DNA from: Arthrobacter dokdonellae
Lineage (GTDB): Bacteria > Actinomycetota > Actinomycetes > Actinomycetales > Micrococcaceae
Length of the DNA stretch: 64,000 nucleotides
Assembly (NCBI RefSeq): GCF_003268655.1
Contig: NZ_CP029642.1
Coordinates: 124,001-188,000, forward strand
Reading direction: 5' to 3'
Shown here: piece by piece, positions 1 to 64,000 of the stretch
Numbering within the stretch: the first letter of the stretch is position 1
Layout of the letters: every line of letters begins with the position of its first letter
Notes under the pieces: generated by a model
Told to the model about the DNA's origin: nothing
Database searches by the model: none
Seen by the model: the letters and a program-made list of their open reading frames with translations, nothing else
Translations under genes and position numbers: made by a program

Positions 1-786
1 CGCAACAGCCGGGACCGTACGACGGCGGCCCCGCCCGGGGATGTTCGGCCGGCGGTATGCGGCCACGGCCACCAGGCCCAGCCCGGCACCCCAGGCGGCC
101 AGGATGGCGGTCCCGGACAGGGTGGGCAGCTGTCCTCCGGCGATCCTCCAGCCCAAGTCTGCCAGCTGGTAGGTGGGCAGGGCGTGGGCAAAATCGGCCA
201 TGGCGCCAGGAAGGATGGCCGGCGGCACCCAGAGGCCGCCCATGGCGGACATGGCCATGTAGAGCCCGTAGCTCACGGGGTAGGCGCTGTCGGCGCCGAG
301 GGCGTAGCCAATGGCAATTCCCAGTGCGGCGAACACGGCGCTGCCGGCCCACAGTGCCCCGACCAGGGCCAGCCACTGGCCCGCGGTGAGGGAGACGCCC
401 TTGGCGAGCGCCGCCGTCGTGCATACCAGGACAATGGCCGGCAGGGCCGTGGCAACGCTCGCGAGCACCTTGGCGGCGAGGACCTGCCAGGTGGGGAGCG
501 GCATGGCGCGGAGCTGCCGGAGCCAGCCGGCCTGGCGTTCCTCGGCGATGCGCGGGGCCGTCGTGGACAGAACCGCCCAGATGGCGCCGTAGGCGGCCAT
601 GGCCACCATGATCTCCACCGTGCCCTTCAGCTCCCCCGGCCGGGCGGGGCCGCCGCCGAACAGCGTGGCGAACAGAAGGTAAAAGCCGATGGGGGCCAGG
701 ACGGCGAGGGCCAGGTATTTGGGGTCGCGGAGCATGCGGACAATCTCAAGACGCAGGAAATAGAGGCCGGGGAAACGGGGGTTCAT
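1..786 (-). CDS. ABC-2 type transporter permease (3' end cut by window edge)
   Basis: This is the membrane subunit of an ABC-2 export system, open at the left window edge. The reading frame starts MNPRFPGLYFLRLEIVRMLR and shows the soluble N-terminal stretch followed by hydrophobic segments such as KYLALAVLAPIGFYLLF and several later alanine/valine/leucine-rich helices. The conserved-looking segment RIAEERQAGWLRQLRAMPLP is typical of ABC-2 permeases next to the coupling region. Its ATG overlaps the TGA of the upstream ATPase gene in an ATGA, so the two are translationally coupled. About 262 codons are visible with no stop. The substrate cannot be told from sequence. Confidence 0.85.
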   Translation of the reverse strand, partial: MNPRFPGLYFLRLEIVRMLRDPKYLALAVLAPIGFYLLFATLFGGGPARPGELKGTVEIMVAMAAYGAIWAVLSTTAPRIAEERQAGWLRQLRAMPLPTWQVLAAKVLASVATALPAIVLVCTTAALAKGVSLTAGQWLALVGALWAGSAVFAALGIAIGYALGADSAYPVSYGLYMAMSAMGGLWVPPAILPGAMADFAHALPTYQLADLGWRIAGGQLPTLSGTAILAAWGAGLGLVAVAAYRRPNIPGRGRRRTVPAVA

Positions 787-1754
787 GACTGCTCCCGGGT
801 CAGGAGGCGGAACGAATCGTCGAGGGTGGGCGCGGTGACTTCCAGGTCGCGCCACGGAATGGTGCCGGCGGCAAGCGCCCGGACCGTGAGGTCGGGGTCC
901 GCCGTGCGCAGGCTGGCCCGATGGCCGCGGAGGGCGACGTCGACGGCGCCGGGCAGTGAGACCACCAGGTGACGTGCCGCTCCCTCCGGACCGTCGAGCG
1001 AAAAGCGCAGGGTGCTGGTGCCGGCGAGGCGGCGGATGGCCTCCGGTTCGCCGTCGGCGATGACGGTGCCGGCCCTCATGACGATGGCGCGGGCCGCGTT
1101 TTCGCTGACTTCCTCCAGGTAGTGCGTGGCAAAAAGCAGCGTCCGGCCGGTCCCGGCGTAGGCGCGCATGGCCTGCCAGAACTCGGCCCGGCCGGTGACG
1201 TCAAGGGCGGTGGTGGGCTCGTCCAGGACCAGCACGTCGGGGTTGGCCACGACGGCCAGCGCGAAGCGGAGCCGCTGGGCCTGCCCGCCGGAGAGGCGGC
1301 TGACGCGCCGCCCGGCGACCATGGCCAGCTGGGCCAGCTCCAGCGCCTCCCCGACGGCGAGGGGGTTCGGGTAGAGCCGGCTGCCCAGGGTGAGCAGTTC
1401 CGCCACTGTGACGCCGGGCATGAAGCCGGCGTCCTGAAGCATGGCGGCGATGCGGCCCTGCAGCACAGCCGCACGGGGCGCCCGCCCGCAGATGGCTACG
1501 GCGCCGGAGCTTGGCACGGCCAGGCCAAGCATGACGGAGAGTGTGGTGGACTTTCCGGCGCCGTTGGGGCCGAGCAGCGCCACGGTTTCGCCGCGGGCAA
1601 TGTCAACGTTCAGGTCCTTGACCGCCGCGACGGGCCCGAAGTTTTTGGACACGCCGCGGAGGGAAACGGCGGGTGCTTCGTCAGGTGCGGGTGCAGTGTG
1701 GCGGCCCGGGCTGGGTGCCGGCCGCGTGGTCAGTCTGGTTGGTGGTGCGTTCAT
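783..1754 (-). CDS. ABC transporter ATP-binding protein
   Basis: This is the ATPase subunit that energises the adjacent ABC-2 permease. From the chosen ATG (MNAPPTR) it is 323 residues. Walker A GPNGAGKST lies at about residues 62-70, the signature LSGGQAQRLRFALA follows, and Walker B VLVLDEPTTALD closes the nucleotide-binding domain. A C-terminal tail of about 90 residues resembles that of CcmA/DrrA-type exporters. The frame stays open upstream to 1844, but that extension is arginine- and proline-rich and precedes the usual family start, so the ATG at 1754 is preferred. The 3' end overlaps the permease start by four bases. Confidence 0.9.
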   Translation of the reverse strand: MNAPPTRLTTRPAPSPGRHTAPAPDEAPAVSLRGVSKNFGPVAAVKDLNVDIARGETVALLGPNGAGKSTTLSVMLGLAVPSSGAVAICGRAPRAAVLQGRIAAMLQDAGFMPGVTVAELLTLGSRLYPNPLAVGEALELAQLAMVAGRRVSRLSGGQAQRLRFALAVVANPDVLVLDEPTTALDVTGRAEFWQAMRAYAGTGRTLLFATHYLEEVSENAARAIVMRAGTVIADGEPEAIRRLAGTSTLRFSLDGPEGAARHLVVSLPGAVDVALRGHRASLRTADPDLTVRALAAGTIPWRDLEVTAPTLDDSFRLLTREQS

Positions 1755-1932
1755 GGCCCCAGTATGCGCCGGGCCGGGCCGCCGGCGCGTCGGTCCCGTG
1801 GACAATCCGGCTACGCCATTGGGACCGGCCCGGACCCGCCGCAACTACGCTGGCTGGAGTACCCGGCGCCGTGATGGGTTCCCCGGTGCGCCCCGTTGCG
1901 CTCCCGCCAGTTGGATCGTTTAGTCTGCAACC

Positions 1933-2703
1933 ATGACGAATGCCGCCGGACAACTGGGAAATGCGGCCGCCGACTGGTGGCACGCCGTGCTGGCCGGGTT
2001 CGTGCACAACGGAGCCCCTGCCGTGCCGCCCGCGGTGCTTGGCGGGATCGTGGCCGTGGCCATTGCCCTGAGCATCCCGCGCGGGACGTGGCGCTGGTTC
2101 GGCCTGTACGTGACGTTTGTGCACGAGCTGGGCCACGCCTTTGCCGCGCTCATGACCGGCCGGTACATCCACGGCCTGACCATCGGGCTGGACCATTCCG
2201 GGCAGCTGGCCAGCACGGGCCGCCGCGGTTTCAGCGCCACCTGGTCCGGCTTTTGGGGGTATCCGGCGCCGGCGGTGGTGGGCGCGGCATTGGTGTGGTC
2301 GGTGTCCGCGGGGTGGGCCGGTGCCGCCATGTCCCTCGGTGCGCTGGTGCTGCTCGTGGCCCTGGTGTTCCTGCGCAACTTCACCGGGATCCTGGTGGCC
2401 CTGGCCAGCGCGGCCGTGGCCCAGGCGCTGGTGATGCTGGCCGGTCCGGTGACGGTCAGCTATGCGGTGCTGGCCCTGGGCATCGCCCTGGGAGTGGGCT
2501 CCGTGCGTGACTTCCTCAAGGTGGCCGCCGTCCACACCAGCCGCCGCAGCCAGCTGGCCAGCTCCGACGCGTGGATCCTCTCCCGCTCCACCGGCCTCCC
2601 GGCGGTCCTGTGGCTGGCGGGATTTGCGCTGGTCATCGCTGCCTGCGCCGTGTCGTCGGCCTGGCTGCTGTTGGGGATGCTGGACCGTCAGGCCACCCTG
2701 TAG
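1933..2703 (+). CDS. M50B-like membrane metalloprotease-fold protein
   Basis: This is a 256-residue multi-pass membrane protein. The zinc-ligand motif HELGHA is at residues 64-69, just after a hydrophobic segment, and a proline-containing stretch and further hydrophobic segments follow. It matches the peptidase M50B-like family that is common as a stand-alone gene in actinobacteria. The family's substrate is unknown. The ATG is 22 bases after another in-frame region of low coding quality and gives the natural N-terminus. The gene ends 16 bases inside the convergent reductase gene, so no separate terminator fits between them. Confidence 0.75.
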   Translation: MTNAAGQLGNAAADWWHAVLAGFVHNGAPAVPPAVLGGIVAVAIALSIPRGTWRWFGLYVTFVHELGHAFAALMTGRYIHGLTIGLDHSGQLASTGRRGFSATWSGFWGYPAPAVVGAALVWSVSAGWAGAAMSLGALVLLVALVFLRNFTGILVALASAAVAQALVMLAGPVTVSYAVLALGIALGVGSVRDFLKVAAVHTSRRSQLASSDAWILSRSTGLPAVLWLAGFALVIAACAVSSAWLLLGMLDRQATL

Positions 2704-3245
2704 TGGAGATGGACGGCGCCGTTGCGGAACGTGCGCTCATCCAGCAGTTCCAGTGCCGCCGGGACTGCGTCGGGCAGGGCCCTGGTGCCGCCGCCGACGA
2801 TGACGGGGTGGACGAACAGGTGGATCTGGTCCACCAGCCCGGCCGCGAGCGCCTGGCCGGCCAGTCCGGCGCCGCCCACGGAAAGGTCGCTGCCGGCCTC
2901 GGCCTTCAGGCGGCGGACGGTGTCCGGGTCAAAGCCTGGCTCAATCCGTGTCCGGGCCGTGTCGGCGGACTCCAGGGTCCGGGAGTAGACCACCTTGTCC
3001 GCCATGTGCCACAGGTCGGCGTAGTCCCGCATCACGCGGGGCTGGTCCGTCTGCCCGTACAGGTTTTCCCAGACCTTCATGGTCTCGTACAGGCGGCGGC
3101 CGTACAGGTAGGTGCCGATGGGGCCTTCGAGGTCGTTGATGAAGGCGTGTTGCTCCTCATCCGGCGCACACCAGTCGAAGTTGCCGCCGGCGTCGTTGAC
3201 GTAGCCGTCCAGCGACGTCATTGCGGTGTAAACGAGTTGTGCCAC
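2688..3245 (-). CDS. dihydrofolate reductase family protein (RibD C-terminal fold)
   Basis: This 185-residue protein starts MAQLVYTAMTSLDGYVNDA, the usual opening of the RibD C-terminal/dihydrofolate-reductase-like family. Later it has SVGGAGLAGQALAAGLVDQI, the family's dinucleotide-binding segment, and FVHPVIVGGGTRALPDA near the C-terminus. It probably binds NADPH and reduces a small heterocyclic substrate, but many members have no assigned role. It converges on the M50B-like gene and overlaps its end. A stand-alone gene; nothing nearby suggests folate or riboflavin synthesis. Confidence 0.85.
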   Translation of the reverse strand: MAQLVYTAMTSLDGYVNDAGGNFDWCAPDEEQHAFINDLEGPIGTYLYGRRLYETMKVWENLYGQTDQPRVMRDYADLWHMADKVVYSRTLESADTARTRIEPGFDPDTVRRLKAEAGSDLSVGGAGLAGQALAAGLVDQIHLFVHPVIVGGGTRALPDAVPAALELLDERTFRNGAVHLHYRVA

Positions 3246-3327
3246 GAGCGATCATCCCCTGACGCTTGACCTACCGCTGTCCTTGTCCGTCCCTCCAGTA
3301 TTGGCTTTTCCGCCGCACTACGGCAGC

Positions 3328-5655
3328 CTATTTGCCCAATTTCTTCAGCAGCCATTTCACAGCCTGGTCGGATTGGCTGCCAAAGGGATCCTCGTTCACC
3401 ATGTACGTCCACGTGGAGGACGCCCGGCGGATGCCCGCCGCTTCCAGGTCCACGGCCCCGCCGGCCGGTTCCAGCCCGTCCAACGCGGCCCGGGCGCTGG
3501 CCGCGGCCCGGTCAAGGAACCCTTCGAAGGCGAAAATGGTTTCCCGGCGGAATTCATCCAGCGGGTTTTGCCGGCCCAGTGCCCGCAGGTGGATCGCGGC
3601 GCGCTGCTCGGACAGCAGGGCCAGGTGGTCGCTCCACTGCGCGTCCAGCTCGAACAGCATGACCTGGCGGCAGATCCGGAGCAGTTCCGCCGCGCCGAGT
3701 GCCCGATGGAATTCCCCCAGGCGGCCCGCTCCTTCGTACGGTTTCAGGGCCGCGGCGTCGTCCGTCAGGACCCGGTCCCGTTCGGCCAGCACCACCCGGC
3801 GCTGGTAGGCAACGAGCTCGTTGTACTTCCAGGAGTTTTCCTGCATGGTGAAGCGTTCCTGCTCCGCCAGGCGCTGGGTGCGGTCCAGCAGGCCGGACAC
3901 GCCCGCCCGGGCGACGAGTCCGGCGTCGTCCGCGTCCCCGGCGAGGGAACTGCTCAACTCCAGCCCGTGGACTTCCTGGCCGTTGGCGGCCGGGTCCTCG
4001 ATGCTGGAGAAGATCACGCTGGCGCCGGGATCGCCCTGCCGGCCGGCCCGTCCCCGGAGCTGCGCGTCGAGGCGCGGCGACCAAAAACGCCCGGCGATGA
4101 CCACCAGCAGCCCGCCCAGCGCCGCCACCCCGCCGTGGGCGGCCGCGCTGGCGCCCTTGCCCCCGAGCAGAATGTCCGTGCCGCGGCCGGCCATCTGGGT
4201 GGAGACCGTGACGGCGTTCTTCCGGCCCGCCTCCGCGATGATGCCCGCCTCCAGCGCGTCGTTGCGCGCGTTGAGGACCTGGCAGGGGACGTTTCTGGCG
4301 CACAGGGCCGCGGCGAAGCGCTCCGACGCGGCGACGCTGTGCGTGCCAAGGAGCACCGGCTGGCCCGTGGCGTGCGCGGCCGCCACGGCCTCGACCACGG
4401 CGTCGTCGCGCTGGGCGGCGGTGGCGTAGATCCGCTCGGGCAGGTCCTTGCGGATGCACGGCTTGTGCGGCGGGATCCGGCCGGCGTCGAGCGTGTAATG
4501 GGTGCGCAGGTACTCCGCGACGGCCTGGGCGGTGCCGCTCATGCCGGTGAGGGTGGTGAAGGATTTAATGAGGTCACGCACCAGCAGCTGGTCCAGGACC
4601 TCTCCCTGCTCGGTTTTGAGCAGGCCTTCCTTGGTCTCCACGGCGGCCTGCAGGCCGTCCGGCCAGCGCTGTGTCTGGGCCACCCGGCCGCGGGAGTCCG
4701 AGACAATTTGGGCCCGGCCGTCGCGCACGATGTAGTCGACGTCCCGCTGCAGCAGGACCTGGGCATGCAGGGCGGTGTTGATGGAGGAAAACAGGGGTGT
4801 TCCCTCCGCCGAGTAAAGTTCGACGCCGGGCCACCTCACGGCCGCCTTGTCGATGCCGGCGTCCGTCAGCGAGACGTTCCGCCGGTCCGGCTCCACGGTG
4901 TAGTCCGCCTCCGGGTCCAGGCCGCGGACAAACTCCGCCACGTCCACGCCCCGCAGCTCGCTGCGGGCCCGGCCGGCCAGGACCAGCGGCACCACCGCCT
5001 CGTCCACCAGCACCGAGTCGATCTCGTCCACGATGCACGCGTCAAAGGGCTGGAGGACCGCCTGGTCCGGCTCGGTGCGGCTGCGGTCCCGCAGGACATC
5101 GAAGCCGAGCTCGTTGACGGAGACATAGACGACGCCGGCCTGGTACGCCTGCCGCTTTTCCTCCGGGGTGCTTGTTGCGGCCACGGACGCCGCCGTGACT
5201 CCCAGCGCCTGGTAGTACGGGCCCATCCAGGCGGCGTCGCGCCGGGCCAGGTAATCGTTGACCGTGAGGACGTGGACGCGGCGGCCGTTCAGGGCATGTG
5301 CACCGGCCACCAGTGCGCCCACCAGGGTCTTGCCTTCCCCAGTGTCCATCTCCACGACGGTGCCCTGCAGCATGGTGGCGGCCGCCAGCAATTGCGTGTC
5401 AAAGGGCACCATGTCCAGGGCCTGTCCGGCCAGGATGCGGGCGCCGAACAGGTAGTCTTCCAGGCGCTGTCCTGTCCACGGACCGTGGTTCTCCGCGAGC
5501 TGCCTGACGATTTTCCGGGCCTGGGCCAGGCCCTCACGTTCGGTGGCTGCGCCCGCCCGATGCACGGCCCGGTCGACAGCCCCGCCGAAGGTGGCCGTGT
5601 CCGCGACGCCGGGGGTGTTGAACAGCCAGTTCTTGAATTGCTGGGGGAAACGCAC
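3328..5655 (-). CDS. secA2: accessory Sec system translocase SecA2
   Basis: This is a 775-residue SecA-family ATPase, shorter than housekeeping SecA and matching the actinobacterial SecA2 length. Walker A (MDTGEGKT) falls at about residues 103-110, the DEID Walker B at about 212, and helicase motifs TQMAGRGTDI and LRGRAGRQGDPG follow in the second motor domain. No cysteine-rich zinc tail is present. I chose the GTG giving MRFPQQFKNWLFNTPG because the open frame upstream to 5853 is arginine/proline-rich and a GAGG sits just before this GTG. SecA2 works with SecYEG to export a small subset of proteins. No accessory SecY or glycosylation genes are nearby. Confidence 0.93.
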   Translation of the reverse strand: MRFPQQFKNWLFNTPGVADTATFGGAVDRAVHRAGAATEREGLAQARKIVRQLAENHGPWTGQRLEDYLFGARILAGQALDMVPFDTQLLAAATMLQGTVVEMDTGEGKTLVGALVAGAHALNGRRVHVLTVNDYLARRDAAWMGPYYQALGVTAASVAATSTPEEKRQAYQAGVVYVSVNELGFDVLRDRSRTEPDQAVLQPFDACIVDEIDSVLVDEAVVPLVLAGRARSELRGVDVAEFVRGLDPEADYTVEPDRRNVSLTDAGIDKAAVRWPGVELYSAEGTPLFSSINTALHAQVLLQRDVDYIVRDGRAQIVSDSRGRVAQTQRWPDGLQAAVETKEGLLKTEQGEVLDQLLVRDLIKSFTTLTGMSGTAQAVAEYLRTHYTLDAGRIPPHKPCIRKDLPERIYATAAQRDDAVVEAVAAAHATGQPVLLGTHSVAASERFAAALCARNVPCQVLNARNDALEAGIIAEAGRKNAVTVSTQMAGRGTDILLGGKGASAAAHGGVAALGGLLVVIAGRFWSPRLDAQLRGRAGRQGDPGASVIFSSIEDPAANGQEVHGLELSSSLAGDADDAGLVARAGVSGLLDRTQRLAEQERFTMQENSWKYNELVAYQRRVVLAERDRVLTDDAAALKPYEGAGRLGEFHRALGAAELLRICRQVMLFELDAQWSDHLALLSEQRAAIHLRALGRQNPLDEFRRETIFAFEGFLDRAAASARAALDGLEPAGGAVDLEAAGIRRASSTWTYMVNEDPFGSQSDQAVKWLLKKLGK

Positions 5656-5836
5656 GGTGCCTCGAGTCGTTGGGGCCTGGCCGGCCTGTGGTCCTTCCAC
5701 GGTACGCGGGGCGCGGGGTGGGCGGCAACGCGGGCGCGTTACGGAGCCAGGTGTTCCCGGCGCAGAGGCTGCCGGGCGTGACCACGCCCACCCTGGTCTC
5801 GCCGTCGCCCCGCAGGCTCCGCCGCTGACGTTCCGC

Positions 5837-6529
5837 TCAGCGGCACCGCGCAATGACGGCGTCGATCTCTTTCGCGGTGACCCCGTTGGCCAGCAGGAGC
5901 GCGCGCACGTCGAGGCCGTTCACAAAATCAGTCAAGGCGCGCTCCCTGTCCGCCACGACGCCGGCGATCTCCTCCTCGGCCAGATAGCTCTCATACGGGT
6001 GCTTGACCGGCGCCACCAGGTGCCAGCTGTTGATGCCGCGCGAGGCCAGCTCATCCTCCCGGGCGGCGCGGCCCGCCTGCCCGGTCAGCGCCAGCAGCAG
6101 CGAGGCGACCAGCCCGGTCCTGTCCCGCCCCGCGGAACAATGGATCACCACCGCCCCACGCGCCACGGCCAGTTCCTTGAACACCTCGGCCACCCGCCCG
6201 GGAAACAGCCGCAGGATGTCCTTGTACAGCCTGGGATGGTTCATGTAGGGCTGCACCAGCGCCTGGTATTCGGCGTTCTCCGGGTCCTCCGTGGGGTAAT
6301 TGACGACGTCGAACCCGGCCATGGCGTCCTCCCCCACCACCGGGTCGGTTGGCCTGCGCCTGCGCTCGCCGGGATTCCGCAGGTCGATGACGGTGCGGAC
6401 GCCGTCGTCGTACACCTGCCGCCAGCCGCGCTCGGTGAGCCACTCGCTGCGGCCCATCCGGTAGATGTCGCCCATGAGCAGGCGGGCGTTGACGGCCCCT
6501 TCCCAGTGCGGGACTTCCGGTGCGGACAT
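5837..6529 (-). CDS. tyrosine-protein phosphatase
   Basis: This 230-residue enzyme carries the phosphatase loop HCSAGRDRTG with the catalytic cysteine at residue 131. The N-terminal part has the NARLLMGDIYRMGRSEWLTE and VRTVIDLRNPGE segments usual for the bacterial Y_phosphatase3 family, which removes phosphate from tyrosine or from lipid-type substrates. It follows the acetyltransferase gene with no gap (TAAATG), so the two are cotranscribed. No kinase is nearby to suggest a partner. Confidence 0.9.
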   Translation of the reverse strand: MSAPEVPHWEGAVNARLLMGDIYRMGRSEWLTERGWRQVYDDGVRTVIDLRNPGERRRRPTDPVVGEDAMAGFDVVNYPTEDPENAEYQALVQPYMNHPRLYKDILRLFPGRVAEVFKELAVARGAVVIHCSAGRDRTGLVASLLLALTGQAGRAAREDELASRGINSWHLVAPVKHPYESYLAEEEIAGVVADRERALTDFVNGLDVRALLLANGVTAKEIDAVIARCR

Positions 6530-7132
6530 TTAGCGCTTCTTGGCTATCCGCAGGTCAAGCCCGCTGCGGACCTGCGGCCATTCGTTGGCCAGGATCGAGA
6601 AGACCACGGTGTCGCGCAGGGAGCCGTCGGGCATGCGCCGGTGCGATCGCAGGACGCCGTCCTGCTTGGCGCCGAGCCGGGCGATGGCTGCGCGCGACTG
6701 CATGTTCATCCAGTGCGTGTTGAATTCCACCGCCACGCAGCCGAGGCTTTCAAAGGCGTGCCCCAGCAGCAGGCGCTTGCTGTCGGGGTTGGTCCCCGTG
6801 CCCTGGACACCGGCCGCATTCCACGTATAGCCGATTTCCAGGCGGGGCACCTCGGGGACGATGTTGCAGTACGTGGTCATGCCGATGACCTTGCCCTGCC
6901 CGGCGGGATCGTTCAGGCGCGTGGTGAACGGCAGCATCGTGCCGGAGTCCTGCAGGGCCAGGCGGCGCTCGATTTCCGCCTCCATATCCTCCGGGCGCGG
7001 GACGGAGGTGTACCAGAGGTTCCACAGTTCGCCGTCGGAGGCGGCTTCCACCAGGCCGTCGTGGTGGTCCCGGCTCAGCGGCTCGAGGGTGACGTACTTT
7101 CCGCGCAGGGTAACCGGTGCAAATGCTGTCAT
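6530..7132 (-). CDS. GNAT family N-acetyltransferase (RimJ/RimL type)
   Basis: This 200-residue protein has the RimJ/RimL layout. It opens with RGKYVTLEPLSRDHHDGLVEAA, continues with VIGMTTYCNIVPEVPRLEIGYTWN, and has the acetyl-CoA-binding region NPDSKRLLLGHAFESLGCVAVEFNTHWMN. Members acetylate N-termini or small molecules. The target here is unknown. It is the first gene of a two-gene unit with the phosphatase. A 51-bp palindrome sits just upstream, in the divergent spacer shared with the VOC gene. Confidence 0.85.
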   Translation of the reverse strand: MTAFAPVTLRGKYVTLEPLSRDHHDGLVEAASDGELWNLWYTSVPRPEDMEAEIERRLALQDSGTMLPFTTRLNDPAGQGKVIGMTTYCNIVPEVPRLEIGYTWNAAGVQGTGTNPDSKRLLLGHAFESLGCVAVEFNTHWMNMQSRAAIARLGAKQDGVLRSHRRMPDGSLRDTVVFSILANEWPQVRSGLDLRIAKKR

Positions 7133-7177
7133 GAAAAAACACTAGCGGATGCCGCTCAACGCTGAAGTGGCGCGCCA

Positions 7178-7228
7178 TTGGATCCCAACCATGCTCCACT
7201 TGCCAAGTGGAGCATGGTCGGGATCCAA
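7178..7228. repeat. 51-bp near-perfect palindrome between divergent genes
   Basis: Bases 7178-7202 pair with 7204-7228 around a single central base (7203), with one mismatch (7187 against 7219). The arms begin TTGGATCCCAACCATGC. It lies between the divergent acetyltransferase and VOC genes, 50 bases before the VOC start. It could be a regulator site, a cruciform or a repeat-element remnant. No known family is recognised. Confidence 0.7.
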
Positions 7229-7277
7229 CCGGGCTCCACTGCTGGACCGCCGGGCCGGACCGGGGCAGACTTTCGAC

Positions 7278-7712
7278 ATGGCCTATTCACTGCAGATTGT
7301 CGTCGACGCGCTCAAACCCCACGACCTTGCGGACTGGTGGGCCGAGACCATGGGCTGGCGGGTGGAGCCCTCCGACGAGGCGTTCATCCGCACCATGGTG
7401 CACCAGGGCCACGCCGGCCAGGAGCAGACCATGCACCACAACGGCGTGCTGGTCTGGAAGGACGGCCAGGCCATTACGGCGGGCCCGGACGCCGGCAGCG
7501 GCCAGCCGCGGATCCTGTTCCAATCCGGGGCCCAAGAAAAGGCCGGCAAGAACCGCGTCCACTGGGATGTGCGGCTTGGCGGCGAGGACAAGGCCGATGC
7601 ACGGGCCCGCCTGGAGGCCCGCGGCGCCACGTTTCTGTGGGAGGCCAGCCAGGGCCCGCACGCCTGGTTCACCATGGCCGATCCCGAAGGCAACGAGTTC
7701 TGCATCAGCTGA
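7278..7712 (+). CDS. VOC (glyoxalase/bleomycin-resistance fold) family protein
   Basis: This is a 144-residue single-domain protein starting MAYSLQIVVDALKPHDLADW and ending with WFTMADPEGNEFCIS, the typical last strand of VOC proteins in which the glutamate often binds a metal. The histidines of KNRVHWDVRL and the N-terminal strand complete the fold. The family includes glyoxalase I and resistance proteins. The substrate here is unknown. I took the ATG at 7278, because the frame upstream of it runs through the palindrome and is not conserved-looking. Confidence 0.85.
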   Translation: MAYSLQIVVDALKPHDLADWWAETMGWRVEPSDEAFIRTMVHQGHAGQEQTMHHNGVLVWKDGQAITAGPDAGSGQPRILFQSGAQEKAGKNRVHWDVRLGGEDKADARARLEARGATFLWEASQGPHAWFTMADPEGNEFCIS

Positions 7713-7731
7713 CGGCACCTGTGTGAACCTC

Positions 7732-7761
7732 TGTGAATCTTATGAATTCATAAAATTCACA
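7732..7761. promoter_or_regulatory. AT-rich 30-bp dyad, possible operator
   Basis: The segment contains a perfect core palindrome TTATGAATTCATAA inside a longer dyad with TGTGAAT on the left and ATTCACA on the right. A further half copy (AATTCATAAG) follows at 7764-7773. It is strikingly AT-rich for this DNA. It lies 118 bases upstream of menB and just after the VOC gene, so it may be an operator for menB or part of its promoter. The regulator is unknown. Confidence 0.5.
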
Positions 7762-7878
7762 CAAATTCATAAGCCGTCTGGGATGGCAGGATGGACAATG
7801 TCACCGCGCAGGACGGCGAAGCCTTCGCGTCGGCTCTGACGCTGCCCCGCCTGTCCGCCCTGCCAGCCCGCTAAGATC

Positions 7879-8838
7879 GTGAGGGTGAGCGCAGACAATC
7901 TCCCCGAGCAGGTTTCCGACATCTTTGACCCCACCCGCTGGCGCGTGGTGGAGGGCTTCGACTTCACCGACATGACCTACCACCGCCAGGTGGAACGGGA
8001 TGCGGACGGCGCCGTGCTCAGGGACCTGCCCACGGTCCGCATCGCCTTCAACCGCCCCGAAGTGCGCAACGCGTTCCGCCCCGGCACCGTGGACGAGCTC
8101 TACCGCGCCATGGACCACGCCCGCATGACCCCTGACGTGGCCACCGTGCTGCTCACCGGCAACGGCCCCTCCCCCAAGGACGGCGGCCACTCCTTCTGTT
8201 CCGGCGGCGACCAGCGCATCCGCGGCCGCGACGGCTACAAGTATGCCGATGGGGAAACCACCGAAACCATCGACCCCGCCCGCGCCGGCCGCCTGCACAT
8301 CCTGGAAGTCCAGCGGCTAATGCGCACCATGCCCAAGGTGGTCATCGCCGTCGTCAACGGCTGGGCAGCGGGCGGCGGGCACTCACTGCACGTGGTCTCA
8401 GACCTGACCATCGCCTCCCGCCAGCATGGGAAGTTCAAGCAGACCGACGCCACCGTGGGCTCCTTCGACGCCGGCTACGGCTCGGCGCTGCTGGCCCGCC
8501 AGATCGGCCAGAAGGCGGCCCGGGAGATCTTTTTCCTGGCCCGCGAGTACTCCGCCGAGGACATGGTGCGCATGGGCGCCGTCAACGAGGCCGTGGAGCA
8601 CACCGAGCTGGAAAAAACGGCCCTGGAATACGCCGCGGACATCGCCCGCCAGTCCCCGCAGGCCATCCGCATGCTCAAGTTCGCCTTCAACCTGGCCGAC
8701 GACGGCCTGGCCGGTCAGCAGGTCTTCGCGGGCGAGGCCACTCGGCTGGCCTACATGACGGACGAGGCCGTGGAGGGCAAGGAAGCCTTCCTGGAGAAGC
8801 GCGACCCCGACTGGTCCGCCTTCCCCTACTACTTCTAG
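7879..8838 (+). CDS. menB: 1,4-dihydroxy-2-naphthoyl-CoA synthase
   Basis: This crotonase-fold enzyme of 319 residues closes the second ring of the menaquinone head group from o-succinylbenzoyl-CoA. Diagnostic segments are VRIAFNRPEVRNAFRPGTV, FCSGGDQRIRGRDGY (oxyanion region), VIAVVNGWAAGGGHSLHVV and DATVGSFDAGYGSALLARQI. The C-terminal FLEKRDPDWSAFPYYF is the classic MenB ending. The start is GTG at 7879, and a second GTG at 7885 is also possible. menE begins at the very next base after its stop. Confidence 0.95.
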   Translation: MRVSADNLPEQVSDIFDPTRWRVVEGFDFTDMTYHRQVERDADGAVLRDLPTVRIAFNRPEVRNAFRPGTVDELYRAMDHARMTPDVATVLLTGNGPSPKDGGHSFCSGGDQRIRGRDGYKYADGETTETIDPARAGRLHILEVQRLMRTMPKVVIAVVNGWAAGGGHSLHVVSDLTIASRQHGKFKQTDATVGSFDAGYGSALLARQIGQKAAREIFFLAREYSAEDMVRMGAVNEAVEHTELEKTALEYAADIARQSPQAIRMLKFAFNLADDGLAGQQVFAGEATRLAYMTDEAVEGKEAFLEKRDPDWSAFPYYF

Positions 8839-10002
8839 GTGCCCATGAACATCGAACCCCTGCTCAAGGCGCTCGCCGACGCATTGTCCGGCGAGGGGCC
8901 GGCCGTCGAAATCCAGCCCCCGGCAGCCCCCGGCGACGCCCCTGCGTTCATGCTCATCCCCCAGGCAGAGCTGGGACTGCCGGCTGGCAGCGAAACGGAG
9001 ATTGCCGCCGTCGTGCGCACTTCGGGGAGCACCGGCCAGCCCAAGCGGACCCTGCTCAGCGTGGATTCACTGGCGGCGTCGTCGGTGGGGACCGCCCTGG
9101 CGCTGCGCGGCGAGGGGCAGTGGCTGCTGGCCCTGCCCATGCACTATGTGGCGGGCCTGCAGGTGCTGGTCCGCAGCCTCTTTGCCGGCACGCGTCCGTG
9201 GCTCATGGACCTCTCCGGCGGCTTCACTCCCGGGGCGTTCACGGCGGCCGCGGCGGAACTGACCGACAAGGTCCGTTACACCTCCCTGGTTCCCACCCAG
9301 CTCACGCGCCTGTTGACCGATCCGAGCGCCGAGACGCTGACGGTGCTGCGCCGTTTCAACGCGATCCTGCTCGGCGGCGCCCCGGCCAGCCCCGTGCTGC
9401 TGGAGGCCGCGCGCGGGGCCGGCGTCAACGTGGTCACCACCTATGGCATGAGTGAGACCTGCGGCGGCTGCGTGTACGACGGCGTCCCGCTCGAGGGCGT
9501 GCAGGTCGCCATCCGCGACGGCCGGGTCCGGCTCGGCGGCCCCGTGGTGGCCTCGGGCTACCTGGGCGATCCCGCGCTGACGGCCTCCGCGTTCTCCGCG
9601 GCCGACGGCGGGGGGACGCGTTGGTATGAAACCGGCGACCTGGGCGAGCTGGACAGTGAGGGACGCCTGCGGGTGCTGGGGCGGGTGGACGACGTCATCA
9701 TCTCCGGCGGGCTGAAGATTTCCGCGGCGGCCGTGGCCGACGGTCTGCACCGCGTGCCGGGCGTCCGCGAGGCCTTTGTGGGCCCGGTGGCGTCGGAGGA
9801 GTGGGGCCAGCAGCTGGCCGCCATGGTGGTGGGATCCTGCTCCCCCGAGGAGCTGCGGACCGGGGCGGCCTCCCTGCTGGAGCCGCACCAGGTCCCCAAG
9901 ACTGTGGTGTTCGTCTCCGAGCTTCCCGCGCTGGCCACCGGAAAGCCGGACAGGACGGCCATTTTGGCGCTCCTGTCGGACGCGGCGGCGGCCGGGGCGT
10001 AG
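8839..10002 (+). CDS. menE: o-succinylbenzoate-CoA ligase
   Basis: This adenylate-forming enzyme of 387 residues activates o-succinylbenzoate with ATP and CoA, the step before MenB. The ATP-binding P-loop TSGSTGQPKRTLLS, the adenylation motif TYGMSETCGG and the YETGDLG...RLRVLGRVDDVIISGGLKIS hinge region are all present. It is shorter than typical acyl-CoA ligases, as actinobacterial MenE proteins usually are. The GTG directly abuts the menB stop, and an in-frame ATG lies two codons later (8845). Cotranscribed with menB. Confidence 0.92.
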   Translation: MPMNIEPLLKALADALSGEGPAVEIQPPAAPGDAPAFMLIPQAELGLPAGSETEIAAVVRTSGSTGQPKRTLLSVDSLAASSVGTALALRGEGQWLLALPMHYVAGLQVLVRSLFAGTRPWLMDLSGGFTPGAFTAAAAELTDKVRYTSLVPTQLTRLLTDPSAETLTVLRRFNAILLGGAPASPVLLEAARGAGVNVVTTYGMSETCGGCVYDGVPLEGVQVAIRDGRVRLGGPVVASGYLGDPALTASAFSAADGGGTRWYETGDLGELDSEGRLRVLGRVDDVIISGGLKISAAAVADGLHRVPGVREAFVGPVASEEWGQQLAAMVVGSCSPEELRTGAASLLEPHQVPKTVVFVSELPALATGKPDRTAILALLSDAAAAGA

Positions 10003-10061
10003 CGCTTACCCGGCACAATGGAAGCTGACACGTTTTGCCGCCCCGCCGATAAGGAGTAGCT

Positions 10062-10940
10062 GTGGCCACTGCAGGTCAATGGATTGAAGGCGCGCGCCTG
10101 CGGACGCTGCCGATGGCTGTTGCCCCGGTGATCATCGGAACTGCCGCCGCGTTCGACCTCGGAGGGCTCCACTGGGGCCGGGCCGTGCTGGCCGCGCTGG
10201 TGTCCTTGTTGCTGCAGGTGGGCGTCAATTACGCCAATGACTATTCCGACGGAATCCGCGGCACGGACGAGGTCCGGGTGGGCCCGCTGCGGCTTGTGGG
10301 GTCCGGGGCCGCCGCGCCGCGCCAGGTCAAGGCGGCCGCGTTCGGCGCCCTGGCCCTGGCAATGGTTGCCGGGCTTGTCCTGGTGATTTTATCCCAGGCG
10401 TGGTGGCTGCTGCTGGTCGGGGCCGGGGCCGTGATTGCCGCGTGGGGATACACCGGCGGCAAGAACCCCTATGGATACATGGGCCTGGGCGACGTGTTCG
10501 TGTTCTTCTTCTTCGGGCCCGTGGCCACCCTGGGCACCACGTTCACGCAGGCAGGGGCCGTGAGCACGGCGGCGGTCCTGGGGTCCATCGCCACGGGACT
10601 GATCGCCGTCGCACTTCTCATGGCGAACAATGTCCGCGACATCCCCACGGACCGGCAGGTGGGCAAGCGCACGCTCGCCGTCCGGCTCGGGGACAGGAAC
10701 GCGCGGCTCAGCTATGTGGTCATGCTGGGGCTGTCGCTGGCCGTCATGATGGTCCTGGCGCCTGCCAAGCCATGGCTGCTGCTGGTGCTGCTGCTGGCAC
10801 CATTCATGCTCATGCCCAGCTGGCTGATGCTCAAGGGCAAGAAGCGCAAGAGCCTGATTCCGGTGTTGAAGCAGACGGGCCTGCTCAACCTGGGGTTCAG
10901 CGTGCTGTTTGCCGCCGCCATGGCGCTGACGGCCCTGTAG
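10062..10940 (+). CDS. menA: 1,4-dihydroxy-2-naphthoate polyprenyltransferase
   Basis: This is a 292-residue multi-pass membrane prenyltransferase that attaches the isoprenoid tail to dihydroxynaphthoate, giving demethylmenaquinone. The first Asp-rich motif is NDYSDGIRGTD at about residue 60, and the second is NNVRDIPTDRQVGKRTLAV. Eight or so hydrophobic segments follow the family pattern. It starts with GTG behind a good AAGGAG ribosome site (10050-10055) and follows menE by 59 bases, completing a menB-menE-menA unit. Confidence 0.95.
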   Translation: MATAGQWIEGARLRTLPMAVAPVIIGTAAAFDLGGLHWGRAVLAALVSLLLQVGVNYANDYSDGIRGTDEVRVGPLRLVGSGAAAPRQVKAAAFGALALAMVAGLVLVILSQAWWLLLVGAGAVIAAWGYTGGKNPYGYMGLGDVFVFFFFGPVATLGTTFTQAGAVSTAAVLGSIATGLIAVALLMANNVRDIPTDRQVGKRTLAVRLGDRNARLSYVVMLGLSLAVMMVLAPAKPWLLLVLLLAPFMLMPSWLMLKGKKRKSLIPVLKQTGLLNLGFSVLFAAAMALTAL

Positions 10941-10994
10941 CCTGCCCTGACGCTGCGTGCCGCGCGCGGCTTCCGGAGGCGCGGCCTGTGGCGG

Positions 10995-11660
10995 CTACTT
11001 GGCCCGCGCGGACCATTCGTGGAATGCGGCCAGGGCCACTTCACTGCCTGTCACGTCGACGTTTGCAGCGCGCTGCCGACCGGAAATGTACAGCGCCACT
11101 TCCACCGGGTCCCCGGCCACCAGCACCATGCCCGGCCCAGTGGCCCCCCTGCGCACGGCTCCCTTGTGCATGGGGACGGCGGGATGGTTTTTGGTGGCGA
11201 TCGTGACTGCGACGGGGCATCGCCGGTACGTCATCCTCGCCATCAGGGGCAGCTTTGCCCACAGCGCTTCGAGCTGTCCCGCCGGCAGGGACCTGGGCAC
11301 GTTGTTGCCGCCGCCCCGGCGGACGTCCTCGTGGTGGATCACGTATTCCACGAGCTGGGCGGAGTCACCCAGCCATGTCATCGGGTTGGCCGCGCCCGTG
11401 CCGGCGGCGAACCGGGCCAGCAGCTGGTCGTAGCCTGCATCGGTTTCGGCTGCCGCCACGACGTGGCCAAGCCGCTTTTCCTGGCCAGGCTCCGGCCGTG
11501 CCACGGCGTCGAGCATCTGCTTCCATGGCGCGTGTTCACGCATCACCAGGTGAGCCAGCAGGCGGCGGACATTCCATCCTTCGCACAGGGTCGCGGCACC
11601 CGGGTCCGCGGCCCGGAACGTTTCCACAAGTGCGAACCGTTCTTGGTCCATCCAGCGCAT
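10995..11660 (-). CDS. TIGR03085-type metal-binding protein (mycothiol maleylpyruvate isomerase fold)
   Basis: This 221-residue protein has the DinB/MDMPI-like layout: TLCEGWNVRRLLAHLVMREH at the N-terminus and LVEYVIHHEDVRRGG in the middle. The histidines of these two segments are the expected metal ligands. Its exact reaction is not known, but the family is tied to mycothiol-using actinobacteria. The ATG at 11660 is chosen because GGAAAGGACA lies just upstream. The frame continues to 11897 without coding character. It converges on menA. Confidence 0.82.
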   Translation of the reverse strand: MRWMDQERFALVETFRAADPGAATLCEGWNVRRLLAHLVMREHAPWKQMLDAVARPEPGQEKRLGHVVAAAETDAGYDQLLARFAAGTGAANPMTWLGDSAQLVEYVIHHEDVRRGGGNNVPRSLPAGQLEALWAKLPLMARMTYRRCPVAVTIATKNHPAVPMHKGAVRRGATGPGMVLVAGDPVEVALYISGRQRAANVDVTGSEVALAAFHEWSARAK

Positions 11661-11742
11661 GGGAGTGTCCTTTCCTGCAACGTGGTGGGAAGCGTGTGGT
11701 GGGAAGCCCCGCCAGTGACGCGGAGGCCCGCCGCGCGGTCGC

Positions 11743-12072
11743 TCAGGTCCCGGGCTGCGTGTGCGGCTTTCTGGTGACACGGTCCGCATCGACCCAGACG
11801 TCAGGGTTGGCGTCGATGAGGGCGTCCTCGGCATCGGCGTCGGCGACCGCGCTGACGGACTGCGTGGTGTCGGCGTTCGGGGCGAACCTGTCAGCAATGA
11901 CGGCCGTGGCGCCGTCGCGCTGCTTGCGCAGGAGGAAAAAACTGACCACGAATGCGCACAACGCCGCGGCCAGGGCTGAAGCCAGCGGGCTCAATTGCAG
12001 GGCCAGGTAGGCGAGCAGGAAGAATGCCAGAAAAAGCAGACCGCGGATCAAGGAGTATTTGAAGAATGCCAC
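11743..12072 (-). CDS. DUF4229 domain membrane protein
   Basis: This 109-residue protein has two N-terminal transmembrane segments (about residues 8-28 and 32-47) followed by RKQRDG and an acidic cytoplasmic tail rich in Asp and Ala. That is the layout of DUF4229 proteins, which are short actinobacterial membrane proteins often near menaquinone genes. Function unknown. It is divergent from the PLDc_N gene across 72 bases. Confidence 0.8.
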   Translation of the reverse strand: MAFFKYSLIRGLLFLAFFLLAYLALQLSPLASALAAALCAFVVSFFLLRKQRDGATAVIADRFAPNADTTQSVSAVADADAEDALIDANPDVWVDADRVTRKPHTQPGT

Positions 12073-12144
12073 GCGCCCCAGTTTAGCCGCTGATCCTGAA
12101 CGATGCCCCGGAGACCAATTTGTCCGTCAACGATAGAATAAGGC

Positions 12145-12552
12145 ATGCGCTATATCCCAGTGATCTTCGGTGTGGTTCTTTTCATCTACGGGCTCATAGA
12201 CTGCATACGCAGCGAGTCCGCCGATGTCCGGAGCCTGCCCAAGCCCGCCTGGATCATAGTGATCCTGCTGCTGCCCCTCGTGGGCGTCCTGCTCTGGTTT
12301 TTCCTGGGCCGTCCCCGGTACGCCGAGGCCGGCAACCAGGCCGGGCCCGCTTCCGCCCCGCGCGGCCCATCCTTCTCCGGCCGCGCCAGCCAGTTCAGGG
12401 CCCCGGACGACGACCCCGACTTTCTGCGGAACCTCGAGGTGTCCCGTGCCCACAAGGCGGAAGCGGAACGCCTGCGCAGGCTCAAGGCTGAACTTGACGC
12501 CCGCGAGGCCAAGCTGCGCGAGCAGCACCCGAAGGATGAAACCCAACACTAG
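12145..12552 (+). CDS. PLDc_N domain membrane protein
   Basis: This 135-residue protein opens with a hydrophobic helix (YIPVIFGVVLFIYGLIDCI), then SLPKPAWIIVILLLPLVGVLLWFFLGRPR. This is the phospholipase-D nuclease N-terminal membrane anchor found alone in many actinobacteria. The rest is a charged, probably helical tail ending with alternating Arg/Glu/Ala residues (about 95-130) that could form a coiled coil. No catalytic domain is attached. Its role is unknown. Confidence 0.8.
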   Translation: MRYIPVIFGVVLFIYGLIDCIRSESADVRSLPKPAWIIVILLLPLVGVLLWFFLGRPRYAEAGNQAGPASAPRGPSFSGRASQFRAPDDDPDFLRNLEVSRAHKAEAERLRRLKAELDAREAKLREQHPKDETQH

Positions 12553-12566
12553 CCGTTCATTCTGCG

Positions 12567-12713
12567 CCGCCGAGATTACAGCTCCGGCGACGTCGGTGCA
12601 GAAAAAATCGCCGAGAGTACGCATAGGGCGACCCCGCGAGCGCCGAACCCACCGTATCCGTACGGTGGCCGATCTGAACCACTGGGCGGGCCGCCAGAAA
12701 TGTACTCTCGCCG
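12567..12713. repeat. three copies of a 24-bp dyad repeat upstream of the DUF559 gene
   Basis: Copies lie at 12567-12589 and 12608-12630 (forward) and 12691-12713 (reverse). The consensus, taken with the copies downstream of the gene, starts CCGCCGAGAGTACAG and ends TTTGGCGG, so the unit has inverted CCGCC/GGCGG ends. The first two copies start 41 bases apart. No copies were noticed elsewhere in the window. Confidence 0.65.
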
Positions 12714-12742
12714 CTCCGGGCCGCCCGGCTCGCCGCCCCAAC

Positions 12743-13735
12743 ATGACCGAGCCCACGCCGCTGCCTTTGCATCTCGCCACGCGTCCCTTCACCCTGGAGC
12801 AGGCCCGCTCGTCAGGAATCTTCCGCTCGCGGACGCGGGCCTCCGACCTGTGGACGCCCAGCCGCGGCATCCGAGTACCCAAGGGTGCGGATTTTGACTT
12901 ACTGAATGCCTGCCGTCCCTACACGGAAGCCACGGATTCCAGCGTGGTCAGCCACCTCACCGCCGCCAAAATCCACGGCCTGTACCTGCCGCAACGATGC
13001 GTGGATGACCACTTCCTGCACCTGGCCCGGCCAGCGGGAGCCGGTGTGCCGCGCCGTCGTCGGGTCAAATTCCATCGGCTGGATCTCGCGGACGACGACG
13101 TCGAAGCAGCGGGCGGTGTGCCCGTCACCTCCGTACGGCGCACCTTCCTCGACCTTGCGTCCCTGTTATCCCTTGACGAGTTGGTGATCATTGGCGACCA
13201 GCTCGTATGCGAACACACGCGCAGCTACGGTCCGCCAAAAATCGCCATGTTGGGACTTGACGGACTGAACGCGTACATCGACGGGCATTCCGGCGTTCGC
13301 TGCATCCGCCGGGTCCGCTGTGCAATGGACCTGGTCAGGGTGGGTGCCGACTCGCCGCCGGAAACCAGGCTGCGACTGCTCATGGTGCGGGCCGGCCTGC
13401 CCGTATTCGAGCCCAACTGCGAACTCCGCGACGCCGCCGGGAACCCGTTGGTCTCCCCCGACCTCACCTGTGACGAGTACAGGACGTGCGTTGAGTATGA
13501 CGGCGACCATCATTTCACGCCCGAACAGCAGGGCAAGGACCACGACCGGGACTTCGTCACGAAATCGCTGGGCTGGAACCAGGTGCTGATCAACAAGGAA
13601 GACATGCGCGACGGAGGGCGGGTGGCCGTGACCAAGGTCGCCCGGATGTTGGTGCAGGGCGGCTGGGCGGACCCGCTCAATCTGGCCGGCGCATCGCTGC
13701 AAGGCCGCCTGGGCAGCCGCAAGGACGTTGCTTGA
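12743..13735 (+). CDS. AbiEi-like/DUF559 nuclease-fold protein
   Basis: This 330-residue protein has an N-terminal winged-helix-like segment (about 1-60, LATRPFTLEQARSSGIFRS) like those of AbiEi-type antitoxin-domain proteins. Its C-terminal domain (about 200-310) has the DUF559/Vsr-like PD-(D/E)XK layout: E207 in PPETRLR, D240 in SPDLTC, E251 and D253 in CVEYDGDHH, then GWNQVLINKEDM. All expected catalytic positions are present, so it may be an active nuclease. The biological role of these stand-alone proteins is unknown. The start is the ATG at 12743. The long upstream frame passes through repeats. Copies of one short repeat flank the gene on both sides. Confidence 0.75.
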   Translation: MTEPTPLPLHLATRPFTLEQARSSGIFRSRTRASDLWTPSRGIRVPKGADFDLLNACRPYTEATDSSVVSHLTAAKIHGLYLPQRCVDDHFLHLARPAGAGVPRRRRVKFHRLDLADDDVEAAGGVPVTSVRRTFLDLASLLSLDELVIIGDQLVCEHTRSYGPPKIAMLGLDGLNAYIDGHSGVRCIRRVRCAMDLVRVGADSPPETRLRLLMVRAGLPVFEPNCELRDAAGNPLVSPDLTCDEYRTCVEYDGDHHFTPEQQGKDHDRDFVTKSLGWNQVLINKEDMRDGGRVAVTKVARMLVQGGWADPLNLAGASLQGRLGSRKDVA

Positions 13736-13783
13736 GCTTCGGGGGCGGCCATGACGGCTCCGTCGGCGTGCAAAAACCACCAC

Positions 13784-13882
13784 CGTGCAGCTTTGGCGGC
13801 TTCCACAAAGCGCTGAACCGCCGAGCGTACAGCTGTGGCGGTCTGGGCGGCTGCCCAGCCGCCAAAGCTGTACTCTCGGCGG
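13784..13882. repeat. dyad repeat copies and large hairpin downstream of the DUF559 gene
   Basis: A partial copy lies at 13784-13799, a forward copy at 13818-13841 and a reverse copy at 13859-13882. The last two are inverted to each other, and the spacer 13842-13858 folds on itself (CTGGGC with GCCCAG), so 13818-13882 makes one long hairpin. It sits between the convergent DUF559 and ccsB genes and could end transcription of both. The two full copies start 41 bases apart, as upstream of the gene. Confidence 0.65.
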
Positions 13883-13892
13883 GACCGGAAGG

Positions 13893-14993
13893 TTAGCTGC
13901 TCACGCCCGCGTACGAGTGCAGGCCGGAGAAGTACACGTTGACGATGGTGAAGTTGAAGACCACGCACAGGTAGCCCACAATGGACAGCCACGCAGCGCG
14001 CGTTCCCGTCCAGCCACGCGTGGCGCGGGCATGCAGGTAGCCGGCGTAGACCACCCAGATCACGAACGTCCAAACTTCCTTTGTGTCCCAGCCCCAGAAG
14101 CGGCCCCAGGCCTTTTCTGCCCAGATGGAGCCGAACATCAGCGTCAGGGTCCAGCCCACAAACGCGATGGCGTTGATGCGGTAGGCCATGTTCTCCAGGC
14201 TCAGCGAGTTCGGGACCAGGCGCATGACCAGGGCCCTGTCCGGCTTCCCGGAGGCTATCGATGACTCGCGGCGCGATTGCAGCAGTTGCAGCACGGACAT
14301 CGCAAACGTCAGCGTGAACAGCGAGGAAGACATCACGGCGATGGAAACGTGGATGACGAGCCAGTAGCTCTGCAGCGCCGGCACCAGGTGCCCCGCCGGC
14401 GTCCAGAACGACACCGACGCCGCCGTGATCATCAGCAGAACCAGGCCAATGACGAACGTGCCCAGGAAGCGCAGGTCGCGGCGGGTCAGCACCAGCAGGA
14501 AGATCAGTGCCACCGTGAAGCCGCCCGTGGTGCAGAACTCGTACATGTTGCCCCACGGCACCCGCCCTGCCGCCAGCCCGCGGAACAGCACCGCCAGGCC
14601 GTGCACGACGGCGGCCACGACGGTGATTGCCACGGCGACCCTGGCCGCGCGGCGCTTGACCTTGCCGTAACGCATCGAGTCGCCGGCGGTGATGCCGTCA
14701 GAGCCGTCGTGGGTCTTGCTGCTCGGGCGGACCCCGCGGTCCAGCGGCCCGGCGCCAAGGTCCTGGCCGATGGCTCCGGAAGCGCCGACGCCCACGAGCC
14801 GGTTGGTTTCGGCGGCTGCGACGCCTGCTGACGCCGTGGCGCCGGCGGACTCGACGGCCAGGCCCCGGCGGACAGTCTTGCTGTACGTCACCAGGTCCCA
14901 GGCGTAGGCGCAAAACGCAACGGCGTAGGCCAGGCCGGCCATGAGCATGAACTGCTCGCTGAGCAGCGCGAAGCCTTCATTGATAGTTGGCAT
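13893..14993 (-). CDS. ccsB: cytochrome c biogenesis protein CcsB (ResC)
   Basis: This is a 366-residue multi-pass membrane protein that, with ResB, carries and attaches haem to apocytochromes c on the outer face of the membrane. The tryptophan-rich haem-handling motif appears as WGRFWGWDTKEVWTFVIWVVYAGYLHAR. Histidines in hydrophobic segments (for example WLVIHVSIAVMSSS) are the expected haem ligands. The N-terminal 140 residues include a variable Ala/Gly-rich cytoplasmic loop. It is the last gene of the operon, and its ATG overlaps the resB TAA by one base. Confidence 0.93.
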   Translation of the reverse strand: MPTINEGFALLSEQFMLMAGLAYAVAFCAYAWDLVTYSKTVRRGLAVESAGATASAGVAAAETNRLVGVGASGAIGQDLGAGPLDRGVRPSSKTHDGSDGITAGDSMRYGKVKRRAARVAVAITVVAAVVHGLAVLFRGLAAGRVPWGNMYEFCTTGGFTVALIFLLVLTRRDLRFLGTFVIGLVLLMITAASVSFWTPAGHLVPALQSYWLVIHVSIAVMSSSLFTLTFAMSVLQLLQSRRESSIASGKPDRALVMRLVPNSLSLENMAYRINAIAFVGWTLTLMFGSIWAEKAWGRFWGWDTKEVWTFVIWVVYAGYLHARATRGWTGTRAAWLSIVGYLCVVFNFTIVNVYFSGLHSYAGVSS

Positions 14994-16699
14994 TACTGGT
15001 CCTTACTCGACACGGTGACGCCGGTTTCGGTGTCGTTTTGGTTGGCGGGTGTCCGGTTACCATCTTGCCCCTGCGGGCCGGTCGGCACCAGCCATTTGGC
15101 GTGGAGCGCCTTGTTGATCGCCGCCGCTTCCCCGGCCAGGCGGTGGTCCTCGCCACGGGCCAGCAGGCCAAACTCGACCATGGTCCGCCCGTCGGGGTGG
15201 TTGCCGGTGCGGACCCAGACGCGGCGGCGGTTCAGGAACAGCGATGCCATGAGCCCGGACAGCGCCAGGACGGCAAACACCAGGACGTACACCTGGCCCG
15301 GATCATGACGGATGTCCAAGGCCGCAAAGCGCTTGATTCCGTCAAAGCTGATGGTGCCGTTGCCCTGCGGCAGCTTGTACGTCTGGCCGGGGGCAAGAAC
15401 AATGCCGCCGGCCTTGAGGTCGCGGCCGTTGATCTGCTTCATCTTGGAGGTGTCCAGGGTGTAGACATTGCGGGGGATGCCGTTGTCCAGGCCCAGGTCC
15501 CCGGTGTAGGCGTTGAGGTTCAGCTGCGGGTTGAAGGGGTCGGGGTCGGAACCGAAGGCCACCCCCTTGTTGTCCACGAGGGCGGTGGGCAGGAAGAAGC
15601 CGACAAACCCGAGCTGGTGGGGCTTGGCGTCAGGGACCTTGATGACCATGAGGGAGGTGTAGGCGCCGTCGGTGGGGATGGTGACGACAGGTCCCTGGAA
15701 GGCGACGTTGCCCTTGCCGTCCTTGACGGTCACCACGGGCGCGTAGCCGTTTCCGACCAGGTAGACGTTCGTGCCGCCGATGGACAGGGGGTCATTGACC
15801 TTCAGGACCTGCTGCTTGGCGGGCGCATCGGCGCCGTCCTTGGTGGTCATGGTGGCCTTGAAATCGATCGGCTGGCCGTAGTGGCCCGGGGATTCCCTGT
15901 CGTAGGTGACCGCCAGCTTGTCCAGCTTCACCGAGTACGGGCTGAGACGGTCGCTGTTGAAGTACGCGCCAGGGGTGAACGTGTCATAACCCACCAAGGT
16001 GTTCACGAACGTTTCGCCTTCCACCACCACGCGCTGGCCGCTGTACCCGGCCAGGCCGCTGTAGGCGACGGCGGCGAGGACGCCCAGGACGGAGACGTGG
16101 AAGACCAGGTTTCCCACTTCCTTCAGGAATCCGATTTCGGCCCCCACCGATGGCCGCTCCGTGCCGAGGTCCCGCACGTCCACGCGGTAGCGGCGGCCCT
16201 TGAGGACCGCGGCGGCGTCCTTGACGGCCTGTTCGGCGCCAATGCCGCTGCCGGCAGGGATTTCCACGGTGCCGTATTCGGCCAGCCGGGACAGCCGTAC
16301 GGGCGTGCGCGGCGGTGCCGACCGCATCGCCTTCCAGTGGATTTTGGCGCGGGGCAGCACACATCCCACCAGTGAGGTGAAGAGCAGCAGGTAAATGGCC
16401 GCAAACCAGGGCGAGGAGTAGACGTCAAACAGTTTGAACCAGTCCAGGATTGGCCCGGAGGTCGGGTGGTCCGACAGGTACTGCGTGACGGTGGAGGGGT
16501 TGGAGCCCCGCTGCGGAAACAGGGAACCGGGAACGGCCGCCACGGCAAGCAGCAGCAGCAGGAACAGGGCCGTCCGCATGCTGGTCAGCTGCCGCCAGGC
16601 CCACCGGAGCATGCCCAGAAAGCCCAGCCGGGGAAGCTCAACGTTGTCCTTGGCAGGCTTCTTGCTTTGCACTTCTCGCACCGAATTTTCCCTCATCAA
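14993..16699 (-). CDS. resB: cytochrome c biogenesis protein ResB
   Basis: This 568-residue protein has the ResB pattern: three N-terminal membrane segments (LFLLLLLAVAAVPGSLFPQRG first), a large extracellular beta-rich domain, and a final membrane segment near residue 500 (VLVFAVLALSGLMASLFLN). ResB and CcsB form the system II haem lyase. Its ATG overlaps the ccdA stop in an ATGA. All four genes resA-ccdA-resB-ccsB are in the order usual for actinobacteria. Confidence 0.93.
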   Translation of the reverse strand: MMRENSVREVQSKKPAKDNVELPRLGFLGMLRWAWRQLTSMRTALFLLLLLAVAAVPGSLFPQRGSNPSTVTQYLSDHPTSGPILDWFKLFDVYSSPWFAAIYLLLFTSLVGCVLPRAKIHWKAMRSAPPRTPVRLSRLAEYGTVEIPAGSGIGAEQAVKDAAAVLKGRRYRVDVRDLGTERPSVGAEIGFLKEVGNLVFHVSVLGVLAAVAYSGLAGYSGQRVVVEGETFVNTLVGYDTFTPGAYFNSDRLSPYSVKLDKLAVTYDRESPGHYGQPIDFKATMTTKDGADAPAKQQVLKVNDPLSIGGTNVYLVGNGYAPVVTVKDGKGNVAFQGPVVTIPTDGAYTSLMVIKVPDAKPHQLGFVGFFLPTALVDNKGVAFGSDPDPFNPQLNLNAYTGDLGLDNGIPRNVYTLDTSKMKQINGRDLKAGGIVLAPGQTYKLPQGNGTISFDGIKRFAALDIRHDPGQVYVLVFAVLALSGLMASLFLNRRRVWVRTGNHPDGRTMVEFGLLARGEDHRLAGEAAAINKALHAKWLVPTGPQGQDGNRTPANQNDTETGVTVSSKDQ

Positions 16700-17454
16700 A
16701 TTGGCAATCTCACTTCACCGGCGAACCAGTTCTGCAGTTGGTTGATCCACGCGCCCCAGAGCCCGGTGACCATCAACAGCCCCAGGACAATCAGCATGCC
16801 GCCGCCAAACCGTTGCAGGCCCCGGCGGTGGGAGCGGAAAAACGCCAGGGCACCCAGTCCCCGCCGCACGCCCAGGGCGATCAACAGGAACGGGACCCCG
16901 AGGCCCAGGCAGTAGACAAACGTCAGGAACGCACCCTTGGCCGCGGTGGTTCCGTCAAAGTATGACAGGGCCAGCACCGCGCTGAGCGTGGGCCCGATGC
17001 ACGGCGCCCACCCCAGCCCGAACGTGACCCCCAGCACGGGGGCGCCCCACAGCCCCGCAGGCGGTTTCGCGTGGATCTTGGCCTCACGCTGGAACCAGTT
17101 CATGCCGCCGAGGAACACCACGCCGAGCAGGATGACCACCACTCCCAGGACCTGGGTCACCCACCCGGCGCCGGGGGTCCGCAGCCAGGCCCCCAGCTGG
17201 CCGAACACGGCCCCGATCAGGACAAAGACCGCGGAAAACCCAAGGACAAACAAGCCGATGCCCAGCAGCATGCGCCCGCGCCGCTGCTTTTCCAGGTCGA
17301 CGCCGGTCAGGCCGCTGACGTAGCCCAGGTAGCCGGGCACCAGGGGCAGCACGCACGGGGAAAGGAAGGAGACCAGCCCGGCCAGCAGGGCAACGGGTAT
17401 CGCCAGCAGCATGGAGCCGCTGTTGATGATCTCCGCAAACGGGTTGTTGGTCAA
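16696..17454 (-). CDS. ccdA: cytochrome c biogenesis protein CcdA
   Basis: This 252-residue membrane protein of the DsbD-beta/CcdA family passes electrons from cytoplasmic thioredoxin to the exported thioredoxin ResA. LVSFLSPCVLPLVPGYLGYVSG holds the first redox cysteine, and GLGWAPCIGPTLSAVL holds the second. Six hydrophobic segments are visible. The start is five bases after the resA stop. Confidence 0.93.
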   Translation of the reverse strand: MTNNPFAEIINSGSMLLAIPVALLAGLVSFLSPCVLPLVPGYLGYVSGLTGVDLEKQRRGRMLLGIGLFVLGFSAVFVLIGAVFGQLGAWLRTPGAGWVTQVLGVVVILLGVVFLGGMNWFQREAKIHAKPPAGLWGAPVLGVTFGLGWAPCIGPTLSAVLALSYFDGTTAAKGAFLTFVYCLGLGVPFLLIALGVRRGLGALAFFRSHRRGLQRFGGGMLIVLGLLMVTGLWGAWINQLQNWFAGEVRLPI

Positions 17455-17459
17455 CGCCC

Positions 17460-18065
17460 CTACTTCTCGGCCAGTGCTGAGGTGATGAGTGCCTTGAGCG
17501 TGCTCTTGTCCGCGGTGCCCAAAATACGCGCGGACACGCGCCCCTGCTTATCCAGCACGAGCGTGGTGGGGACCGAGTCCGGCGGCACGAACTTGCGCTG
17601 GGACAGGGAAAGCAGCACGCCGCCGTCCTTGTCCATGATGCTCGGATAGGTCAGCTTGAACGTGCGCTCGAACGCCTCGGCGGTCGCCACCTCGTCGCGG
17701 ATGTTCACGCCCAGAAAGTCCACGCCCTGGGGCTCAAACTCGGTGTGGAGCGACTGCAGGTCAGGTGCTTCCAGCCGGCACGGCGAGCAGGCCGCGTACC
17801 AAAAGTTCAGCACCGTGACCTTGCCGCGCAGCTTGGCGGCGCTGACGGTGCTGCCGTCGAAGAGCTTGCCGGAAAATTCCACGGGATCGGAGCGTTTTGC
17901 CAGCGCATACTCGGTGACGGAGCCGTCGCCCGCGATGTAGCCCTTGTTGTCCCCCGCCGCGGCCTGGCTCGCGAGGGGGTCCTTGGCCGTGCACGCGGCG
18001 AGGCCAACGGCCAGCAGGGCGCCGGTGGCGGCGAACAATGAACGGCGGCTCATCGAGGAAGTCAC
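17460..18065 (-). CDS. resA: TlpA/ResA family thiol-disulfide oxidoreductase lipoprotein
   Basis: This 201-residue exported thioredoxin has a basic N-terminus, a hydrophobic stretch and the lipobox LAAC, so it is probably membrane-anchored by lipid. The redox motif is CSPC in NFWYAACSPCRLEAPDLQ, with the cis-proline region DSVPTTLVLD. It reduces the CXXCH cysteines of apocytochromes before haem attachment. The frame starts at GTG 18065. An ATG four codons later (MSRRSLFAA) is equally possible. The GTG overlaps the stop of a 20-codon upstream frame. Confidence 0.9.
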   Translation of the reverse strand: MTSSMSRRSLFAATGALLAVGLAACTAKDPLASQAAAGDNKGYIAGDGSVTEYALAKRSDPVEFSGKLFDGSTVSAAKLRGKVTVLNFWYAACSPCRLEAPDLQSLHTEFEPQGVDFLGVNIRDEVATAEAFERTFKLTYPSIMDKDGGVLLSLSQRKFVPPDSVPTTLVLDKQGRVSARILGTADKSTLKALITSALAEK

Positions 18066-18124
18066 TCTAGTTTTCTTTCATCTTGCATGATGTCCCATGT
18101 CGTGGCACGGCTGGTTTTATCCAT
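18062..18124 (-). CDS. possible 20-residue leader ORF upstream of resA
   Basis: An ATG-initiated frame (MDKTSRATTWDIMQDERKLE) ends in a TGA that overlaps the GTG of resA as GTGA, the same arrangement seen between real genes of this operon. A TAATGT box lies shortly before it and could be a -10 element. Nothing in the peptide is recognised. It could be a coupling ORF for resA translation, or chance. Confidence 0.3.
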   Translation of the reverse strand: MDKTSRATTWDIMQDERKLE

Positions 18125-18179
18125 CGGAATTTCTACATTACGTCGAAATGGTCCCTTTGGCCTAGCCCGGGCAGCACAG

Positions 18180-18842
18180 TCAGGCTCCCGGGGTGGTTGC
18201 GGCGCCGGGCAAAAGGGCGGCAGCGGGTTCGCTGTAGGACACGCCCACCACGTCGTCGCCGTCAAAGGTGAGGGAGGTGAGCGAGGCCAAGGTGCATTCG
18301 CGGTTGCGGGGGTCGTGCCACAGGTGCCGTCCCTCGGCGCTGCGCCGCGTGGCCCAGATGGGCAGCTGGTGGCTGACCATGATGGCCTGCGCCCCTTCCC
18401 CGCCCAATTCCCAGGCACGACGCCGGGCATCCCGTGCCGCTGCCAGCATGCGTTCCGCCTGGGCCGCGTAGGGCTCGCCCCAGGACGGCCGCAGGGGGTT
18501 GAAGAAGTAGCGCCAGTGCGCCGGCTTGAGCAGCTCGGCCTTGGTGACCTTCATGCCCTCAAAGTGGTTCTCCGCCTCGATGATGCGCGGGTCCGTGACA
18601 ATCTCCAGGCCCAGTGCGGAGCCGGTGGGCTGGGCGGTCTCCTGGGCGCGGGTCAGGGGCGAAGCCACCAGATGCACGGGGGCGGCACCTCCGTCCGCCA
18701 GGGCCTTGAAATGCGCCGCAACCATCTCCGCCATGGCACGTCCGCGTTCGGAGAGGTGAAATTCGGGAAGCCGGCCGTACAGGACGCCGTCGGGGTTAAA
18801 TACCTCGCCATGGCGCAGAAGATGAACAATGACTCGGGGCAT
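18180..18842 (-). CDS. histidine phosphatase family protein
   Basis: This 220-residue enzyme opens with VIVHLLRHGEVFNPDG, the RHG phosphohistidine motif, and has the second catalytic histidine in IMVSHQLPIWA near the C-terminus. LYGRLPEFHLSERGRAMAE and SPLTRAQETAQ complete the phosphoglycerate-mutase-like fold. The substrate is unknown. The very long frame extending to 20120 is antisense to real genes, so the ATG at 18842 is used. It lies upstream of the cytochrome c maturation genes in the same direction, separated by 114 bases. Confidence 0.9.
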   Translation of the reverse strand: MPRVIVHLLRHGEVFNPDGVLYGRLPEFHLSERGRAMAEMVAAHFKALADGGAAPVHLVASPLTRAQETAQPTGSALGLEIVTDPRIIEAENHFEGMKVTKAELLKPAHWRYFFNPLRPSWGEPYAAQAERMLAAARDARRRAWELGGEGAQAIMVSHQLPIWATRRSAEGRHLWHDPRNRECTLASLTSLTFDGDDVVGVSYSEPAAALLPGAATTPGA

Positions 18843-19052
18843 GTGTCCAAGTTTCTCAAAGTTACAAGGATTGAGGTTAATCAGGGAATTCCCAGACTCA
18901 GCCGACACCGTGGCAGGAGTCCGGTCCAAAAAACTTGGGAATTTTCCAACGCCGGGAATATTAGATGCAAACGCATACTTATACCCCGTGAAGGATCCGC
19001 TCAGCGGGTCCTGACACCCGTAGACAACCAGTTTTCTTACAAGGAGCAAACC

Positions 19053-19610
19053 ATGACTGCAACCACCGTTGAAACCGTAGGCCTGAGCCAGGGCACCTGG
19101 AACTTTGACGCCGCACACAGTGAAGTCGGCTTCAGTGTCCGCCACGCCGGCATCTCCAAGGTGCGCGGCAAGTTCACCGACGTCGAGGCCAGCCTGACGC
19201 TCGGGGCAACCCTGGCCGACTCCGCGGTCACGGCCACGATCCAGGCCGCCAGCTTCGACTCCGGAGACGCCAACCGCGACGGCCACGTCAAGGGTGCCGA
19301 CTTCTTCGACGTCGAGACCTACCCGACCCTGTCCTTCGCCACCACCAGCGTCTCCGGCGACGAGGGCGACTTCGAACTGACCGGCGAGCTGACCATCCGC
19401 GGCATCTCCAAGGCCGTCACCTTCAAGGGCGAGTTCAACGGCGTGGCCGTGGACCCGTTCGGCGCCACCCGCGCGGGCTTCGAAGCCAAGACCGTCATCA
19501 GCCGCAAGGAATTCGGCCTGACCTGGAACGCGGCGCTGGAAGCCGGCGGCGTGCTGGTCTCCGACAAGGTCACCATCACCCTTGACGTCGCCTTCGTGAA
19601 GGCTGCGTAA
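19053..19610 (+). CDS. YceI family protein
   Basis: This 185-residue protein has the YceI lipocalin-like beta-barrel features: GTWNFDAAHSEVGFSVRHAGISKVRG at the N-terminus and FDVETYPTLSFATTSV and GELTIRGISKAVTF in the middle. Family members bind polyisoprenoid-type lipids. No signal peptide is visible, unlike E. coli YceI. An AAGGAG ribosome site lies 7 bases before the ATG. A strong terminator follows the stop, so it is a single-gene unit. Confidence 0.9.
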   Translation: MTATTVETVGLSQGTWNFDAAHSEVGFSVRHAGISKVRGKFTDVEASLTLGATLADSAVTATIQAASFDSGDANRDGHVKGADFFDVETYPTLSFATTSVSGDEGDFELTGELTIRGISKAVTFKGEFNGVAVDPFGATRAGFEAKTVISRKEFGLTWNAALEAGGVLVSDKVTITLDVAFVKAA

Positions 19611-19626
19611 GCAGCCGCTGAAACCC

Positions 19627-19672
19627 CCGGAAGCGCCGGTCCGCCCCGTGGCGGGCCGGCGCTTCCGGTTTT
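19627..19672 (+). terminator. intrinsic terminator of the YceI gene
   Basis: A 13-bp perfect stem (CCGGAAGCGCCGG with its complement at 19656-19668) with an internal GC-rich loop is followed by TTTT, 17 bases after the YceI stop. Confidence 0.85.
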
Positions 19673-19831
19673 CCGCCCCGCCCGGCCGGCCGCCACGTCC
19701 ACGGCCCCCAACCCGGCATCCTTCCGGGGCGCCGGCCGGGTAGTTGCAGGCCGGCAGGTCGCGTAGTGTTAAATACACACCCGTGCGGCTTTTTTCACCT
19801 GCTGCCGGCCTCCATGAAAGGGACCACTCCC

Positions 19832-20575
19832 ATGACCACTCCTGACGAAACACCTCAAGAGCGGCCCACTCCTGGTCTCCGGCCCGGCCACTACGGGGAG
19901 GTCGCCCCAGGCGTGCCGCGCTACGGCCAGTACGCACCGGAAGGTTGGGTGCCGCCGTCGTCCGCGGACGCCCCAAACAAGCCTGGGCACGACGACGGGA
20001 CCTCCCAAGGCCTTCCACCCGCCGCCGCATATCCCGGCTATGGCGGGCCCGGCTACAACGGAACCGGCCTGCCCCACCGCGGCGCCGGACCCGTCCCGCC
20101 GGGGCAGCACCTGGCCGCACCCCGGCCGGTCGCCGTCGCCAGCAGGCTGGTCATGGCCGCCGGCACGCTGCAGGCACTTTCCGGCGTGCTGCTGCTGTTG
20201 GTGCTGTTCCTGCCGGCTGCGCGGACCACACTGATCGACGCGCTGAAGTCGGCCCTGCCCAGCGACCCGTCCTATGACTCCGTGCTGGCGGACCAGGCCG
20301 CGATCACCGGGCTCCTTGTCGCCGCCACGGTCCTGAGCCTGATTGCCGCCGTCGTCTACTTTTGGCTGGCCGTCAAAATCCGCAGGGGCGCCGGCTGGGC
20401 CAGGACCACCGCCCTGGTGCTGGCCATCGTGTCGCTGCTGGCGCTGACGCAGCCGAACATCTTCACCATCGTCCAGGTGGGGCTGGGGATCGTGGCGGTC
20501 ATCATCCTGTACCGCTCCCCCGCCAAGGAATATTTCGCCCGGCGCATTCCCGGCCACGGCCCGCACGGGTACTGA
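19832..20575 (+). CDS. proline-rich N-terminus, four-helix membrane protein
   Basis: This is a 247-residue protein of unknown function. The first 100 residues are Pro/Gly/Tyr-rich and probably disordered and cytoplasmic. Four hydrophobic segments follow (starting near LVMAAGTLQALSGVLLLLVLF, ITGLLVAATVLSLIAAVVYFW, TTALVLAIVSLLALT and VQVGLGIVAVIILY). This layout is common among actinobacterial membrane proteins without known roles. I chose the ATG at 19832 with AAAGGGAC before it. An in-frame ATG at 19814 is possible. Confidence 0.7.
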   Translation: MTTPDETPQERPTPGLRPGHYGEVAPGVPRYGQYAPEGWVPPSSADAPNKPGHDDGTSQGLPPAAAYPGYGGPGYNGTGLPHRGAGPVPPGQHLAAPRPVAVASRLVMAAGTLQALSGVLLLLVLFLPAARTTLIDALKSALPSDPSYDSVLADQAAITGLLVAATVLSLIAAVVYFWLAVKIRRGAGWARTTALVLAIVSLLALTQPNIFTIVQVGLGIVAVIILYRSPAKEYFARRIPGHGPHGY

Positions 20576-20610
20576 GGGGTACCTGCTGAGGGCGGGGCCG
20601 CCGGCCCTGG

Positions 20611-20670
20611 CATGCCAGGCGCCGGCATGCCAGGCGCCGGCATGTCAGGCGCCGGCATGTCAGGCGCCGG
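20611..20670. repeat. four tandem 15-bp units at the 3' end of rex
   Basis: Units CATGCCAGGCGCCGG (20611, 20626) and CATGTCAGGCGCCGG (20641, 20656) run head to tail. The rex stop codon lies in the last unit (20660-20662), so the other three copies lie downstream of the gene and repeat its last codons. Confidence 0.9.
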
Positions 20671-21358
20671 GCCGGTCCTCTTCAAGCCCGGGGTGTTGCA
20701 GCCGCTGGGCGTGGTAGGCAAGGATCTGCAGTTCGGTGGCCATGTCCACCTTCCGGAGGTTCACGAATGCGGGCACGGACAGGGCCACGGGCGCAAAGCT
20801 GAGGATGCTGTGGACGCCGGCGCCCACCACGCGGTCGCACACGTTCTGGGCCACGGCGGCCGGAAGCGCCAGGACCACCATGTTGGCCCGCGTCTTCTCC
20901 AAGGTGTTTTCCAGATCCGCCACGTCCGTCACGCGCAGCCAGCCGATCTCCGTGCCCACCAGCATCTGGTCGGCGTCAAACAGGGCCACCACGTCGAAGC
21001 CGCGCGACTCGAACCCGGCGTAACGGGCCAGCGCGCGGCCCAGGTTGCCGGCGCCGACAATCGCCACCCGCCACTCGTGGGTCAGGCCCAGCGCCTGGGC
21101 GATCTTGCGGCTTAGGTGGGCCACCTCGTATCCCACGCCGCGGGTTCCGTAGGAGCCCAAGTAGGAAAGGTCCTTGCGGACATTGGCCGAGCCGACCCCG
21201 GCCTGCTCGGCCAGGGCTTCCGAGGACACCCGTTCGGTGCCCTCGGCGAGCAACGCGTTGAGGGTCCGCAGGTACAGGGTCAGCCGCGACACCGTGGCAG
21301 CCGGCAGTTGCCGGGACGCTTCCGCGGCCGGTTCGTCCGGGGTCTGGGCTGGGGACAA
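20660..21358 (-). CDS. rex: redox-sensing transcriptional repressor Rex
   Basis: This 232-residue repressor senses the NADH/NAD ratio and controls respiratory genes. The N-terminal winged helix reads SRLTLYLRTLNALLAEG...VSSEALAEQAGVGSANVRKDLSYLGSYG. The Rossmann fold follows with WRVAIVGAGNLGRALARYAGF, and the C-terminal swapped helix ends in LRKVDMATELQILAYHAQRL. The best start is TTG at 21358, with GGAG seven bases before it. The open frame to 21568 is not coding-like. The last codons lie in a 15-bp tandem repeat. Confidence 0.92.
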   Translation of the reverse strand: MSPAQTPDEPAAEASRQLPAATVSRLTLYLRTLNALLAEGTERVSSEALAEQAGVGSANVRKDLSYLGSYGTRGVGYEVAHLSRKIAQALGLTHEWRVAIVGAGNLGRALARYAGFESRGFDVVALFDADQMLVGTEIGWLRVTDVADLENTLEKTRANMVVLALPAAVAQNVCDRVVGAGVHSILSFAPVALSVPAFVNLRKVDMATELQILAYHAQRLQHPGLEEDRPGA

Positions 21359-21489
21359 GGTGACGCTCCAAATTCTCTGGCAAAGGCCGCACCCGGGCGG
21401 GGAACAAATGTCGCCACGGTCCGCCGTCGGCCATGATCCACTGTAGGACGTGGCCCACGGGTTAGCCAAAGCGGGGCCCGCCGGCGGGT

Positions 21490-21780
21490 TCAGTGCCGGG
21501 CCGGGGCCTCCGGGCCCGCCATCGCCCGCTTCAGAACGCTGCGCAGCCGGACGGGGTCGATGTGCCAAAAGTCCCGCGGCACCCCATCCACCAGGACCAC
21601 GGGGATTTCTTCGCCATAGCGGGCGGTCAGGGCGGCGTCGCCGTCAATCCGCCGTTCGCTCCAGGCCAGGCCCAGGTCCTCCGCCACGCGCGACACCACG
21701 GCACGCGCGTCGACGCACAGGTGGCATTCGGCCTTGGTGATCAATTCAAGCGACGGCGCTGCACCGGCTGCTGGTTCCAT
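21490..21780 (-). CDS. glutaredoxin-like (DUF836) protein
   Basis: This 96-residue thioredoxin-fold protein has the redox motif CHLC in ELITKAECHLCVDARAVV and the cis-proline strand EEIPVVLVDGVPRDFWHID. It lies upstream of rex and divergent from the HAD-IB gene, an arrangement also found near serB1 in mycobacteria. It may act as a small thiol reductant. The partner is not known. Confidence 0.88.
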   Translation of the reverse strand: MEPAAGAAPSLELITKAECHLCVDARAVVSRVAEDLGLAWSERRIDGDAALTARYGEEIPVVLVDGVPRDFWHIDPVRLRSVLKRAMAGPEAPARH

Positions 21781-21876
21781 CCCTTAACCGTACGCATGTT
21801 TAAACCTTGCCGCCGTCGCACGGCGCCAAATCCGCTCCGGCGGGCACGACCTGTGCGGATTGACTAGACTCGTTCC

Positions 21877-22689
21877 ATGCCCGACGTGACTACCGACAGT
21901 GCCGAGGCCGCCTCGACCGCTGCGAAACTCCACGGCGAGGCCGCATTCTTTGACGTGGACAACACGCTCATGAAGGGCGCCAGCCTGTTCCACGTGGCGC
22001 GCAAGATGTACCAGAAGAAGGCCTTCACGCTGCGGGACGCCGCCGGCTTCGCGTGGAAGCAGGCCAAGTTCATCCTGCGCGGGGAAAACATGTCCGACGT
22101 CCACTCCATCCAGGACTCGGCCAAAAAACTGGCCGCCGGCATCAGCTCCGACTTTGTCCGCCAGCTTGGCGAGGAAGTCTATGACGAGATGATCGTCTCC
22201 AAGATCTGGCCCGGCACCCGCGCCCTGACCCAGGAACACCTCAAGTCCGGCCGGCAGGTGTGGCTGGTGACTGCCACGCCCGTCGAAGTGGCCGGCGTCA
22301 TTGCCCAGCGGCTGAGCCTGACCGGCGCCCTGGGCACGGTGGCCGAGGTCGACGGCGGCCTGTACACGGGGCGCATTGTGGGCGAAATCCTGCACGGGGC
22401 GGCCAAGGGCCGCGCGGTGCGCGAACTGGCGGCGCAGCAGGGGCTGGACCTGTCCCGGTGCTGGGCCTACAGCGACTCCTACAACGACATCCCGCTGCTG
22501 ACCACGGTGGGCAACCCGGTGGCCATCAATCCCGACGCCAAGCTGCGGCGCCACGCCCGCGAACACAACTGGCCCATCTATGACTACCGTTCCGGGCGCC
22601 GCGCGGCGACCCTGGGCCTGCAGGCCGCCACGGGCGCAGGCGTGGTGTACGGACTGTGGAAGGGCCTCGCGTCCATGCGCAGGAAATAG
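21877..22689 (+). CDS. HAD-IB family hydrolase (SerB-like)
   Basis: This 270-residue phosphatase has the HAD nucleophile motif AAFFDVDNTLMKG at about residue 26, motif II in VWLVTATPVEVA and motif III/IV in CWAYSDSYNDIPLL. A hydrophobic C-terminal end (TGAGVVYGLWKGLAS) follows. It resembles the mycobacterial SerB1 group, which is annotated as phosphoserine phosphatase-like but may act on lipid-related substrates. Confidence 0.9.
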   Translation: MPDVTTDSAEAASTAAKLHGEAAFFDVDNTLMKGASLFHVARKMYQKKAFTLRDAAGFAWKQAKFILRGENMSDVHSIQDSAKKLAAGISSDFVRQLGEEVYDEMIVSKIWPGTRALTQEHLKSGRQVWLVTATPVEVAGVIAQRLSLTGALGTVAEVDGGLYTGRIVGEILHGAAKGRAVRELAAQQGLDLSRCWAYSDSYNDIPLLTTVGNPVAINPDAKLRRHAREHNWPIYDYRSGRRAATLGLQAATGAGVVYGLWKGLASMRRK

Positions 22690-22740
22690 GCTTCACGGAC
22701 CCGGCCGGCGGCATGTGCGCCCGTTTCTTTAAACAAGTGC

Positions 22741-22769
22741 GCCCGCCCACCTGAGTGGACGGGCGGCTT
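22741..22769 (-). terminator. hairpin downstream of the bS22 gene
   Basis: GCCCGCCCAC at 22741-22750 pairs with GTGGACGGGC at 22755-22764 with one mismatch. Read on the minus strand it is followed by a T-containing run. It lies 15 bases past the bS22 stop and could also serve the converging HAD-IB gene. Confidence 0.5.
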
Positions 22770-22783
22770 GCGAACAAGCAGTC

Positions 22784-22882
22784 TTACTTCTTGTTGCGGC
22801 GCTGGTGGCGGGTCTTGCGAAGCAGCTTGCGGTGCTTCTTCTTGGCCATCCGCTTGCGGCGCTTCTTGATAACTGAACCCAT
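22784..22882 (-). CDS. 30S ribosomal protein bS22 (AURKAIP1/COX24 domain)
   Basis: A 32-residue, extremely basic protein begins [19 protein letters not shown] and ends RHQRRNKK, matching the small actinobacterial ribosomal protein bS22. GAGGA lies six bases before the ATG. The HTH gene lies 111 bases upstream on the same strand, as in mycobacteria (Rv0500A-Rv0500B order). Confidence 0.92.
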
Positions 22883-22993
22883 GGATTCCTCACAAACTAC
22901 ATAGTTGGCCCCAAACGGAGCCGTAAACGATTAGGTCGACCGATCGCAGGAATCGGTCAAAGCCGAAAATGGATCTTTCCTAGGGTACCGCCT

Positions 22994-23230
22994 CTAGCCG
23001 GTATGCGCCGAACCGGCGGCCCCGCCCTGGTCCCTGTCCTCCACCACGGACGACTTCAGGATGGCCTCCACCGCATTCTGGGGGACGCGGTAGGAGCGGC
23101 CAAAGCGGACGGCCGGCAGTTCCCCGGCATGGACCATGCGGTAAACGGTCATCTTCGACACGCGCATGAGCTCCGCGACCTCCTGGACCGTCAGGAAGTT
23201 CACATTGGAGAAGTTTTGCTCCTGCGCCAT
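22994..23230 (-). CDS. BldC-like helix-turn-helix DNA-binding protein
   Basis: This 78-residue protein has an excisionase/MerR-type winged helix: FLTVQEVAELMRVSKMTVYRMVHAGELPAVRFGRSYRVPQNAVEAIL. This is the actinobacterial BldC/Rv0500A group of small DNA-binding proteins. Its position next to bS22 is conserved. A C-terminal Gly/Ala tail is variable. Targets are unknown here. Confidence 0.9.
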   Translation of the reverse strand: MAQEQNFSNVNFLTVQEVAELMRVSKMTVYRMVHAGELPAVRFGRSYRVPQNAVEAILKSSVVEDRDQGGAAGSAHTG

Positions 23231-23373
23231 GGCCCTAGCTTCCCTATTGTCGAGTGAATCGGTTGCGGGCAGATGCTGCCGTGCGACCTGTACACCTTAC
23301 TCTAGATGCTGGCGGGACCAAAGTGAAAGCTGTTGTCCGTAATAACCCGTCCTGCCTGCGGCCCCGGCGGAGC

Positions 23374-24492
23374 CTACGCCGCTGCCCCAGGCCAGGTCCG
23401 GCGGGCGTGCGACGCCTCGGCCAGCCTCGCCAGCACGTCCACTGTCACGTCCCATTCCATGCAGGCGTCCGTCACGCTCTGTCCGTACCTCAAATCCGCG
23501 GTGCCGGCGGCCACCTCATCCACGTCCAGCTTCTGCGCGCCGGCCACCAGGAAGCTTTCCAGCATGATGCCGGCGATGGCCGCCGCGGAGGCGCCTTCTT
23601 CGAGCTGCGCGCCGATTTCCAACGCGACCTCGGCCTGCCGGTGGTGGCTCTTGCCGGAGTTGGCATGGCTGGCGTCCACGATCATGCGCGGGTTGATCCC
23701 GGCGCCTGCCGCCCTGGCCGCGGCAGCCCCGACGTCGAACGCGGAGTAGTTGGGTCCCCTGCGGCCGCCGCGCAGGATCACGTGGGTATCCGGGTTGCCG
23801 GCGGTGCTGACCAGGGAGGCGCGGCCGTCCCCGTCGATTCCCAGGAACGACTGCTCCGCACTGGCCGCGCTGCAGGCGTCCAAGGCCACCTGGAGGTCGC
23901 CGTCCGTGCCGTTCTTGAAGCCCACGGGCATGGACAGACCGGATGCGAGCTGGCGGTGGATCTGGCTCTCGGTGGTGCGTGCCCCGATCGCACCCCAGGA
24001 GATCAGGTCGGCCGTGTACTGGGGGCTGATGGGTTCCAGGAATTCGGTGGCGCAGGGCAGGCCAAGCCGGGCCACGTCGCGGAGGAATTCGCGGGCCATC
24101 CGCAGGCCCGTGGCGACGTCGTGGCTGCCGTCCAGGAGGGGGTCGTTGATCAGGCCCTTCCACCCCACGGTGGTGCGCGGCTTTTCAAAGTAGGCGCGCA
24201 GCACCACCAGCAGGTCTTCCTCGTGCTCCTTCGCGGCCCCTGCCAGCCGGCGGGCGTAGTCCAGGCCGGCTGCGGGGTCGTGGATGGAGCACGGGCCCAC
24301 GATCACCAGGAGCCTGTCATCCACGCCGTCCATGACCGCGCGGACCTGGTCGCGGCCGCGCTCGACGACGCCGCCGACCCGCGCGTCCAGCGGAAGTTCC
24401 GCCTGGAGTTCGGCGGGCGTCGGAAGGGCCGTGAACCGGCTGACGCGCAGGTTCGCTGTGCTGGTGGTGGATTCTGCTGCTGTGGTGCTCAC
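23374..24492 (-). CDS. aroF: 3-deoxy-7-phosphoheptulonate synthase, class I (AroF/AroG type)
   Basis: This 372-residue enzyme condenses phosphoenolpyruvate and erythrose 4-phosphate, the entry step to aromatic amino acids. Typical motifs are LLVIVGPCSIHDPAAGLDYA, VLRAYFEKPRTTVGWKGLINDP, LPCATEFLEPISPQYTADLISWGAIGART, VGFKNGTDGDLQVAL and MIVDASHANSGK. It starts with GTG behind an AAAAAGGA ribosome site. A leader peptide with Trp, Tyr and Phe codons and a set of competing hairpins precede it, so expression is probably attenuated by aromatic tRNA charging. Confidence 0.95.
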   Translation of the reverse strand: MSTTAAESTTSTANLRVSRFTALPTPAELQAELPLDARVGGVVERGRDQVRAVMDGVDDRLLVIVGPCSIHDPAAGLDYARRLAGAAKEHEEDLLVVLRAYFEKPRTTVGWKGLINDPLLDGSHDVATGLRMAREFLRDVARLGLPCATEFLEPISPQYTADLISWGAIGARTTESQIHRQLASGLSMPVGFKNGTDGDLQVALDACSAASAEQSFLGIDGDGRASLVSTAGNPDTHVILRGGRRGPNYSAFDVGAAAARAAGAGINPRMIVDASHANSGKSHHRQAEVALEIGAQLEEGASAAAIAGIMLESFLVAGAQKLDVDEVAAGTADLRYGQSVTDACMEWDVTVDVLARLAEASHARRTWPGAAA

Positions 24493-24548
24493 GGGGCTGG
24501 TCCTTTTTCAGGTGGCAGCGGGCCCCTGTTCAGAAACCCGCCTGGAAA

Positions 24549-24640
24549 TGGCGAAGGACAGAGAATGATTTCTCTGTCCTGTTGGCTCTGAAGGAAGGTT
24601 GGATGCGTGTCAGTGAGACGCGGGCCCCTCCAGAGCCAAC
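24549..24640 (-). promoter_or_regulatory. candidate ribosome-dependent attenuator of aroF
   Basis: Two pairings are visible. CAGAGCCAAC at 24631-24640 is a perfect complement of GTTGGCTCTG at 24581-24590. Just beyond it, 24555-24565 and 24570-24580 form an 11-bp stem with a 4-base loop. The first segment overlaps codons 10-13 of the leader peptide, directly after the Trp-Tyr-Ala-Tyr-Phe run, so a ribosome stalled there would mask it and change the folding. A clear U-rich terminator is not seen. Confidence 0.65.
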
Positions 24641-24669
24641 GAAAAATACGCATACCAACGGTTTGTCAT
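24610..24669 (-). CDS. aromatic leader peptide MTNRWYAYFSLALEGPASH
   Basis: This 19-codon frame ends in TGA and holds Trp5, Tyr6, Tyr8 and Phe9, the three end products of the pathway started by the downstream enzyme. On the minus strand a TACAGT box ends seven bases before the ATG, with TTGTGA 18 bases further up. Transcription would therefore begin at or next to the ATG, giving a leaderless message. That fits the lack of a good ribosome site. Confidence 0.75.
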   Translation of the reverse strand: MTNRWYAYFSLALEGPASH

Positions 24670-24700
24670 GCCACCACTGTAGACCGCTCGCCGCCGCAGT
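24670..24700 (-). promoter_or_regulatory. predicted promoter of the aroF leader
   Basis: On the minus strand, TTGTGA and TACAGT are separated by 18 bases, with TACAGT ending seven bases before the leader ATG. Placement predicts a leaderless leader-peptide transcript. Confidence 0.5.
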
Positions 24701-24776
24701 CACAATTTGTGTCCGCCTGTGTCGCGGGCGGCGGACGGGGCCGCGTTGCGCGGCTCCGCCCGTCGCGGGTCAGACC

Positions 24777-24848
24777 CTTGGGTCAGCGCAGAGCGTCAGC
24801 GCCTTGGGTCAGCGCAGAGCGTCAGCGCCTTGGGTCAGCGCAGAGGGT
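24777..24848. repeat. 26-bp tandem repeat at the 3' end of the DadA-type gene
   Basis: Units beginning CTTGGGTCAGCGCAGAG start at 24777, 24803 and 24829 (the third partial). The stop codon of the oxidoreductase (24835-24837) lies in the unit nearest the gene, and the others copy the last codons downstream. Confidence 0.9.
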
Positions 24849-26094
24849 CGAAGTGGCGCATGATGGCTGGCGGCGTGGTGCCGGTGAGGCCGGCGGCAAT
24901 CATCTTGCCGGTCAGCGGTCCCAGGGCAATGCCCCACATGCCGTGGCCGCCGGCCACATGCACGCGCGGGGATTTCGAGGCCCCGATGAGGGGGAAGCCG
25001 TCCGTGGTGCATGGGCGCGCCCCCACCCACTCCTCGGCACGGCCCTCCCAGTTGATGCCCGTGAACATGGGTGCGGCGGCCGCCACGATGGCCTCGATGC
25101 GACGCGGGTCCAGCGGCGCGTCGACGTCGCGGAACTCCATCATCCCGGCCACCCGCAGCCGGTTCCCCAGCGGGGTGCAGGCCACGCGCTGGGCGGGAAA
25201 GTAGATGGGGTGGCTGGGCATGGCCTCGGGCACCACGGTGAAGCTGTAACCGCGGCCCGCCTGGACCACACGCTTGACGCCGAATTTGCGGGCCAGGGCG
25301 CCCAGCCAGGCACCCGTGGCGAGGACCACGGCGTCGGCCGTCAGGGACCGGCCTTCGGAGCCGATGACTTCCACTCCGGTGCCGGTGTCGCGCACGTCCA
25401 CCACGTTGAAGGCACCAGTGATGGCGGCTCCCCGTGCGGTGACGGATCCGGCCAGCGAGTCCATGAACGCAGGAGGATTGATGTACCGCTGGCCCCGGAT
25501 TTCAATCCCGGCCACCACCCCGGCGCCAAGGGTGGGTTCCAGTTCGCGCAGCTGCTCCCCGGAAATCAACGCGTAGTCCACGCTGCCGCCGGTTTCGCGG
25601 ATGACGTCGAACTCCTTCACCAGGGCGTCACGGTCGGCGACGGCGGCAAAGCCGGCCAGGAAGGGATCGGCCGGGTGCGTGGGCTCGGCCCCCGCGCCGG
25701 AGGCCTGGGCGATTTCGTCAAAGGCGTCCAGGCCGGTGTGGCCCACCTCGGCAAAGACGCCCATGGCGGCACGCCACTTGCCCGGCGTGCAGTTGCGGGC
25801 GAAGCCGGCCAAGAACTTCAGCAGTGACGGATCCGCGGAGAAAGGGATGTAGAGCGGCGACGCCGGATCCAGCATGGCCTTGAGCCCGTGCCTCAAGACG
25901 GACGGCTCGCTGAGCGGCAGGGTCAGGGCCGGGGTCAGCCAGCCCGCATTTCCCCACGAGGAACCGCTGGCGACGCCGCCGCGGTCCAACACGGTGACGC
26001 GGATCCCTTGCTCCTGCAGATACCAGGCGGCGGACAATCCGACGATCCCCGCACCAACAACAACCACATGTCCAGGCGCCTTTGCACTGACCAC
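24835..26094 (-). CDS. D-amino acid dehydrogenase-like FAD oxidoreductase
   Basis: This 419-residue flavoenzyme has the N-terminal FAD-binding motif VVVVGAGIVGLSAAWYLQEQG, then SSWGNAGWLTPALTLPLSEP, and the C-terminal GARPCTTDGFPLIGAS...HVAGGHGMWGIALGPLTGKMIA. This is the DadA group, which oxidises D-amino acids (or glycine/sarcosine-type amines) and feeds electrons to the chain. The start is GTG at 26094. An amino acid permease wreck upstream suggests a former uptake-oxidation pair. Confidence 0.88.
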   Translation of the reverse strand: MVSAKAPGHVVVVGAGIVGLSAAWYLQEQGIRVTVLDRGGVASGSSWGNAGWLTPALTLPLSEPSVLRHGLKAMLDPASPLYIPFSADPSLLKFLAGFARNCTPGKWRAAMGVFAEVGHTGLDAFDEIAQASGAGAEPTHPADPFLAGFAAVADRDALVKEFDVIRETGGSVDYALISGEQLRELEPTLGAGVVAGIEIRGQRYINPPAFMDSLAGSVTARGAAITGAFNVVDVRDTGTGVEVIGSEGRSLTADAVVLATGAWLGALARKFGVKRVVQAGRGYSFTVVPEAMPSHPIYFPAQRVACTPLGNRLRVAGMMEFRDVDAPLDPRRIEAIVAAAAPMFTGINWEGRAEEWVGARPCTTDGFPLIGASKSPRVHVAGGHGMWGIALGPLTGKMIAAGLTGTTPPAIMRHFDPLR

Positions 26095-26227
26095 GATTCA
26101 CTCTCCTAGGACGCGGCCGGCATCTATGGCGCCGGCACCATCCCCAGCGTAGCCGCAGCGCCGCCGGGGCCGGAAGCGGGCACCGGCCCCGGCGCACCTG
26201 CGGTGCCCGGTCCGGACTTTGTGGCGG

Positions 26228-26760
26228 TCAGACCCGGGAGTCCACCTCGTCGGCGGAAGGCGTGTCCAAGGTTCCGTCCGCCGGTGTCTCCGTAAGCGCC
26301 TGCGCGGGTGCGGCGCCGCCCGTGCGGTAGCGGTAAACGCCAATGGCAACCACCAAAGCGGCCAGACCGGCGGAGATCAGCAGGGCTTCGCGGGTGTCCC
26401 ACACGAAGAGGGCGATGGCCCCGGAGGTGTTCACCAGGAACAGGAAGGCCACCTCCGGCGCGAGGTAGTTCAGGCCAACGGTCATGAATTCGACCACCGT
26501 GGACGCGAGCACGGCCGCTGCCGGCACGCCGCGCCGGGAGAACGTGGGAAGCAGGGCGACCACCACGGCGCTGGACCCGATGTAGAAGATCAGAATGCGC
26601 CCCACGGTGGACTTGACGGCCTTCTTCATCGCGTCCACCGGGTACTCCGGGCATGAGCCCGAGGATGGCGGCGCCGACCGCCGCGTAGGCGATGAAGATT
26701 CCGGGACCCGCCTGCTGGATGGCCACAGAATTGACCTGCCAAAAATGGATGACCGCACAA
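26228..26760 (-). pseudogene. decayed APC-family amino acid permease
   Basis: Pieces of an amino acid permease survive in two frames. IQQAGPGIFIAYAAVGAAILGLMP resembles the first transmembrane pair. After a frame change and large deletion, VDAMKKAVKSTVGRILIFYIGSSAVVVALLP and VAFLFLVNTSGAIALFVWDTREALL match middle and later segments, followed by a hydrophobic segment and a tail ending at 26228. It is much shorter than the roughly 450-500 residues of the family. It sits on the same strand upstream of the D-amino acid oxidase, whose substrate it may once have imported. Confidence 0.75.
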
Positions 26761-26791
26761 TAGTGGCCGCCGGCTCTGGCCGCCAACACAC

Positions 26792-26828
26792 TTTCGGCGC
26801 GTCCCCCTGAGCGGGGGACGCGCCGAAA
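26792..26828 (-). terminator. terminator after gdhA
   Basis: A perfect 16-bp stem (TTTCGGCGCGTCCCCC and its complement) with a 5-base loop and A/T at both ends lies 31 bases after the gdhA stop. It can work in both directions. Confidence 0.88.
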
Positions 26829-26858
26829 TGGCCAGCCGGGTGCTGAAGGCTTGAACCC

Positions 26859-28316
<1,458 letters not shown>

Positions 28317-28362
28317 TCATGCTGATACAGCGGCTTCAGCGGCCTTGTCGGCTCCCCAGGCC

Positions 28363-28986
28363 TCAATCCTTGCGGCGGCGGAAAGCCGGCAGGTTCGCGA
28401 GCAGGTCCGCGGCCTTGTTGGCCGCCCGGCCCATGCTGCGGGTGATCTGCTGCTGCACGGACGGATCGCCCTCCGTGGCAAGGACGACGGCGGCCGTCAC
28501 CTCGGGGCGTGGCCCCGCGGGCACCGCGGGCGCTGCTGCGGCCGGCGCTACGGCGGAGGGTGCGGCGGCCGGCGTCGCGGCTGCCCTGACCGGTGTTGCG
28601 GCCGGCGCTACGGCGGAGGGTGCTGCGGCCGTCGTCTTGGCGTCCAGCGCAACGGCTGGCGCCGGCGTGGCAGCCGCACGCTCCCGCGTCTCGGACGCCG
28701 CCGCGGGCCTCGGGAGCGGGGCCGCGCCGGCGCCCAGGCCGTGCAGCCACTCCGAGACCATGGAGAGGGGTTCGGTGTTGATGCTGTAGTAGCGCTTCTG
28801 GCCTTGGGCGCGCATGGTCACCACGCCTGCCTCGCGCAGCACCCGCAGGTGCTTGGACACCGTCGGCTGGGAAACGCCCAGTTCCTCCACGAGTTGGCCC
28901 ACTGCCTTGTGCTCGGTGGCCAGCGCCTCCAGGATGTCCCTGCGCGTGCCCTCGGCGATGACTGCGAATACTGCTTCTACGACCAT
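28363..28986 (-). CDS. ArsR-family regulator with long Ala/Pro-rich tail
   Basis: Residues 1-85 form a winged helix of the ArsR family (DILEALATEHKAVGQLVEELGVSQPTVSKHLRVLREAGVVTMR, then QKRYYSI). The remaining 120 residues are an Ala/Pro/Val-rich linker with internally repeated APSAVAPAA blocks, ending in a short helix-like segment (QQQITRSMGRAANKAADLLANLPAFRRRKD) that is basic at its end. No metal-binding cysteines are seen. The repeats are also visible as DNA repeats at 28540-28630. It may regulate neighbouring genes, but no operator was found. Confidence 0.85.
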   Translation of the reverse strand: MVVEAVFAVIAEGTRRDILEALATEHKAVGQLVEELGVSQPTVSKHLRVLREAGVVTMRAQGQKRYYSINTEPLSMVSEWLHGLGAGAAPLPRPAAASETRERAAATPAPAVALDAKTTAAAPSAVAPAATPVRAAATPAAAPSAVAPAAAAPAVPAGPRPEVTAAVVLATEGDPSVQQQITRSMGRAANKAADLLANLPAFRRRKD

Positions 28987-29050
28987 TCCACTACCCTAAC
29001 GACATATGCCCGCCACGGCATCTTCAGCCGAGGCGCGTCCGCGAACGGGA

Positions 29051-30262
29051 TCAGTCGAACCACGGGTCCAGCCCGTACAGGGGAAACACAGCCTTCCGCG
29101 TCGCCATGACGGCCCTGTCCACGGCGTCGGAGGGGTTGTAGCCCACTTCCCACGACCTCCACCAGGTGTCGGCGTCCTCGCCCATCAGCAGCGGCGCCAC
29201 CTGGCCGTGGCGCTCCCGCACGTACTCACGCCAGGGTTCGGGCACGGGGGTCCGCAACGGGACCGGCCGCCCGGCAGCGATGGCCATCAGGTGGGACCAC
29301 ACGCGCGGCACCACGCTGACAATGTTGTAGCCCCCGCCGCCCGTGGCCAGCCAGCGGCTCCCGCACACCTTGTCCGCGAGGGCCGCAATGGACAGGGCGG
29401 CCTCGCGCTGGGCGTCCACGCTGGTGTTCAAGTGGGACAACTCATCATCCCGGTGCGAGTCGCAGCCGTGCTGGCTGACGATGACCTCCGGGCCGAAGGC
29501 CGCCACCAGCTGGGGCACCACCGCGTGGAAGGCGCGCAGCCAGCCGCCGTCGGAGGTGCCGGCCGGCAGGGCGACGTTCACGGCCGAGCCCTGCGCCTGC
29601 GCGCCGCCAATCTCATTGGAGAATCCCGTGCCGGGGAAAAGGGTCAGCCCGGATTCGTGCAGGGAAATGGTCAGGACCCGCGGGTCGTCCCAGAAAATGT
29701 TCTGGGTCCCGTCGCCATGGTGGGCGTCGATGTCAATGTAGGCAACCTTCGAAACGCCTGAGGCGAGCAGCCGCGCGACGGCCAGGGCTGCGTCGTTGTA
29801 GATGCAAAAGCCGCTGGCCCTCTCCCGGCTCGCATGGTGCATCCCGCCGCCAAAGTTCACCGCGCGCACGGCCGACCCGGAGATCAGGGTCTCGGCCGCC
29901 GTGAGTGACGCTCCCGCCAGGCGCGCGCTGGCTTCATGCATGCCGGCAAACGCCGGGTCGTCCTCGGTGCCCAGCCCGCGGTCCGGGTCGGAGAGCGCAG
30001 GATCCCCACCCACCCGCCTGACGGCGGCGATGTAGGCGCGGCTGTGGACGGCGGCAAGCTCGTCGTCGGACGCCACGCGGGAGGCTTTCACGACGACGTT
30101 GGGAAGGTCAAGGATTCCCAGCTCACGGGCCAGCCGGGACGTCAGCGCCAGCCGCTTTGGCGACATGGGGTGGTTGGGGCCAAAATTGTACGCAGACATG
30201 GCCGCATCGCAGACTATGCTTGTCGGGACGGCCGCGGGCCCGGTGCTGGCAATGGATGACAT
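29051..30262 (-). CDS. acuC: acetoin utilization protein AcuC (histone deacetylase family)
   Basis: This 403-residue zinc deacetylase-fold protein has MSAYNFGPNHPMSPKRLALT, GGMHHASRERASGFCIYNDAALA, VAYIDIDAHHGDGTQNIFWDD and SQHGCDSHRDDELSHLN. These are the histidine and aspartate positions that bind zinc and carry the charge relay. In Bacillus AcuC reverses acetylation of acetyl-CoA synthetase. A similar role is likely. It is divergent from trkH across 96 bases. Confidence 0.92.
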   Translation of the reverse strand: MSSIASTGPAAVPTSIVCDAAMSAYNFGPNHPMSPKRLALTSRLARELGILDLPNVVVKASRVASDDELAAVHSRAYIAAVRRVGGDPALSDPDRGLGTEDDPAFAGMHEASARLAGASLTAAETLISGSAVRAVNFGGGMHHASRERASGFCIYNDAALAVARLLASGVSKVAYIDIDAHHGDGTQNIFWDDPRVLTISLHESGLTLFPGTGFSNEIGGAQAQGSAVNVALPAGTSDGGWLRAFHAVVPQLVAAFGPEVIVSQHGCDSHRDDELSHLNTSVDAQREAALSIAALADKVCGSRWLATGGGGYNIVSVVPRVWSHLMAIAAGRPVPLRTPVPEPWREYVRERHGQVAPLLMGEDADTWWRSWEVGYNPSDAVDRAVMATRKAVFPLYGLDPWFD

Positions 30263-30358
30263 CCATCACAGGCTACCGAACTCACCATGGCTTTGCCGTA
30301 TCGGTGGCCGCGGCAGAAATGAACAGGATTATCACGGGCAGGAGGCGCGGCACACACC

Positions 30359-31765
30359 TTGGCCACTAAACCGATCCAAGCCGCCCCAGCCCGCAACTGG
30401 CCATTGGCAGTCGTGGTCACCGTGCGCGACTTTGTGGACAGGGTGGCCAACAGTTCACCGGCGAGGCTCGCGCTCATCGTCTTTGCGCTGGTCATCATGG
30501 TCTTCACGCTCGTGCTGTCCCTGCCCGCGGCCTCCCGCGACGGCCACGCCACGGCGTTTCACGACGCCCTGTTTACCGCCGTCTCCGCCGTGTGCGTGAC
30601 CGGCCTGACCACCGTCTCCACCGCGCTGCATTGGTCCTTCTTCGGCCAGCTGGTCATCCTGATCGGCATCTTTGTGGGCGGCTTGGGCATCCTGACCCTG
30701 GCGTCCCTGATGTCGCTCATGGTCAGCAAGCGGCTGGGCGTGCGCGGCAAGCTGATCGCCCAGGAAGCCATGAACGCCGGACGGTTGGGCGAGGTCGGCA
30801 CGCTGCTGCGGATCGTCATCAGCACCTCCGTGGCCATCGAGGCCGCGCTGGCGCTCGTCCTGGCTCCCCGGTTCCTGGTCCTGGGCGAGACGCTGCCGCA
30901 GGCCATCTGGCATGCCGCGTTTTACTCCATTTCGGCCTTTAACAACGCCGGCTTCACGCCCCATTCCGACGGCGTGGTCCCCTACGAGTCGGACCTGTGG
31001 ATCCTGGTCCCGCTCATGGTTGGCGGGTTCATCGGAAGCCTGGGCTTCCCCGTCCTGATGGTGCTGCTGGCCAGCGGCTTCCGCTTCAGGAAGTGGACGC
31101 TCCACGCGAAGTTGACCATCCAGGTTTCGCTGATCCTGCTGGCCGCCGGCGCCGTGCTGTGGGGAGCCATGGAGTGGACCAACCCGGCCACCATCGGCCA
31201 CATGAGCCTGGGCGACAAGATCACCCACTCAATCTTTGCCTCGGTGATGACCCGTTCCTTGGGTTTCAACCTGGTGGACATGAACTCCATGCACTCCTCC
31301 ACCATGCTCCTCACCGACGCCCTCATGTTTGTGGGCGGCGGCTCCGCGTCCACGGCAGGCGGCATCAAGGTCACCACCCTGGCCGTCATGTTCCTGGCCA
31401 TCGTCGCCGAGGCCCGCGGCGACAACGACGTAAAAATATACGGCCGCACCATCCCCCAGGGCACCATGCGCGTGGCCATTTCCGTGATCATGATGGGCGC
31501 CACATTGGTCATGATCGCCTGCGGGCTGCTGCTGGCCATCTCCGGCCAGAGCCTGGACCGGGTCCTGTTCGAGACCATCTCCGCCTTCGCCACCGTGGGA
31601 CTGAGCACGGGGCTCAGCGCCGAGCTGCCGCCGGCGGGCGTCTACGTTCTTTGCGCCATGATGTTCTTTGGGCGCGTCGGCTCCATCACGCTGGCGGCCG
31701 CCCTGGCCCTGCGCCAGCGCCGCCAGCTGTACCACTACCCGGAAGAGAGGCCGATCATTGGCTGA
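30359..31765 (+). CDS. TrkH/KtrB family potassium uptake protein
   Basis: This 468-residue membrane protein is the translocating subunit of a potassium uptake system. It shows four repeated membrane-pore-membrane units with selectivity-type glycines: TAVSAVCVTGLTTV, SISAFNNAGFTPHSD, SVMTRSLGFNLVD and ISAFATVGLSTGL. It starts with TTG, with an AGGAGG 13 bases upstream. The NAD-binding regulatory subunit overlaps its 3' end by eight bases. Confidence 0.93.
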   Translation: MATKPIQAAPARNWPLAVVVTVRDFVDRVANSSPARLALIVFALVIMVFTLVLSLPAASRDGHATAFHDALFTAVSAVCVTGLTTVSTALHWSFFGQLVILIGIFVGGLGILTLASLMSLMVSKRLGVRGKLIAQEAMNAGRLGEVGTLLRIVISTSVAIEAALALVLAPRFLVLGETLPQAIWHAAFYSISAFNNAGFTPHSDGVVPYESDLWILVPLMVGGFIGSLGFPVLMVLLASGFRFRKWTLHAKLTIQVSLILLAAGAVLWGAMEWTNPATIGHMSLGDKITHSIFASVMTRSLGFNLVDMNSMHSSTMLLTDALMFVGGGSASTAGGIKVTTLAVMFLAIVAEARGDNDVKIYGRTIPQGTMRVAISVIMMGATLVMIACGLLLAISGQSLDRVLFETISAFATVGLSTGLSAELPPAGVYVLCAMMFFGRVGSITLAAALALRQRRQLYHYPEERPIIG

Positions 31766-32444
31766 CAAGGCAAATTCCAGCAACCGCCCTCCGCACAACG
31801 CACCGGTCCTGGTCGTTGGGCTGGGGCGCTTTGGCGCGGCCACGGCCCACCAGCTGGTCAAGCAGGGCCGGGAAGTCCTCGCCATCGAGCGGGATCCCGC
31901 CCTCGTGCAAAAGTGGGCCGGCGTCCTCACGCACGTTGTCGAGGCAGATGCCACCAACATCGACGCGCTCCGCCAGCTCGGCGCGCAGGACTTCAGCTCC
32001 GCCGTCGTCGGGGTGGGCACGTCCATCGAATCGAGCGTGCTGATCACCGTGAACCTGGTGGACCTGGGCATCGCGCACCTGTGGGTCAAGGCGATCACGC
32101 AGTCGCACGGGAAGATCCTGACCCGCATCGGCGCCAACCACGTCATCTACCCGGAGGCGGACGCCGGTGTCCGCGCCGCGCACCTGGTCGGCGGGCGGAT
32201 GCTGGACTTCATCGAGTTTGACGACGATTTCGCCATCGTCAAGATGTACCCGCCAAAGGAGACCCAGGGCTTCACGCTGGAGGAATCCAAGGTGCGCTCC
32301 AAGTACGGCGTGACCATTGTTGGTGTGAAGTCCCCGGGCGAGGACTTCACCTACGCCCAGCCGCACACCCGCGTTTCCGGGCGCGACATGCTGATTGTCT
32401 CCGGCTACGTCGACCTGCTGGAACGCTTCGCCGCACGGCCCTGA
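31758..32444 (+). CDS. TrkA/KtrA family potassium uptake regulatory subunit
   Basis: This 228-residue cytoplasmic RCK protein gates the adjacent TrkH pore. VLVVGLGRFGAATAHQL begins its Rossmann nucleotide-binding domain, followed by VVEADATNIDALRQLGAQDF. The C-terminal TrkA-C domain covers about residues 145-225. The only start consistent with the N-terminus is TTG at 31758, behind GGAAGAGAGG and overlapping trkH. Confidence 0.92.
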   Translation: MADKANSSNRPPHNAPVLVVGLGRFGAATAHQLVKQGREVLAIERDPALVQKWAGVLTHVVEADATNIDALRQLGAQDFSSAVVGVGTSIESSVLITVNLVDLGIAHLWVKAITQSHGKILTRIGANHVIYPEADAGVRAAHLVGGRMLDFIEFDDDFAIVKMYPPKETQGFTLEESKVRSKYGVTIVGVKSPGEDFTYAQPHTRVSGRDMLIVSGYVDLLERFAARP

Positions 32445-32494
32445 GACTCACACATTCGGCGGCCGCAGCGTCTACCGGGCATGGAGGAAAAACC

Positions 32495-33004
32495 ATGAAC
32501 ACCCACACCGTTTTTGACTCGCCCATCGGTCCTCTGACCGCCGTGGCGAACGACGCCGGACTGGGGGCCGTGTACATGGCCGAACACCTGCGCCGGCCGG
32601 GTTGGAAGACGTTCGGGGAGCGGGTCCCGGCATCGGATTCGCCCATCCTCGCCGCGGCGGTGGAGCAGCTGGGCGAGTATTTTGCCGGTGTCCGCACGGA
32701 ATTTGCGGTGCCGCTGGCGCCCGCGGGCAACCCGTTTCAGCACCGTGTCTGGGATGCCCTGCGCCGGATTCCGTACGGGGAGGTGCGTACGTATGGGGAC
32801 GTCGCCGCGATGCTCGACGACCGCTCCCTGGCGCAGGCAGTGGGATCCGCCAACGGCCGCAACCCCATCAGCATCATCGTCCCGTGCCACCGCGTGGTGG
32901 GCGCCGACGGGTCGCTCGTGGGGTACGCCGGAGGCCTCGAACGCAAGCAGTTCCTGCTGGAACTGGAAAACCCGGCACGGACCCACACCGAAGCCCTGTT
33001 TTGA
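32495..33004 (+). CDS. ogt: methylated-DNA-[protein]-cysteine S-methyltransferase
   Basis: This 169-residue suicide repair protein takes alkyl groups from O6-alkylguanine. The acceptor is C131 in IIVPCHRVVGADG, the helix-turn-helix segment is FQHRVWDALRRIPYGEVRTYGDVA, and AVGSANGRNP holds the arginine region. It is the first gene of a three-gene unit with a sigma factor and a second Ogt-like protein. Its stop overlaps the sigma start (TTGA). Confidence 0.95.
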   Translation: MNTHTVFDSPIGPLTAVANDAGLGAVYMAEHLRRPGWKTFGERVPASDSPILAAAVEQLGEYFAGVRTEFAVPLAPAGNPFQHRVWDALRRIPYGEVRTYGDVAAMLDDRSLAQAVGSANGRNPISIIVPCHRVVGADGSLVGYAGGLERKQFLLELENPARTHTEALF

Positions 33005-33630
33005 GCCGCGTTGGACCAGTGCGGCCTCCGTTTGACGTCCTGGTCGAAGCCCACGGTCCCGCGGTCCTGCGGGTGTGCCGGGACTTGGTGGGCGTCCAGG
33101 ACGCCGACGACGTCTGGCAGGAAACCTTTTTGGCCGCCCTGCGGGCCTGTCCCTCCACCGTGGTGCTCAACGCCGAGGCGTGGCTGGTGACGATCGCGCG
33201 GAACAAGGCCATGGACCACCACCGCAAGGCCGGCCGGCTGCCTCTCCCGGCCGGTGCCGCGGGCCCCGGTGGAACGCCGCAGGGTGGCAGCCCGCACGGC
33301 GGGCCACTGGGTGGCGCGCTGGAAGGAGCGCTGGCCGGCCCCTTTGGCGCCCGCCGCACGGGCGGGCCGGACGCGGGAGGACGGGACGCCGTCGTCCTCG
33401 CCGTCGAGGCGGGTGAGGCCGCGGCAGTGGTGTGGGCGGCAATCGGCGCGCTGCCGCAAAAGCAGCGCGAGGCGGTGGTGTACCACCACCTGGCAGGGCT
33501 CCGGCATGCCGAGGTGGCGGCCCTGCTGGGGAATTCGGAGGCGGCGGCGCGGCGGGCGGCGTCCGACGGGATGAGGGCGCTGCGGGTACTGCTGGCCGCT
33601 TCAGGCATTTCGGAAGGGAGAGGGCAATGA
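33001..33630 (+). CDS. ECF-type RNA polymerase sigma factor
   Basis: This 209-residue protein has sigma region 2 (FDVLVEAHGPAVLRVCRDLVGVQDADDVWQETFLAALRA, then EAWLVTIARNKAMDHHRKAGR) and region 4 (IGALPQKQREAVVYHHLAGLRHAEVAALLGNSEAAARRAA). A Gly/Ala/Pro-rich linker of about 70 residues joins them, longer than usual. It starts with TTG overlapping the ogt stop. The next gene overlaps its end by ATGA. No anti-sigma gene is present, so control is probably through the flanking alkyl-transfer proteins or at transcription. Confidence 0.85.
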   Translation: MSRVGPVRPPFDVLVEAHGPAVLRVCRDLVGVQDADDVWQETFLAALRACPSTVVLNAEAWLVTIARNKAMDHHRKAGRLPLPAGAAGPGGTPQGGSPHGGPLGGALEGALAGPFGARRTGGPDAGGRDAVVLAVEAGEAAAVVWAAIGALPQKQREAVVYHHLAGLRHAEVAALLGNSEAAARRAASDGMRALRVLLAASGISEGRGQ

Positions 33631-34247
33631 GCACGGATCGTGGATTGCCGGCGGAACTGGCCGCCGTGACGGCCGGCGAGCCGGGGGCGGTTGCGCGGCT
33701 GCGTGCCGCACTCCTGGCGGCGGCCGGCGCGGAGGGCCTGATCGACGTCGCGTACCGGGTGGTGGACTCCCCCTTGGGGGCGCTGCTGCTGGCGGGCACG
33801 GACGCGGGGCTCATGCGGGTCGCCTTTGCGCGGGAAGGACACGATTCCGTCCTGGAATCCCTGGCGTCCACTGTCAGCCCGCGCATTTTCAGGATCCCCG
33901 CACGGCTGGACCCGGCGGCCCGGGAACTCGAGGAATACTTTGCCGGGCGTCGCCGGCTGTTTGACCTCCCGCTGGACCTGCGCCTGGCCGGAGGGTTCCG
34001 GCGCGAAGTGCTGGTGCATCTGCCGGAGATTGGGTACGGGGATACGGCCAGTTACGCCGCCGTGGCCGCCCTGACCTCCAGTCCGCGCGCCGTAAGGGCC
34101 GTGGGAACCGCCTGCGCCCGCAACCCGCTGCCGCTGGTGCTGCCCTGCCATCGCGTGGTCCGCTCTGACGGCAGCCTGGGCGGCTACCTGGGTGGACCGG
34201 AAGCCAAGGCGCTGCTGCTGGACCTGGAAGCCCTCCCGCCCCGCTGA
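33627..34247 (+). CDS. second Ogt-like methyltransferase with N-terminal extension
   Basis: This 206-residue protein has an Ogt domain (about residues 41-205) with the acceptor cysteine C174 in VLPCHRVVRSDGS and RAVGTACARNP before it. The DNA-reading helix is degenerate: the usual FQxxVWxAL is replaced by GFRREVLVHLPEIG. An extra 40-residue helical N-terminus (MSTDRGLPAELAAVTAGEPG and on) resembles nothing I recognise. Being coupled to the sigma gene, it may be an alkylation sensor rather than a general repair enzyme. Its last codons lie in a tandem repeat. Confidence 0.85.
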   Translation: MSTDRGLPAELAAVTAGEPGAVARLRAALLAAAGAEGLIDVAYRVVDSPLGALLLAGTDAGLMRVAFAREGHDSVLESLASTVSPRIFRIPARLDPAARELEEYFAGRRRLFDLPLDLRLAGGFRREVLVHLPEIGYGDTASYAAVAALTSSPRAVRAVGTACARNPLPLVLPCHRVVRSDGSLGGYLGGPEAKALLLDLEALPPR

Positions 34248-34330
34248 GGTTCGAGATCACCACCTCCCGCCCCGCTGAGGTTCGAGATCACCACCTCCCG
34301 CCCCGCTGAGGTTCGAGATCACCACCTCCC
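34232..34330. repeat. three tandem 31-bp units at the 3' end of the second ogt-like gene
   Basis: Units beginning CCTCCCGCCCCGCTGAGG start at 34232, 34263 and 34294, with a partial unit at 34325. The stop codon (34245-34247) is in the first unit, and the later units copy the end of the gene downstream. There are no spacers, so it is not a CRISPR. Confidence 0.92.
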
Positions 34331-34368
34331 TTGAGAGGCATGCATCTTGGATTCAAGGCGGGAGGCGC

Positions 34369-35205
34369 CTACTTTCCGGCGAGTTCTTCCGTCATCTGGG
34401 CGGCACGCGCTGCAGCGGCCTTGGCCCCGGCGCTCACAATTCCGGTCAGACCCTGATCGTCAAAGGTGGCTATTGCCTGCTCCGTGGTGCCGTGGGGGCT
34501 CGTCACGCCGCGACGCAGGGCCGTGGCGTCGGCACCGGGCTCGGCGAGCATGAGGCCGGCGCCGGCCACGGTCTCCCGGGCGAGGATCTGGGCGATCTCC
34601 GCGGAAAGCCCAAACTCCTGCGCGGCCGCCGCCATGGCCTCAGCCAGATAAAAGGCGTAGGCCGGGCCCGACCCGCTAATTGCGGACACGGCGTCTTGCT
34701 GGTCCTCGGGGACGTCCAGCACCACTCCCGAACCGTCGAAGATTTCATGGGCCGCTGCCAGGTGGTGTTCGTCGGCCGCTTTCCCGGCGGACAACGCCAC
34801 GACGCCGCGTCCCACCTTGAGCGGCGTGTTCGGCATGGATCGAACCACCGGTTGCCCGGGCCGCAGTGCGCCTTCGAGCTGCTCCAGTGAGACAGCAGCC
34901 GCGACGCTGATGACCACCGCACCCGGAGCCAGCGCGTCGGCGACCTCGCGGCACAACTCCGCGATGCCCACGGGCTTGACGGCGAGGATGACGATGTCGG
35001 CTCCGGCGACGGCTTCGACATTGGCGTTGCCTTCCTCGTTCGATGCCAGGGCCGTGACGCCGTGGGCCTGAGCCAGTTCCTCCGCCCGTTCCGGCCTGCG
35101 GACGGTTACTGTCACTGATTGCGGCGGCGTTCCGGCGGCCAGCAAGCCAGTCAAAATTGCCTCGCCCATGGAGCCGCAGCCTAGAAATACAATCTTTTTG
35201 CTCAT
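34369..35205 (-). CDS. proC: pyrroline-5-carboxylate reductase
   Basis: This 278-residue enzyme makes the last step of proline synthesis with NAD(P)H. The N-terminal dinucleotide motif is KKIVFLGCGSMGEAILTGLL. VRSMPNTPLKVGRG and the C-terminal AISGSGPAYAFYLAEAM, ETVAGAGLML and LRRGVTSPHGTTEQAI are classic ProC segments. The ATG at 35205 is the only sensible start. In many actinobacteria the next genes on this strand are the TIM-barrel and ppx genes, which here lie 20 kb away. Confidence 0.95.
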   Translation of the reverse strand: MSKKIVFLGCGSMGEAILTGLLAAGTPPQSVTVTVRRPERAEELAQAHGVTALASNEEGNANVEAVAGADIVILAVKPVGIAELCREVADALAPGAVVISVAAAVSLEQLEGALRPGQPVVRSMPNTPLKVGRGVVALSAGKAADEHHLAAAHEIFDGSGVVLDVPEDQQDAVSAISGSGPAYAFYLAEAMAAAAQEFGLSAEIAQILARETVAGAGLMLAEPGADATALRRGVTSPHGTTEQAIATFDDQGLTGIVSAGAKAAAARAAQMTEELAGK

Positions 35206-35450
35206 GCCCCCATCATTCTTGTCCCAGCCCCGGCATGCAACAAGGCACGACGGAAGGTCACATTGGACCGCGCATGCTCCGGCGGATCCGGCACCTTCCC
35301 TGCCGAGCGTTCCGGGTCTGAAAGGGAGCCTGGCGGGCGCCGCGGCTGGCTTTGCGGCCGGACCCTGGAACTGCCGGACCCTGGAACTGCCAGCCTTTTC
35401 CCAGCCCCACGGGGGTCTCCGTTCAGACAACGCCTTTAGTGTCATAACTG

Positions 35451-35570
35451 CCTCATAAAGGTGCGAGTGATGATGGACCAGCAGGTGTTTTATTTCTGTC
35501 GGTCCGGAGCGCCGGAAGCAGCTAGGTATCCCCCAAGATCTAGCATGCTTCCGGCGTTTCTCGCTTTGAG
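35451..35570 (+). ncRNA. 6C-like small RNA, first tandem copy
   Basis: A box of 24 bases (starting CCTCATAAAGGTGCGAG, 35451-35474) is nearly identical to the one at 35671. It is followed by an imperfect stem (35475-35484 with 35496-35505), then an 11-bp perfect stem (35510-35520 with 35546-35556). The latter encloses a 5-bp inner stem and a loop with five consecutive C (35530-35534), and a T-rich run (TTTCTCGCTTT) follows. This two-hairpin plan with a C-rich loop matches the actinobacterial 6C RNA idea. The exact 5' end is unknown. A 38-codon frame crosses it but is not shared with the second copy. Confidence 0.6.
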
Positions 35571-35670
35571 GAAGTAGTTCGGCCATGGCCGGCGCGGGCC
35601 AAAGGCTTAACGGCAAATGCACAGCCTGCGCCCCGACTATTCCCAATCACGAACTCTATTGTTTTAAGTA

Positions 35671-35795
35671 CCTCATAAGGGTGCGAGTGATGATCGGACT
35701 GGTCCTGTCCTGAAGACCAGTCAAATCGCCGGAGAACTCGCCAGTGTTTCCCCCCATCCACTGGCAACCTGCTCTCCGGCGATTTCGCATTTAAC
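35671..35795 (+). ncRNA. 6C-like small RNA, second tandem copy
   Basis: After the shared box at 35671-35694, GACTGGTC (35697-35704) pairs with 35715-35722. A 13-bp perfect stem follows (35723-35735 with 35773-35785), enclosing a 7-bp inner stem (35740-35746 with 35759-35765) and a loop with exactly six C (35750-35755). The outer stem begins with AAA and ends with TTT, so it may also be the terminator. It matches the 6C RNA signature better than the first copy. Confidence 0.68.
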
Positions 35796-36032
35796 GCCCC
35801 TGCCCCCTACCTCAGGCTGCAACCTGACTGACCCGCCACGTCAGGGAAAGGCTTGAGGGCGTTAAGTCGCAGGACTTCGATGACAGTCCTGCCTCAATAC
35901 ATCATTGACATTTCCAAGGGCCTTGGTGGTGACGCTTCCCAGGGGGTTGCAGGCGTTTTGACCATGCCGGCGGGCGGGCCAAGAATGGCGGGGAATGGTA
36001 ATGAGCCTGTCAATGCCCATATCGGCCCTGCG

Positions 36033-36575
36033 ATGGCCAAGCGGCCCGATGATGTGCCAAGTGGTGCTGTCAGCACCTTTTGCCGTGAGCACTCCATCAC
36101 CCGCAGGACGTTTTGTGTAGTCCGGGCCAAGCCGCCTGATGAGGGCCGGGCCACGGCCGTGAAGCCATGCTCACGCCGCCCGAAAAACTCGCCCATGAAG
36201 CTCGCTGAAGACGTCAACGACGTGGCGCTGAAGGTGCGGGCCGCGCTGGAGTCTGCCGGGTTGGTCCATGGGCCGATCCGCCTGCATGACAAGATCGTGG
36301 CCTTGGGGATGGAGGCGCCGTCCGTGGTGTCGCTGGTGCGGAACTTTCGGGAAAGGAATGTGGCCAGGGCCGAGCTTCGGAAGAAGCCCCGGACGGCGTA
36401 CCGCAGGTTCGTCTATCCTGCCCTCGAATGCCTGCTGGCAACTGGAGCCTACGGAGTACGTTCTAACCGGCGGGCGCAAGTGCGTGGTCTTCCAGCTCCG
36501 GGATGACCATTCACGCCTCGCCGTGTCCACGCACGTCGCCCCCGGCGTAACCCGCGAGGCGGCACCGGTGCCACG
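36033..36575 (+). pseudogene. IS481-family transposase remnant
   Basis: The frame from 36033 gives a degraded N-terminal helix-turn-helix part (HSITRRTFCVVRAKPP, then CSRRPKNSPMKLAEDVNDVALKVRAALESAGL, LRKKPRTAYRRFVYPA). The coding then continues in another frame as CWQLEPTEYVLTGGRKCVVFQLRDDHSRLAV, the start of the DDE domain, and breaks off near 36575 where the IS1595 remnant begins. It lacks most of the catalytic domain. Confidence 0.75.
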
Positions 36576-37033
36576 GTCGCATGGACGAAGTTATTTAACG
36601 TTTCTCCTGAGGCATCCGGGATGACGTGCAGGCGAATGCGTCCGGAGCCTTGGCCGCGAACCTCAACAGTGACAACAGCCTGGGCTGCCTTGGCGGTCCG
36701 GCTGCGGCCGCCGATCCGGCCCTTTTCCACTCCGCGGACCTCGCACTCATCAACCTCGACCTCCCCGGTCAACATGGTGCGCCCGAGATTGACCATGGCC
36801 CGGAGCAGCTTGTGCAGCACCGTCCCGGCCGTGAGTGAGGTTTAGTGATGGCAGGCAGCACATTCCCAAAGAATCCGCGTTGAAAGGGGCCAGGCCTGGC
36901 GTCCCTGACATCGTGGGCAAACAAAGCCCTCCGGCCATCGGCAGGCCGACAAATACGCCACGCAGGACGGCTCGTCACCGAACCGTGCCTGGAACCCCGG
37001 AATCGACCGCGGAAGGTCCGGACGTGCCATCAC
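36449..37033 (-). pseudogene. IS1595-family transposase remnant
   Basis: The N-terminal zinc-ribbon part (FGDEPSCVAYLSACRWPEGFVCPRCQGRQAW...WECAAC) ends in an in-frame TAA at 36842-36844. The sequence then resumes with TSLTAGTVLHKLLRAMV...GEVEVDECEVRGVEKG, missing about 40 residues of the family, and it decays after HVIPDASGETLNNFVHATVAP. A second IS wreck abuts it. Confidence 0.78.
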
Positions 37034-37072
37034 CCCAAACTACTCACCGATCTGGCTGGCTGGGGCGGCCCG

Positions 37073-40000
37073 TCACGGCAATTCGCTGGCATAGCCGACA
37101 ACGCTGCGAATCCCGGCAAATTCGTCGGGCCCTGCCAAGTGGAAGGTGATGCGAACATACCGAGTGGCGACGGGTTCGGTGAGAATCATGCCGGCTGGCC
37201 CCCTGCTCCCGCCTGCCAAAGTCCAAACCTGGCCATCCAGTGATGTTTCCAGTCGGTAGTCCGTAACGGATCCGGACACCAAGTCAACGTCCACGCCGTC
37301 AAGTGTGAACCCAGCACCAAGATCGGCACTCCACCATTGGTCGGCACCGGTGCCAGGCGCTGATTGCCAGCTGGTGTCCGGGAGCATGTCGTTGGCCATC
37401 GCCGGGCCATGCCCGGCACGCGCCGAGCTGGCCTTGCTGGTCTTGCGGACCACAACATTGGGGGCAGGCACGCCGAGGGTCTTCACGTTGTAGGCTCCCA
37501 CCGGCGATTCGCTGGTGGAACCTCCCACGACGGACAGCCGCACGTAGCGTGCCGTGGCTTCGAAGGCATCCTGGCTCTCAGTCCCGGGCGTGGCATTCGC
37601 GCCTTGGTCCACGGCGGTGACATAGCTGGACCCGTCTTTGGAAACCTCAACCAAATACTGGTAGGCACGGCTGCCATCAACCCATGTCACCAGTACCGAG
37701 CTGAGCCGATAACGTGCGCCAAGGTCAACCGCCCACCATGCCGGTCCGCCGCTGCCAGCCTGCCAGTATTCGGCTGGGTTGCCGTTATTGGCAACTTCCG
37801 CACCATGCTCCGGGGCGAAGCTGGAGGCCCGGACGGCGGTCTTCTCCTGCGCAACGTCCACGGGCGGTGGCGGCGAACACTGCGTCCCACGCAAGGCAAA
37901 ATCCGTCACCTCCGGAACAGCAGCGCGGAAGGTGTCGGGGAAAGCCACCCGGACGAACCGCCCCGACGCCAACCAGCTGTCCGAGGCCGTAGCCGTGGCC
38001 CGCCGCACATCAGCCCCGAAAGCGGACACGGACTTCTCCGCCACCGCATCCCACACGATCCCGTCTTCGGAGACCTGGATGGTGTATGGCCAGCCGGGTT
38101 GCCAGTTCCACGTCAGCACCGAGCCCTGCAGGTCATGGCGCTTCATCAGGTCCACTTGGAGCCACGAACCCCCGCCGACGGCTTTCTCCGCGGGCGCATC
38201 GCCAGCCTCCGCAGCCTCGGAGCCTGCCACCCACGATGTGGCTGCATCCTGGTCCACCGCGTTGGCCGGGGGGCGGCAAGGCAACGAGCTCGATGCAGAG
38301 GCAACAGCGCCGATGGCAATGTTCGACGCAGTTAGGTTCTGGTCGTCGTAGCGTGGCGCGGGCAGTCCCGGCACTTCTGTGGCGGTGATGCTGGTGGTCC
38401 CCGAAAGCAGCCCGTCTGCGGATGCAGTCAAGGTGATCTGCCCCGCGGCGCGCCCGGCCCTGACCCAAACGGCCAGTTGGCCACCTTTCATGGTCACCGT
38501 CGCGGGACCGACAATCCTGCCGGGGCCGGTGACAGACAGGGATACCTGGCTGGCATTGGCGTGGACCATGGTCCCGTCGGCGTCCTGAACCTCGATGAAG
38601 ACCAGCCGGGCATCCGACCCGTCGGCGGCTATGGCCTCCCCGGACTCTCTATTGAGCGCAATCCTTACCGCGGCTCCGGCCGTTCTGATCCGATGGGTTG
38701 CAACGACTTCGCCGCCGATCAGGGCCTCCGCCCGCAGTTCCCCCGGACTGTAAGGCGTCGCGTTGAACGTAAACGGCGGGTGCGGCAGATTGGCCGTGTT
38801 GGCACCGGAATCCGGGAACTGCTCACCGATGAGGCCCCCGTTCTTAAATAGACGTACTTGCTCGGCGTTGCTGTAGACGCGCACGTCCACAGGCGAATCG
38901 GCAGACCAGGTGTTGGCGATGAAAACCATGGCCCCGGAGTCGACGCCGGGAATTGCGATGTCGGCGTCGCGTTGGGACTGGAAGAGGTAGCTGCTGTATT
39001 TGCGGATCCGACAGTAGTCCACCACGCCCATCAGGGATGCGCCTGGGTTGTAGCCGCTCATGTCGGCGAAGGCCCACAGCCCATCGGCGCTAAACCAGGC
39101 TGCTCCGAGATTTGCGTTCAAGCCTTCCTGGTGATTGTCTGCTTGGCTTAGGTTGTTGTGGGCCATGGAGACCCAATCGTAGGATTCGCGGGCCACCCTG
39201 CTGGTGGAGCGGTTTCCACCGTAGTCCCAGTCGCCCCATTCACTGATCAGGATTGGCTTGGCCTGGTTGGTGTCACGGATCCCGTGCTGGGAAGCGCCGA
39301 GAAAAATGTCAAAATAGTCCAGCCAACCCGCGGTGAACATCTGATCTCCGGGGTATTCTTCGTGTGCGATCCGGTGCACCTCATTGGCCCATTCGGCCGA
39401 GTAGCTGCTCTCATTGAGACTGGTCTCCCAGGCCACCACCGAAGGGTGGTTGCGGTCGCGGCGTATGATGTCCCGGAGTTCCTGGTAGGTGTTGCCCTTG
39501 AACGAATCCGTGTTGTTGAAGGTCTGCCAGCCGGTCATGGAATTGAGCACCAGCACACCCAGCTCGTCACAGGCCGCATAGAACGCCGGAGCATTGGGAT
39601 AGTGCGAGGTCCTGATGAAATCAAACCCGCAGTCCTTGACCCTTTTGACGTCCAGGAAGATGGCACTGGAGGGCACGGCATTGCCCAGGCCATATATCTC
39701 CTGGTGCTTGTTGGTACCAATGGCTTTGAATCTGGACCCGTTGATGAACAGTCCCTCGTGCCGCCAGTCAATGTGCCGGATCCCGAACCGTTCCGTACGT
39801 GCATCAACCAGCACACCGTCGGCAAGGACGCGCACCCGCGCCTGGTAAAGGTGTGGGGTGTTGGGATGCCACAAGTTGGCATTGTGCACAGTTAGCCGCA
39901 GTTGCACAACAGCGCTTGTGCCGGCTGCCAGCGAAACGGCCGCATCCGCTGCTGCCGTGGCAACCACTGCGCCCGAAGCGTCCAAAACGTCGGAGTGCAC

Positions 40001-40624
40001 AGTGATTGCGCGGACAGCCGACGAATCGTTCAGCACGTCGGTGCGAACTTGGACCACGGACTTCGCCGGTGCCACGGTCGGGGTGGTAATGAACAGCCCC
40101 CCTGAGGCCACGTCATTTTTGTGGACTGCGTCGGTAATGTGCACCGGATCGGTGAGCGTCATGGTCACATCACGGTAGATTCCGCCAAAATACCGGAAGT
40201 CAACGCCCGTCCGCCCGGGCCCCCAGGCCGGATTTGGCCGTGTGTCGATCCGGACCGCCACCACGTTCTCCCCGCGGGCAACCAACTGGCCGGTGACATC
40301 AACAGTGAAGGGGGTGTAGCCGCCAACATGCACGGCCAGCTTTGTGCCGTTGAGCCAGACCTCGGCCTTTTGCATGGCGGCACCGAATTCCAGGAAAACC
40401 TTCTTGCCGCCCATGCAAGGTTCCGTGGCGAAGCTCTTGCGATACCAGGCCACGCCCAAATATTCCGCAACGTTTTCGGAAGTATTGAAGTTGATGCCGT
40501 GCGGCAGGTTGACCCAGTCCCAGGCCGCGTCGTCAAAGCTGGCGAGGTGACCGTCCGAGATGTCGCCCCGGACAAATTTCCAGTCGGTGTTGAAATTGCG
40601 GATACTTCGGCCTGGATCGTCCAC
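37073..40624 (-). CDS. glycoside hydrolase family 2 protein with three F5/8 type C domains
   Basis: This 1,183-residue enzyme is beta-galactosidase-like. The N-terminal jelly roll starts IRNFNTDWKFVRGD and includes RYFGGIYRDVTM. An immunoglobulin-like domain and the TIM barrel follow, with acid/base E405 in WETSLNESSY and nucleophile E462 in ILISEWGDWDYG. A DUF4982-like region and an Ig-like domain follow, and F5/8C (CBM32-type) domains lie at about 766-913, 923-1051 and 1056-1180. No signal peptide is seen. I use the GTG at 40624 with AAGGCAGG before it. The open frame to 40681 begins with TTGACA, which may be a promoter element. Divergent from the ROK regulator. Substrate not proven. Confidence 0.88.
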   Translation of the reverse strand: MDDPGRSIRNFNTDWKFVRGDISDGHLASFDDAAWDWVNLPHGINFNTSENVAEYLGVAWYRKSFATEPCMGGKKVFLEFGAAMQKAEVWLNGTKLAVHVGGYTPFTVDVTGQLVARGENVVAVRIDTRPNPAWGPGRTGVDFRYFGGIYRDVTMTLTDPVHITDAVHKNDVASGGLFITTPTVAPAKSVVQVRTDVLNDSSAVRAITVHSDVLDASGAVVATAAADAAVSLAAGTSAVVQLRLTVHNANLWHPNTPHLYQARVRVLADGVLVDARTERFGIRHIDWRHEGLFINGSRFKAIGTNKHQEIYGLGNAVPSSAIFLDVKRVKDCGFDFIRTSHYPNAPAFYAACDELGVLVLNSMTGWQTFNNTDSFKGNTYQELRDIIRRDRNHPSVVAWETSLNESSYSAEWANEVHRIAHEEYPGDQMFTAGWLDYFDIFLGASQHGIRDTNQAKPILISEWGDWDYGGNRSTSRVARESYDWVSMAHNNLSQADNHQEGLNANLGAAWFSADGLWAFADMSGYNPGASLMGVVDYCRIRKYSSYLFQSQRDADIAIPGVDSGAMVFIANTWSADSPVDVRVYSNAEQVRLFKNGGLIGEQFPDSGANTANLPHPPFTFNATPYSPGELRAEALIGGEVVATHRIRTAGAAVRIALNRESGEAIAADGSDARLVFIEVQDADGTMVHANASQVSLSVTGPGRIVGPATVTMKGGQLAVWVRAGRAAGQITLTASADGLLSGTTSITATEVPGLPAPRYDDQNLTASNIAIGAVASASSSLPCRPPANAVDQDAATSWVAGSEAAEAGDAPAEKAVGGGSWLQVDLMKRHDLQGSVLTWNWQPGWPYTIQVSEDGIVWDAVAEKSVSAFGADVRRATATASDSWLASGRFVRVAFPDTFRAAVPEVTDFALRGTQCSPPPPVDVAQEKTAVRASSFAPEHGAEVANNGNPAEYWQAGSGGPAWWAVDLGARYRLSSVLVTWVDGSRAYQYLVEVSKDGSSYVTAVDQGANATPGTESQDAFEATARYVRLSVVGGSTSESPVGAYNVKTLGVPAPNVVVRKTSKASSARAGHGPAMANDMLPDTSWQSAPGTGADQWWSADLGAGFTLDGVDVDLVSGSVTDYRLETSLDGQVWTLAGGSRGPAGMILTEPVATRYVRITFHLAGPDEFAGIRSVVGYASELP

Positions 40625-40734
40625 CGTTGCCTGCCTTCTGCCGTCGTCGTATATCGGCTGGTGAGAACCGTAGCATGTCAAAGCACCCCTCCCACGGCAC
40701 GGGATCGCACTGGCTTTTCAAATTCATCAAGTTC

Positions 40735-40762
40735 TTGAACAAAAAGCCATATTTATTATGTT
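40735..40762 (+). promoter_or_regulatory. predicted promoter and operator of the ROK gene
   Basis: TTGAAC (40735) and TATGTT (40757) are 16 bases apart in an AT-rich stretch. A small dyad GTTCTTGAAC (40731-40740) overlaps the -35 box and could be the ROK operator, also placed to affect the divergent GH2 gene. Confidence 0.4.
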
Positions 40763-40803
40763 GGAGTGTGGACGGAAAAAATTGGCGTCTGTACGCTGCA
40801 CTT

Positions 40804-42042
40804 ATGGCCCGCAAGAAACCTCTGACTCCAAGCAGCGACACACTGCACATGCAGCGCATCTTGCGTGTGCTGGGGCAGTACGGGGCATTGAGCCGGAGTG
40901 AACTCGCCGAACATATTGGCCTGTCGAGGACAACCCTGTCGGAGGTCACGAATGCGCTGATCGAATGTGGGGCCGTCTTTGTCGTGAACACCGATGCAGA
41001 TCAAAGGATAGGCCGCGGCCGTCCGGCGGAGCGTCTTGCGCTCGATCCCGAGGCTGGCCAGCTGATGGGGGTTGACTTTGGCCACGGCCGGGTCCACGTC
41101 TCGGTGGTGGACGCTTCGCACAATGTCATTGCCTCGGGCGGGATCCGCTACAGTGCCACCTCCACCTGGGTCCAGCGGATCGATTTCGCCCTTGCGCTCA
41201 TCGACCGGTTGGGTGAAGAGACAGGCGCGCATTTCGGGGCGCTGCAGGGCATTGGCATAGGTTTTCCCGGCCCACTCTCCCAGCGCATGGCAGGCGGCAG
41301 CGGGGATTCCGCAGCCGGTTTGCACCGGACGGCCGGCGAACTTGTTTGCGCAGCCTTCGCCGACCGGTTTGATGCGCCTGTCATCATCGACAACAACTCG
41401 CGGTTCGCCGCCCTGGCTGAAGCAAGCTGGGACAGCAGCCTGGACACTGAGCACCTGCTATACCTTCGGCTCTCCGACGGAATCGGTGGCGGCCTGGTGG
41501 TCGGTGGCCGTCTGCTGTCTGGCTCGTCGGGCTTTGCAGGCGAGCTAGGCCATGTCTCCGTCGATGTGGGCGGCCTCCCTTGCCACTGTGGCAAACGGGG
41601 GTGTTTGGAGACCGTTGCGTCGGTGCCGGCGATACTGGCCCGGTGCCAGGCAGACGGTGCCGCAGTGACAACACTCGAAAAGTTGCGAACCGCCGTTGGC
41701 CAGGGTGATCCCATCGTGGACAATGTCCTCCGGAATGCGGGCAGAGCCGTCGGCCGCGTACTCGGACCGGCGGCTGTGGCCCTGAATCCGTCCGAAATCG
41801 TCGTTGGAGGGGAACTCGTTGATGCCGCACCCGTGGTGCTGGAACAGGCTGCCGGAATTATTAATTACGAGCTGTTGCCGATGCTCGAAACCGCGCCACG
41901 AATCCGCACCGCCCGACTCGGCGATGAGGCAGGTTCCCTGGGTGCCATCGTGGCCATGTTCCACCAGTCGCCGCTGCTCGCCAGCTATCCCAAGCCCTCA
42001 ACACGCAATCCATCTGTGCCCGCAAGAAGAGAAGTTTCATAA
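40804..42042 (+). CDS. ROK family transcriptional regulator
   Basis: This 412-residue sugar-responsive repressor has an N-terminal winged helix (RILRVLGQYGALSRSELAEHIGLSRTTLSEVTNALIECG) and a ROK kinase-like domain: LMGVDFGHGRVHVSVVD, VIIDNNSRFAALAEA, GHVSVDVGGLPCHCGKRGCLET (zinc-binding cysteines). The ATG at 40804 fits the family start, and the frame extends upstream without merit. It is divergent from GH2 and leads the ABC transporter genes, so it probably represses both until a hexose or hexosamine is present. Confidence 0.9.
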   Translation: MARKKPLTPSSDTLHMQRILRVLGQYGALSRSELAEHIGLSRTTLSEVTNALIECGAVFVVNTDADQRIGRGRPAERLALDPEAGQLMGVDFGHGRVHVSVVDASHNVIASGGIRYSATSTWVQRIDFALALIDRLGEETGAHFGALQGIGIGFPGPLSQRMAGGSGDSAAGLHRTAGELVCAAFADRFDAPVIIDNNSRFAALAEASWDSSLDTEHLLYLRLSDGIGGGLVVGGRLLSGSSGFAGELGHVSVDVGGLPCHCGKRGCLETVASVPAILARCQADGAAVTTLEKLRTAVGQGDPIVDNVLRNAGRAVGRVLGPAAVALNPSEIVVGGELVDAAPVVLEQAAGIINYELLPMLETAPRIRTARLGDEAGSLGAIVAMFHQSPLLASYPKPSTRNPSVPARREVS

Positions 42043-42044
42043 AC

Positions 42045-42070
42045 GCGGTGGGAGATTCCCTCCTCACCGC
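42045..42070 (+). promoter_or_regulatory. intercistronic hairpin before the solute-binding gene
   Basis: GCGGTGGG pairs with TCACCGC-type sequence at 42063-42070 with a wobble, right after the ROK stop. It may stabilise the 5' end of the solute-binding-protein message, or weakly terminate. Confidence 0.35.
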
Positions 42071-42098
42071 ATAACCCATAATAGAAAGTGGCAAGTCA

Positions 42099-43385
42099 AT
42101 GAAGATCGCCAAGACAATGATCGCGGTTGGAACCGCACTCACCCTGATCGCCGGCATCAGCGCCTGTTCTTCCGGCGCCACCAGCCCAGCGGCGGCGGAC
42201 CAAGGACCGGCAAACTTGCGGGTGTGGTTCATGCAGGATTCAGTTCCTTCAAGCGCCCAAGCCTATCTACAGACGGAGTTCGCGAAGGAGAACAAGGGCT
42301 CAACTCTCACCGTCCAGGTCCAGCAATGGAATGGCATTGCACAAAAGCTTCAGACAAGCCTTCCGAGCAAGGGCCAAACCCCCGACCTTGTCGAGACCGG
42401 CAGCACTCAAACGACGACGTTCTCCTCCGTCGGGGCGTTCAGCGACATCACGGCCCTGAAGGGCCAGCTCGGCGGAAATTCACTAGTGCAGAGTTTTGTC
42501 AATTCTGCGACATGGGACAACAAACTGTACGGCGTCCCCCTTTACGCAGGATCCCGGAGCGTCTACTACCGCAAGGACCTCTTCGCCAAGGCCGGCATCG
42601 CCGTGCCGCAGACGATCGACCAGTTGCAGGCCGCCATCCAAAAACTGCAGGCCGCAAACCCGGACAAGACACCTGGCTTTTCCTCCATCTATCTGTCCGC
42701 AAATGACGTCCACGCCCCGGAATCGTGGCTCTTCGCCAATGGTGGAGGCTACGCAAACAGTGAAAACGGCAAATGGGTTGGCGACCTCACCAGTGCCGAC
42801 TCCCAGCGTGCATTGCAAGAACTCCAGGCAATCTGGAAAAATGACACGACTTATGGACTGGACAGTACGGCGGCCGCAAACGGTATGTACAACCTGTTCA
42901 ACTCCGGCCAAGTAGGCATGATGGTCGGCACGCTCAACGTCTCAACCCAGATCTCCAAACAACTTATGGACTCAGGAAACGTCGGAATGTTCGCATTCCC
43001 GAGCACGACTGTGGGAACCCCTGGGAAAACTTTTGCCGGCGGCTCCAATGTCAGCATCTCCGCAGCGTCCGCCCACCCGGCACTCGACCAGTCGGCACTG
43101 AAAATCATCATGGGGAAGCAATTCCAGTCGCTGCTGGCCAAGGACGGTGGCTGGGTACCCGGCAATATGAGCTACGCAGACGCATTGACCGGCCCATTCG
43201 CCGCAGTGGCCCGGGAAGCGGTTCAGAATTCGAAGCTCACACCGAATACGCCGCAGTGGGGTGTGGCCACCGCGAACAACCTCTTAAAAAACTTCTACAT
43301 CAGCATCGCGAAGGGCGAGAACACGTTGACGGCAGCCAAGGCCGCGGACACCCAAATTGAAACGGCACTCAACGCGAGCAACTAA
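42099..43385 (+). CDS. CUT1 sugar ABC transporter substrate-binding lipoprotein
   Basis: This 428-residue solute-binding protein has a signal sequence with the lipobox ISAC (Cys23), then LRVWFMQDSVPSSAQAYLQTEF and PDLVETGSTQTTTFSSVGAFSDIT, the usual family 1 extracellular sugar-binding pattern. Other segments are LYGVPLYAGSRSVYYRKDLFAKAG and APESWLFANGGGYAN. It should capture an oligosaccharide and hand it to the two permeases that follow. The ligand is inferred only from neighbouring hydrolases. Confidence 0.9.
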   Translation: MKIAKTMIAVGTALTLIAGISACSSGATSPAAADQGPANLRVWFMQDSVPSSAQAYLQTEFAKENKGSTLTVQVQQWNGIAQKLQTSLPSKGQTPDLVETGSTQTTTFSSVGAFSDITALKGQLGGNSLVQSFVNSATWDNKLYGVPLYAGSRSVYYRKDLFAKAGIAVPQTIDQLQAAIQKLQAANPDKTPGFSSIYLSANDVHAPESWLFANGGGYANSENGKWVGDLTSADSQRALQELQAIWKNDTTYGLDSTAAANGMYNLFNSGQVGMMVGTLNVSTQISKQLMDSGNVGMFAFPSTTVGTPGKTFAGGSNVSISAASAHPALDQSALKIIMGKQFQSLLAKDGGWVPGNMSYADALTGPFAAVAREAVQNSKLTPNTPQWGVATANNLLKNFYISIAKGENTLTAAKAADTQIETALNASN

Positions 43386-43454
43386 CCACCAAGCAGTCGT
43401 GGCTACCCACCCGGGGCCTGCAACCACGCCGCCACATTGAATAGGAAGAACACC

Positions 43455-44435
43455 ATGAGCGTGACCCGCGAAAGACGCGGACGCCAACTGGCCAAGGCGT
43501 CTGGAACACCCCAGACGACGGGCCGGCGTCCGGGACTTAGGCTCAAGCCCCGCTACACACCCTTTGTCTTGCTGCTGCTGCCCTTGGCGGTGGTTGGGGT
43601 GACGTTCGCCTATCCGCTGTACAGGCAGATCGTCATGTCCTTCGAACAGTACGGACTGGCCCAACAGTTTGGACAGGCGCCGGCCTTTATCGGTTTCGCC
43701 AACTATGTCACCGTACTCACCGATCCCGAATTCTGGGAAGTCCTCGTTAGGTCACTTGGGTTCTGCCTGATCGTGGCCGCGCTGACGATGGCGGTGGGGA
43801 TCGGGATGGCAGTGGTGATGCAGCGGGCGAGCAACTATGCGCGGATCTTCTTGAGCGTCTGCCTCATGCTGGTCTGGGCGATGCCGTCGATAGCCAGCTT
43901 GACAGTATGGCAGTGGATCCTCGATGCCCGGTTGGGCGTGCTCAACTATGTCCTGACCCATGTCGGCCTGCCCCAGTTCAAGGGCTATTCCTGGCTCTCC
44001 TCGAATCCCGTCGTCTTTCTTGCCATCGTCGGCGTCATCGTCCTGTGGAGCAGCATCCCCCTTGTGGCAATCACCATCTATGCTGCGCTGACCCAGGTTG
44101 GGGATGAAATCCTCGAAGCTGCTGGAATCGACGGCGCCGGGTTCTGGGGCACGCTTCGATACATCGTCCTTCCCATCATCCGTCCCATGCTCTTTTTGAT
44201 CGGGACGCTGCAGGTGATCTGGGACTTCCGCGTCTTTACACAGGTCTACGTCCTCCAACAAGACGGCGGATCTTCCACCGCTACCGATGTGCTGGGCACC
44301 TACGTCTACCGGATCGGCATCGGCCAAGGCAACTACGGGCTGGCATCGGCGTTGGCCCTGATCATGTTGGCGATCGCACTTCTGCTGACATGGCAGTACA
44401 TGCGCACGCTTCTGAAGCAAGGAGACATAGTATGA
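43455..44435 (+). CDS. CUT1 sugar ABC transporter permease (MalF type)
   Basis: This 326-residue permease has six hydrophobic segments after a basic cytoplasmic start. The EAA loop appears as DEILEAAGIDGAGFWGTLRYIVLPIIRPML, which contacts the ATPase. The ATG at 43455 has AGGAAG before it. It overlaps the next permease start by ATGA. Confidence 0.92.
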   Translation: MSVTRERRGRQLAKASGTPQTTGRRPGLRLKPRYTPFVLLLLPLAVVGVTFAYPLYRQIVMSFEQYGLAQQFGQAPAFIGFANYVTVLTDPEFWEVLVRSLGFCLIVAALTMAVGIGMAVVMQRASNYARIFLSVCLMLVWAMPSIASLTVWQWILDARLGVLNYVLTHVGLPQFKGYSWLSSNPVVFLAIVGVIVLWSSIPLVAITIYAALTQVGDEILEAAGIDGAGFWGTLRYIVLPIIRPMLFLIGTLQVIWDFRVFTQVYVLQQDGGSSTATDVLGTYVYRIGIGQGNYGLASALALIMLAIALLLTWQYMRTLLKQGDIV

Positions 44436-45301
44436 GCCTACTGACGAGGAAGCGGCCAGGCTCGCGCAAGGTGGCGGGCAGACCGGCTCGGCCATTATGG
44501 AATATCGCTGCCATCGTTGCCGGACTGGCGTGGGTGTTCCCTGTCTACTGGATGATCAACAGCTCAATGCTGCCAGCCAACCAACTACTCAACAACACCC
44601 CCACGTTCTTTCCTTTCACCCCCGATTTCTCCGCCTACCAGAGCGTTCTGGGCACGGCACAATTCTGGTCGTCCCTGAGGATGAGCTTGATCGTCACTTG
44701 CGCGGCAGTCGCGCTCGCAATCGTCTCGGCGTGCCTGGCGGCCGTGACGCTGAGCAGGTTCAGGTTCCGCGCCAGGCGATGGATCATCGTTTTCGTCCTG
44801 GTCATCCAGATGATCCCGACCGAGGCCATTTTTATCTCCCAATACAAAATGCTGGACGCATGGCATCTGTTGAACTCCGCGGCAGGGCTGGCCATCCTGT
44901 ACGCCGGAACGGTCCTGCCGTTCATCACCTGGATGCTCAAGGGCTTCGTCGACGGGGTCCCAGTTGAATTGGAAGAATCCGCCATGGTCTCGGGGTGCAC
45001 GCGATTGGGTGCATTCTTCCGCGTCACACTCCCGCTGCTCGGCCCGGGCCTGGTGGCAACCGGAGTGTTCGGATTCCTCGCCGCATGGAACGAGTTCACC
45101 CTCGCCTTGGTGATGCTCACCAACAGCGACAAGACAACCCTTCCGCTCTGGCTGCAAACATTCCAGACGGCGAACAGAGGTACGGACTGGGGCGGTGTCA
45201 TGGCTGGCTCCACCGTGGTGGCCATTCCCGTGATCATCATTTTCCTCTGCGTTCAAAACCAGATGACCAAGGGCATGGTCGCCGGGGCGGTCAAGGGATG
45301 A
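44432..45301 (+). CDS. CUT1 sugar ABC transporter permease (MalG type)
   Basis: This 289-residue permease has six hydrophobic segments and the EAA loop VELEESAMVSGCTRLGAFFRVTLPLLGPGL. FLAAWNEFTLALVML is the usual MalG-type segment. AAGGAG lies before the ATG. No ATP-binding gene occurs in this cluster, so a shared sugar-transport ATPase elsewhere in the genome is needed. Confidence 0.92.
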   Translation: MSLLTRKRPGSRKVAGRPARPLWNIAAIVAGLAWVFPVYWMINSSMLPANQLLNNTPTFFPFTPDFSAYQSVLGTAQFWSSLRMSLIVTCAAVALAIVSACLAAVTLSRFRFRARRWIIVFVLVIQMIPTEAIFISQYKMLDAWHLLNSAAGLAILYAGTVLPFITWMLKGFVDGVPVELEESAMVSGCTRLGAFFRVTLPLLGPGLVATGVFGFLAAWNEFTLALVMLTNSDKTTLPLWLQTFQTANRGTDWGGVMAGSTVVAIPVIIIFLCVQNQMTKGMVAGAVKG

Positions 45302-45360
45302 GCACCGTGACACCCACACCGGCGACACTGCCATCAAACCAGTCCGAGAGAGAGAAAACT

Positions 45361-47202
45361 ATGATGTCCACCCGTGGGATCTTTCCGGCGCCCCGACTCA
45401 TCAAGGGCACCGGAGGCGAACCGGCCGGTTTGCTGGCCCAGGTCTTCACCCAGTGCGATCAAAGCATGCGGGCGCAAAGCTACATCCTCTCCGCCAAGGA
45501 CGGCAGGATCGACCTCACCCATGCCGACGAGGCGGGCCTGCGTTACGGCCTCTCGACGCTCGAACAGCTGCGAAGCGGGGCGATGCTGTGTGAGGAGGCT
45601 TTCGAAATAGAAGACTGGCCGGATTTTCCGGTACGCGGCTACATGCTCGACGTCAGCCGCGACCGTGTTCCGACGCGGGCAGCCCTTCGCCGCCTCGTGG
45701 CCGCGCTTTCCACCGCACGTTACAACCAGCTTGAGCTTTATACGGAACACACCTTCGCCTACCGGGAGCACCCCCAAGTTTGGGATGCCTCCTCGCCGCT
45801 GACCGAAGCGGACGTTCGTTGGCTGGACGGCGTGTGTGCGAGTGCGGGGATCGCGTTAGTGGCCAACCAGAACTGCCTCGGCCACATGGAGCGGTGGCTC
45901 TCCCACGCAAAGTATGCACAGCGTGCGGAGAGCCCGAACGGGATGAACCTGCTCAGCGAGGTCCTTCCGCCGACGACACTCGCCCCGACAGACGACAACG
46001 TCGAGTTCACCTCCGCCCTCCTCGACGAGCTGGTTCCCCTCTTTCGACACAAACGCCTCAACATCGGCGCCGATGAGCCCTGGGAACTGGGCATGGGGGT
46101 CAGCAAGGAGCGCGCCGCCGCAGAGGGCCTCGGGAGCGTATACGCGGATTATGTCTCCGCCGTCATGGACCCCTGGATTGCCCAGGGGTACCAGGTGGAA
46201 TACTGGGCAGATATCGTCGGGCATTACCCCGAAGCGATTGAGAAGCTTCCCCCCGGAGCCATCCCGGTCGTGTGGATGTACAACTCGGGTGAAATGATGA
46301 AGCGGTTGGTTGCGCTCAATGATCTCGAAGATGAAGCGGTCCATGCCGCGCACGGCATTGTGTTGCGGGATCTGGTTGAAGGCTTCCGGGACCGGGCAAG
46401 ATCCTTCATCTCGTCGAAGACACCGTTCTGGGTGGCGCCGGGAACCAATGCGTGGCGTTCGGTCACTGGGCGCCTCGATGAGGCATTGGCCAATTTGATC
46501 GACGCGGCCGAGGTCGGAATTGAATACTCGTCGGAGGGGTATCTCCTCACGTCTTGGGGAAATGAGGGATATTGGGATCCGCCAGTGATCTCGCTTCCGC
46601 CTATCGCTGCCGGAGGAGCCTTCAGCTGGGCCTTGGAAGCCAACAGGAGCCTTTCGCTTCCGGAGGTGCTCAACCGGCACTTTTTCGACGACGAATCGGG
46701 GATCGTTGGGGAAGTCCTGTGCTCCGTTGGGCACATTGCCGAGCTGCTGGATTGCCCGATTTTGAACACGACACCGCTATGGGTTGCACTGAGCCGAGGC
46801 GGTGACCTGCCCATCGGCAAGATTCCCCCGGCCCACCTGATGGCAACCGCCCGCGAACGGCTCATCCAGGACCAGTTGCGGCTAATCTCCGCGCAGCCGG
46901 CCTGCAGTGACGCTGAACTCGCCGTGGCGGACCTGGCCTTCGTGATCGATATGGCGCTCTTCGCGATCGACCTCATTGGTGCCGGTATGAGCGCCAGTGG
47001 CGATCCTGCTCCACGCGATGCGCGCCAGCTGATGGTCCGGTTGTCCCGGCTCTTGGAGCGGCACCAGGAGCGCTGGCTTGCCAACTCACGATACGGCGGG
47101 CTGCACGCGAGCCTCGCGGTGCTGGATCCGCTCAGAAGGCGTCTGGAGCGGGTTGCATCGATATCCGCCATCCACACCCTTGGAAGGAACAACAATGGCT
47201 AG
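45361..47202 (+). CDS. GH20 beta-N-acetylhexosaminidase-like enzyme
   Basis: From this ATG it is 613 residues. An ATG at 45298, overlapping the permease stop, adds 21 residues but translates a GAGAGAGA ribosome-site-like stretch. The N-terminal GH20b domain has ILSAKDGRIDLTHADEAGLRYGLSTLEQL. The barrel begins DFPVRGYMLDVSRDRVPTRAALRRLV, and the catalytic pair is in RLNIGADEPWELG, where the usual HxGGDE is NIGADE with Asp and Glu kept. No signal peptide is seen, so it is probably cytoplasmic and trims hexosamine from imported oligosaccharides. Its end overlaps the sulfatase start. Confidence 0.82.
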   Translation: MMSTRGIFPAPRLIKGTGGEPAGLLAQVFTQCDQSMRAQSYILSAKDGRIDLTHADEAGLRYGLSTLEQLRSGAMLCEEAFEIEDWPDFPVRGYMLDVSRDRVPTRAALRRLVAALSTARYNQLELYTEHTFAYREHPQVWDASSPLTEADVRWLDGVCASAGIALVANQNCLGHMERWLSHAKYAQRAESPNGMNLLSEVLPPTTLAPTDDNVEFTSALLDELVPLFRHKRLNIGADEPWELGMGVSKERAAAEGLGSVYADYVSAVMDPWIAQGYQVEYWADIVGHYPEAIEKLPPGAIPVVWMYNSGEMMKRLVALNDLEDEAVHAAHGIVLRDLVEGFRDRARSFISSKTPFWVAPGTNAWRSVTGRLDEALANLIDAAEVGIEYSSEGYLLTSWGNEGYWDPPVISLPPIAAGGAFSWALEANRSLSLPEVLNRHFFDDESGIVGEVLCSVGHIAELLDCPILNTTPLWVALSRGGDLPIGKIPPAHLMATARERLIQDQLRLISAQPACSDAELAVADLAFVIDMALFAIDLIGAGMSASGDPAPRDARQLMVRLSRLLERHQERWLANSRYGGLHASLAVLDPLRRRLERVASISAIHTLGRNNNG

Positions 47203-48649
47203 CACGCAGCGCAGGCCAAACATCGTGCTGATCCTCACCGACGATCACGCCTCGCACGCGATCAGCGCATACGGCTCAGTCGTCAACACGACGCCGAGAA
47301 TCGACGAAATCGCCCAGCACGGTCGAGTCATCGACAACTGCTTTTGCACAAACGCCATTTGCACACCGTCGCGGGCCTCAATCCTTACTGGAACCTACAG
47401 TCACATCAATGGCGTAACAACCCTTGAGACACCTATCGACGCGAGCCAGCCCACCTTTATCTCCCAGCTCCGGGACGCGGGCTACCGGACCGCGGTCGTT
47501 GGAAAATGGCACATGGGCGAGGGGGAGGGACATGATCCCCAGAACTTCGACCACTGGGCTGTTTTGCGCGACCAGGGTGAATATTTCAATCCACAAATCC
47601 TCACCGCAGACAGGGTTGAAGTCATTGAAGGATACGCCACCGACATCATCACGGACCTGTCTCTGGAGTGGGCGGACTCACTGGCGGGCGACGAACCGTG
47701 GTGCCTGCTCATTCACCATAAAGCGCCGCACCGCCCTTGGGAGCCGGACGAAAAGCACAAGGGCATGTACAATGCGCCGATCCCCGTCCCGGCAACCTTT
47801 ACAGACGATTACGCGACCCGCTCGGCCGCTGCGCATCGAGCCGCCATGCGAGTCGCCGATGACCTGACCCTGACGGACCTCAAAGAGCTGCCTCCCCAAG
47901 GCTTGAGCTACGACCAGGAAGCACTGTGGAAATACCAGCGCTACATGGAGGACTACCTCGCCTGCATTGCTTCCGTCGACGACAACGTCGGACGCGTCAT
48001 CGATTGGCTCCGTAAACGGGGACAATTCGACAATACGCTCCTGATGTACACCTCCGACCAAGGGTTCTTCCTTGGCGACCACGGCTGGTTCGACAAGAGG
48101 TTCATGTACGACGAGGCCCTGCGGATGCCACTGCTGATCAGCTACCCGGAGAAGATCCCGGCAACGTCGATGCCCTTGACCCAGATCGTCACAAACGTCG
48201 ACTTCGCCCAAACCATCCTCGAATGTGCCGGGATAGATGCGCACCCTCGAATGCAAGGCCTCAGCTTCTGGCCGCAATTAACCACCGAGCCAGAGAAGCC
48301 AACCCGAAATGCGATGTACTACAGGTATTTCGAAAACGACGACATCAATCACCACGCTTTCGCGCACTATGGAATCCGAACCGACAAGCACAAGCTCATC
48401 TACTTTTACAACGACGGCCTCGGTCTGCCCGGAACCTCCGGAAAAAGCTACCCTCCGGAGTGGGAAATGTACGATCTGGAGGCCGACCCCGCCGAGCTGA
48501 ACAATGTCTATTCCGAACCGTCGTACCGGGACCTCCGTGAAACATTGAAGGCGACCATGTGGACGCTGCAGAAGGAGCTAAAGGACTCCCCCCATCAATC
48601 ACAGCCTATTCCTGAGCTCCTGATTGACGAGGTTCCGCAAAATACATAG
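47195..48649 (+). CDS. S1-family sulfatase
   Basis: This 484-residue alkaline-phosphatase-superfamily sulfatase begins RRPNIVLILTDDHASHAISAYG, with the Asp pair that binds calcium. The modification motif is CTPSR at residues 56-60 (ICTPSRASILTG), so it needs a formylglycine-generating enzyme, which is not in this window. VVGKWHMGEG, the TSDQGFFLGDHGWFDKRFMYDEALRMPLLI segment and WEMYDLEADPAELNNVY are typical. The ATG follows GGAAGGA and overlaps the GH20 stop by eight bases. No signal peptide is seen. Position after a hexosaminidase suggests an N-acetylhexosamine sulfate substrate (inference). Confidence 0.92.
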   Translation: MASTQRRPNIVLILTDDHASHAISAYGSVVNTTPRIDEIAQHGRVIDNCFCTNAICTPSRASILTGTYSHINGVTTLETPIDASQPTFISQLRDAGYRTAVVGKWHMGEGEGHDPQNFDHWAVLRDQGEYFNPQILTADRVEVIEGYATDIITDLSLEWADSLAGDEPWCLLIHHKAPHRPWEPDEKHKGMYNAPIPVPATFTDDYATRSAAAHRAAMRVADDLTLTDLKELPPQGLSYDQEALWKYQRYMEDYLACIASVDDNVGRVIDWLRKRGQFDNTLLMYTSDQGFFLGDHGWFDKRFMYDEALRMPLLISYPEKIPATSMPLTQIVTNVDFAQTILECAGIDAHPRMQGLSFWPQLTTEPEKPTRNAMYYRYFENDDINHHAFAHYGIRTDKHKLIYFYNDGLGLPGTSGKSYPPEWEMYDLEADPAELNNVYSEPSYRDLRETLKATMWTLQKELKDSPHQSQPIPELLIDEVPQNT

Positions 48650-48936
48650 CAAAGGGCATTGAGAACGGGGCTCATCCTCGCGCCAGCAAACCAGACGTGA
48701 GCACCTCTGAGAACCTCGTCCAATACAACCGGACCCCTCAATTTGACTTCGTTGTTGCTTCGAGGTGACGCCGCTGTCAAAGTATTTATCTTTTGCCGGA
48801 TTATTACGGGCATAAATCACAAAACATAAGTTTACGAATGTCGGAACCGGGTTTACTGGGGCCACTCTTCACTGCGCACGGTGGTCATCAGCCGAACACC
48901 GCCCATCCCACAAGTTGTAAAGAAATGGAGAAAGAT

Positions 48937-50478
48937 ATGTCGGTAAAACACAGGAGAGCAGCCGCGGCAGCAATAGCCGTTGGCACGGGCCTGGCCATGT
49001 GCCTTGGACTTGCCGCGCCGGCGTCTGCGAACACGCCGGCCAGTGGACACAAGCATTACGTTGATTGTGCGGCGGTGCATTCCGGGGACGGCTCGCAGGG
49101 CAGCCCCTGGAACTCGTTGGGTCAGGCGAATTCGCAGAAATACGGCCCCGGTGACCAGCTTTTGTTCAAGCGCGGCGCGACGTGCGTTGGCACTTTGGCC
49201 CCAACCGGATCTGGCAGCGCAGCCCAGCCGTTCGTCATCTCGGACTACGGGCATCAAGGCGGGCGGGCCGTTATCGATGGGGCGGGCGCACCGTCAGCCG
49301 TGTGGCTGTACAACGAACAGCACATTAAGCTGAAAAACCTGGGAATTACGAACGCGGCGAATCCCGCTACGCAACGGCGGGGCGTCCTGGTCCAGCTCAA
49401 CGACTTCGGCACGGGAAGCGGGTACGCGCTGCAGAACCTGTACGTCCACGACGTCCTTGGGGGTGACCTCAAGGGGCCCAACGGGAGCCAAGGCATAGCC
49501 TTCACGGTGACGGGCTCGTCGGTCCCGACAAAATTCGACGGCGTGAAGATTCTTGGCAATACCCTTGACCACATAGACCGGCAAGGCATTGTTGCCACCC
49601 TGAGTACGTGGAGCAGCCGGCCGGAAGTCGGCCCCACCAAAGACACCAATTGGCTGCCGTCAACGCACATTGTCGTTGAGGACAACGCCCTGACCGATAT
49701 CGGCGGCGACGGGATTGTCATGAACACCACCGACGCCGCGGCCGTCGAGCGAAACACGGTGGCCGGCTTCAACAAACGATCCGCCGGCTACAATGCTGGA
49801 ATCTGGGACTTCAACACCAACAACAGCCTGTTTGAGTACAACGACGTCTCCGGCGGCGAGACCCATCGGGACGGCATGGCCTACGACGTTGACCAGGGAA
49901 ATATCGGCACAACGTTCCAGTACAACTACAGCCATGACAACGCCGGCGGGTTCTTTCTGTTGTGCAACAACGGCCCAGGGATCATCCGTGACGCCGTCGT
50001 ACGCTACAACTTCAGCCAGAACGACTCGTTCCGGGGCGTGGAGAATTGCGCTGGTGCCGTGGAAAGCGCACAGTTCAGCAACAATACGATCTACGTCGGA
50101 GACGGCGTAGGCCAGACGGTCGTCAATGAGAACACGACGAGCCTGCGCAACGTGCAGTTCGACCGGAACATCGTCTATAAAACAGGGTCGGGGGTCGCGA
50201 ACTTCAATCTGAAGTCCGGTGGGTACACCTTCAACGACAACATCCTGACGGGCCTGTTGAACCCGCCGGCCAATCACGTGCAGGCGCCAGGAAACGGCAT
50301 GCAGCCCCAGTCCGGGGCCACGGCGGGATTTCCGGCCGTCACGGCATTCGCCTATGCGACCAGGGGACCCAACGCAAATTTCGCGTCACTTGCCGGACCC
50401 GTCAACCTGAGCCGGTACTTTGGGGCCGGGTCGTACGTGACGGCTGCCCAGAGCTGGTACATGCCCCGCCACGGCTAG
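48937..50478 (+). CDS. secreted right-handed parallel beta-helix protein
   Basis: This 513-residue protein has a Sec signal peptide (basic start, then AAAAAIAVGTGLAMCLGLAAPASANT with an AXA cleavage site). A long body with the repeating Asn-rich turns of a right-handed beta-helix follows (NTLDHIDRQGI, DNALTDIGGDGIVMN, NDVSGGETHRDGMAYDV, YNFSQND). Such folds include polysaccharide lyases and glycanases, but no catalytic set is certain. It follows the sulfatase after 287 AT-rich bases that probably hold its own promoter. A GGAG precedes the ATG. Confidence 0.8.
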   Translation: MSVKHRRAAAAAIAVGTGLAMCLGLAAPASANTPASGHKHYVDCAAVHSGDGSQGSPWNSLGQANSQKYGPGDQLLFKRGATCVGTLAPTGSGSAAQPFVISDYGHQGGRAVIDGAGAPSAVWLYNEQHIKLKNLGITNAANPATQRRGVLVQLNDFGTGSGYALQNLYVHDVLGGDLKGPNGSQGIAFTVTGSSVPTKFDGVKILGNTLDHIDRQGIVATLSTWSSRPEVGPTKDTNWLPSTHIVVEDNALTDIGGDGIVMNTTDAAAVERNTVAGFNKRSAGYNAGIWDFNTNNSLFEYNDVSGGETHRDGMAYDVDQGNIGTTFQYNYSHDNAGGFFLLCNNGPGIIRDAVVRYNFSQNDSFRGVENCAGAVESAQFSNNTIYVGDGVGQTVVNENTTSLRNVQFDRNIVYKTGSGVANFNLKSGGYTFNDNILTGLLNPPANHVQAPGNGMQPQSGATAGFPAVTAFAYATRGPNANFASLAGPVNLSRYFGAGSYVTAAQSWYMPRHG

Positions 50479-50497
50479 TCTGGAACCTGGAATGGTT

Positions 50498-50540
50498 ATA
50501 GGGAGGAACCCCCGGCCATCGGCCGGGGGTTCCTCCCTAT
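50498..50540 (+). terminator. strong terminator after the first beta-helix gene
   Basis: A perfect 20-bp stem with a 3-base loop (ATC) starts 19 bases after the stop. The flanks are A/T-rich and it would work in either direction. Confidence 0.88.
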
Positions 50541-50650
50541 ATGGGATCGGTGGCTCCTCCGTGAGAGCGCCCGCTCCGATGACCGCCCTCAGCTGGGCCA
50601 GCACACCGGGCAGGTAGAGAAGGGCGGAGCCGACGACGACGGCCCCGGGC

Positions 50651-50855
50651 TCAGGGCCGGGCGCCGCGGCGTGTGGTGTTCCAGCTCTCGGTGACGGGCA
50701 TCGCCCCTGCGTGGGGCACGAAGTGGTCATCGACGTAGGAGACGGGTCCCTCGGCGAGGGCGGCCAGCAGGGAGAGCATGGGCGCCAGTTCCTGGTCCGT
50801 CGTGATGCCGGTCGCGGTGCCGAGCCCTGCCCGCCGCAGCTCAGCGCCCCTCCAA
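50651..50855 (-). pseudogene. transposase-like gene fragment
   Basis: A minus-strand frame of about 65 codons (ITTDQELAPMLSLLAALAEG, then SYVDDHFVPHAGAMPVTESWNTTRR) looks like part of a DDE transposase-type protein with a conserved Asp, but ends in a stop and lacks the rest. Around it (50541-51007) no intact gene is seen. The family assignment is tentative. Confidence 0.4.
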
Positions 50856-51007
50856 GCTCCCCGCGCAGAGGGTGAAACCCAGCGTCGTACTCGTCAGCAT
50901 CGCGAGGCCGTCATACCGGAGCACCGGGTCCCGGCCAGTGTTGGGAATGTCTCCTCAGCCGGGACCCAGTTCAGGAACGGGCCTGTTGCAATAGCGGTGT
51001 CTCTCTT

Positions 51008-52424
51008 CCTAGTACTACAGTCGCGTTTATTTTCTGGCCGTGTCGGCGGTTTAATCGGACTTTGGCCCGGAATCCTGTTAATCATGGTGGGTGGGCGATG
51101 ATACTTGGGTGGCAGAGATACAGGAATGGGCTGATGGCCTGGAGGAAATCCGGGAGCTGATCGGGGGTGAGTTCGCCCGGACGGAGCCGCGGAACAACGC
51201 CGTCAGCTACATCCGCGGGCTGCTCTCGGATGAGGAGCGGAAGAACTCCTGGACCCTGTCCGAACGTGCCGGACAAGGCACGCCGGATGGGATGCAGCGT
51301 CTGCTCTCGACCACGGACTGGGACCCGGACAAGGTCCGGGACGCCTTGGTCGGTTACGTGAAAAAGCATCTGGGGGACCCGAAGGGGATCCTGGCGATCG
51401 ACGAGACCGGTTTCCTGAAGAAGGGGACCGCATCGGCAGGGGTGGCCCGCCAGTACTCGGGCACCGCGGGGCGGGTGGAGAACTGCCAGCTCGGGGTGTT
51501 CCTGTCCTATGCGACACCGGCGGGCCGGACGTTCCTGGACCGGGAACTCTACCTGCCCAAGGCATGGATGGATGACGCTGCCCGGTGCAAGCGCGCCGGC
51601 ATCCCGGAAGGCCGGGTGATGGCGACCAAGCCCGTGCTGGCCGCCGACATGATCGAACGCGCCCTGGATGCCGGGATCGAGGCCGAATGGCTTACCGGGG
51701 ACGCGGTCTACGGACAGCACGCCGGGCTGCGCCGCCGTCTGGAAGACCGGGGCCTGCACTATGTCATGGCCGTGCCCATGAACCAGCGCGCCATCGCCCG
51801 GGCCCGTGGCTCGGTGGGCGGGGAGGGCCGGGCCGATGAGCTCTTCGCCGCCCTGGACAGGCGCGCCTGGCGCACCCGCACCGCCGGCGCCGGGACCAAG
51901 GGCGACCGGCTGTATTCCTGGGCCAGGATCCGCATCAACGGCCCCGCCGAAACCGGCGAGCACTGGCTGCTGGCCCGCCGCTCCCTCAAGGATCCCACGG
52001 GCCTGGCCTACTTCATCTGCTTTACGCCCGAGCGCGTCACCCTGGCCGAGTTGGCCCGGGTCGCCGGGGCCCGCTGGGCCATCGAGGAAACCTTCCAAAC
52101 CTCCAAGGGCGAAACGGGCCTGGACCACTACCAGGTGCGCCAATACACCGGCTGGTACCGGCACATCACGCTCTCCATGTTCGCCCACGCCTTCCTGAGC
52201 GTCATCCGCTCTAAAAAGGGGGCCCGCAGCCAGGCGCCGAGCACCTGGTAAGACTCTCCCTGCCCGAAATCAGGCACCTCATCACCCGCATCATCTGGCA
52301 CCGGGAACCGGACCCACACCACGTAATCCGCTGCTCACTCTGGCGACGGCGACACCAATACCACGCCCAACAATTCCACTACAAAGCCCGCGGCCACACC
52401 CCACAAACGCGACTGTAGTACTAG
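51008..52424. mobile_element. IS701-family insertion sequence with CTAG target duplication
   Basis: The element proper runs 51012-52420. Its ends are perfect 16-bp inverted repeats (TACTACAGTCGCGTTT at the left and its complement at 52405-52420). They are flanked on both sides by CTAG (51008-51011 and 52421-52424), the 4-bp duplication type typical of the family. One transposase gene fills it. It sits between the two beta-helix genes and interrupts no recognisable gene. Confidence 0.93.
51091..52251 (+). CDS. IS701-family transposase (main frame)
   Basis: This 386-residue DDE transposase reads NAVSYIRGLLSDEERKNSW, GILAIDETGFLKKGTASAGVARQYSGT (first Asp), EAEWLTGDAVYG (second Asp) and ARWAIEETFQTSKGETGLDHYQVRQ (Glu), so the catalytic triad is intact. 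The frame ends at 52249-52251, but the normal C-terminus (LVRLSLPEIRHLITRIIW...LWRRRHQYHAQQ) continues in the -1 frame to 52418. At 52213-52222 lies a run of five A and five G where the frame could shift, so this is either programmed frameshifting or a recent mutation. Confidence 0.88.
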   Translation: MGDDTWVAEIQEWADGLEEIRELIGGEFARTEPRNNAVSYIRGLLSDEERKNSWTLSERAGQGTPDGMQRLLSTTDWDPDKVRDALVGYVKKHLGDPKGILAIDETGFLKKGTASAGVARQYSGTAGRVENCQLGVFLSYATPAGRTFLDRELYLPKAWMDDAARCKRAGIPEGRVMATKPVLAADMIERALDAGIEAEWLTGDAVYGQHAGLRRRLEDRGLHYVMAVPMNQRAIARARGSVGGEGRADELFAALDRRAWRTRTAGAGTKGDRLYSWARIRINGPAETGEHWLLARRSLKDPTGLAYFICFTPERVTLAELARVAGARWAIEETFQTSKGETGLDHYQVRQYTGWYRHITLSMFAHAFLSVIRSKKGARSQAPSTW

Positions 52425-52468
52425 GCGCCGATGAGCCAGGGAGACACCGCCGGAACGTACAGCGTCTG

Positions 52469-54169
52469 CTAGAAGGCTCGGCCGGCGATCACGGCACCGA
52501 CGGTCGTGACGTCCGTTCCTCTCACGCGAGCGTGATAGAAGTCGAAGCCGCCGTTGTCGGCAACTGCGGACCCAAGCGCACGCACTGGTGATGAAATGGC
52601 AGGCACGAACGCTGGCCGGGTCGGATACGCCGTTCCGGCATAGGTGGGTTCGGCCAGTTGCGGGTCGGCGATGGCACTGTGCCGGTCCTGGCCGGTGGCC
52701 TGTTGGTAGGCGGACAAGGATCCGTAACTGACGCCGGCGTACGCGAACGTCGGCGCACCCGAGGCGACGAAGAAGTCGTTGTGGTCAACGACCGCGTCGG
52801 CCGTCGTCGTGGAGATCAGTTGTCCCGGCGTGGTGCGGTACACGATGTTATTGGCGACAGTGACCGGGGCATCGCCGAGGAAGTTTGACTGCAGGCGGAT
52901 GCCCTGGCCACCGCCCGCGCGCGTGAGAGTGTTGTTGTACACCGCCAAGCCCTGCACACCGCCGGTGTGGTAGGGGTTGCTCACCATCACATCGGGTGCG
53001 TTCGGGTAGTCCGTGCCGTTATTGCTCATCACGTTGTAACGGATCACCGTGTCGACGCTGGCGCTGTTTCCGGCGATCACGGAGACGCCGTAGTTCTCGT
53101 TGTCATGCAACCAGTTGTACTGGATGAGGTTCTGCGAGGTGCTGACATCCGGGTCCAGCCCGCTGCCGTCGTTGTTCGTCCGGCCCGCCCGGTTGCCGTA
53201 CGCGTTGTTGTATTCGGCAGTTACGTGGTCGGTGTTCGCCCACCATGCTCCCTCGCCGTTCATCCCGGAGGAGTTTGCGATGTTCGCGCCGGCACCGGAG
53301 CCGTTGTTGAACAGTGTGTTGTGCTGCAGCGTCACGTGCGAGGAGTAGAAGATCTGCGCGCCCGAGGCATCGTTGTCGTGCAGCGAACTGTTCTGCAGGA
53401 CCACGTTCGTGACACCCGAGTGGTCAAAGGTCCCGCCGGCCGGCACATCCATGTGGCAATCGGGGGTGTTCATGCCGCCGCCGGAACTTGCCGGGTCGTA
53501 CGGCCTCATGGGGCTGTGCCCGATCTGCACGCCTGTTTCGTGTTGATTGTGCGAAACGACGTCGGCGATGCTGACTCCGGTGATCCGTGCGCCGTAGGTG
53601 CAGGGCTCGACAATCAGGCCACCGGTGCCCAGCACCCACTGGTTGAACGGCGGCACCCAGGCGTTGCCGTCAAGGACCAGCCCGCGGAATGTGAGGTCAC
53701 TCATCACAACATTGGGATCATCGGAGCGCACGTGCACGTTCTGCCAATAGCCGCCCGAGACTTCGAGGTCCTGCACGACAAGGTGGCTGGCGTTCTCGAC
53801 GGTGATGGCCGCAGGGGAGGTCGATGTCGTACCTCCAGCGATTCGGGGCACCGCGCCGTGACCGTAGGCGCCGAACACGATTGGCTTACCTTTCGTGCCG
53901 GAAGCAGCGATCGACAGGGAGCCCTCACAAGTGGACCCCCGCTCGAACAGTACGTGGTCCCCGGCCGTGAGAACGGTCTTGGACACCGCGGCCAAAGTGG
54001 CAAGCGGGTGGTGGTGCGAGCCGTCCGGGTGCGGTGTCGGGCGTGCCGAGCAGTTCACGTAGATGTTCTTGGACGGGGTGTGAACGGGCATGGGGTGGGT
54101 GCCGCCTGCCCCGATCCCTGTCATGCCGAGCCCGATCGCCGTGACGAGTGCGGCCAATGTTGTAATCAT
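52469..54169 (-). CDS. secreted right-handed parallel beta-helix protein
   Basis: This 566-residue protein opens with a hydrophobic signal segment (ITTLAALVTAIGLGMTGIGAGG), then KNIYVNCSARPTPHPDGSHHHPLATLAAV, much like the other beta-helix protein's N-terminus. Repeating turns such as NSSLHDNDASGAQIFYSSHVTLQHNTLFNNG, YNWLHDNENYGVSVIAGN and YNVMSNNGTDYPN mark a parallel beta-helix. It is convergent with the other such gene. A lyase or glycan-binding role is likely but not shown. Confidence 0.8.
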   Translation of the reverse strand: MITTLAALVTAIGLGMTGIGAGGTHPMPVHTPSKNIYVNCSARPTPHPDGSHHHPLATLAAVSKTVLTAGDHVLFERGSTCEGSLSIAASGTKGKPIVFGAYGHGAVPRIAGGTTSTSPAAITVENASHLVVQDLEVSGGYWQNVHVRSDDPNVVMSDLTFRGLVLDGNAWVPPFNQWVLGTGGLIVEPCTYGARITGVSIADVVSHNQHETGVQIGHSPMRPYDPASSGGGMNTPDCHMDVPAGGTFDHSGVTNVVLQNSSLHDNDASGAQIFYSSHVTLQHNTLFNNGSGAGANIANSSGMNGEGAWWANTDHVTAEYNNAYGNRAGRTNNDGSGLDPDVSTSQNLIQYNWLHDNENYGVSVIAGNSASVDTVIRYNVMSNNGTDYPNAPDVMVSNPYHTGGVQGLAVYNNTLTRAGGGQGIRLQSNFLGDAPVTVANNIVYRTTPGQLISTTTADAVVDHNDFFVASGAPTFAYAGVSYGSLSAYQQATGQDRHSAIADPQLAEPTYAGTAYPTRPAFVPAISSPVRALGSAVADNGGFDFYHARVRGTDVTTVGAVIAGRAF

Positions 54170-54568
54170 CGATCTGTTGTTCCCTTCTTAGCGCTTCACG
54201 CGCGTGTCAGCGTGCTCCGTCCACAGACTCCCGTACAAGGGCGGTGGCGGTGCACACCCAAAGCCTGTCCGAGAGGATTTCCTCCCGCAAGATGCCGACG
54301 GTATTTCGTTCGCACACACCTTTTCAACGCAATTCCACCCGAACTCGCTCCTGATCCGGCCGGAGTGTTGATGGAAGGACTTCCCTGAAACGAAGAAGCG
54401 GGCACTGGCGCAAAGCGTCTGGTGGTAGCACTGGTCTGGCTATATCTGGGTGGACGGCACGTGTGTGAGAGTCCTGATTTAATTCCGTCCTCCACACGGC
54501 ACCGCCTAAAGGGAACAAATAGTTGTCAGGAGGTGTCCGGTAGACCGGGTTCATGAGCTCGCTGCGGC
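54170..54568. other. spacer without a recognised gene
   Basis: This holds the upstream region of the second beta-helix gene and, at its right end, the first bases of the IS110 remnant. Nothing else could be identified. Confidence 0.4.
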
Positions 54569-55020
54569 ATTGATATTTCCAAAGATGACGCAAAGGTCGC
54601 CATCCGAACCCAGGGACAGCGTGCCGGGACTTATTCCTCCGAACTCGCCACCTGGGGTTCCACCACCAATAAATTCCTCGCTCGTCGGGACATGCCGCCG
54701 CGAAGGCCGCCAGGAACATTCCGGGCAGAAAAACAGATTCAGACGCCGCCTGGCTGGCCCAATTGGGAACCCACGGGCTGCTGCGTGCGAGTATCGTTCC
54801 GCCCGAGCCGATCCGCAAGCTGCGTGACTTGGCCCGGGCCCGGACCCTTGCCATCCAGGACCGGGTCCGGGAAGTGCAGCGGCTGGAGAAGTTTCTCGAA
54901 TCCACCGGCATCAAGCACTCGGACGGCGTCTCGGACCTGATGGGCGCCTCCTCCCGGGCGATGCTCGCCGCGCCCATCGACGGTGTGCGGCCACGAACCC
55001 GGCTACAACGTCACACTCAC
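54569..55020 (+). pseudogene. IS110-family transposase remnant
   Basis: The N-terminal DEDD start survives as IDISKDDAKVAIRTQGQRAGTYSSE and TWGSTTNKFLA. After a deletion and frame change the gene resumes as KAARNIPGRKTDSDAAWLAQLGTHGLLR, then SIVPPEPIRKLRDLARARTLAIQDRV and KHSDGVSDLMGASSRAML, and stops short of the C-terminal catalytic serine domain. No product is expected. Confidence 0.8.
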
Positions 55021-55216
55021 CCTGACAACAAGCACCTCAGCAACCGCAGCCTGACTCACCTACTTTCGTGTCAGGACGCCAGAGGCCACAGGCGCACTCC
55101 AACGGCGTGGTCACGACCGGGAAGACACTGTTCTCCGTCAGTCCACGGATGTGCGGACAAATCGTCATTGCCGCGTGGGACCGTGACAGCGACACTGCTG
55201 TTGACGAAGGGGCCTG

Positions 55217-55313
55217 AAAAAATGCCCCGGACCTGCAGGAGGGTCGGCAAAAACACCCCCGGGCCTGCAGGAGGGTCGGCAAAAACACCCCCGGACCTGC
55301 AGGAGGGTCGGGG
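55217..55313. repeat. 32-bp tandem repeat downstream of the TIM-barrel gene
   Basis: Units beginning CCTGCAGGAGGGTCGG start at 55232, 55264 and 55296 (the last partial), with a partial unit before the first. They lie about 28 bases beyond the stop of the TIM-barrel gene and mark the right edge of the accessory island. The stretch 55021-55216 before it holds nothing recognised. Confidence 0.9.
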
Positions 55314-55340
55314 CTTGATCACCAGCGAAGGGTGTCGAGA

Positions 55341-56195
55341 CTAGAGCGTCTGGCCCAGGTGGACGCGGGCGAATTCCAGCGTTTCGGCCAGCCATTCCTC
55401 CCGCTGTCCCGCCCCCTTGGCCTTGCGGGTGGAGATTTCGGCCACCACGGCGCCGTCGAAGCCGTTGCCGGCAATGTGCTGGAGCACCTCCACGCACTCC
55501 TGCGTTCCGTGGCCGGGAATCAGGTGCTGGTCCTTGGTGGACGGCGAGATGCCGTCCGTCAGGTGGATGTGCCGAAGCCGCGAGCCGAGCGCCTTCGCGG
55601 CGTCCAGGCTGGAGGCTCCCGCAGACGCCGCATGTGAGAAGTCCCAGGTGACGTCGCGGTAGTCCAGCGGCACCGGATCCCAGTGCGGCAGGTAGGCCAG
55701 CGCCTCGCGCCCGCGCACCCGCCACGGGTACATGTTTTCCACGGCGATGCGGATTCCAAACGCGTCGGCAATGTCGCGCACACCGTGCGCAAACGTCCAC
55801 GCGTAGTCATTCTGCCAGCGGAACGGCGGGTGCACCACCACCACGTCCGCGCCGACGTCCACGGCCATCTGCGCGGAGCGCTGGACCTTGTTCCAGGCGC
55901 TGCCCCACACCTGCTGGGTCAGCAGGAGCGTCGGCGCGTGGATGGCCAGGATGGGCTGGTCGTACCGTTCGGCAAGGGCGTTCAGGGCACGGGCGTCCTG
56001 GCTGTCGCCGTTGTGCGTCACCAGCACCTCGACGCCGTCGTAGCCCAGGTCCGCCGCCACGGCAAAACCGTCGTGCACGCTCAGCGGATAGACCGACGCC
56101 GTGGAGAGCGCCACGGGTATGGGGCGCCTGGGCACCTGGCCGCCGGCCGCCGTCGGGCCTTCGGAAGGGATGGGATCCGTGGGTGTTGTGCTCAT
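55341..56195 (-). CDS. sugar phosphate isomerase/epimerase-like TIM-barrel protein
   Basis: This 284-residue protein has the AP-endonuclease-2 TIM-barrel pattern: GYDGVEVLVTHNGDS, ILAIHAPTLLLTQQVWG, DVVVVHPPFRW, IRIAVENMYPW, TWDFSHAASAG, LRHIHLTDG and GAVVAEIST. The Glu, Asp and His residues of these strands form a metal site. Its neighbour ppx is six bases upstream, as in mycobacteria (Rv0496-Rv0498 region). The reaction is unknown. Confidence 0.85.
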   Translation of the reverse strand: MSTTPTDPIPSEGPTAAGGQVPRRPIPVALSTASVYPLSVHDGFAVAADLGYDGVEVLVTHNGDSQDARALNALAERYDQPILAIHAPTLLLTQQVWGSAWNKVQRSAQMAVDVGADVVVVHPPFRWQNDYAWTFAHGVRDIADAFGIRIAVENMYPWRVRGREALAYLPHWDPVPLDYRDVTWDFSHAASAGASSLDAAKALGSRLRHIHLTDGISPSTKDQHLIPGHGTQECVEVLQHIAGNGFDGAVVAEISTRKAKGAGQREEWLAETLEFARVHLGQTL

Positions 56196-56201
56196 GACCG
56201 C

Positions 56202-57188
56202 CTAAAGGGTTGCCGAATTGGTCAGCTTACCCACATGTGCGGGTGGGTCCAACGGGCCGTCGAAGACGAGCTGGTCCAGGCGCCGGAGGATCAGGCCCTC
56301 GCGCAGCGCCCAAGGGCTGATTTGCATGGACTGGACTTTGAACATCTCGAGGGCGGATTGGGCCACAAGCGCCCCCGCCAGGACCTGTTTGGCGCGGGCC
56401 ACCGACACGCCGGGCAGGTGCAGCCTGTCCGCCGAGGACATGGCGGAGAGCCGTTGGCTCCACAGCCCCAGGTCGGTCAGGTGGAGCTCGCGCTTCACAT
56501 AGGGTCCCATGGCCGACGGCGCGGCCCCCGTGATGCGCGCCAGCGCCCGGAACGTCTTGGAGGACCCCGTGACGATGTGGGGTGCGCCCAGCGCCTGCGT
56601 GGCGGCCACGGGCGCCTTCAAGGTCGCCTTGATGTGCTTGCGCAGCTCCTTCACGCTTTTGGCGGTGGGCGGATCCTCCGTCAGCCACTGGCGCGTGAGC
56701 CGCCCCGCCCCCAGCGGCACCGAGTGGGCGAGCTCGGGCAGCTCGTTGCTGCCCTGGGCAATTTCAAAGGAGCCGCCCCCGATGTCCAGGTTCAGGATGG
56801 TGCCGGCGCCCCAGCCGTGCCAGCGGCGGACGGCAAAGAACGTCATGGCCGATTCCTCGTCGCCGGTGAGTTCCGTCAGGCGGATGGTGGTTTCATGCTG
56901 CACACGGTCCAGCACGGCGGCGCCGTTGGCGGATTCCCGGATGGCCGAGGTGCAAAACGCCAGCAGGTCCTTGGCCTTGTGCTTCGCGGCAAACTCCCAC
57001 GCCTCCAGGATGAACTCGATGAGTTCCACCTGGCCGTCGTCGGTGATGTTGCCGTCGGCATCCAGGTACTGCACCAGGCTGAGCGCGCGCTTGTGCGAGG
57101 CGTAGGGAACGGGGTTGGCGCCGGGGCGGGCGTCAACCAGCAGCAGGTGGACGGTGTTGGATCCGATGTCGAGCACGCCTAGTCTCAT
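56202..57188 (-). CDS. ppx: Ppx/GppA family phosphatase
   Basis: This 328-residue protein of the ASKHA fold begins RLGVLDIGSNTVHLLLVDA and has FCTSAIRESANG and the second phosphate loop LNLDIGGGSFEIA. It should cleave polyphosphate or (p)ppGpp-type phosphates. It is shorter than E. coli Ppx, as actinobacterial versions are. It is coupled to the TIM-barrel gene. Confidence 0.92.
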   Translation of the reverse strand: MRLGVLDIGSNTVHLLLVDARPGANPVPYASHKRALSLVQYLDADGNITDDGQVELIEFILEAWEFAAKHKAKDLLAFCTSAIRESANGAAVLDRVQHETTIRLTELTGDEESAMTFFAVRRWHGWGAGTILNLDIGGGSFEIAQGSNELPELAHSVPLGAGRLTRQWLTEDPPTAKSVKELRKHIKATLKAPVAATQALGAPHIVTGSSKTFRALARITGAAPSAMGPYVKRELHLTDLGLWSQRLSAMSSADRLHLPGVSVARAKQVLAGALVAQSALEMFKVQSMQISPWALREGLILRRLDQLVFDGPLDPPAHVGKLTNSATL

Positions 57189-57243
57189 GTGCCCATTATT
57201 GCGCGTTCCACCACGGAGGCGGGTCCCACTCCCAGCATCACCC

Positions 57244-59994
57244 CTACTTCTTCGCCGCCACCTTGCGCTTGGCCGGTGCCTTGGCCGTCCGCTTGACGGG
57301 GCCGCGTTCGCGCTTGTCGGCCAGCAGCCCGACGGCGGCCTCGTGGGTCAGTTCTTCCACGTCCGTGCCCCGGGGCACCGTGATGTTGGTGACGCCGTCG
57401 GTGATGTATGGGCCAAAGCGGCCTTCCTTGACCACGATCTTCTTCCCGGACACGGGGTCGTCGCCGAACTCGGCCAGCGGCGGCACCGCGGCACGGGCAC
57501 CACGCTGCTTGGGCTGGGAGTAGATTTCCAGTGCGGCTTCGAGGGTGGTGGTGAAGATCTCCTCCTCCGAGCCGATGGAGCGGGAGTCCGAGCCCTTCTT
57601 CAGGTACGGGCCGAACCGGCCGTTCTGCACCGTGATCTCGTTGCCCTCCGCGTCGGCGCCCAGCACGCGGGGCAGGCTCATGATCTGCAGCGCTTCGTCC
57701 AGGGTGACCGTGTCCACGGTCATGGACTTGAACAGTGAGCCGGTGCGCGGTTTGGCCTTGACGGGCTTCTTCTGCGGCTTTGGCTTGCCGTTCTTGTAAT
57801 ACTCGACCGGCTGGTTCGCGATCTCTTCCTCGGTCAATTCCGGAATGACCTCGGTGACGTACGGGCCGTAGCGCCCGTTCTTGGCAACGATGGTCCGGCC
57901 AGTGGCCTCCTCGACGCCGAGCACGCGTTCCTCCGGAGCGGCGGTCTCCATGAGTTCCCGGGCCTTGGCGGGCGTGAGCTCGTCCGGGGCCAGGTCCTCG
58001 GGGACGTTCGCGCGGGCGGCCTCGATGATTTCGCCCGTCTTCGGGTCCAGGGTGGGGACGGTGCTTTCCAGGTACGGGCCGAACTTGCCGACGCGCAGCA
58101 CCAGGTCCTCACCGATCTTGATGGAGTTGATGTCCCGCGCGTCGATTTCGCCCAGGTTGTTCACGATGGCGAGCAGGCCGGCGTCGTCCCCGTCACCGAA
58201 ATAGAAGTGCTTGAGCCACTCGGAGCCCTTGTCCTCGCCGTTGGCAATCCTGTCCAGTCCGGTTTCCATGCCGGCGGTGAACTTGTAGTCGACGTAGGAC
58301 GTGAAGTGTTGTTCCAGCAGGCGGATCACCGAGAAGGCGATCCACGTGGGAATCAGAGCCGAACCCTGCTTGCGCACATAACCGCGGTCCATGATGGTGG
58401 ACAGCGTTGAGGCGTAGGTGGACGGGCGCCCAATGTCCCGCTCCTCCATTTCCTTCGTCAGGGACGCTTCGGTGAAGCGCGGCGGCGGGGACGTTTCGTG
58501 GCCGCTGGCGGTGACGTCGGCCGCCGTCAGGTGGTCCCCTTCCTTCACGTTGGGCAGGCGGCGGTCTGTTTCGTCGGCGTCGTTGCGGGACTCGTCGCGG
58601 CCTTCCTCATAGGCGGCCAGGAAGCCGCGGAAGGTGATGACGGTGCCGGAGGCTGAAAACTCGGCGTCCTGCCCGCCGGCCGCGCTGCCCGCCGCGGTGG
58701 CGCCGAGCTTGATGGTCGCCGTCGAGCCCTTGGCGTCAGCCATCTGGGAGGCGACCGTGCGCTTCCAGATCAGCTCGTAAAGCTTGAACTCGTCACCGCG
58801 GAGGGCGCCGGCCACCTGGGCCGGGGTGCGGAAGGAGTCGCCGGCGGGGCGGATGGCCTCGTGGGCTTCCTGTGCGTTGGAGCTCTTGTTGGCGTAGACG
58901 CGCTTGGCCGCAGGGACAAATTCGGGACCGTAGAGCTCCGAGGCCTGCCGGCGTGCCGCGTTGACCGCCTCATCGCTCAGCGCCGAGGAGTCGGTACGCA
59001 TATAAGTGATGTAACCGTTTTCATACAGGCGCTGGGCGGTCTGCATGGTCGACTTCGAGGAGAAGCGCAGCTTCCGCCCGGCCTCCTGCTGGAGGGTCGA
59101 CGTCGTAAACGGCGCCGCGGGCCGGCGCGTGTAGGGCTTGTGCTCCATGGAGCGGACGGCGAAGTCGGCCTGCTGCAGGGCCTCGGCAAGGGTCTTGGCG
59201 GCGGCCTCATCCAGGTGGGCGACGTTCTTGGCGGTCAGCTCGCCCTGGTCGTTGAAGTCGCGTCCGGAGGCGACGCGCCTGCCGTCGACGGCGGTCAGCT
59301 TGGCGTTGAACGGCTGGCCGGCCGAAGCATCGGGGGCGAAGGTGCCCAGCAGGTCCCAGTAGCCGGCGGAACGGAACGCCATGCGCTCGCGTTCCCGCTC
59401 CACGACCATGCGGGTCACCACCGACTGCACCCTGCCGGCGGACAGGCCGCGGGAGACCTTGCGCCAGAGCACGGGGGAAATCTCATAGCCGTACAGGCGG
59501 TCAAGCACACGGCGGGTTTCCTGGGCGTCCACCAGGTCGGTGTCCAGCTCCCGCAGATTGCCCAGGGCCCGCTGCAGGGATTCCTTGGTGATTTCCGCAA
59601 AGGTCATGCGGTGCACGGGGACCTTGGGCTTGAGCACCTCGAGCAGGTGCCACGCGATGGCTTCGCCTTCGCGGTCCCCATCGGTTGCGAGGTAAAGTTC
59701 GTCGGCGTCCTTGAGCTGCGCCTTGAGCTCCGCCACCTTCTTTTTCTTGTCCGGGGAGACGACGTAGTACGGCTTGAAGTCGTGCTCCAGGTCGACGGCG
59801 AACTTGCCGATGGGCGACTTTTTCAGGTCTGCGGGCAGGTCCGAGGGCTGCGGCAAGTCACGGATGTGGCCAATGGAAGCTTCGACGACGAAGCCCTCGC
59901 CCAGGTACTTGGCGATGGTCTTGCTTTTGGCAGGGGACTCGACGATGACGAGCTTCTTGCCGGTCTTTGGCTTGCTGGCTGCCTTGCTTGGCAC
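57244..59994 (-). CDS. topA: DNA topoisomerase I
   Basis: This 916-residue type IA topoisomerase relaxes negative supercoils. It has the Toprim domain (LVIVESPAKSKTIAKYLG, then YLATDGDREGEAIAWHL at about 101-117), and the active tyrosine Y331 lies in GYITYMRTDSS. C-terminal repeats of the actinobacterial type (for example NGRYGPYVTEV, NGRFGPYLKKG and EGRFGPYITDG) replace zinc fingers, and the end is lysine-rich (AKAPAKRKVAAKK). The ATG follows AGGAGTACC. Confidence 0.97.
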   Translation of the reverse strand: MPSKAASKPKTGKKLVIVESPAKSKTIAKYLGEGFVVEASIGHIRDLPQPSDLPADLKKSPIGKFAVDLEHDFKPYYVVSPDKKKKVAELKAQLKDADELYLATDGDREGEAIAWHLLEVLKPKVPVHRMTFAEITKESLQRALGNLRELDTDLVDAQETRRVLDRLYGYEISPVLWRKVSRGLSAGRVQSVVTRMVVERERERMAFRSAGYWDLLGTFAPDASAGQPFNAKLTAVDGRRVASGRDFNDQGELTAKNVAHLDEAAAKTLAEALQQADFAVRSMEHKPYTRRPAAPFTTSTLQQEAGRKLRFSSKSTMQTAQRLYENGYITYMRTDSSALSDEAVNAARRQASELYGPEFVPAAKRVYANKSSNAQEAHEAIRPAGDSFRTPAQVAGALRGDEFKLYELIWKRTVASQMADAKGSTATIKLGATAAGSAAGGQDAEFSASGTVITFRGFLAAYEEGRDESRNDADETDRRLPNVKEGDHLTAADVTASGHETSPPPRFTEASLTKEMEERDIGRPSTYASTLSTIMDRGYVRKQGSALIPTWIAFSVIRLLEQHFTSYVDYKFTAGMETGLDRIANGEDKGSEWLKHFYFGDGDDAGLLAIVNNLGEIDARDINSIKIGEDLVLRVGKFGPYLESTVPTLDPKTGEIIEAARANVPEDLAPDELTPAKARELMETAAPEERVLGVEEATGRTIVAKNGRYGPYVTEVIPELTEEEIANQPVEYYKNGKPKPQKKPVKAKPRTGSLFKSMTVDTVTLDEALQIMSLPRVLGADAEGNEITVQNGRFGPYLKKGSDSRSIGSEEEIFTTTLEAALEIYSQPKQRGARAAVPPLAEFGDDPVSGKKIVVKEGRFGPYITDGVTNITVPRGTDVEELTHEAAVGLLADKRERGPVKRTAKAPAKRKVAAKK

Positions 59995-60171
59995 GGTACT
60001 CCTACAGGGAATGAAAGGGTGGGCTGGAGGCGCCCCCCATGAGCCTAGTTCACCATATTTTTACCGTGAACACGTATTGGAGGCGAATTGGGGCGCCCCG
60101 GGAATCGGGATTTCGGGCCCGGCCGCGGCCCGCCGGAGGTTGCTGCGCGCAGCGGCTGGAGGGGGCCGCGC

Positions 60172-60918
60172 CTACTCTATTTCGTCGTCGAATGTCACGG
60201 CCGCGATGGTGGGCATTCGGGCCAGTTCAGAGAGCAGGCCCGTCTTGGCGCCGAGACCCTCGATTTCCAGTTCGACCTCCACCAGCCGGGCGGATTCGGA
60301 CAGCGATTCGGCGTTGAACAGCCGCCCCAGGGCGCCTCCGTCGTCAGGTGCGGGGCGCGTGTTGAAGCCCAGGATCTGGAAACCCTGCTGCGTGCAGGCC
60401 TGCAGGATCTCGCGCAGGGCCCCGGTGCCGTCCACATACTGCACCTGCAGGACGTGATAGCGGCGGCCAAACAGCCGCCCGCGTTCCAGGACCTTCGAAT
60501 AGGCCAGCACAATCAGGAAGTACGCGCCCGTGACGAATGCCGCATACAGCACCAGCCCCGCGCCGGCGGCGGCGCCCACCGCCGCCGTGAGCCAGATGGA
60601 CGACGCCGTGGTGAGCCCGCGCACCTTGTTGCGGCGGACGAACACCAATCCGGCTCCGATGAAGCCGATGCCGGAGACGATCTGCGCGGCCACCCTCGAA
60701 GGGTCCAGCCGGACCAGGTTGGCTTCCAGCACATCGGAAAAGCCGTACTTGCTGACCACCACAAACAACGCCGCGCCGAGGCCCACCAGGGCATGGGTGC
60801 GCATCCCGGCCGACTTGTTGTTGACCTGCCGTTCCAGCCCGATCAGCGTGGGAAGCACGACGGCGGCCGTCAGGCAGATCAGGATCGCCCACCAGGGCGC
60901 GCCGGCGGAGAGGATCAT
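60172..60918 (-). CDS. MgtC/SapB family membrane protein
   Basis: This 248-residue protein has five hydrophobic segments in its first 150 residues (VVLPTLIGLERQVNNKSAGMRTHALVGLGAALF, VSGIGFIGAGLVF and GLTTASSIWLTAAVGAAAGAGL are family hallmarks). A C-terminal ACT-like cytoplasmic domain follows. The family is linked to magnesium stress and virulence control, but the activity is unsettled. It overlaps the methyltransferase end by ATGA. Confidence 0.9.
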   Translation of the reverse strand: MILSAGAPWWAILICLTAAVVLPTLIGLERQVNNKSAGMRTHALVGLGAALFVVVSKYGFSDVLEANLVRLDPSRVAAQIVSGIGFIGAGLVFVRRNKVRGLTTASSIWLTAAVGAAAGAGLVLYAAFVTGAYFLIVLAYSKVLERGRLFGRRYHVLQVQYVDGTGALREILQACTQQGFQILGFNTRPAPDDGGALGRLFNAESLSESARLVEVELEIEGLGAKTGLLSELARMPTIAAVTFDDEIE

Positions 60919-62651
60919 GGCAACGCCCCTGCCGTGTCAGCCGGGAGGATGAAGCCGTCACGGACCAGGTTGCGGACGTCGGCCTCCAGCGCCCGCGCAA
61001 ACTCCGCATCGTCCCGTTCAAGCAGGGTTGCGAGCGCGTCGATCAGCTGGCCCACGGTGAGTTCGCCGTCGCTGGCGGAAACGAAGCCGGCCAGTTCCGT
61101 GGTCAGCAGGATGGTGCGGCGCAGACCCGCCCCCTGCCGCAGCAAAATCACGCCGGGGTGTTCGGCTCCGGGCTTTTGGTGGCGTTCCTCGGTGACGTCT
61201 TCAGCCACCACCAGCAGCTCCCCGCGCAGGGATTCCCGGGCGGCCAGCCACTGCTCCCGGTCCAGCGCGGCGGCCAGGTGCGGGCCAATCGGCTGCTCAA
61301 TCGGGTAGAGGATTTCCTCGAAGCGGCTCCCCGTGGCCGCCGGCCCCGGATCCTCGGGCCGGCGCAACAGGGCATAGCCAAAGCCGATGCCGGCCACGTT
61401 GCGGGAGGCAAAGTCGTGCAGGTAGTCCGCGTAGGCATCCGCATAGGCCTCTCTGTCGCGTCCCTGCGAGGCATCCTGCAGCCACGTTTCGGCATACGCG
61501 GCCGGGCTGACCTGCTCGCGCTGGATGAACCAGGCCTGCACGCCGCCAGCGGACCACCGCATGGGGCGGGCCGGCCATAGGGCTTCGGTGCCGCCGTCGG
61601 GCCGTTCCTCCGCCACAACCTCCCAGTTGCCGAGCATCTGGGCTATGCCGCCGGGAGCCAGGACGTCGGGGAGCCCCCGGACCAGGGCTTCGACAATGGC
61701 GTCGCCGGCCAGCCCGCCGTCGCGGTAGGTGAATTGCGCGCCCGCGTCCTCGCCACGGTGCCGCGGCGTGATGACGAACGGCGGGTTGGACACCACCAGG
61801 TCGAACGTCTCGCCGGCCACCGGTTCCAGCAGGCTGCCCCGACGCAGGGAGACGCGGGCGTCCTGGTTGGCGGGGTCAAAGTCGGCGTCGGCCAGGCCCA
61901 GGGCGGAGGCGTTGAGCAGCAGGTTGAAGCGGGTAAATGCCAGCGCGCGGACGGAGACATCCGTGGCCACCACTGTGTGAGCGTGGCGGAGCAGGTGGAA
62001 CAGCTGGATGCCGCAACCAGTGCCCAGGTCCAGGGCACGGCCCACCACACGGCGGATGGTGCCCTGCGCCAGGGTGAGCGACGCCTGGCCGATGCCCAGC
62101 ACGTGGTCCCTGCGCAGCACGCCCGGCCGCTGGTGCGCGCCAAGATCGCTGGCCACCCAGAGATTGGTGTCGGGGCCGCCCGGGGTCTCCGCCGCCCAGC
62201 CGTATGGGCGCAGGTCGACGGCGGCGCGCAGCAGGACCGGGGCGGCCGGCGCCTCCGGGGCGGCGTCCGGGGCGGCCGGTGCCTCCGGGGCCTCCGGGGC
62301 GGCGGCCGGGCCGGCGCCGCCGTGGGCGCGTTCCGCGGCCTCCACCAGGCCGAGCGCCGTGAGCACGTCCGGGCCGGTTCCGGGCAGCGCGTCGGCGAGC
62401 GCGGAGGCGGTGACGGTCTCGGCGAGCAGCCACAGCCGGACCACGGTGGCCAGCGGTTCGTCGCGCCCCTTCAGCGCAAGCAGCGCCGGCACCACCTGGT
62501 CCCGGCCCAGCGCCTGGTGGGCTTCCTCGCCGAGGAGCGCCGTCACGCCGTCGACCGTATAGTCCACGGCGGCGAGGTCCGCCGCGAGCGCCGCCAGCAG
62601 GACAGGGTTGTCGCTGCGCGGGGCGTCCGGAACGGTGGCGAAGTCGGTCAT
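60915..62651 (-). CDS. SAM-dependent methyltransferase (N5-glutamine/adenine type)
   Basis: This 578-residue protein has an N-terminal region (about 1-150) of the DUF7059 type with an Ala/Pro-rich low-complexity stretch. A class I methyltransferase domain follows: ALDLGTGCGIQLFHLLRHAHTVVATDVS, and the catalytic NPPF in DLVVSNPPFVITP. The C-terminal half is beta-rich and variable. NPPF/Y enzymes methylate the amide or amino nitrogen of Gln or adenine. The target is unknown. Its end overlaps the MgtC-like start. Confidence 0.85.
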   Translation of the reverse strand: MTDFATVPDAPRSDNPVLLAALAADLAAVDYTVDGVTALLGEEAHQALGRDQVVPALLALKGRDEPLATVVRLWLLAETVTASALADALPGTGPDVLTALGLVEAAERAHGGAGPAAAPEAPEAPAAPDAAPEAPAAPVLLRAAVDLRPYGWAAETPGGPDTNLWVASDLGAHQRPGVLRRDHVLGIGQASLTLAQGTIRRVVGRALDLGTGCGIQLFHLLRHAHTVVATDVSVRALAFTRFNLLLNASALGLADADFDPANQDARVSLRRGSLLEPVAGETFDLVVSNPPFVITPRHRGEDAGAQFTYRDGGLAGDAIVEALVRGLPDVLAPGGIAQMLGNWEVVAEERPDGGTEALWPARPMRWSAGGVQAWFIQREQVSPAAYAETWLQDASQGRDREAYADAYADYLHDFASRNVAGIGFGYALLRRPEDPGPAATGSRFEEILYPIEQPIGPHLAAALDREQWLAARESLRGELLVVAEDVTEERHQKPGAEHPGVILLRQGAGLRRTILLTTELAGFVSASDGELTVGQLIDALATLLERDDAEFARALEADVRNLVRDGFILPADTAGALP

Positions 62652-62996
62652 GCCTCCAGCCTAACGAGTTCAATACTTTTGCCGCCCAAAACCGTCGGCC
62701 CACGGGCTCGATGGCCCCGGCAGCACGATGATCGACCTTCACGTTGGAGGGGGCAAACCGGCTGCGCAACCGGGTTTACCTCGCACTGCACGACGGGCCG
62801 CAACGGGAACTGATTGCGGTGTGACCCGGCAACGTCCCGCAACCCCATGATCTATGTTGCAGCTCTTGGACCGACGGAACGGACCGAACGGACGTTTTTT
62901 TCATGGATTTTGTCCTGGATTTTGTCCAAGAGCTGCAACATGGATTTCTTACGGGCCGCCCCGGGGAGAGGGACGAGCTCCGGGAGGGCGTGGGGG
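62652..62996. other. intergenic stretch with a long inverted repeat
   Basis: No gene is recognised. Bases 62854-62871 (ATGTTGCAGCTCTTGGAC) are perfectly complementary to 62924-62941, with a spacer of 52 bases containing direct repeats (GGATTTTGTCC twice, GAACGGAC twice). Read either way it forms a large hairpin between two minus-strand genes. Confidence 0.6.
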
Positions 62997-63890
62997 CTAA
63001 GCCGTGCAACCCTGCGGGCACTGCAGGGTTGCCGGTTCGCTGGCGCAGTCGGCGCAGTACAGGTTCAGGTAGCGGCAGCTTGGATTGGAGCAGTTTTCGA
63101 ACTTGTTGCTCGGGCTGCTGCAGCGGATGCAGTGTCCGATTTCCTTGGCCTCCTCGCTGAATTCCATGTGCATGCGCTTGTCAAATACATAGAGGGAGCC
63201 TTCCCACAGGCCCTTGTCCTTGAAGGTTTCCCCATAGCGGACAATGCCGCCGTCCATTTGGTAGACCTCCTTGAAGCCGCGATTGACCATGAGGGAGCTG
63301 AGTACTTCGCAGCGGACGCCGCCCGTGCAGTAGGTAACCACCGGCTTGTCCTTGAGGTCGTCATATTTGCCGGAATCGAGTTCGGCGATGAAGTCGTGGG
63401 TGGTGGCGACGTCGGGGACGACGGCATTCCGGAATTTACCGATCTGGGCCTCGAAGGCGTTGCGGCCGTCGAAGAACACCACTTCCTCGCCGCTGGATTC
63501 CTTGGCGGCGACCAGTTCGTGAAGTTCCTCCGGCTTGAGATGCGTGCCGCCGCCGACCACGCCGTTTTCATCCACCTTCAGTTCGCCCGGGGCGCCGAAG
63601 CTGACAATTTCCTCGCGGGCCTTCACGCTCAGACGGGGGAAGTCTTCGCCGGTGCCGTCGGACCACTTGACGTCGACGTTTTTGAATCCGGCGTATTCGC
63701 GCGTGGTTTTCAAGTATTGTTTGAGGTCCCTGATGTCCCCGCCCACCGTGGCGTTGATGCCGTCCTTGGAGATCAGGATCCGGCCCTTGAGCCCGAGTTT
63801 TTCGCACACGGCCCGCTGCCAGAGCCGCACCGCCTCCGGATCTGGGACCTCGGTAAAGCCGTAAAAGAGCACAATTTTGTTTAACGCCAC
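62997..63890 (-). CDS. trhO: tRNA uridine(34) hydroxylase TrhO (rhodanese fold)
   Basis: This 297-residue enzyme makes 5-hydroxyuridine at tRNA position 34. It begins [20 protein letters not shown]. The rhodanese domain has [22 protein letters not shown] and the active cysteine in [18 protein letters not shown]. The C-terminal cysteines ([20 protein letters not shown], then YCADCA) are the usual extension. The GTG at 63890 matches the family start. A TTG at 63917 is also open. Confidence 0.92.
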
Positions 63891-63965
63891 ACGCTTAATC
63901 GTACGGCGTGGAGCCAAACATGGCGCGGCGTGGCCTGTTGGGCGGCCACACCATAGGCTGGTGGC

Positions 63966-64000
63966 ATGACATCTGGTTCCACGGAACTTGCGGCACTGTT
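63966..64000 (+). CDS. start of an unidentified gene (cut by window edge)
   Basis: An ATG opens [11 protein letters not shown] and runs off the window. A TAGGCT box ends six bases before it, compatible with a leaderless message. Only 11 codons are visible, so no identity can be given. It is divergent from trhO. Confidence 0.45.

Follow-up and report, generated by a model that had tools for sequence, protein, structure and literature searches.

A candidate aromatic amino acid leader upstream of aroF in Arthrobacter dokdonellae and related Actinobacteria, with a predicted helix relay to the Shine-Dalgarno region

Leader control of aroF is already known from Corynebacterium glutamicum, where the aroF leader (aroR; Neshat et al. 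2014, as cited) is described, in the available parts of PMC11802643 and PMC4046766, as carrying a Phe-Tyr-Phe motif, responding to Phe and not to Tyr, and acting as a transcriptional attenuator with attenuator transcripts. Replacement of this leader has been used to engineer aromatic production, according to the available part of PMC7356990. Mycobacterial leaderless polycysteine uORFs control downstream translation (Canestrari et al. 2020, as cited in PMC9031893 and PMC13236596); these citing descriptions have them sense one amino acid and say nothing of a multi-helix relay reaching a Shine-Dalgarno region. The ilvB leaders serve several related end products with one leader (PMC10272879, PMC8079986, PMC13236596), and Streptomyces lividans has several leaderless leader ORFs (PMC8079986), again as described in the available parts of these papers. 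A survey of Actinobacteria from 2005 gave candidate structures for Trp, Cys and Leu genes and for ileS, and in the part available to us reported no conserved structures upstream of other amino acid pathway genes (PMC1262725). In the open-access literature, seen partly as excerpts, on DAHP synthase with leader peptides, attenuation, uORFs or structured RNA, we found no description of the element presented below, and no open-access paper was found on its leader sequence or on aroF leaders in Arthrobacter.

The locus lies in the window, the whole stretch of 64,000 nucleotides analysed from contig NZ_CP029642.1 of A. dokdonellae; all features are on its minus strand and are given in window coordinates. 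aroF (24492–23374, with a GTG start codon at 24492) encodes a 3-deoxy-7-phosphoheptulonate (DAHP) synthase of the AroFGH type, which scored 454.8 bits against TIGR00034 (aroFGH; cut-off 173.2) and is the only PF00793 match in the genome. A class II DAHP synthase (PF01474) is also encoded elsewhere in this genome. We considered that aroF might be the sole DAHP synthase, which would explain the sensing of three aromatics, and rejected this idea because PF01474 is found in 295 of 295 family genomes, including that of the window. A sequence-only reading had pointed to a 19-codon frame before aroF with Trp, Tyr, Tyr and Phe in five codons, and its coordinates and codons proved exact. The ORF (MTNRWYAYFSLALEGPASH; 24669–24610) runs from the ATG at 24669 to the TGA stop codon at 24612–24610, which is separated from the GTG of aroF by 117 bases. 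The sensor codons TGG TAT GCG TAT TTT (Trp, Tyr, Ala, Tyr, Phe; 24657–24643), identified from the sequence and its relatives, place the aromatic residues at 24657–24655 (TGG), 24654–24652 and 24648–24646 (TAT) and 24645–24643 (TTT).

The locus resembles aroR in that a short leader ORF with aromatic codons precedes an aroF-type DAHP synthase gene in an actinobacterium, and both genomes match PF01474 and PF00793. Unlike aroR, with which it could be compared by published description only, it has Trp, Tyr, Tyr and Phe codons and a predicted relay to the Shine-Dalgarno region; the Phe-Tyr-Phe motif given for aroR in the available part of PMC4046766 is absent from its Trp-Tyr-Ala-Tyr-Phe stretch. 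With the polycysteine uORFs it would share a leaderless, codon-specific design that is described as acting on translation, and with the ilvB leaders the sensing of several end products by one leader, leaderless in S. lividans, although those leaders are described as serving branched-chain amino acids through transcription termination. The trp attenuators of Corynebacterium and Streptomyces likewise combine end-product codons with alternative RNA pairings, but differ in having a terminator with a U-tract and an antiterminator, as far as the available part of PMC1262725 describes them.

The -10-like hexamer TACAGT noted previously is present at 24681–24676, with six bases between it and the leader ATG. 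Among non-redundant relatives with enough upstream sequence, 78 of 78 had a TANNNT hexamer 6–8 bases before the leader start (test window, 4–8 bases), compared to a mean of 2.6 and a maximum of 7 in shuffled upstream sequences. An SD-like tetramer preceded the leader in only two of the 78. The conserved hexamer at this spacing fits a leaderless message, as had been proposed, and the leader message is probably leaderless, with a transcript start expected at or adjoining the A of the leader ATG. A scan of 24440–24760 for the sigma-70 consensus returned no promoter-like site and we claim no clear -35 element, so that the promoter assignment rests on the conserved -10.

Within the genus, aroF was found in 23 of 23 genomes (that of the window included) with the leader upstream in each, although one of the leaders is frameshifted 3' of the Phe codon. 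Mean pairwise identity was 96.6–99.6% in three 20-column windows of the leader, compared to 30–66% in four windows 5' of it. This identity, together with the presence of the leader ahead of aroF in every genome, argues against a chance occurrence. In the family, 117 of the 295 sampled genomes carry this aroF, and some form of the leader precedes it in all 117. The strict DNA pattern of the leader matched 108 of the 295 genomes, all among the 117, and by their listed positions all 108 matches lie at most 350 bases from the aroF match. The remaining nine aroF genomes (L197–L204 and L018, which is G006) all have variant leaders, including MNSQWYAYF, MTNRWYANF, MIKCWQAYF and MINRWYSYF; two of the nine are frameshifted.

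A looser pattern, searched across named genomes, matched at least 118 stretches. Among the 80 matches listed, the genera were Arthrobacter, Pseudarthrobacter, Paenarthrobacter, Sinomonas, Paeniglutamicibacter, Kocuria, Zhihengliuella, Microbacterium and Humibacter, with single oddities labelled Nocardioides and Sporosarcina. An aroF relative followed the leader in 133 of 138 loci examined (the 118 stretches and 20 others), and the other five sequences end less than 400 bases past the leader. Beyond the family, an aroF match was obtained for 27 of 119 genomes at the order level and 37 of 197 at the class level, two sets that overlap and include family members. Of these, part of the loci were read upstream, and the leader was present in 12 of 13 at the order level and 15 of 19 at the class level (27 of 32 together). 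Distant leaders follow the same plan with other residues (RWYWRFTLAPGGA, VRWYWFVSAPAAA, VRRYRYFAQAPGGA, ARVYWRFIEAPGEP, SYRWFRQPAAEP and VYFWFSKPALGG). No recognisable leader was found before aroF at L216 (family f4; one aroF copy read) or at L217, L221, L222 and L226, which come from four of the eight aroF-carrying f35 genomes.

In total, 236 loci (L001–L236) were collected. Seven without a usable aroF match were dropped (three weaker pattern matches, and L136, L163, L173 and L196, which have the leader but are cut off), as were the duplicates L024 and L025 and the five loci with no leader before aroF. This left 222 elements, in which the same species sometimes occurs more than once, and from these a non-redundant set of 79 elements less than 92% alike was selected.

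The aromatic codons are conserved across these relatives and the stems covary (see below), which was the check proposed in the sequence-only reading. Trp, Tyr and Phe all occur within codons 2–15 in 74 of the 79 non-redundant leaders (215 of all 222); three of the others have Tyr and Phe only, and two have Trp and Tyr only. By sequence comparison, this is a short conserved upstream ORF in which codons for the pathway's end products are over-represented, as is generally the case for leader peptides. In 67 of 72 analysed leaders, the last aromatic codon begins exactly 8 bases 5' of the B core, a conserved GGC (see below). In the same 72 leaders, the Tyr codon before B is TAT in 126 of 126 cases and the Phe codon is TTT in 64 of 72, whereas the aroF sequences of these loci use TAC 292 times and TAT three times, and TTC 360 times and TTT ten times. 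Such rare U-ending codons would raise the sensitivity of the ribosome to shortage; a general A+T bias near the beginning of leaderless frames is an alternative explanation. The arrangement had been called unusual in the sequence-only reading. This does not hold for leaderless leader ORFs, described in S. lividans (PMC8079986), or for an aroF leader as such, described in C. glutamicum (PMC11802643, PMC4046766), and leaders that combine the three aromatics occur commonly among the genomes examined, that of the window being no exception. What appears new, compared to the available parts of these descriptions, is the variant that joins three aromatics to a predicted relay.

From the aromatic codons of the leader to the start region of aroF, the RNA can be divided into segments that form five relay helices, A:C, B:D, D:B', B':H and H:SD, each of which excludes the next. 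Segment A (24659–24648), the aromatic codon stretch, pairs with segment C (ACGCATCCAAC; 24608–24598), just 3' of the leader stop codon, through 11 bp with one bulge. Segment B (24640–24627), the 5' arm of P1, pairs with segment D (CCTTCAGAGCCAAC; 24594–24581) through 14 bp with one G-U, in which the 14th pair, G24627–C24594, was read from the sequence. The 10-bp pairing of 24631–24640 with 24581–24590 that had been reported is exact and forms part of this longer helix. D can alternatively pair, through 24592–24584, with 24538–24535 and 24533–24529 of segment B' (24542–24529). The portion of B' at 24542–24535 is the 5' arm of P3, whose 3' arm (24524–24517) belongs to segment H (24525–24514). 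H has an alternative partner in the Shine-Dalgarno region of aroF (AGGACCAGCCCC; 24504–24493), with which it is paired in the predicted closed state. The 11-bp hairpin P2 (24580–24555; arms 24580–24570 and 24565–24555), also described previously, is present as a constant element. Segment X (GGGCC; 24627–24623) can form a local hairpin with GGCTC of B, in a register read from the sequence. Two features go beyond the earlier description, namely pairing between the aromatic codons and 24608–24598 and the pairings onward to the aroF start. A:C takes in the sensor codons and is mutually exclusive with B:D, which it crosses; both helices covary.

Covariation was tested by comparing the duplex energy of the true partners with that of partners permuted between sequences, using sets of 72 sequences and of 30 sequences less than 82% alike. 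Left out were L072, L197 and L219, in which the aroF start was misassigned, and L232–L235, for which segmentation failed or was doubtful; L233, L234 and L235, with leaders VYFWF or AYFWF, did not fit the common segment plan at P2. With the 30 sequences, the z-scores were -5.0 for A:C, -7.7 for B:D, -5.8 for D:B', -4.7 for B':H and -5.1 for H:SD, each equalled by 0 of 2000 permutations. Twelve control pairings reached at most -1.3 with this set and -2.3 with the 72 sequences (D:H, 27/2000). The segments were first spotted by eye in some of the tested sequences and the test is thus confirmatory; to guard against picking, all 55 pairings possible among 11 segments were scanned as well. Eight pairs fell below z -3, each with 0/2000: P2 (-13.8), the five relay helices, the P2 tail with B' (-5.7), and B with X (-3.7, using an X window of 24627–24616). 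The ninth-best pair, B:SD, had a z of -2.3 (18/2000).

When the permutations were restricted to within two groups, all five relay helices were kept, at z -3.3 to -5.4 and at most 3/2000. D:B' was weak in 11 distant (non-Micrococcales-type) sequences, at z -1.7 (102/2000), where the control C:B' was stronger (-2.1, 47/2000). H:SD reached -3.7 and -2.6 in the two subgroups, a computational indication that the Shine-Dalgarno region takes part in the pairing. Two other candidates were discarded: X, in the leader, did not covary with B' (z -0.2, or -0.1 with a shorter X window), and a direct pairing of D with the Shine-Dalgarno region gave z +2.0.

Columns were also counted in 30 hand-picked sequences, mostly of the Micrococcales type. 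B:D, P2 and B':H together had 95.0% of their cells paired, compared to at most 56.6% for slid partners, and 12 pairs changed on both sides, a number reached in 1 of 500 shuffles. Further pair types were not above shuffles, either for these three helices (136/500) or for D:B' (384/500). In the register of this genome, D:B' had only 67.2% of its cells paired, which is explained partly by one extra base in B' of this genome; the case for D:B' consequently rests on the segment permutation. The RNAalifold consensus of the same 30 sequences contained B:D, P2 and a small tail hairpin, and lacked B':H.

Based on these comparisons, the element is very probably a ribosome-mediated attenuator for aromatic amino acids, and its output is probably initiation of aroF translation through this helix relay. 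The leaderless 19-codon ORF would sense the charging of tRNA-Trp, tRNA-Tyr and tRNA-Phe, and the leader ribosome would control aroF translation via the series of mutually exclusive helices. In the proposed ON state, A is covered by a ribosome held up at the aromatic codons, which blocks A:C and allows B to pair with D; B' would then be free for H, leaving the aroF Shine-Dalgarno region free. In the OFF state, the aromatic codons would be read fast, and the ribosome would move over B while A:C could form behind it. With B covered, D would pair with B', releasing H to close the Shine-Dalgarno region. P2, located between D and B' in both states, would act as a fixed spacer. We lean towards the view that this is an actinobacterial RNA element found in several families, in which one leaderless leader reads three aromatics and five mutually exclusive helices in succession carry the ribosome's position across about 165 bases to the aroF Shine-Dalgarno region; control would then be translational and run in several steps, unlike a terminator switch with two states. 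Such an element would offer a concrete and testable explanation of how numerous Actinobacteria might tune shikimate pathway entry to all three end products together, with one leader switching a second DAHP synthase beside the class II enzyme. The five-helix relay predicts alternating signs of mutant effects, and it bears on the engineering of aromatic production in Actinobacteria.

To model the effect of ribosome position, helix ensembles of 30 sequences were computed with the ribosome-covered stretch barred from pairing. With the ribosome nine to five codons 5' of the B core, a range that takes in Trp5 and Tyr6 of this leader, B:D had 8.4–9.9 pairs, D:B' 1.5–1.7, B':H 4.2–4.4 and H:SD 2.9–3.3. 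With the ribosome anywhere between one codon 5' and six codons 3' of the B core, these values were 0–0.7, 7.2–7.6, 0.7–0.9 and 5.5–6.5, respectively. With the 3' edge of the ribosome set at +15, a ribosome placed at the first aromatic codon left B:D with 9.9 pairs and D:B' with 1.5; once it stood three codons beyond the last aromatic, B:D had none, D:B' 7.6, B':H 0.8 and H:SD 5.5. The modelled sign is as expected, a stalled ribosome corresponding to the predicted open state. The switch point coincides with the last two aromatic codons, its precise position varying with the assumed 3' edge: with the ribosome stalled on the last aromatic, B:D was ahead of D:B' in 23, 11 and 8 of the 30 sequences for edges of +11, +13 and +15. 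Whether a stall on the last aromatic is ON or OFF therefore depends on the footprint assumed.

The final step was less distinct in the model. B':H exceeded H:SD in only 16–17 of the 30 sequences when the ribosome occupied the first aromatic codon, and in 3–5 when it had passed the aromatics. The energy required to open the Shine-Dalgarno region hardly followed ribosome position (mean change -0.3 kcal/mol, s.e. 0.4–0.5, at the Tyr8/Phe9 offsets) and, being weak, was not used as support. The modelling thus supports the upstream helix switch, and weakly the opening of the Shine-Dalgarno region. At equilibrium and with no ribosome, the RNA of the window's own genome already forms B:D and lacks A:C, and L050, L059 and L076, three of six sequences inspected, fold wholly into the closed state. 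In L202, neither B':H nor H:SD formed in the model. A ribosome waiting at the leader stop codon favoured B:D again.

The relay could also be one half of a combined mechanism, in which it switches aroF translation and the untranslated mRNA is then terminated early by Rho or degraded. This explanation includes the relay rather than excluding it, and would reconcile it with the effects at the transcript level that are reported for C. glutamicum aroF in the available part of PMC11802643. We regard it as quite possible, although short of probable.

A further alternative is classical ribosome-mediated transcription attenuation, in which P2 acts as a leaky intrinsic terminator whose formation or termination is under the control of the leader ribosome. 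P2 is indeed the best conserved helix, with 6 of 10 counted pairs changed on both sides; at least six of the nine bases following it are T in 6 of 73 relatives (for example, TTTTTTATG in L197), and C. glutamicum provides the described precedent of a transcriptional attenuator with attenuator transcripts. However, when the arms of P2 were compared with all other segments, no clear covarying partner emerged (best z -2.2, 31/2000, 18 pairs), and the idea of P2 as a terminator paired with an antiterminator was set aside for want of a clear competing partner among these pairs. The terminator scan of 24440–24760 returned no terminator-like site and accepted no U-tract after P2 (tail TTCGCCATT). In addition, the covarying alternatives continue beyond P2 to the Shine-Dalgarno region. 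For these reasons the RNA, as far as can be seen from its sequence, does not appear to be a classical terminator/antiterminator, and the suggestion in the sequence-only reading that the pairing and hairpin form an attenuator of this type was not borne out; we consider this mechanism unlikely. In the translational relay that we favour, P2 may add transcription termination in lineages with a U-tract behind the hairpin. L069, L133, L197 and L202 have T at 6 or 7 of the nine positions past P2, resembling an intrinsic terminator, and control may be shifted towards transcription in these four; L218 and L231 have 6 T.

We also considered that the leader might be a functional small peptide whose aromatic residues matter as protein rather than as codons, since the peptide RWYAYFxxALEGP is highly conserved among the 138 loci examined. 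This is highly improbable: synonymous positions are also conserved in the genus, conservation tracks the RNA pairing, residues 3' of Phe differ in distant families, and three frameshifted leaders (L018, L088 and L200) keep the aromatic codons. A ligand-binding riboswitch or T-box, which would likewise account for a structured, conserved 5' region ahead of a biosynthetic gene, is more improbable still, given the codon-specific ORF inside the structure and given that Rfam 15 yielded no family at the gathering threshold in the window and, in 24440–24720 up to E 10, only two matches, both on the plus strand and far below the gathering scores.

The frameshifts in L018 (G006), L088 and L200 (G140) all lie 3' of the Phe codon, altering the peptide or removing its stop codon while leaving the aromatic codons in frame; they are possibly sequencing errors, or possibly a sign that the end of the peptide does not matter. 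The presence of aroF varies inside genera (for example, g24, g26, g28 and g31), and 117 of 295 family genomes have it, compared to 295 of 295 for the class II enzyme. This patchiness beside a universal class II enzyme suggests that the aroF unit, leader included, has been lost or transferred repeatedly. Six f4 genomes with aroF have two aroF matches each. The sequence at L092 (NZ_JADHDY010000003.1), titled Sporosarcina beigongshangi REN13, carries an aroF and leader of the Arthrobacter type, and its name looks wrong. Upstream of the aroF promoter in the window, about three copies of a 26-base tandem repeat (24769–24849) lie between the promoter and a gene similar to D-amino acid dehydrogenase (24835–26094, minus strand), for which the best NCBIfam score was 200 bits, below the cut-off of 383.
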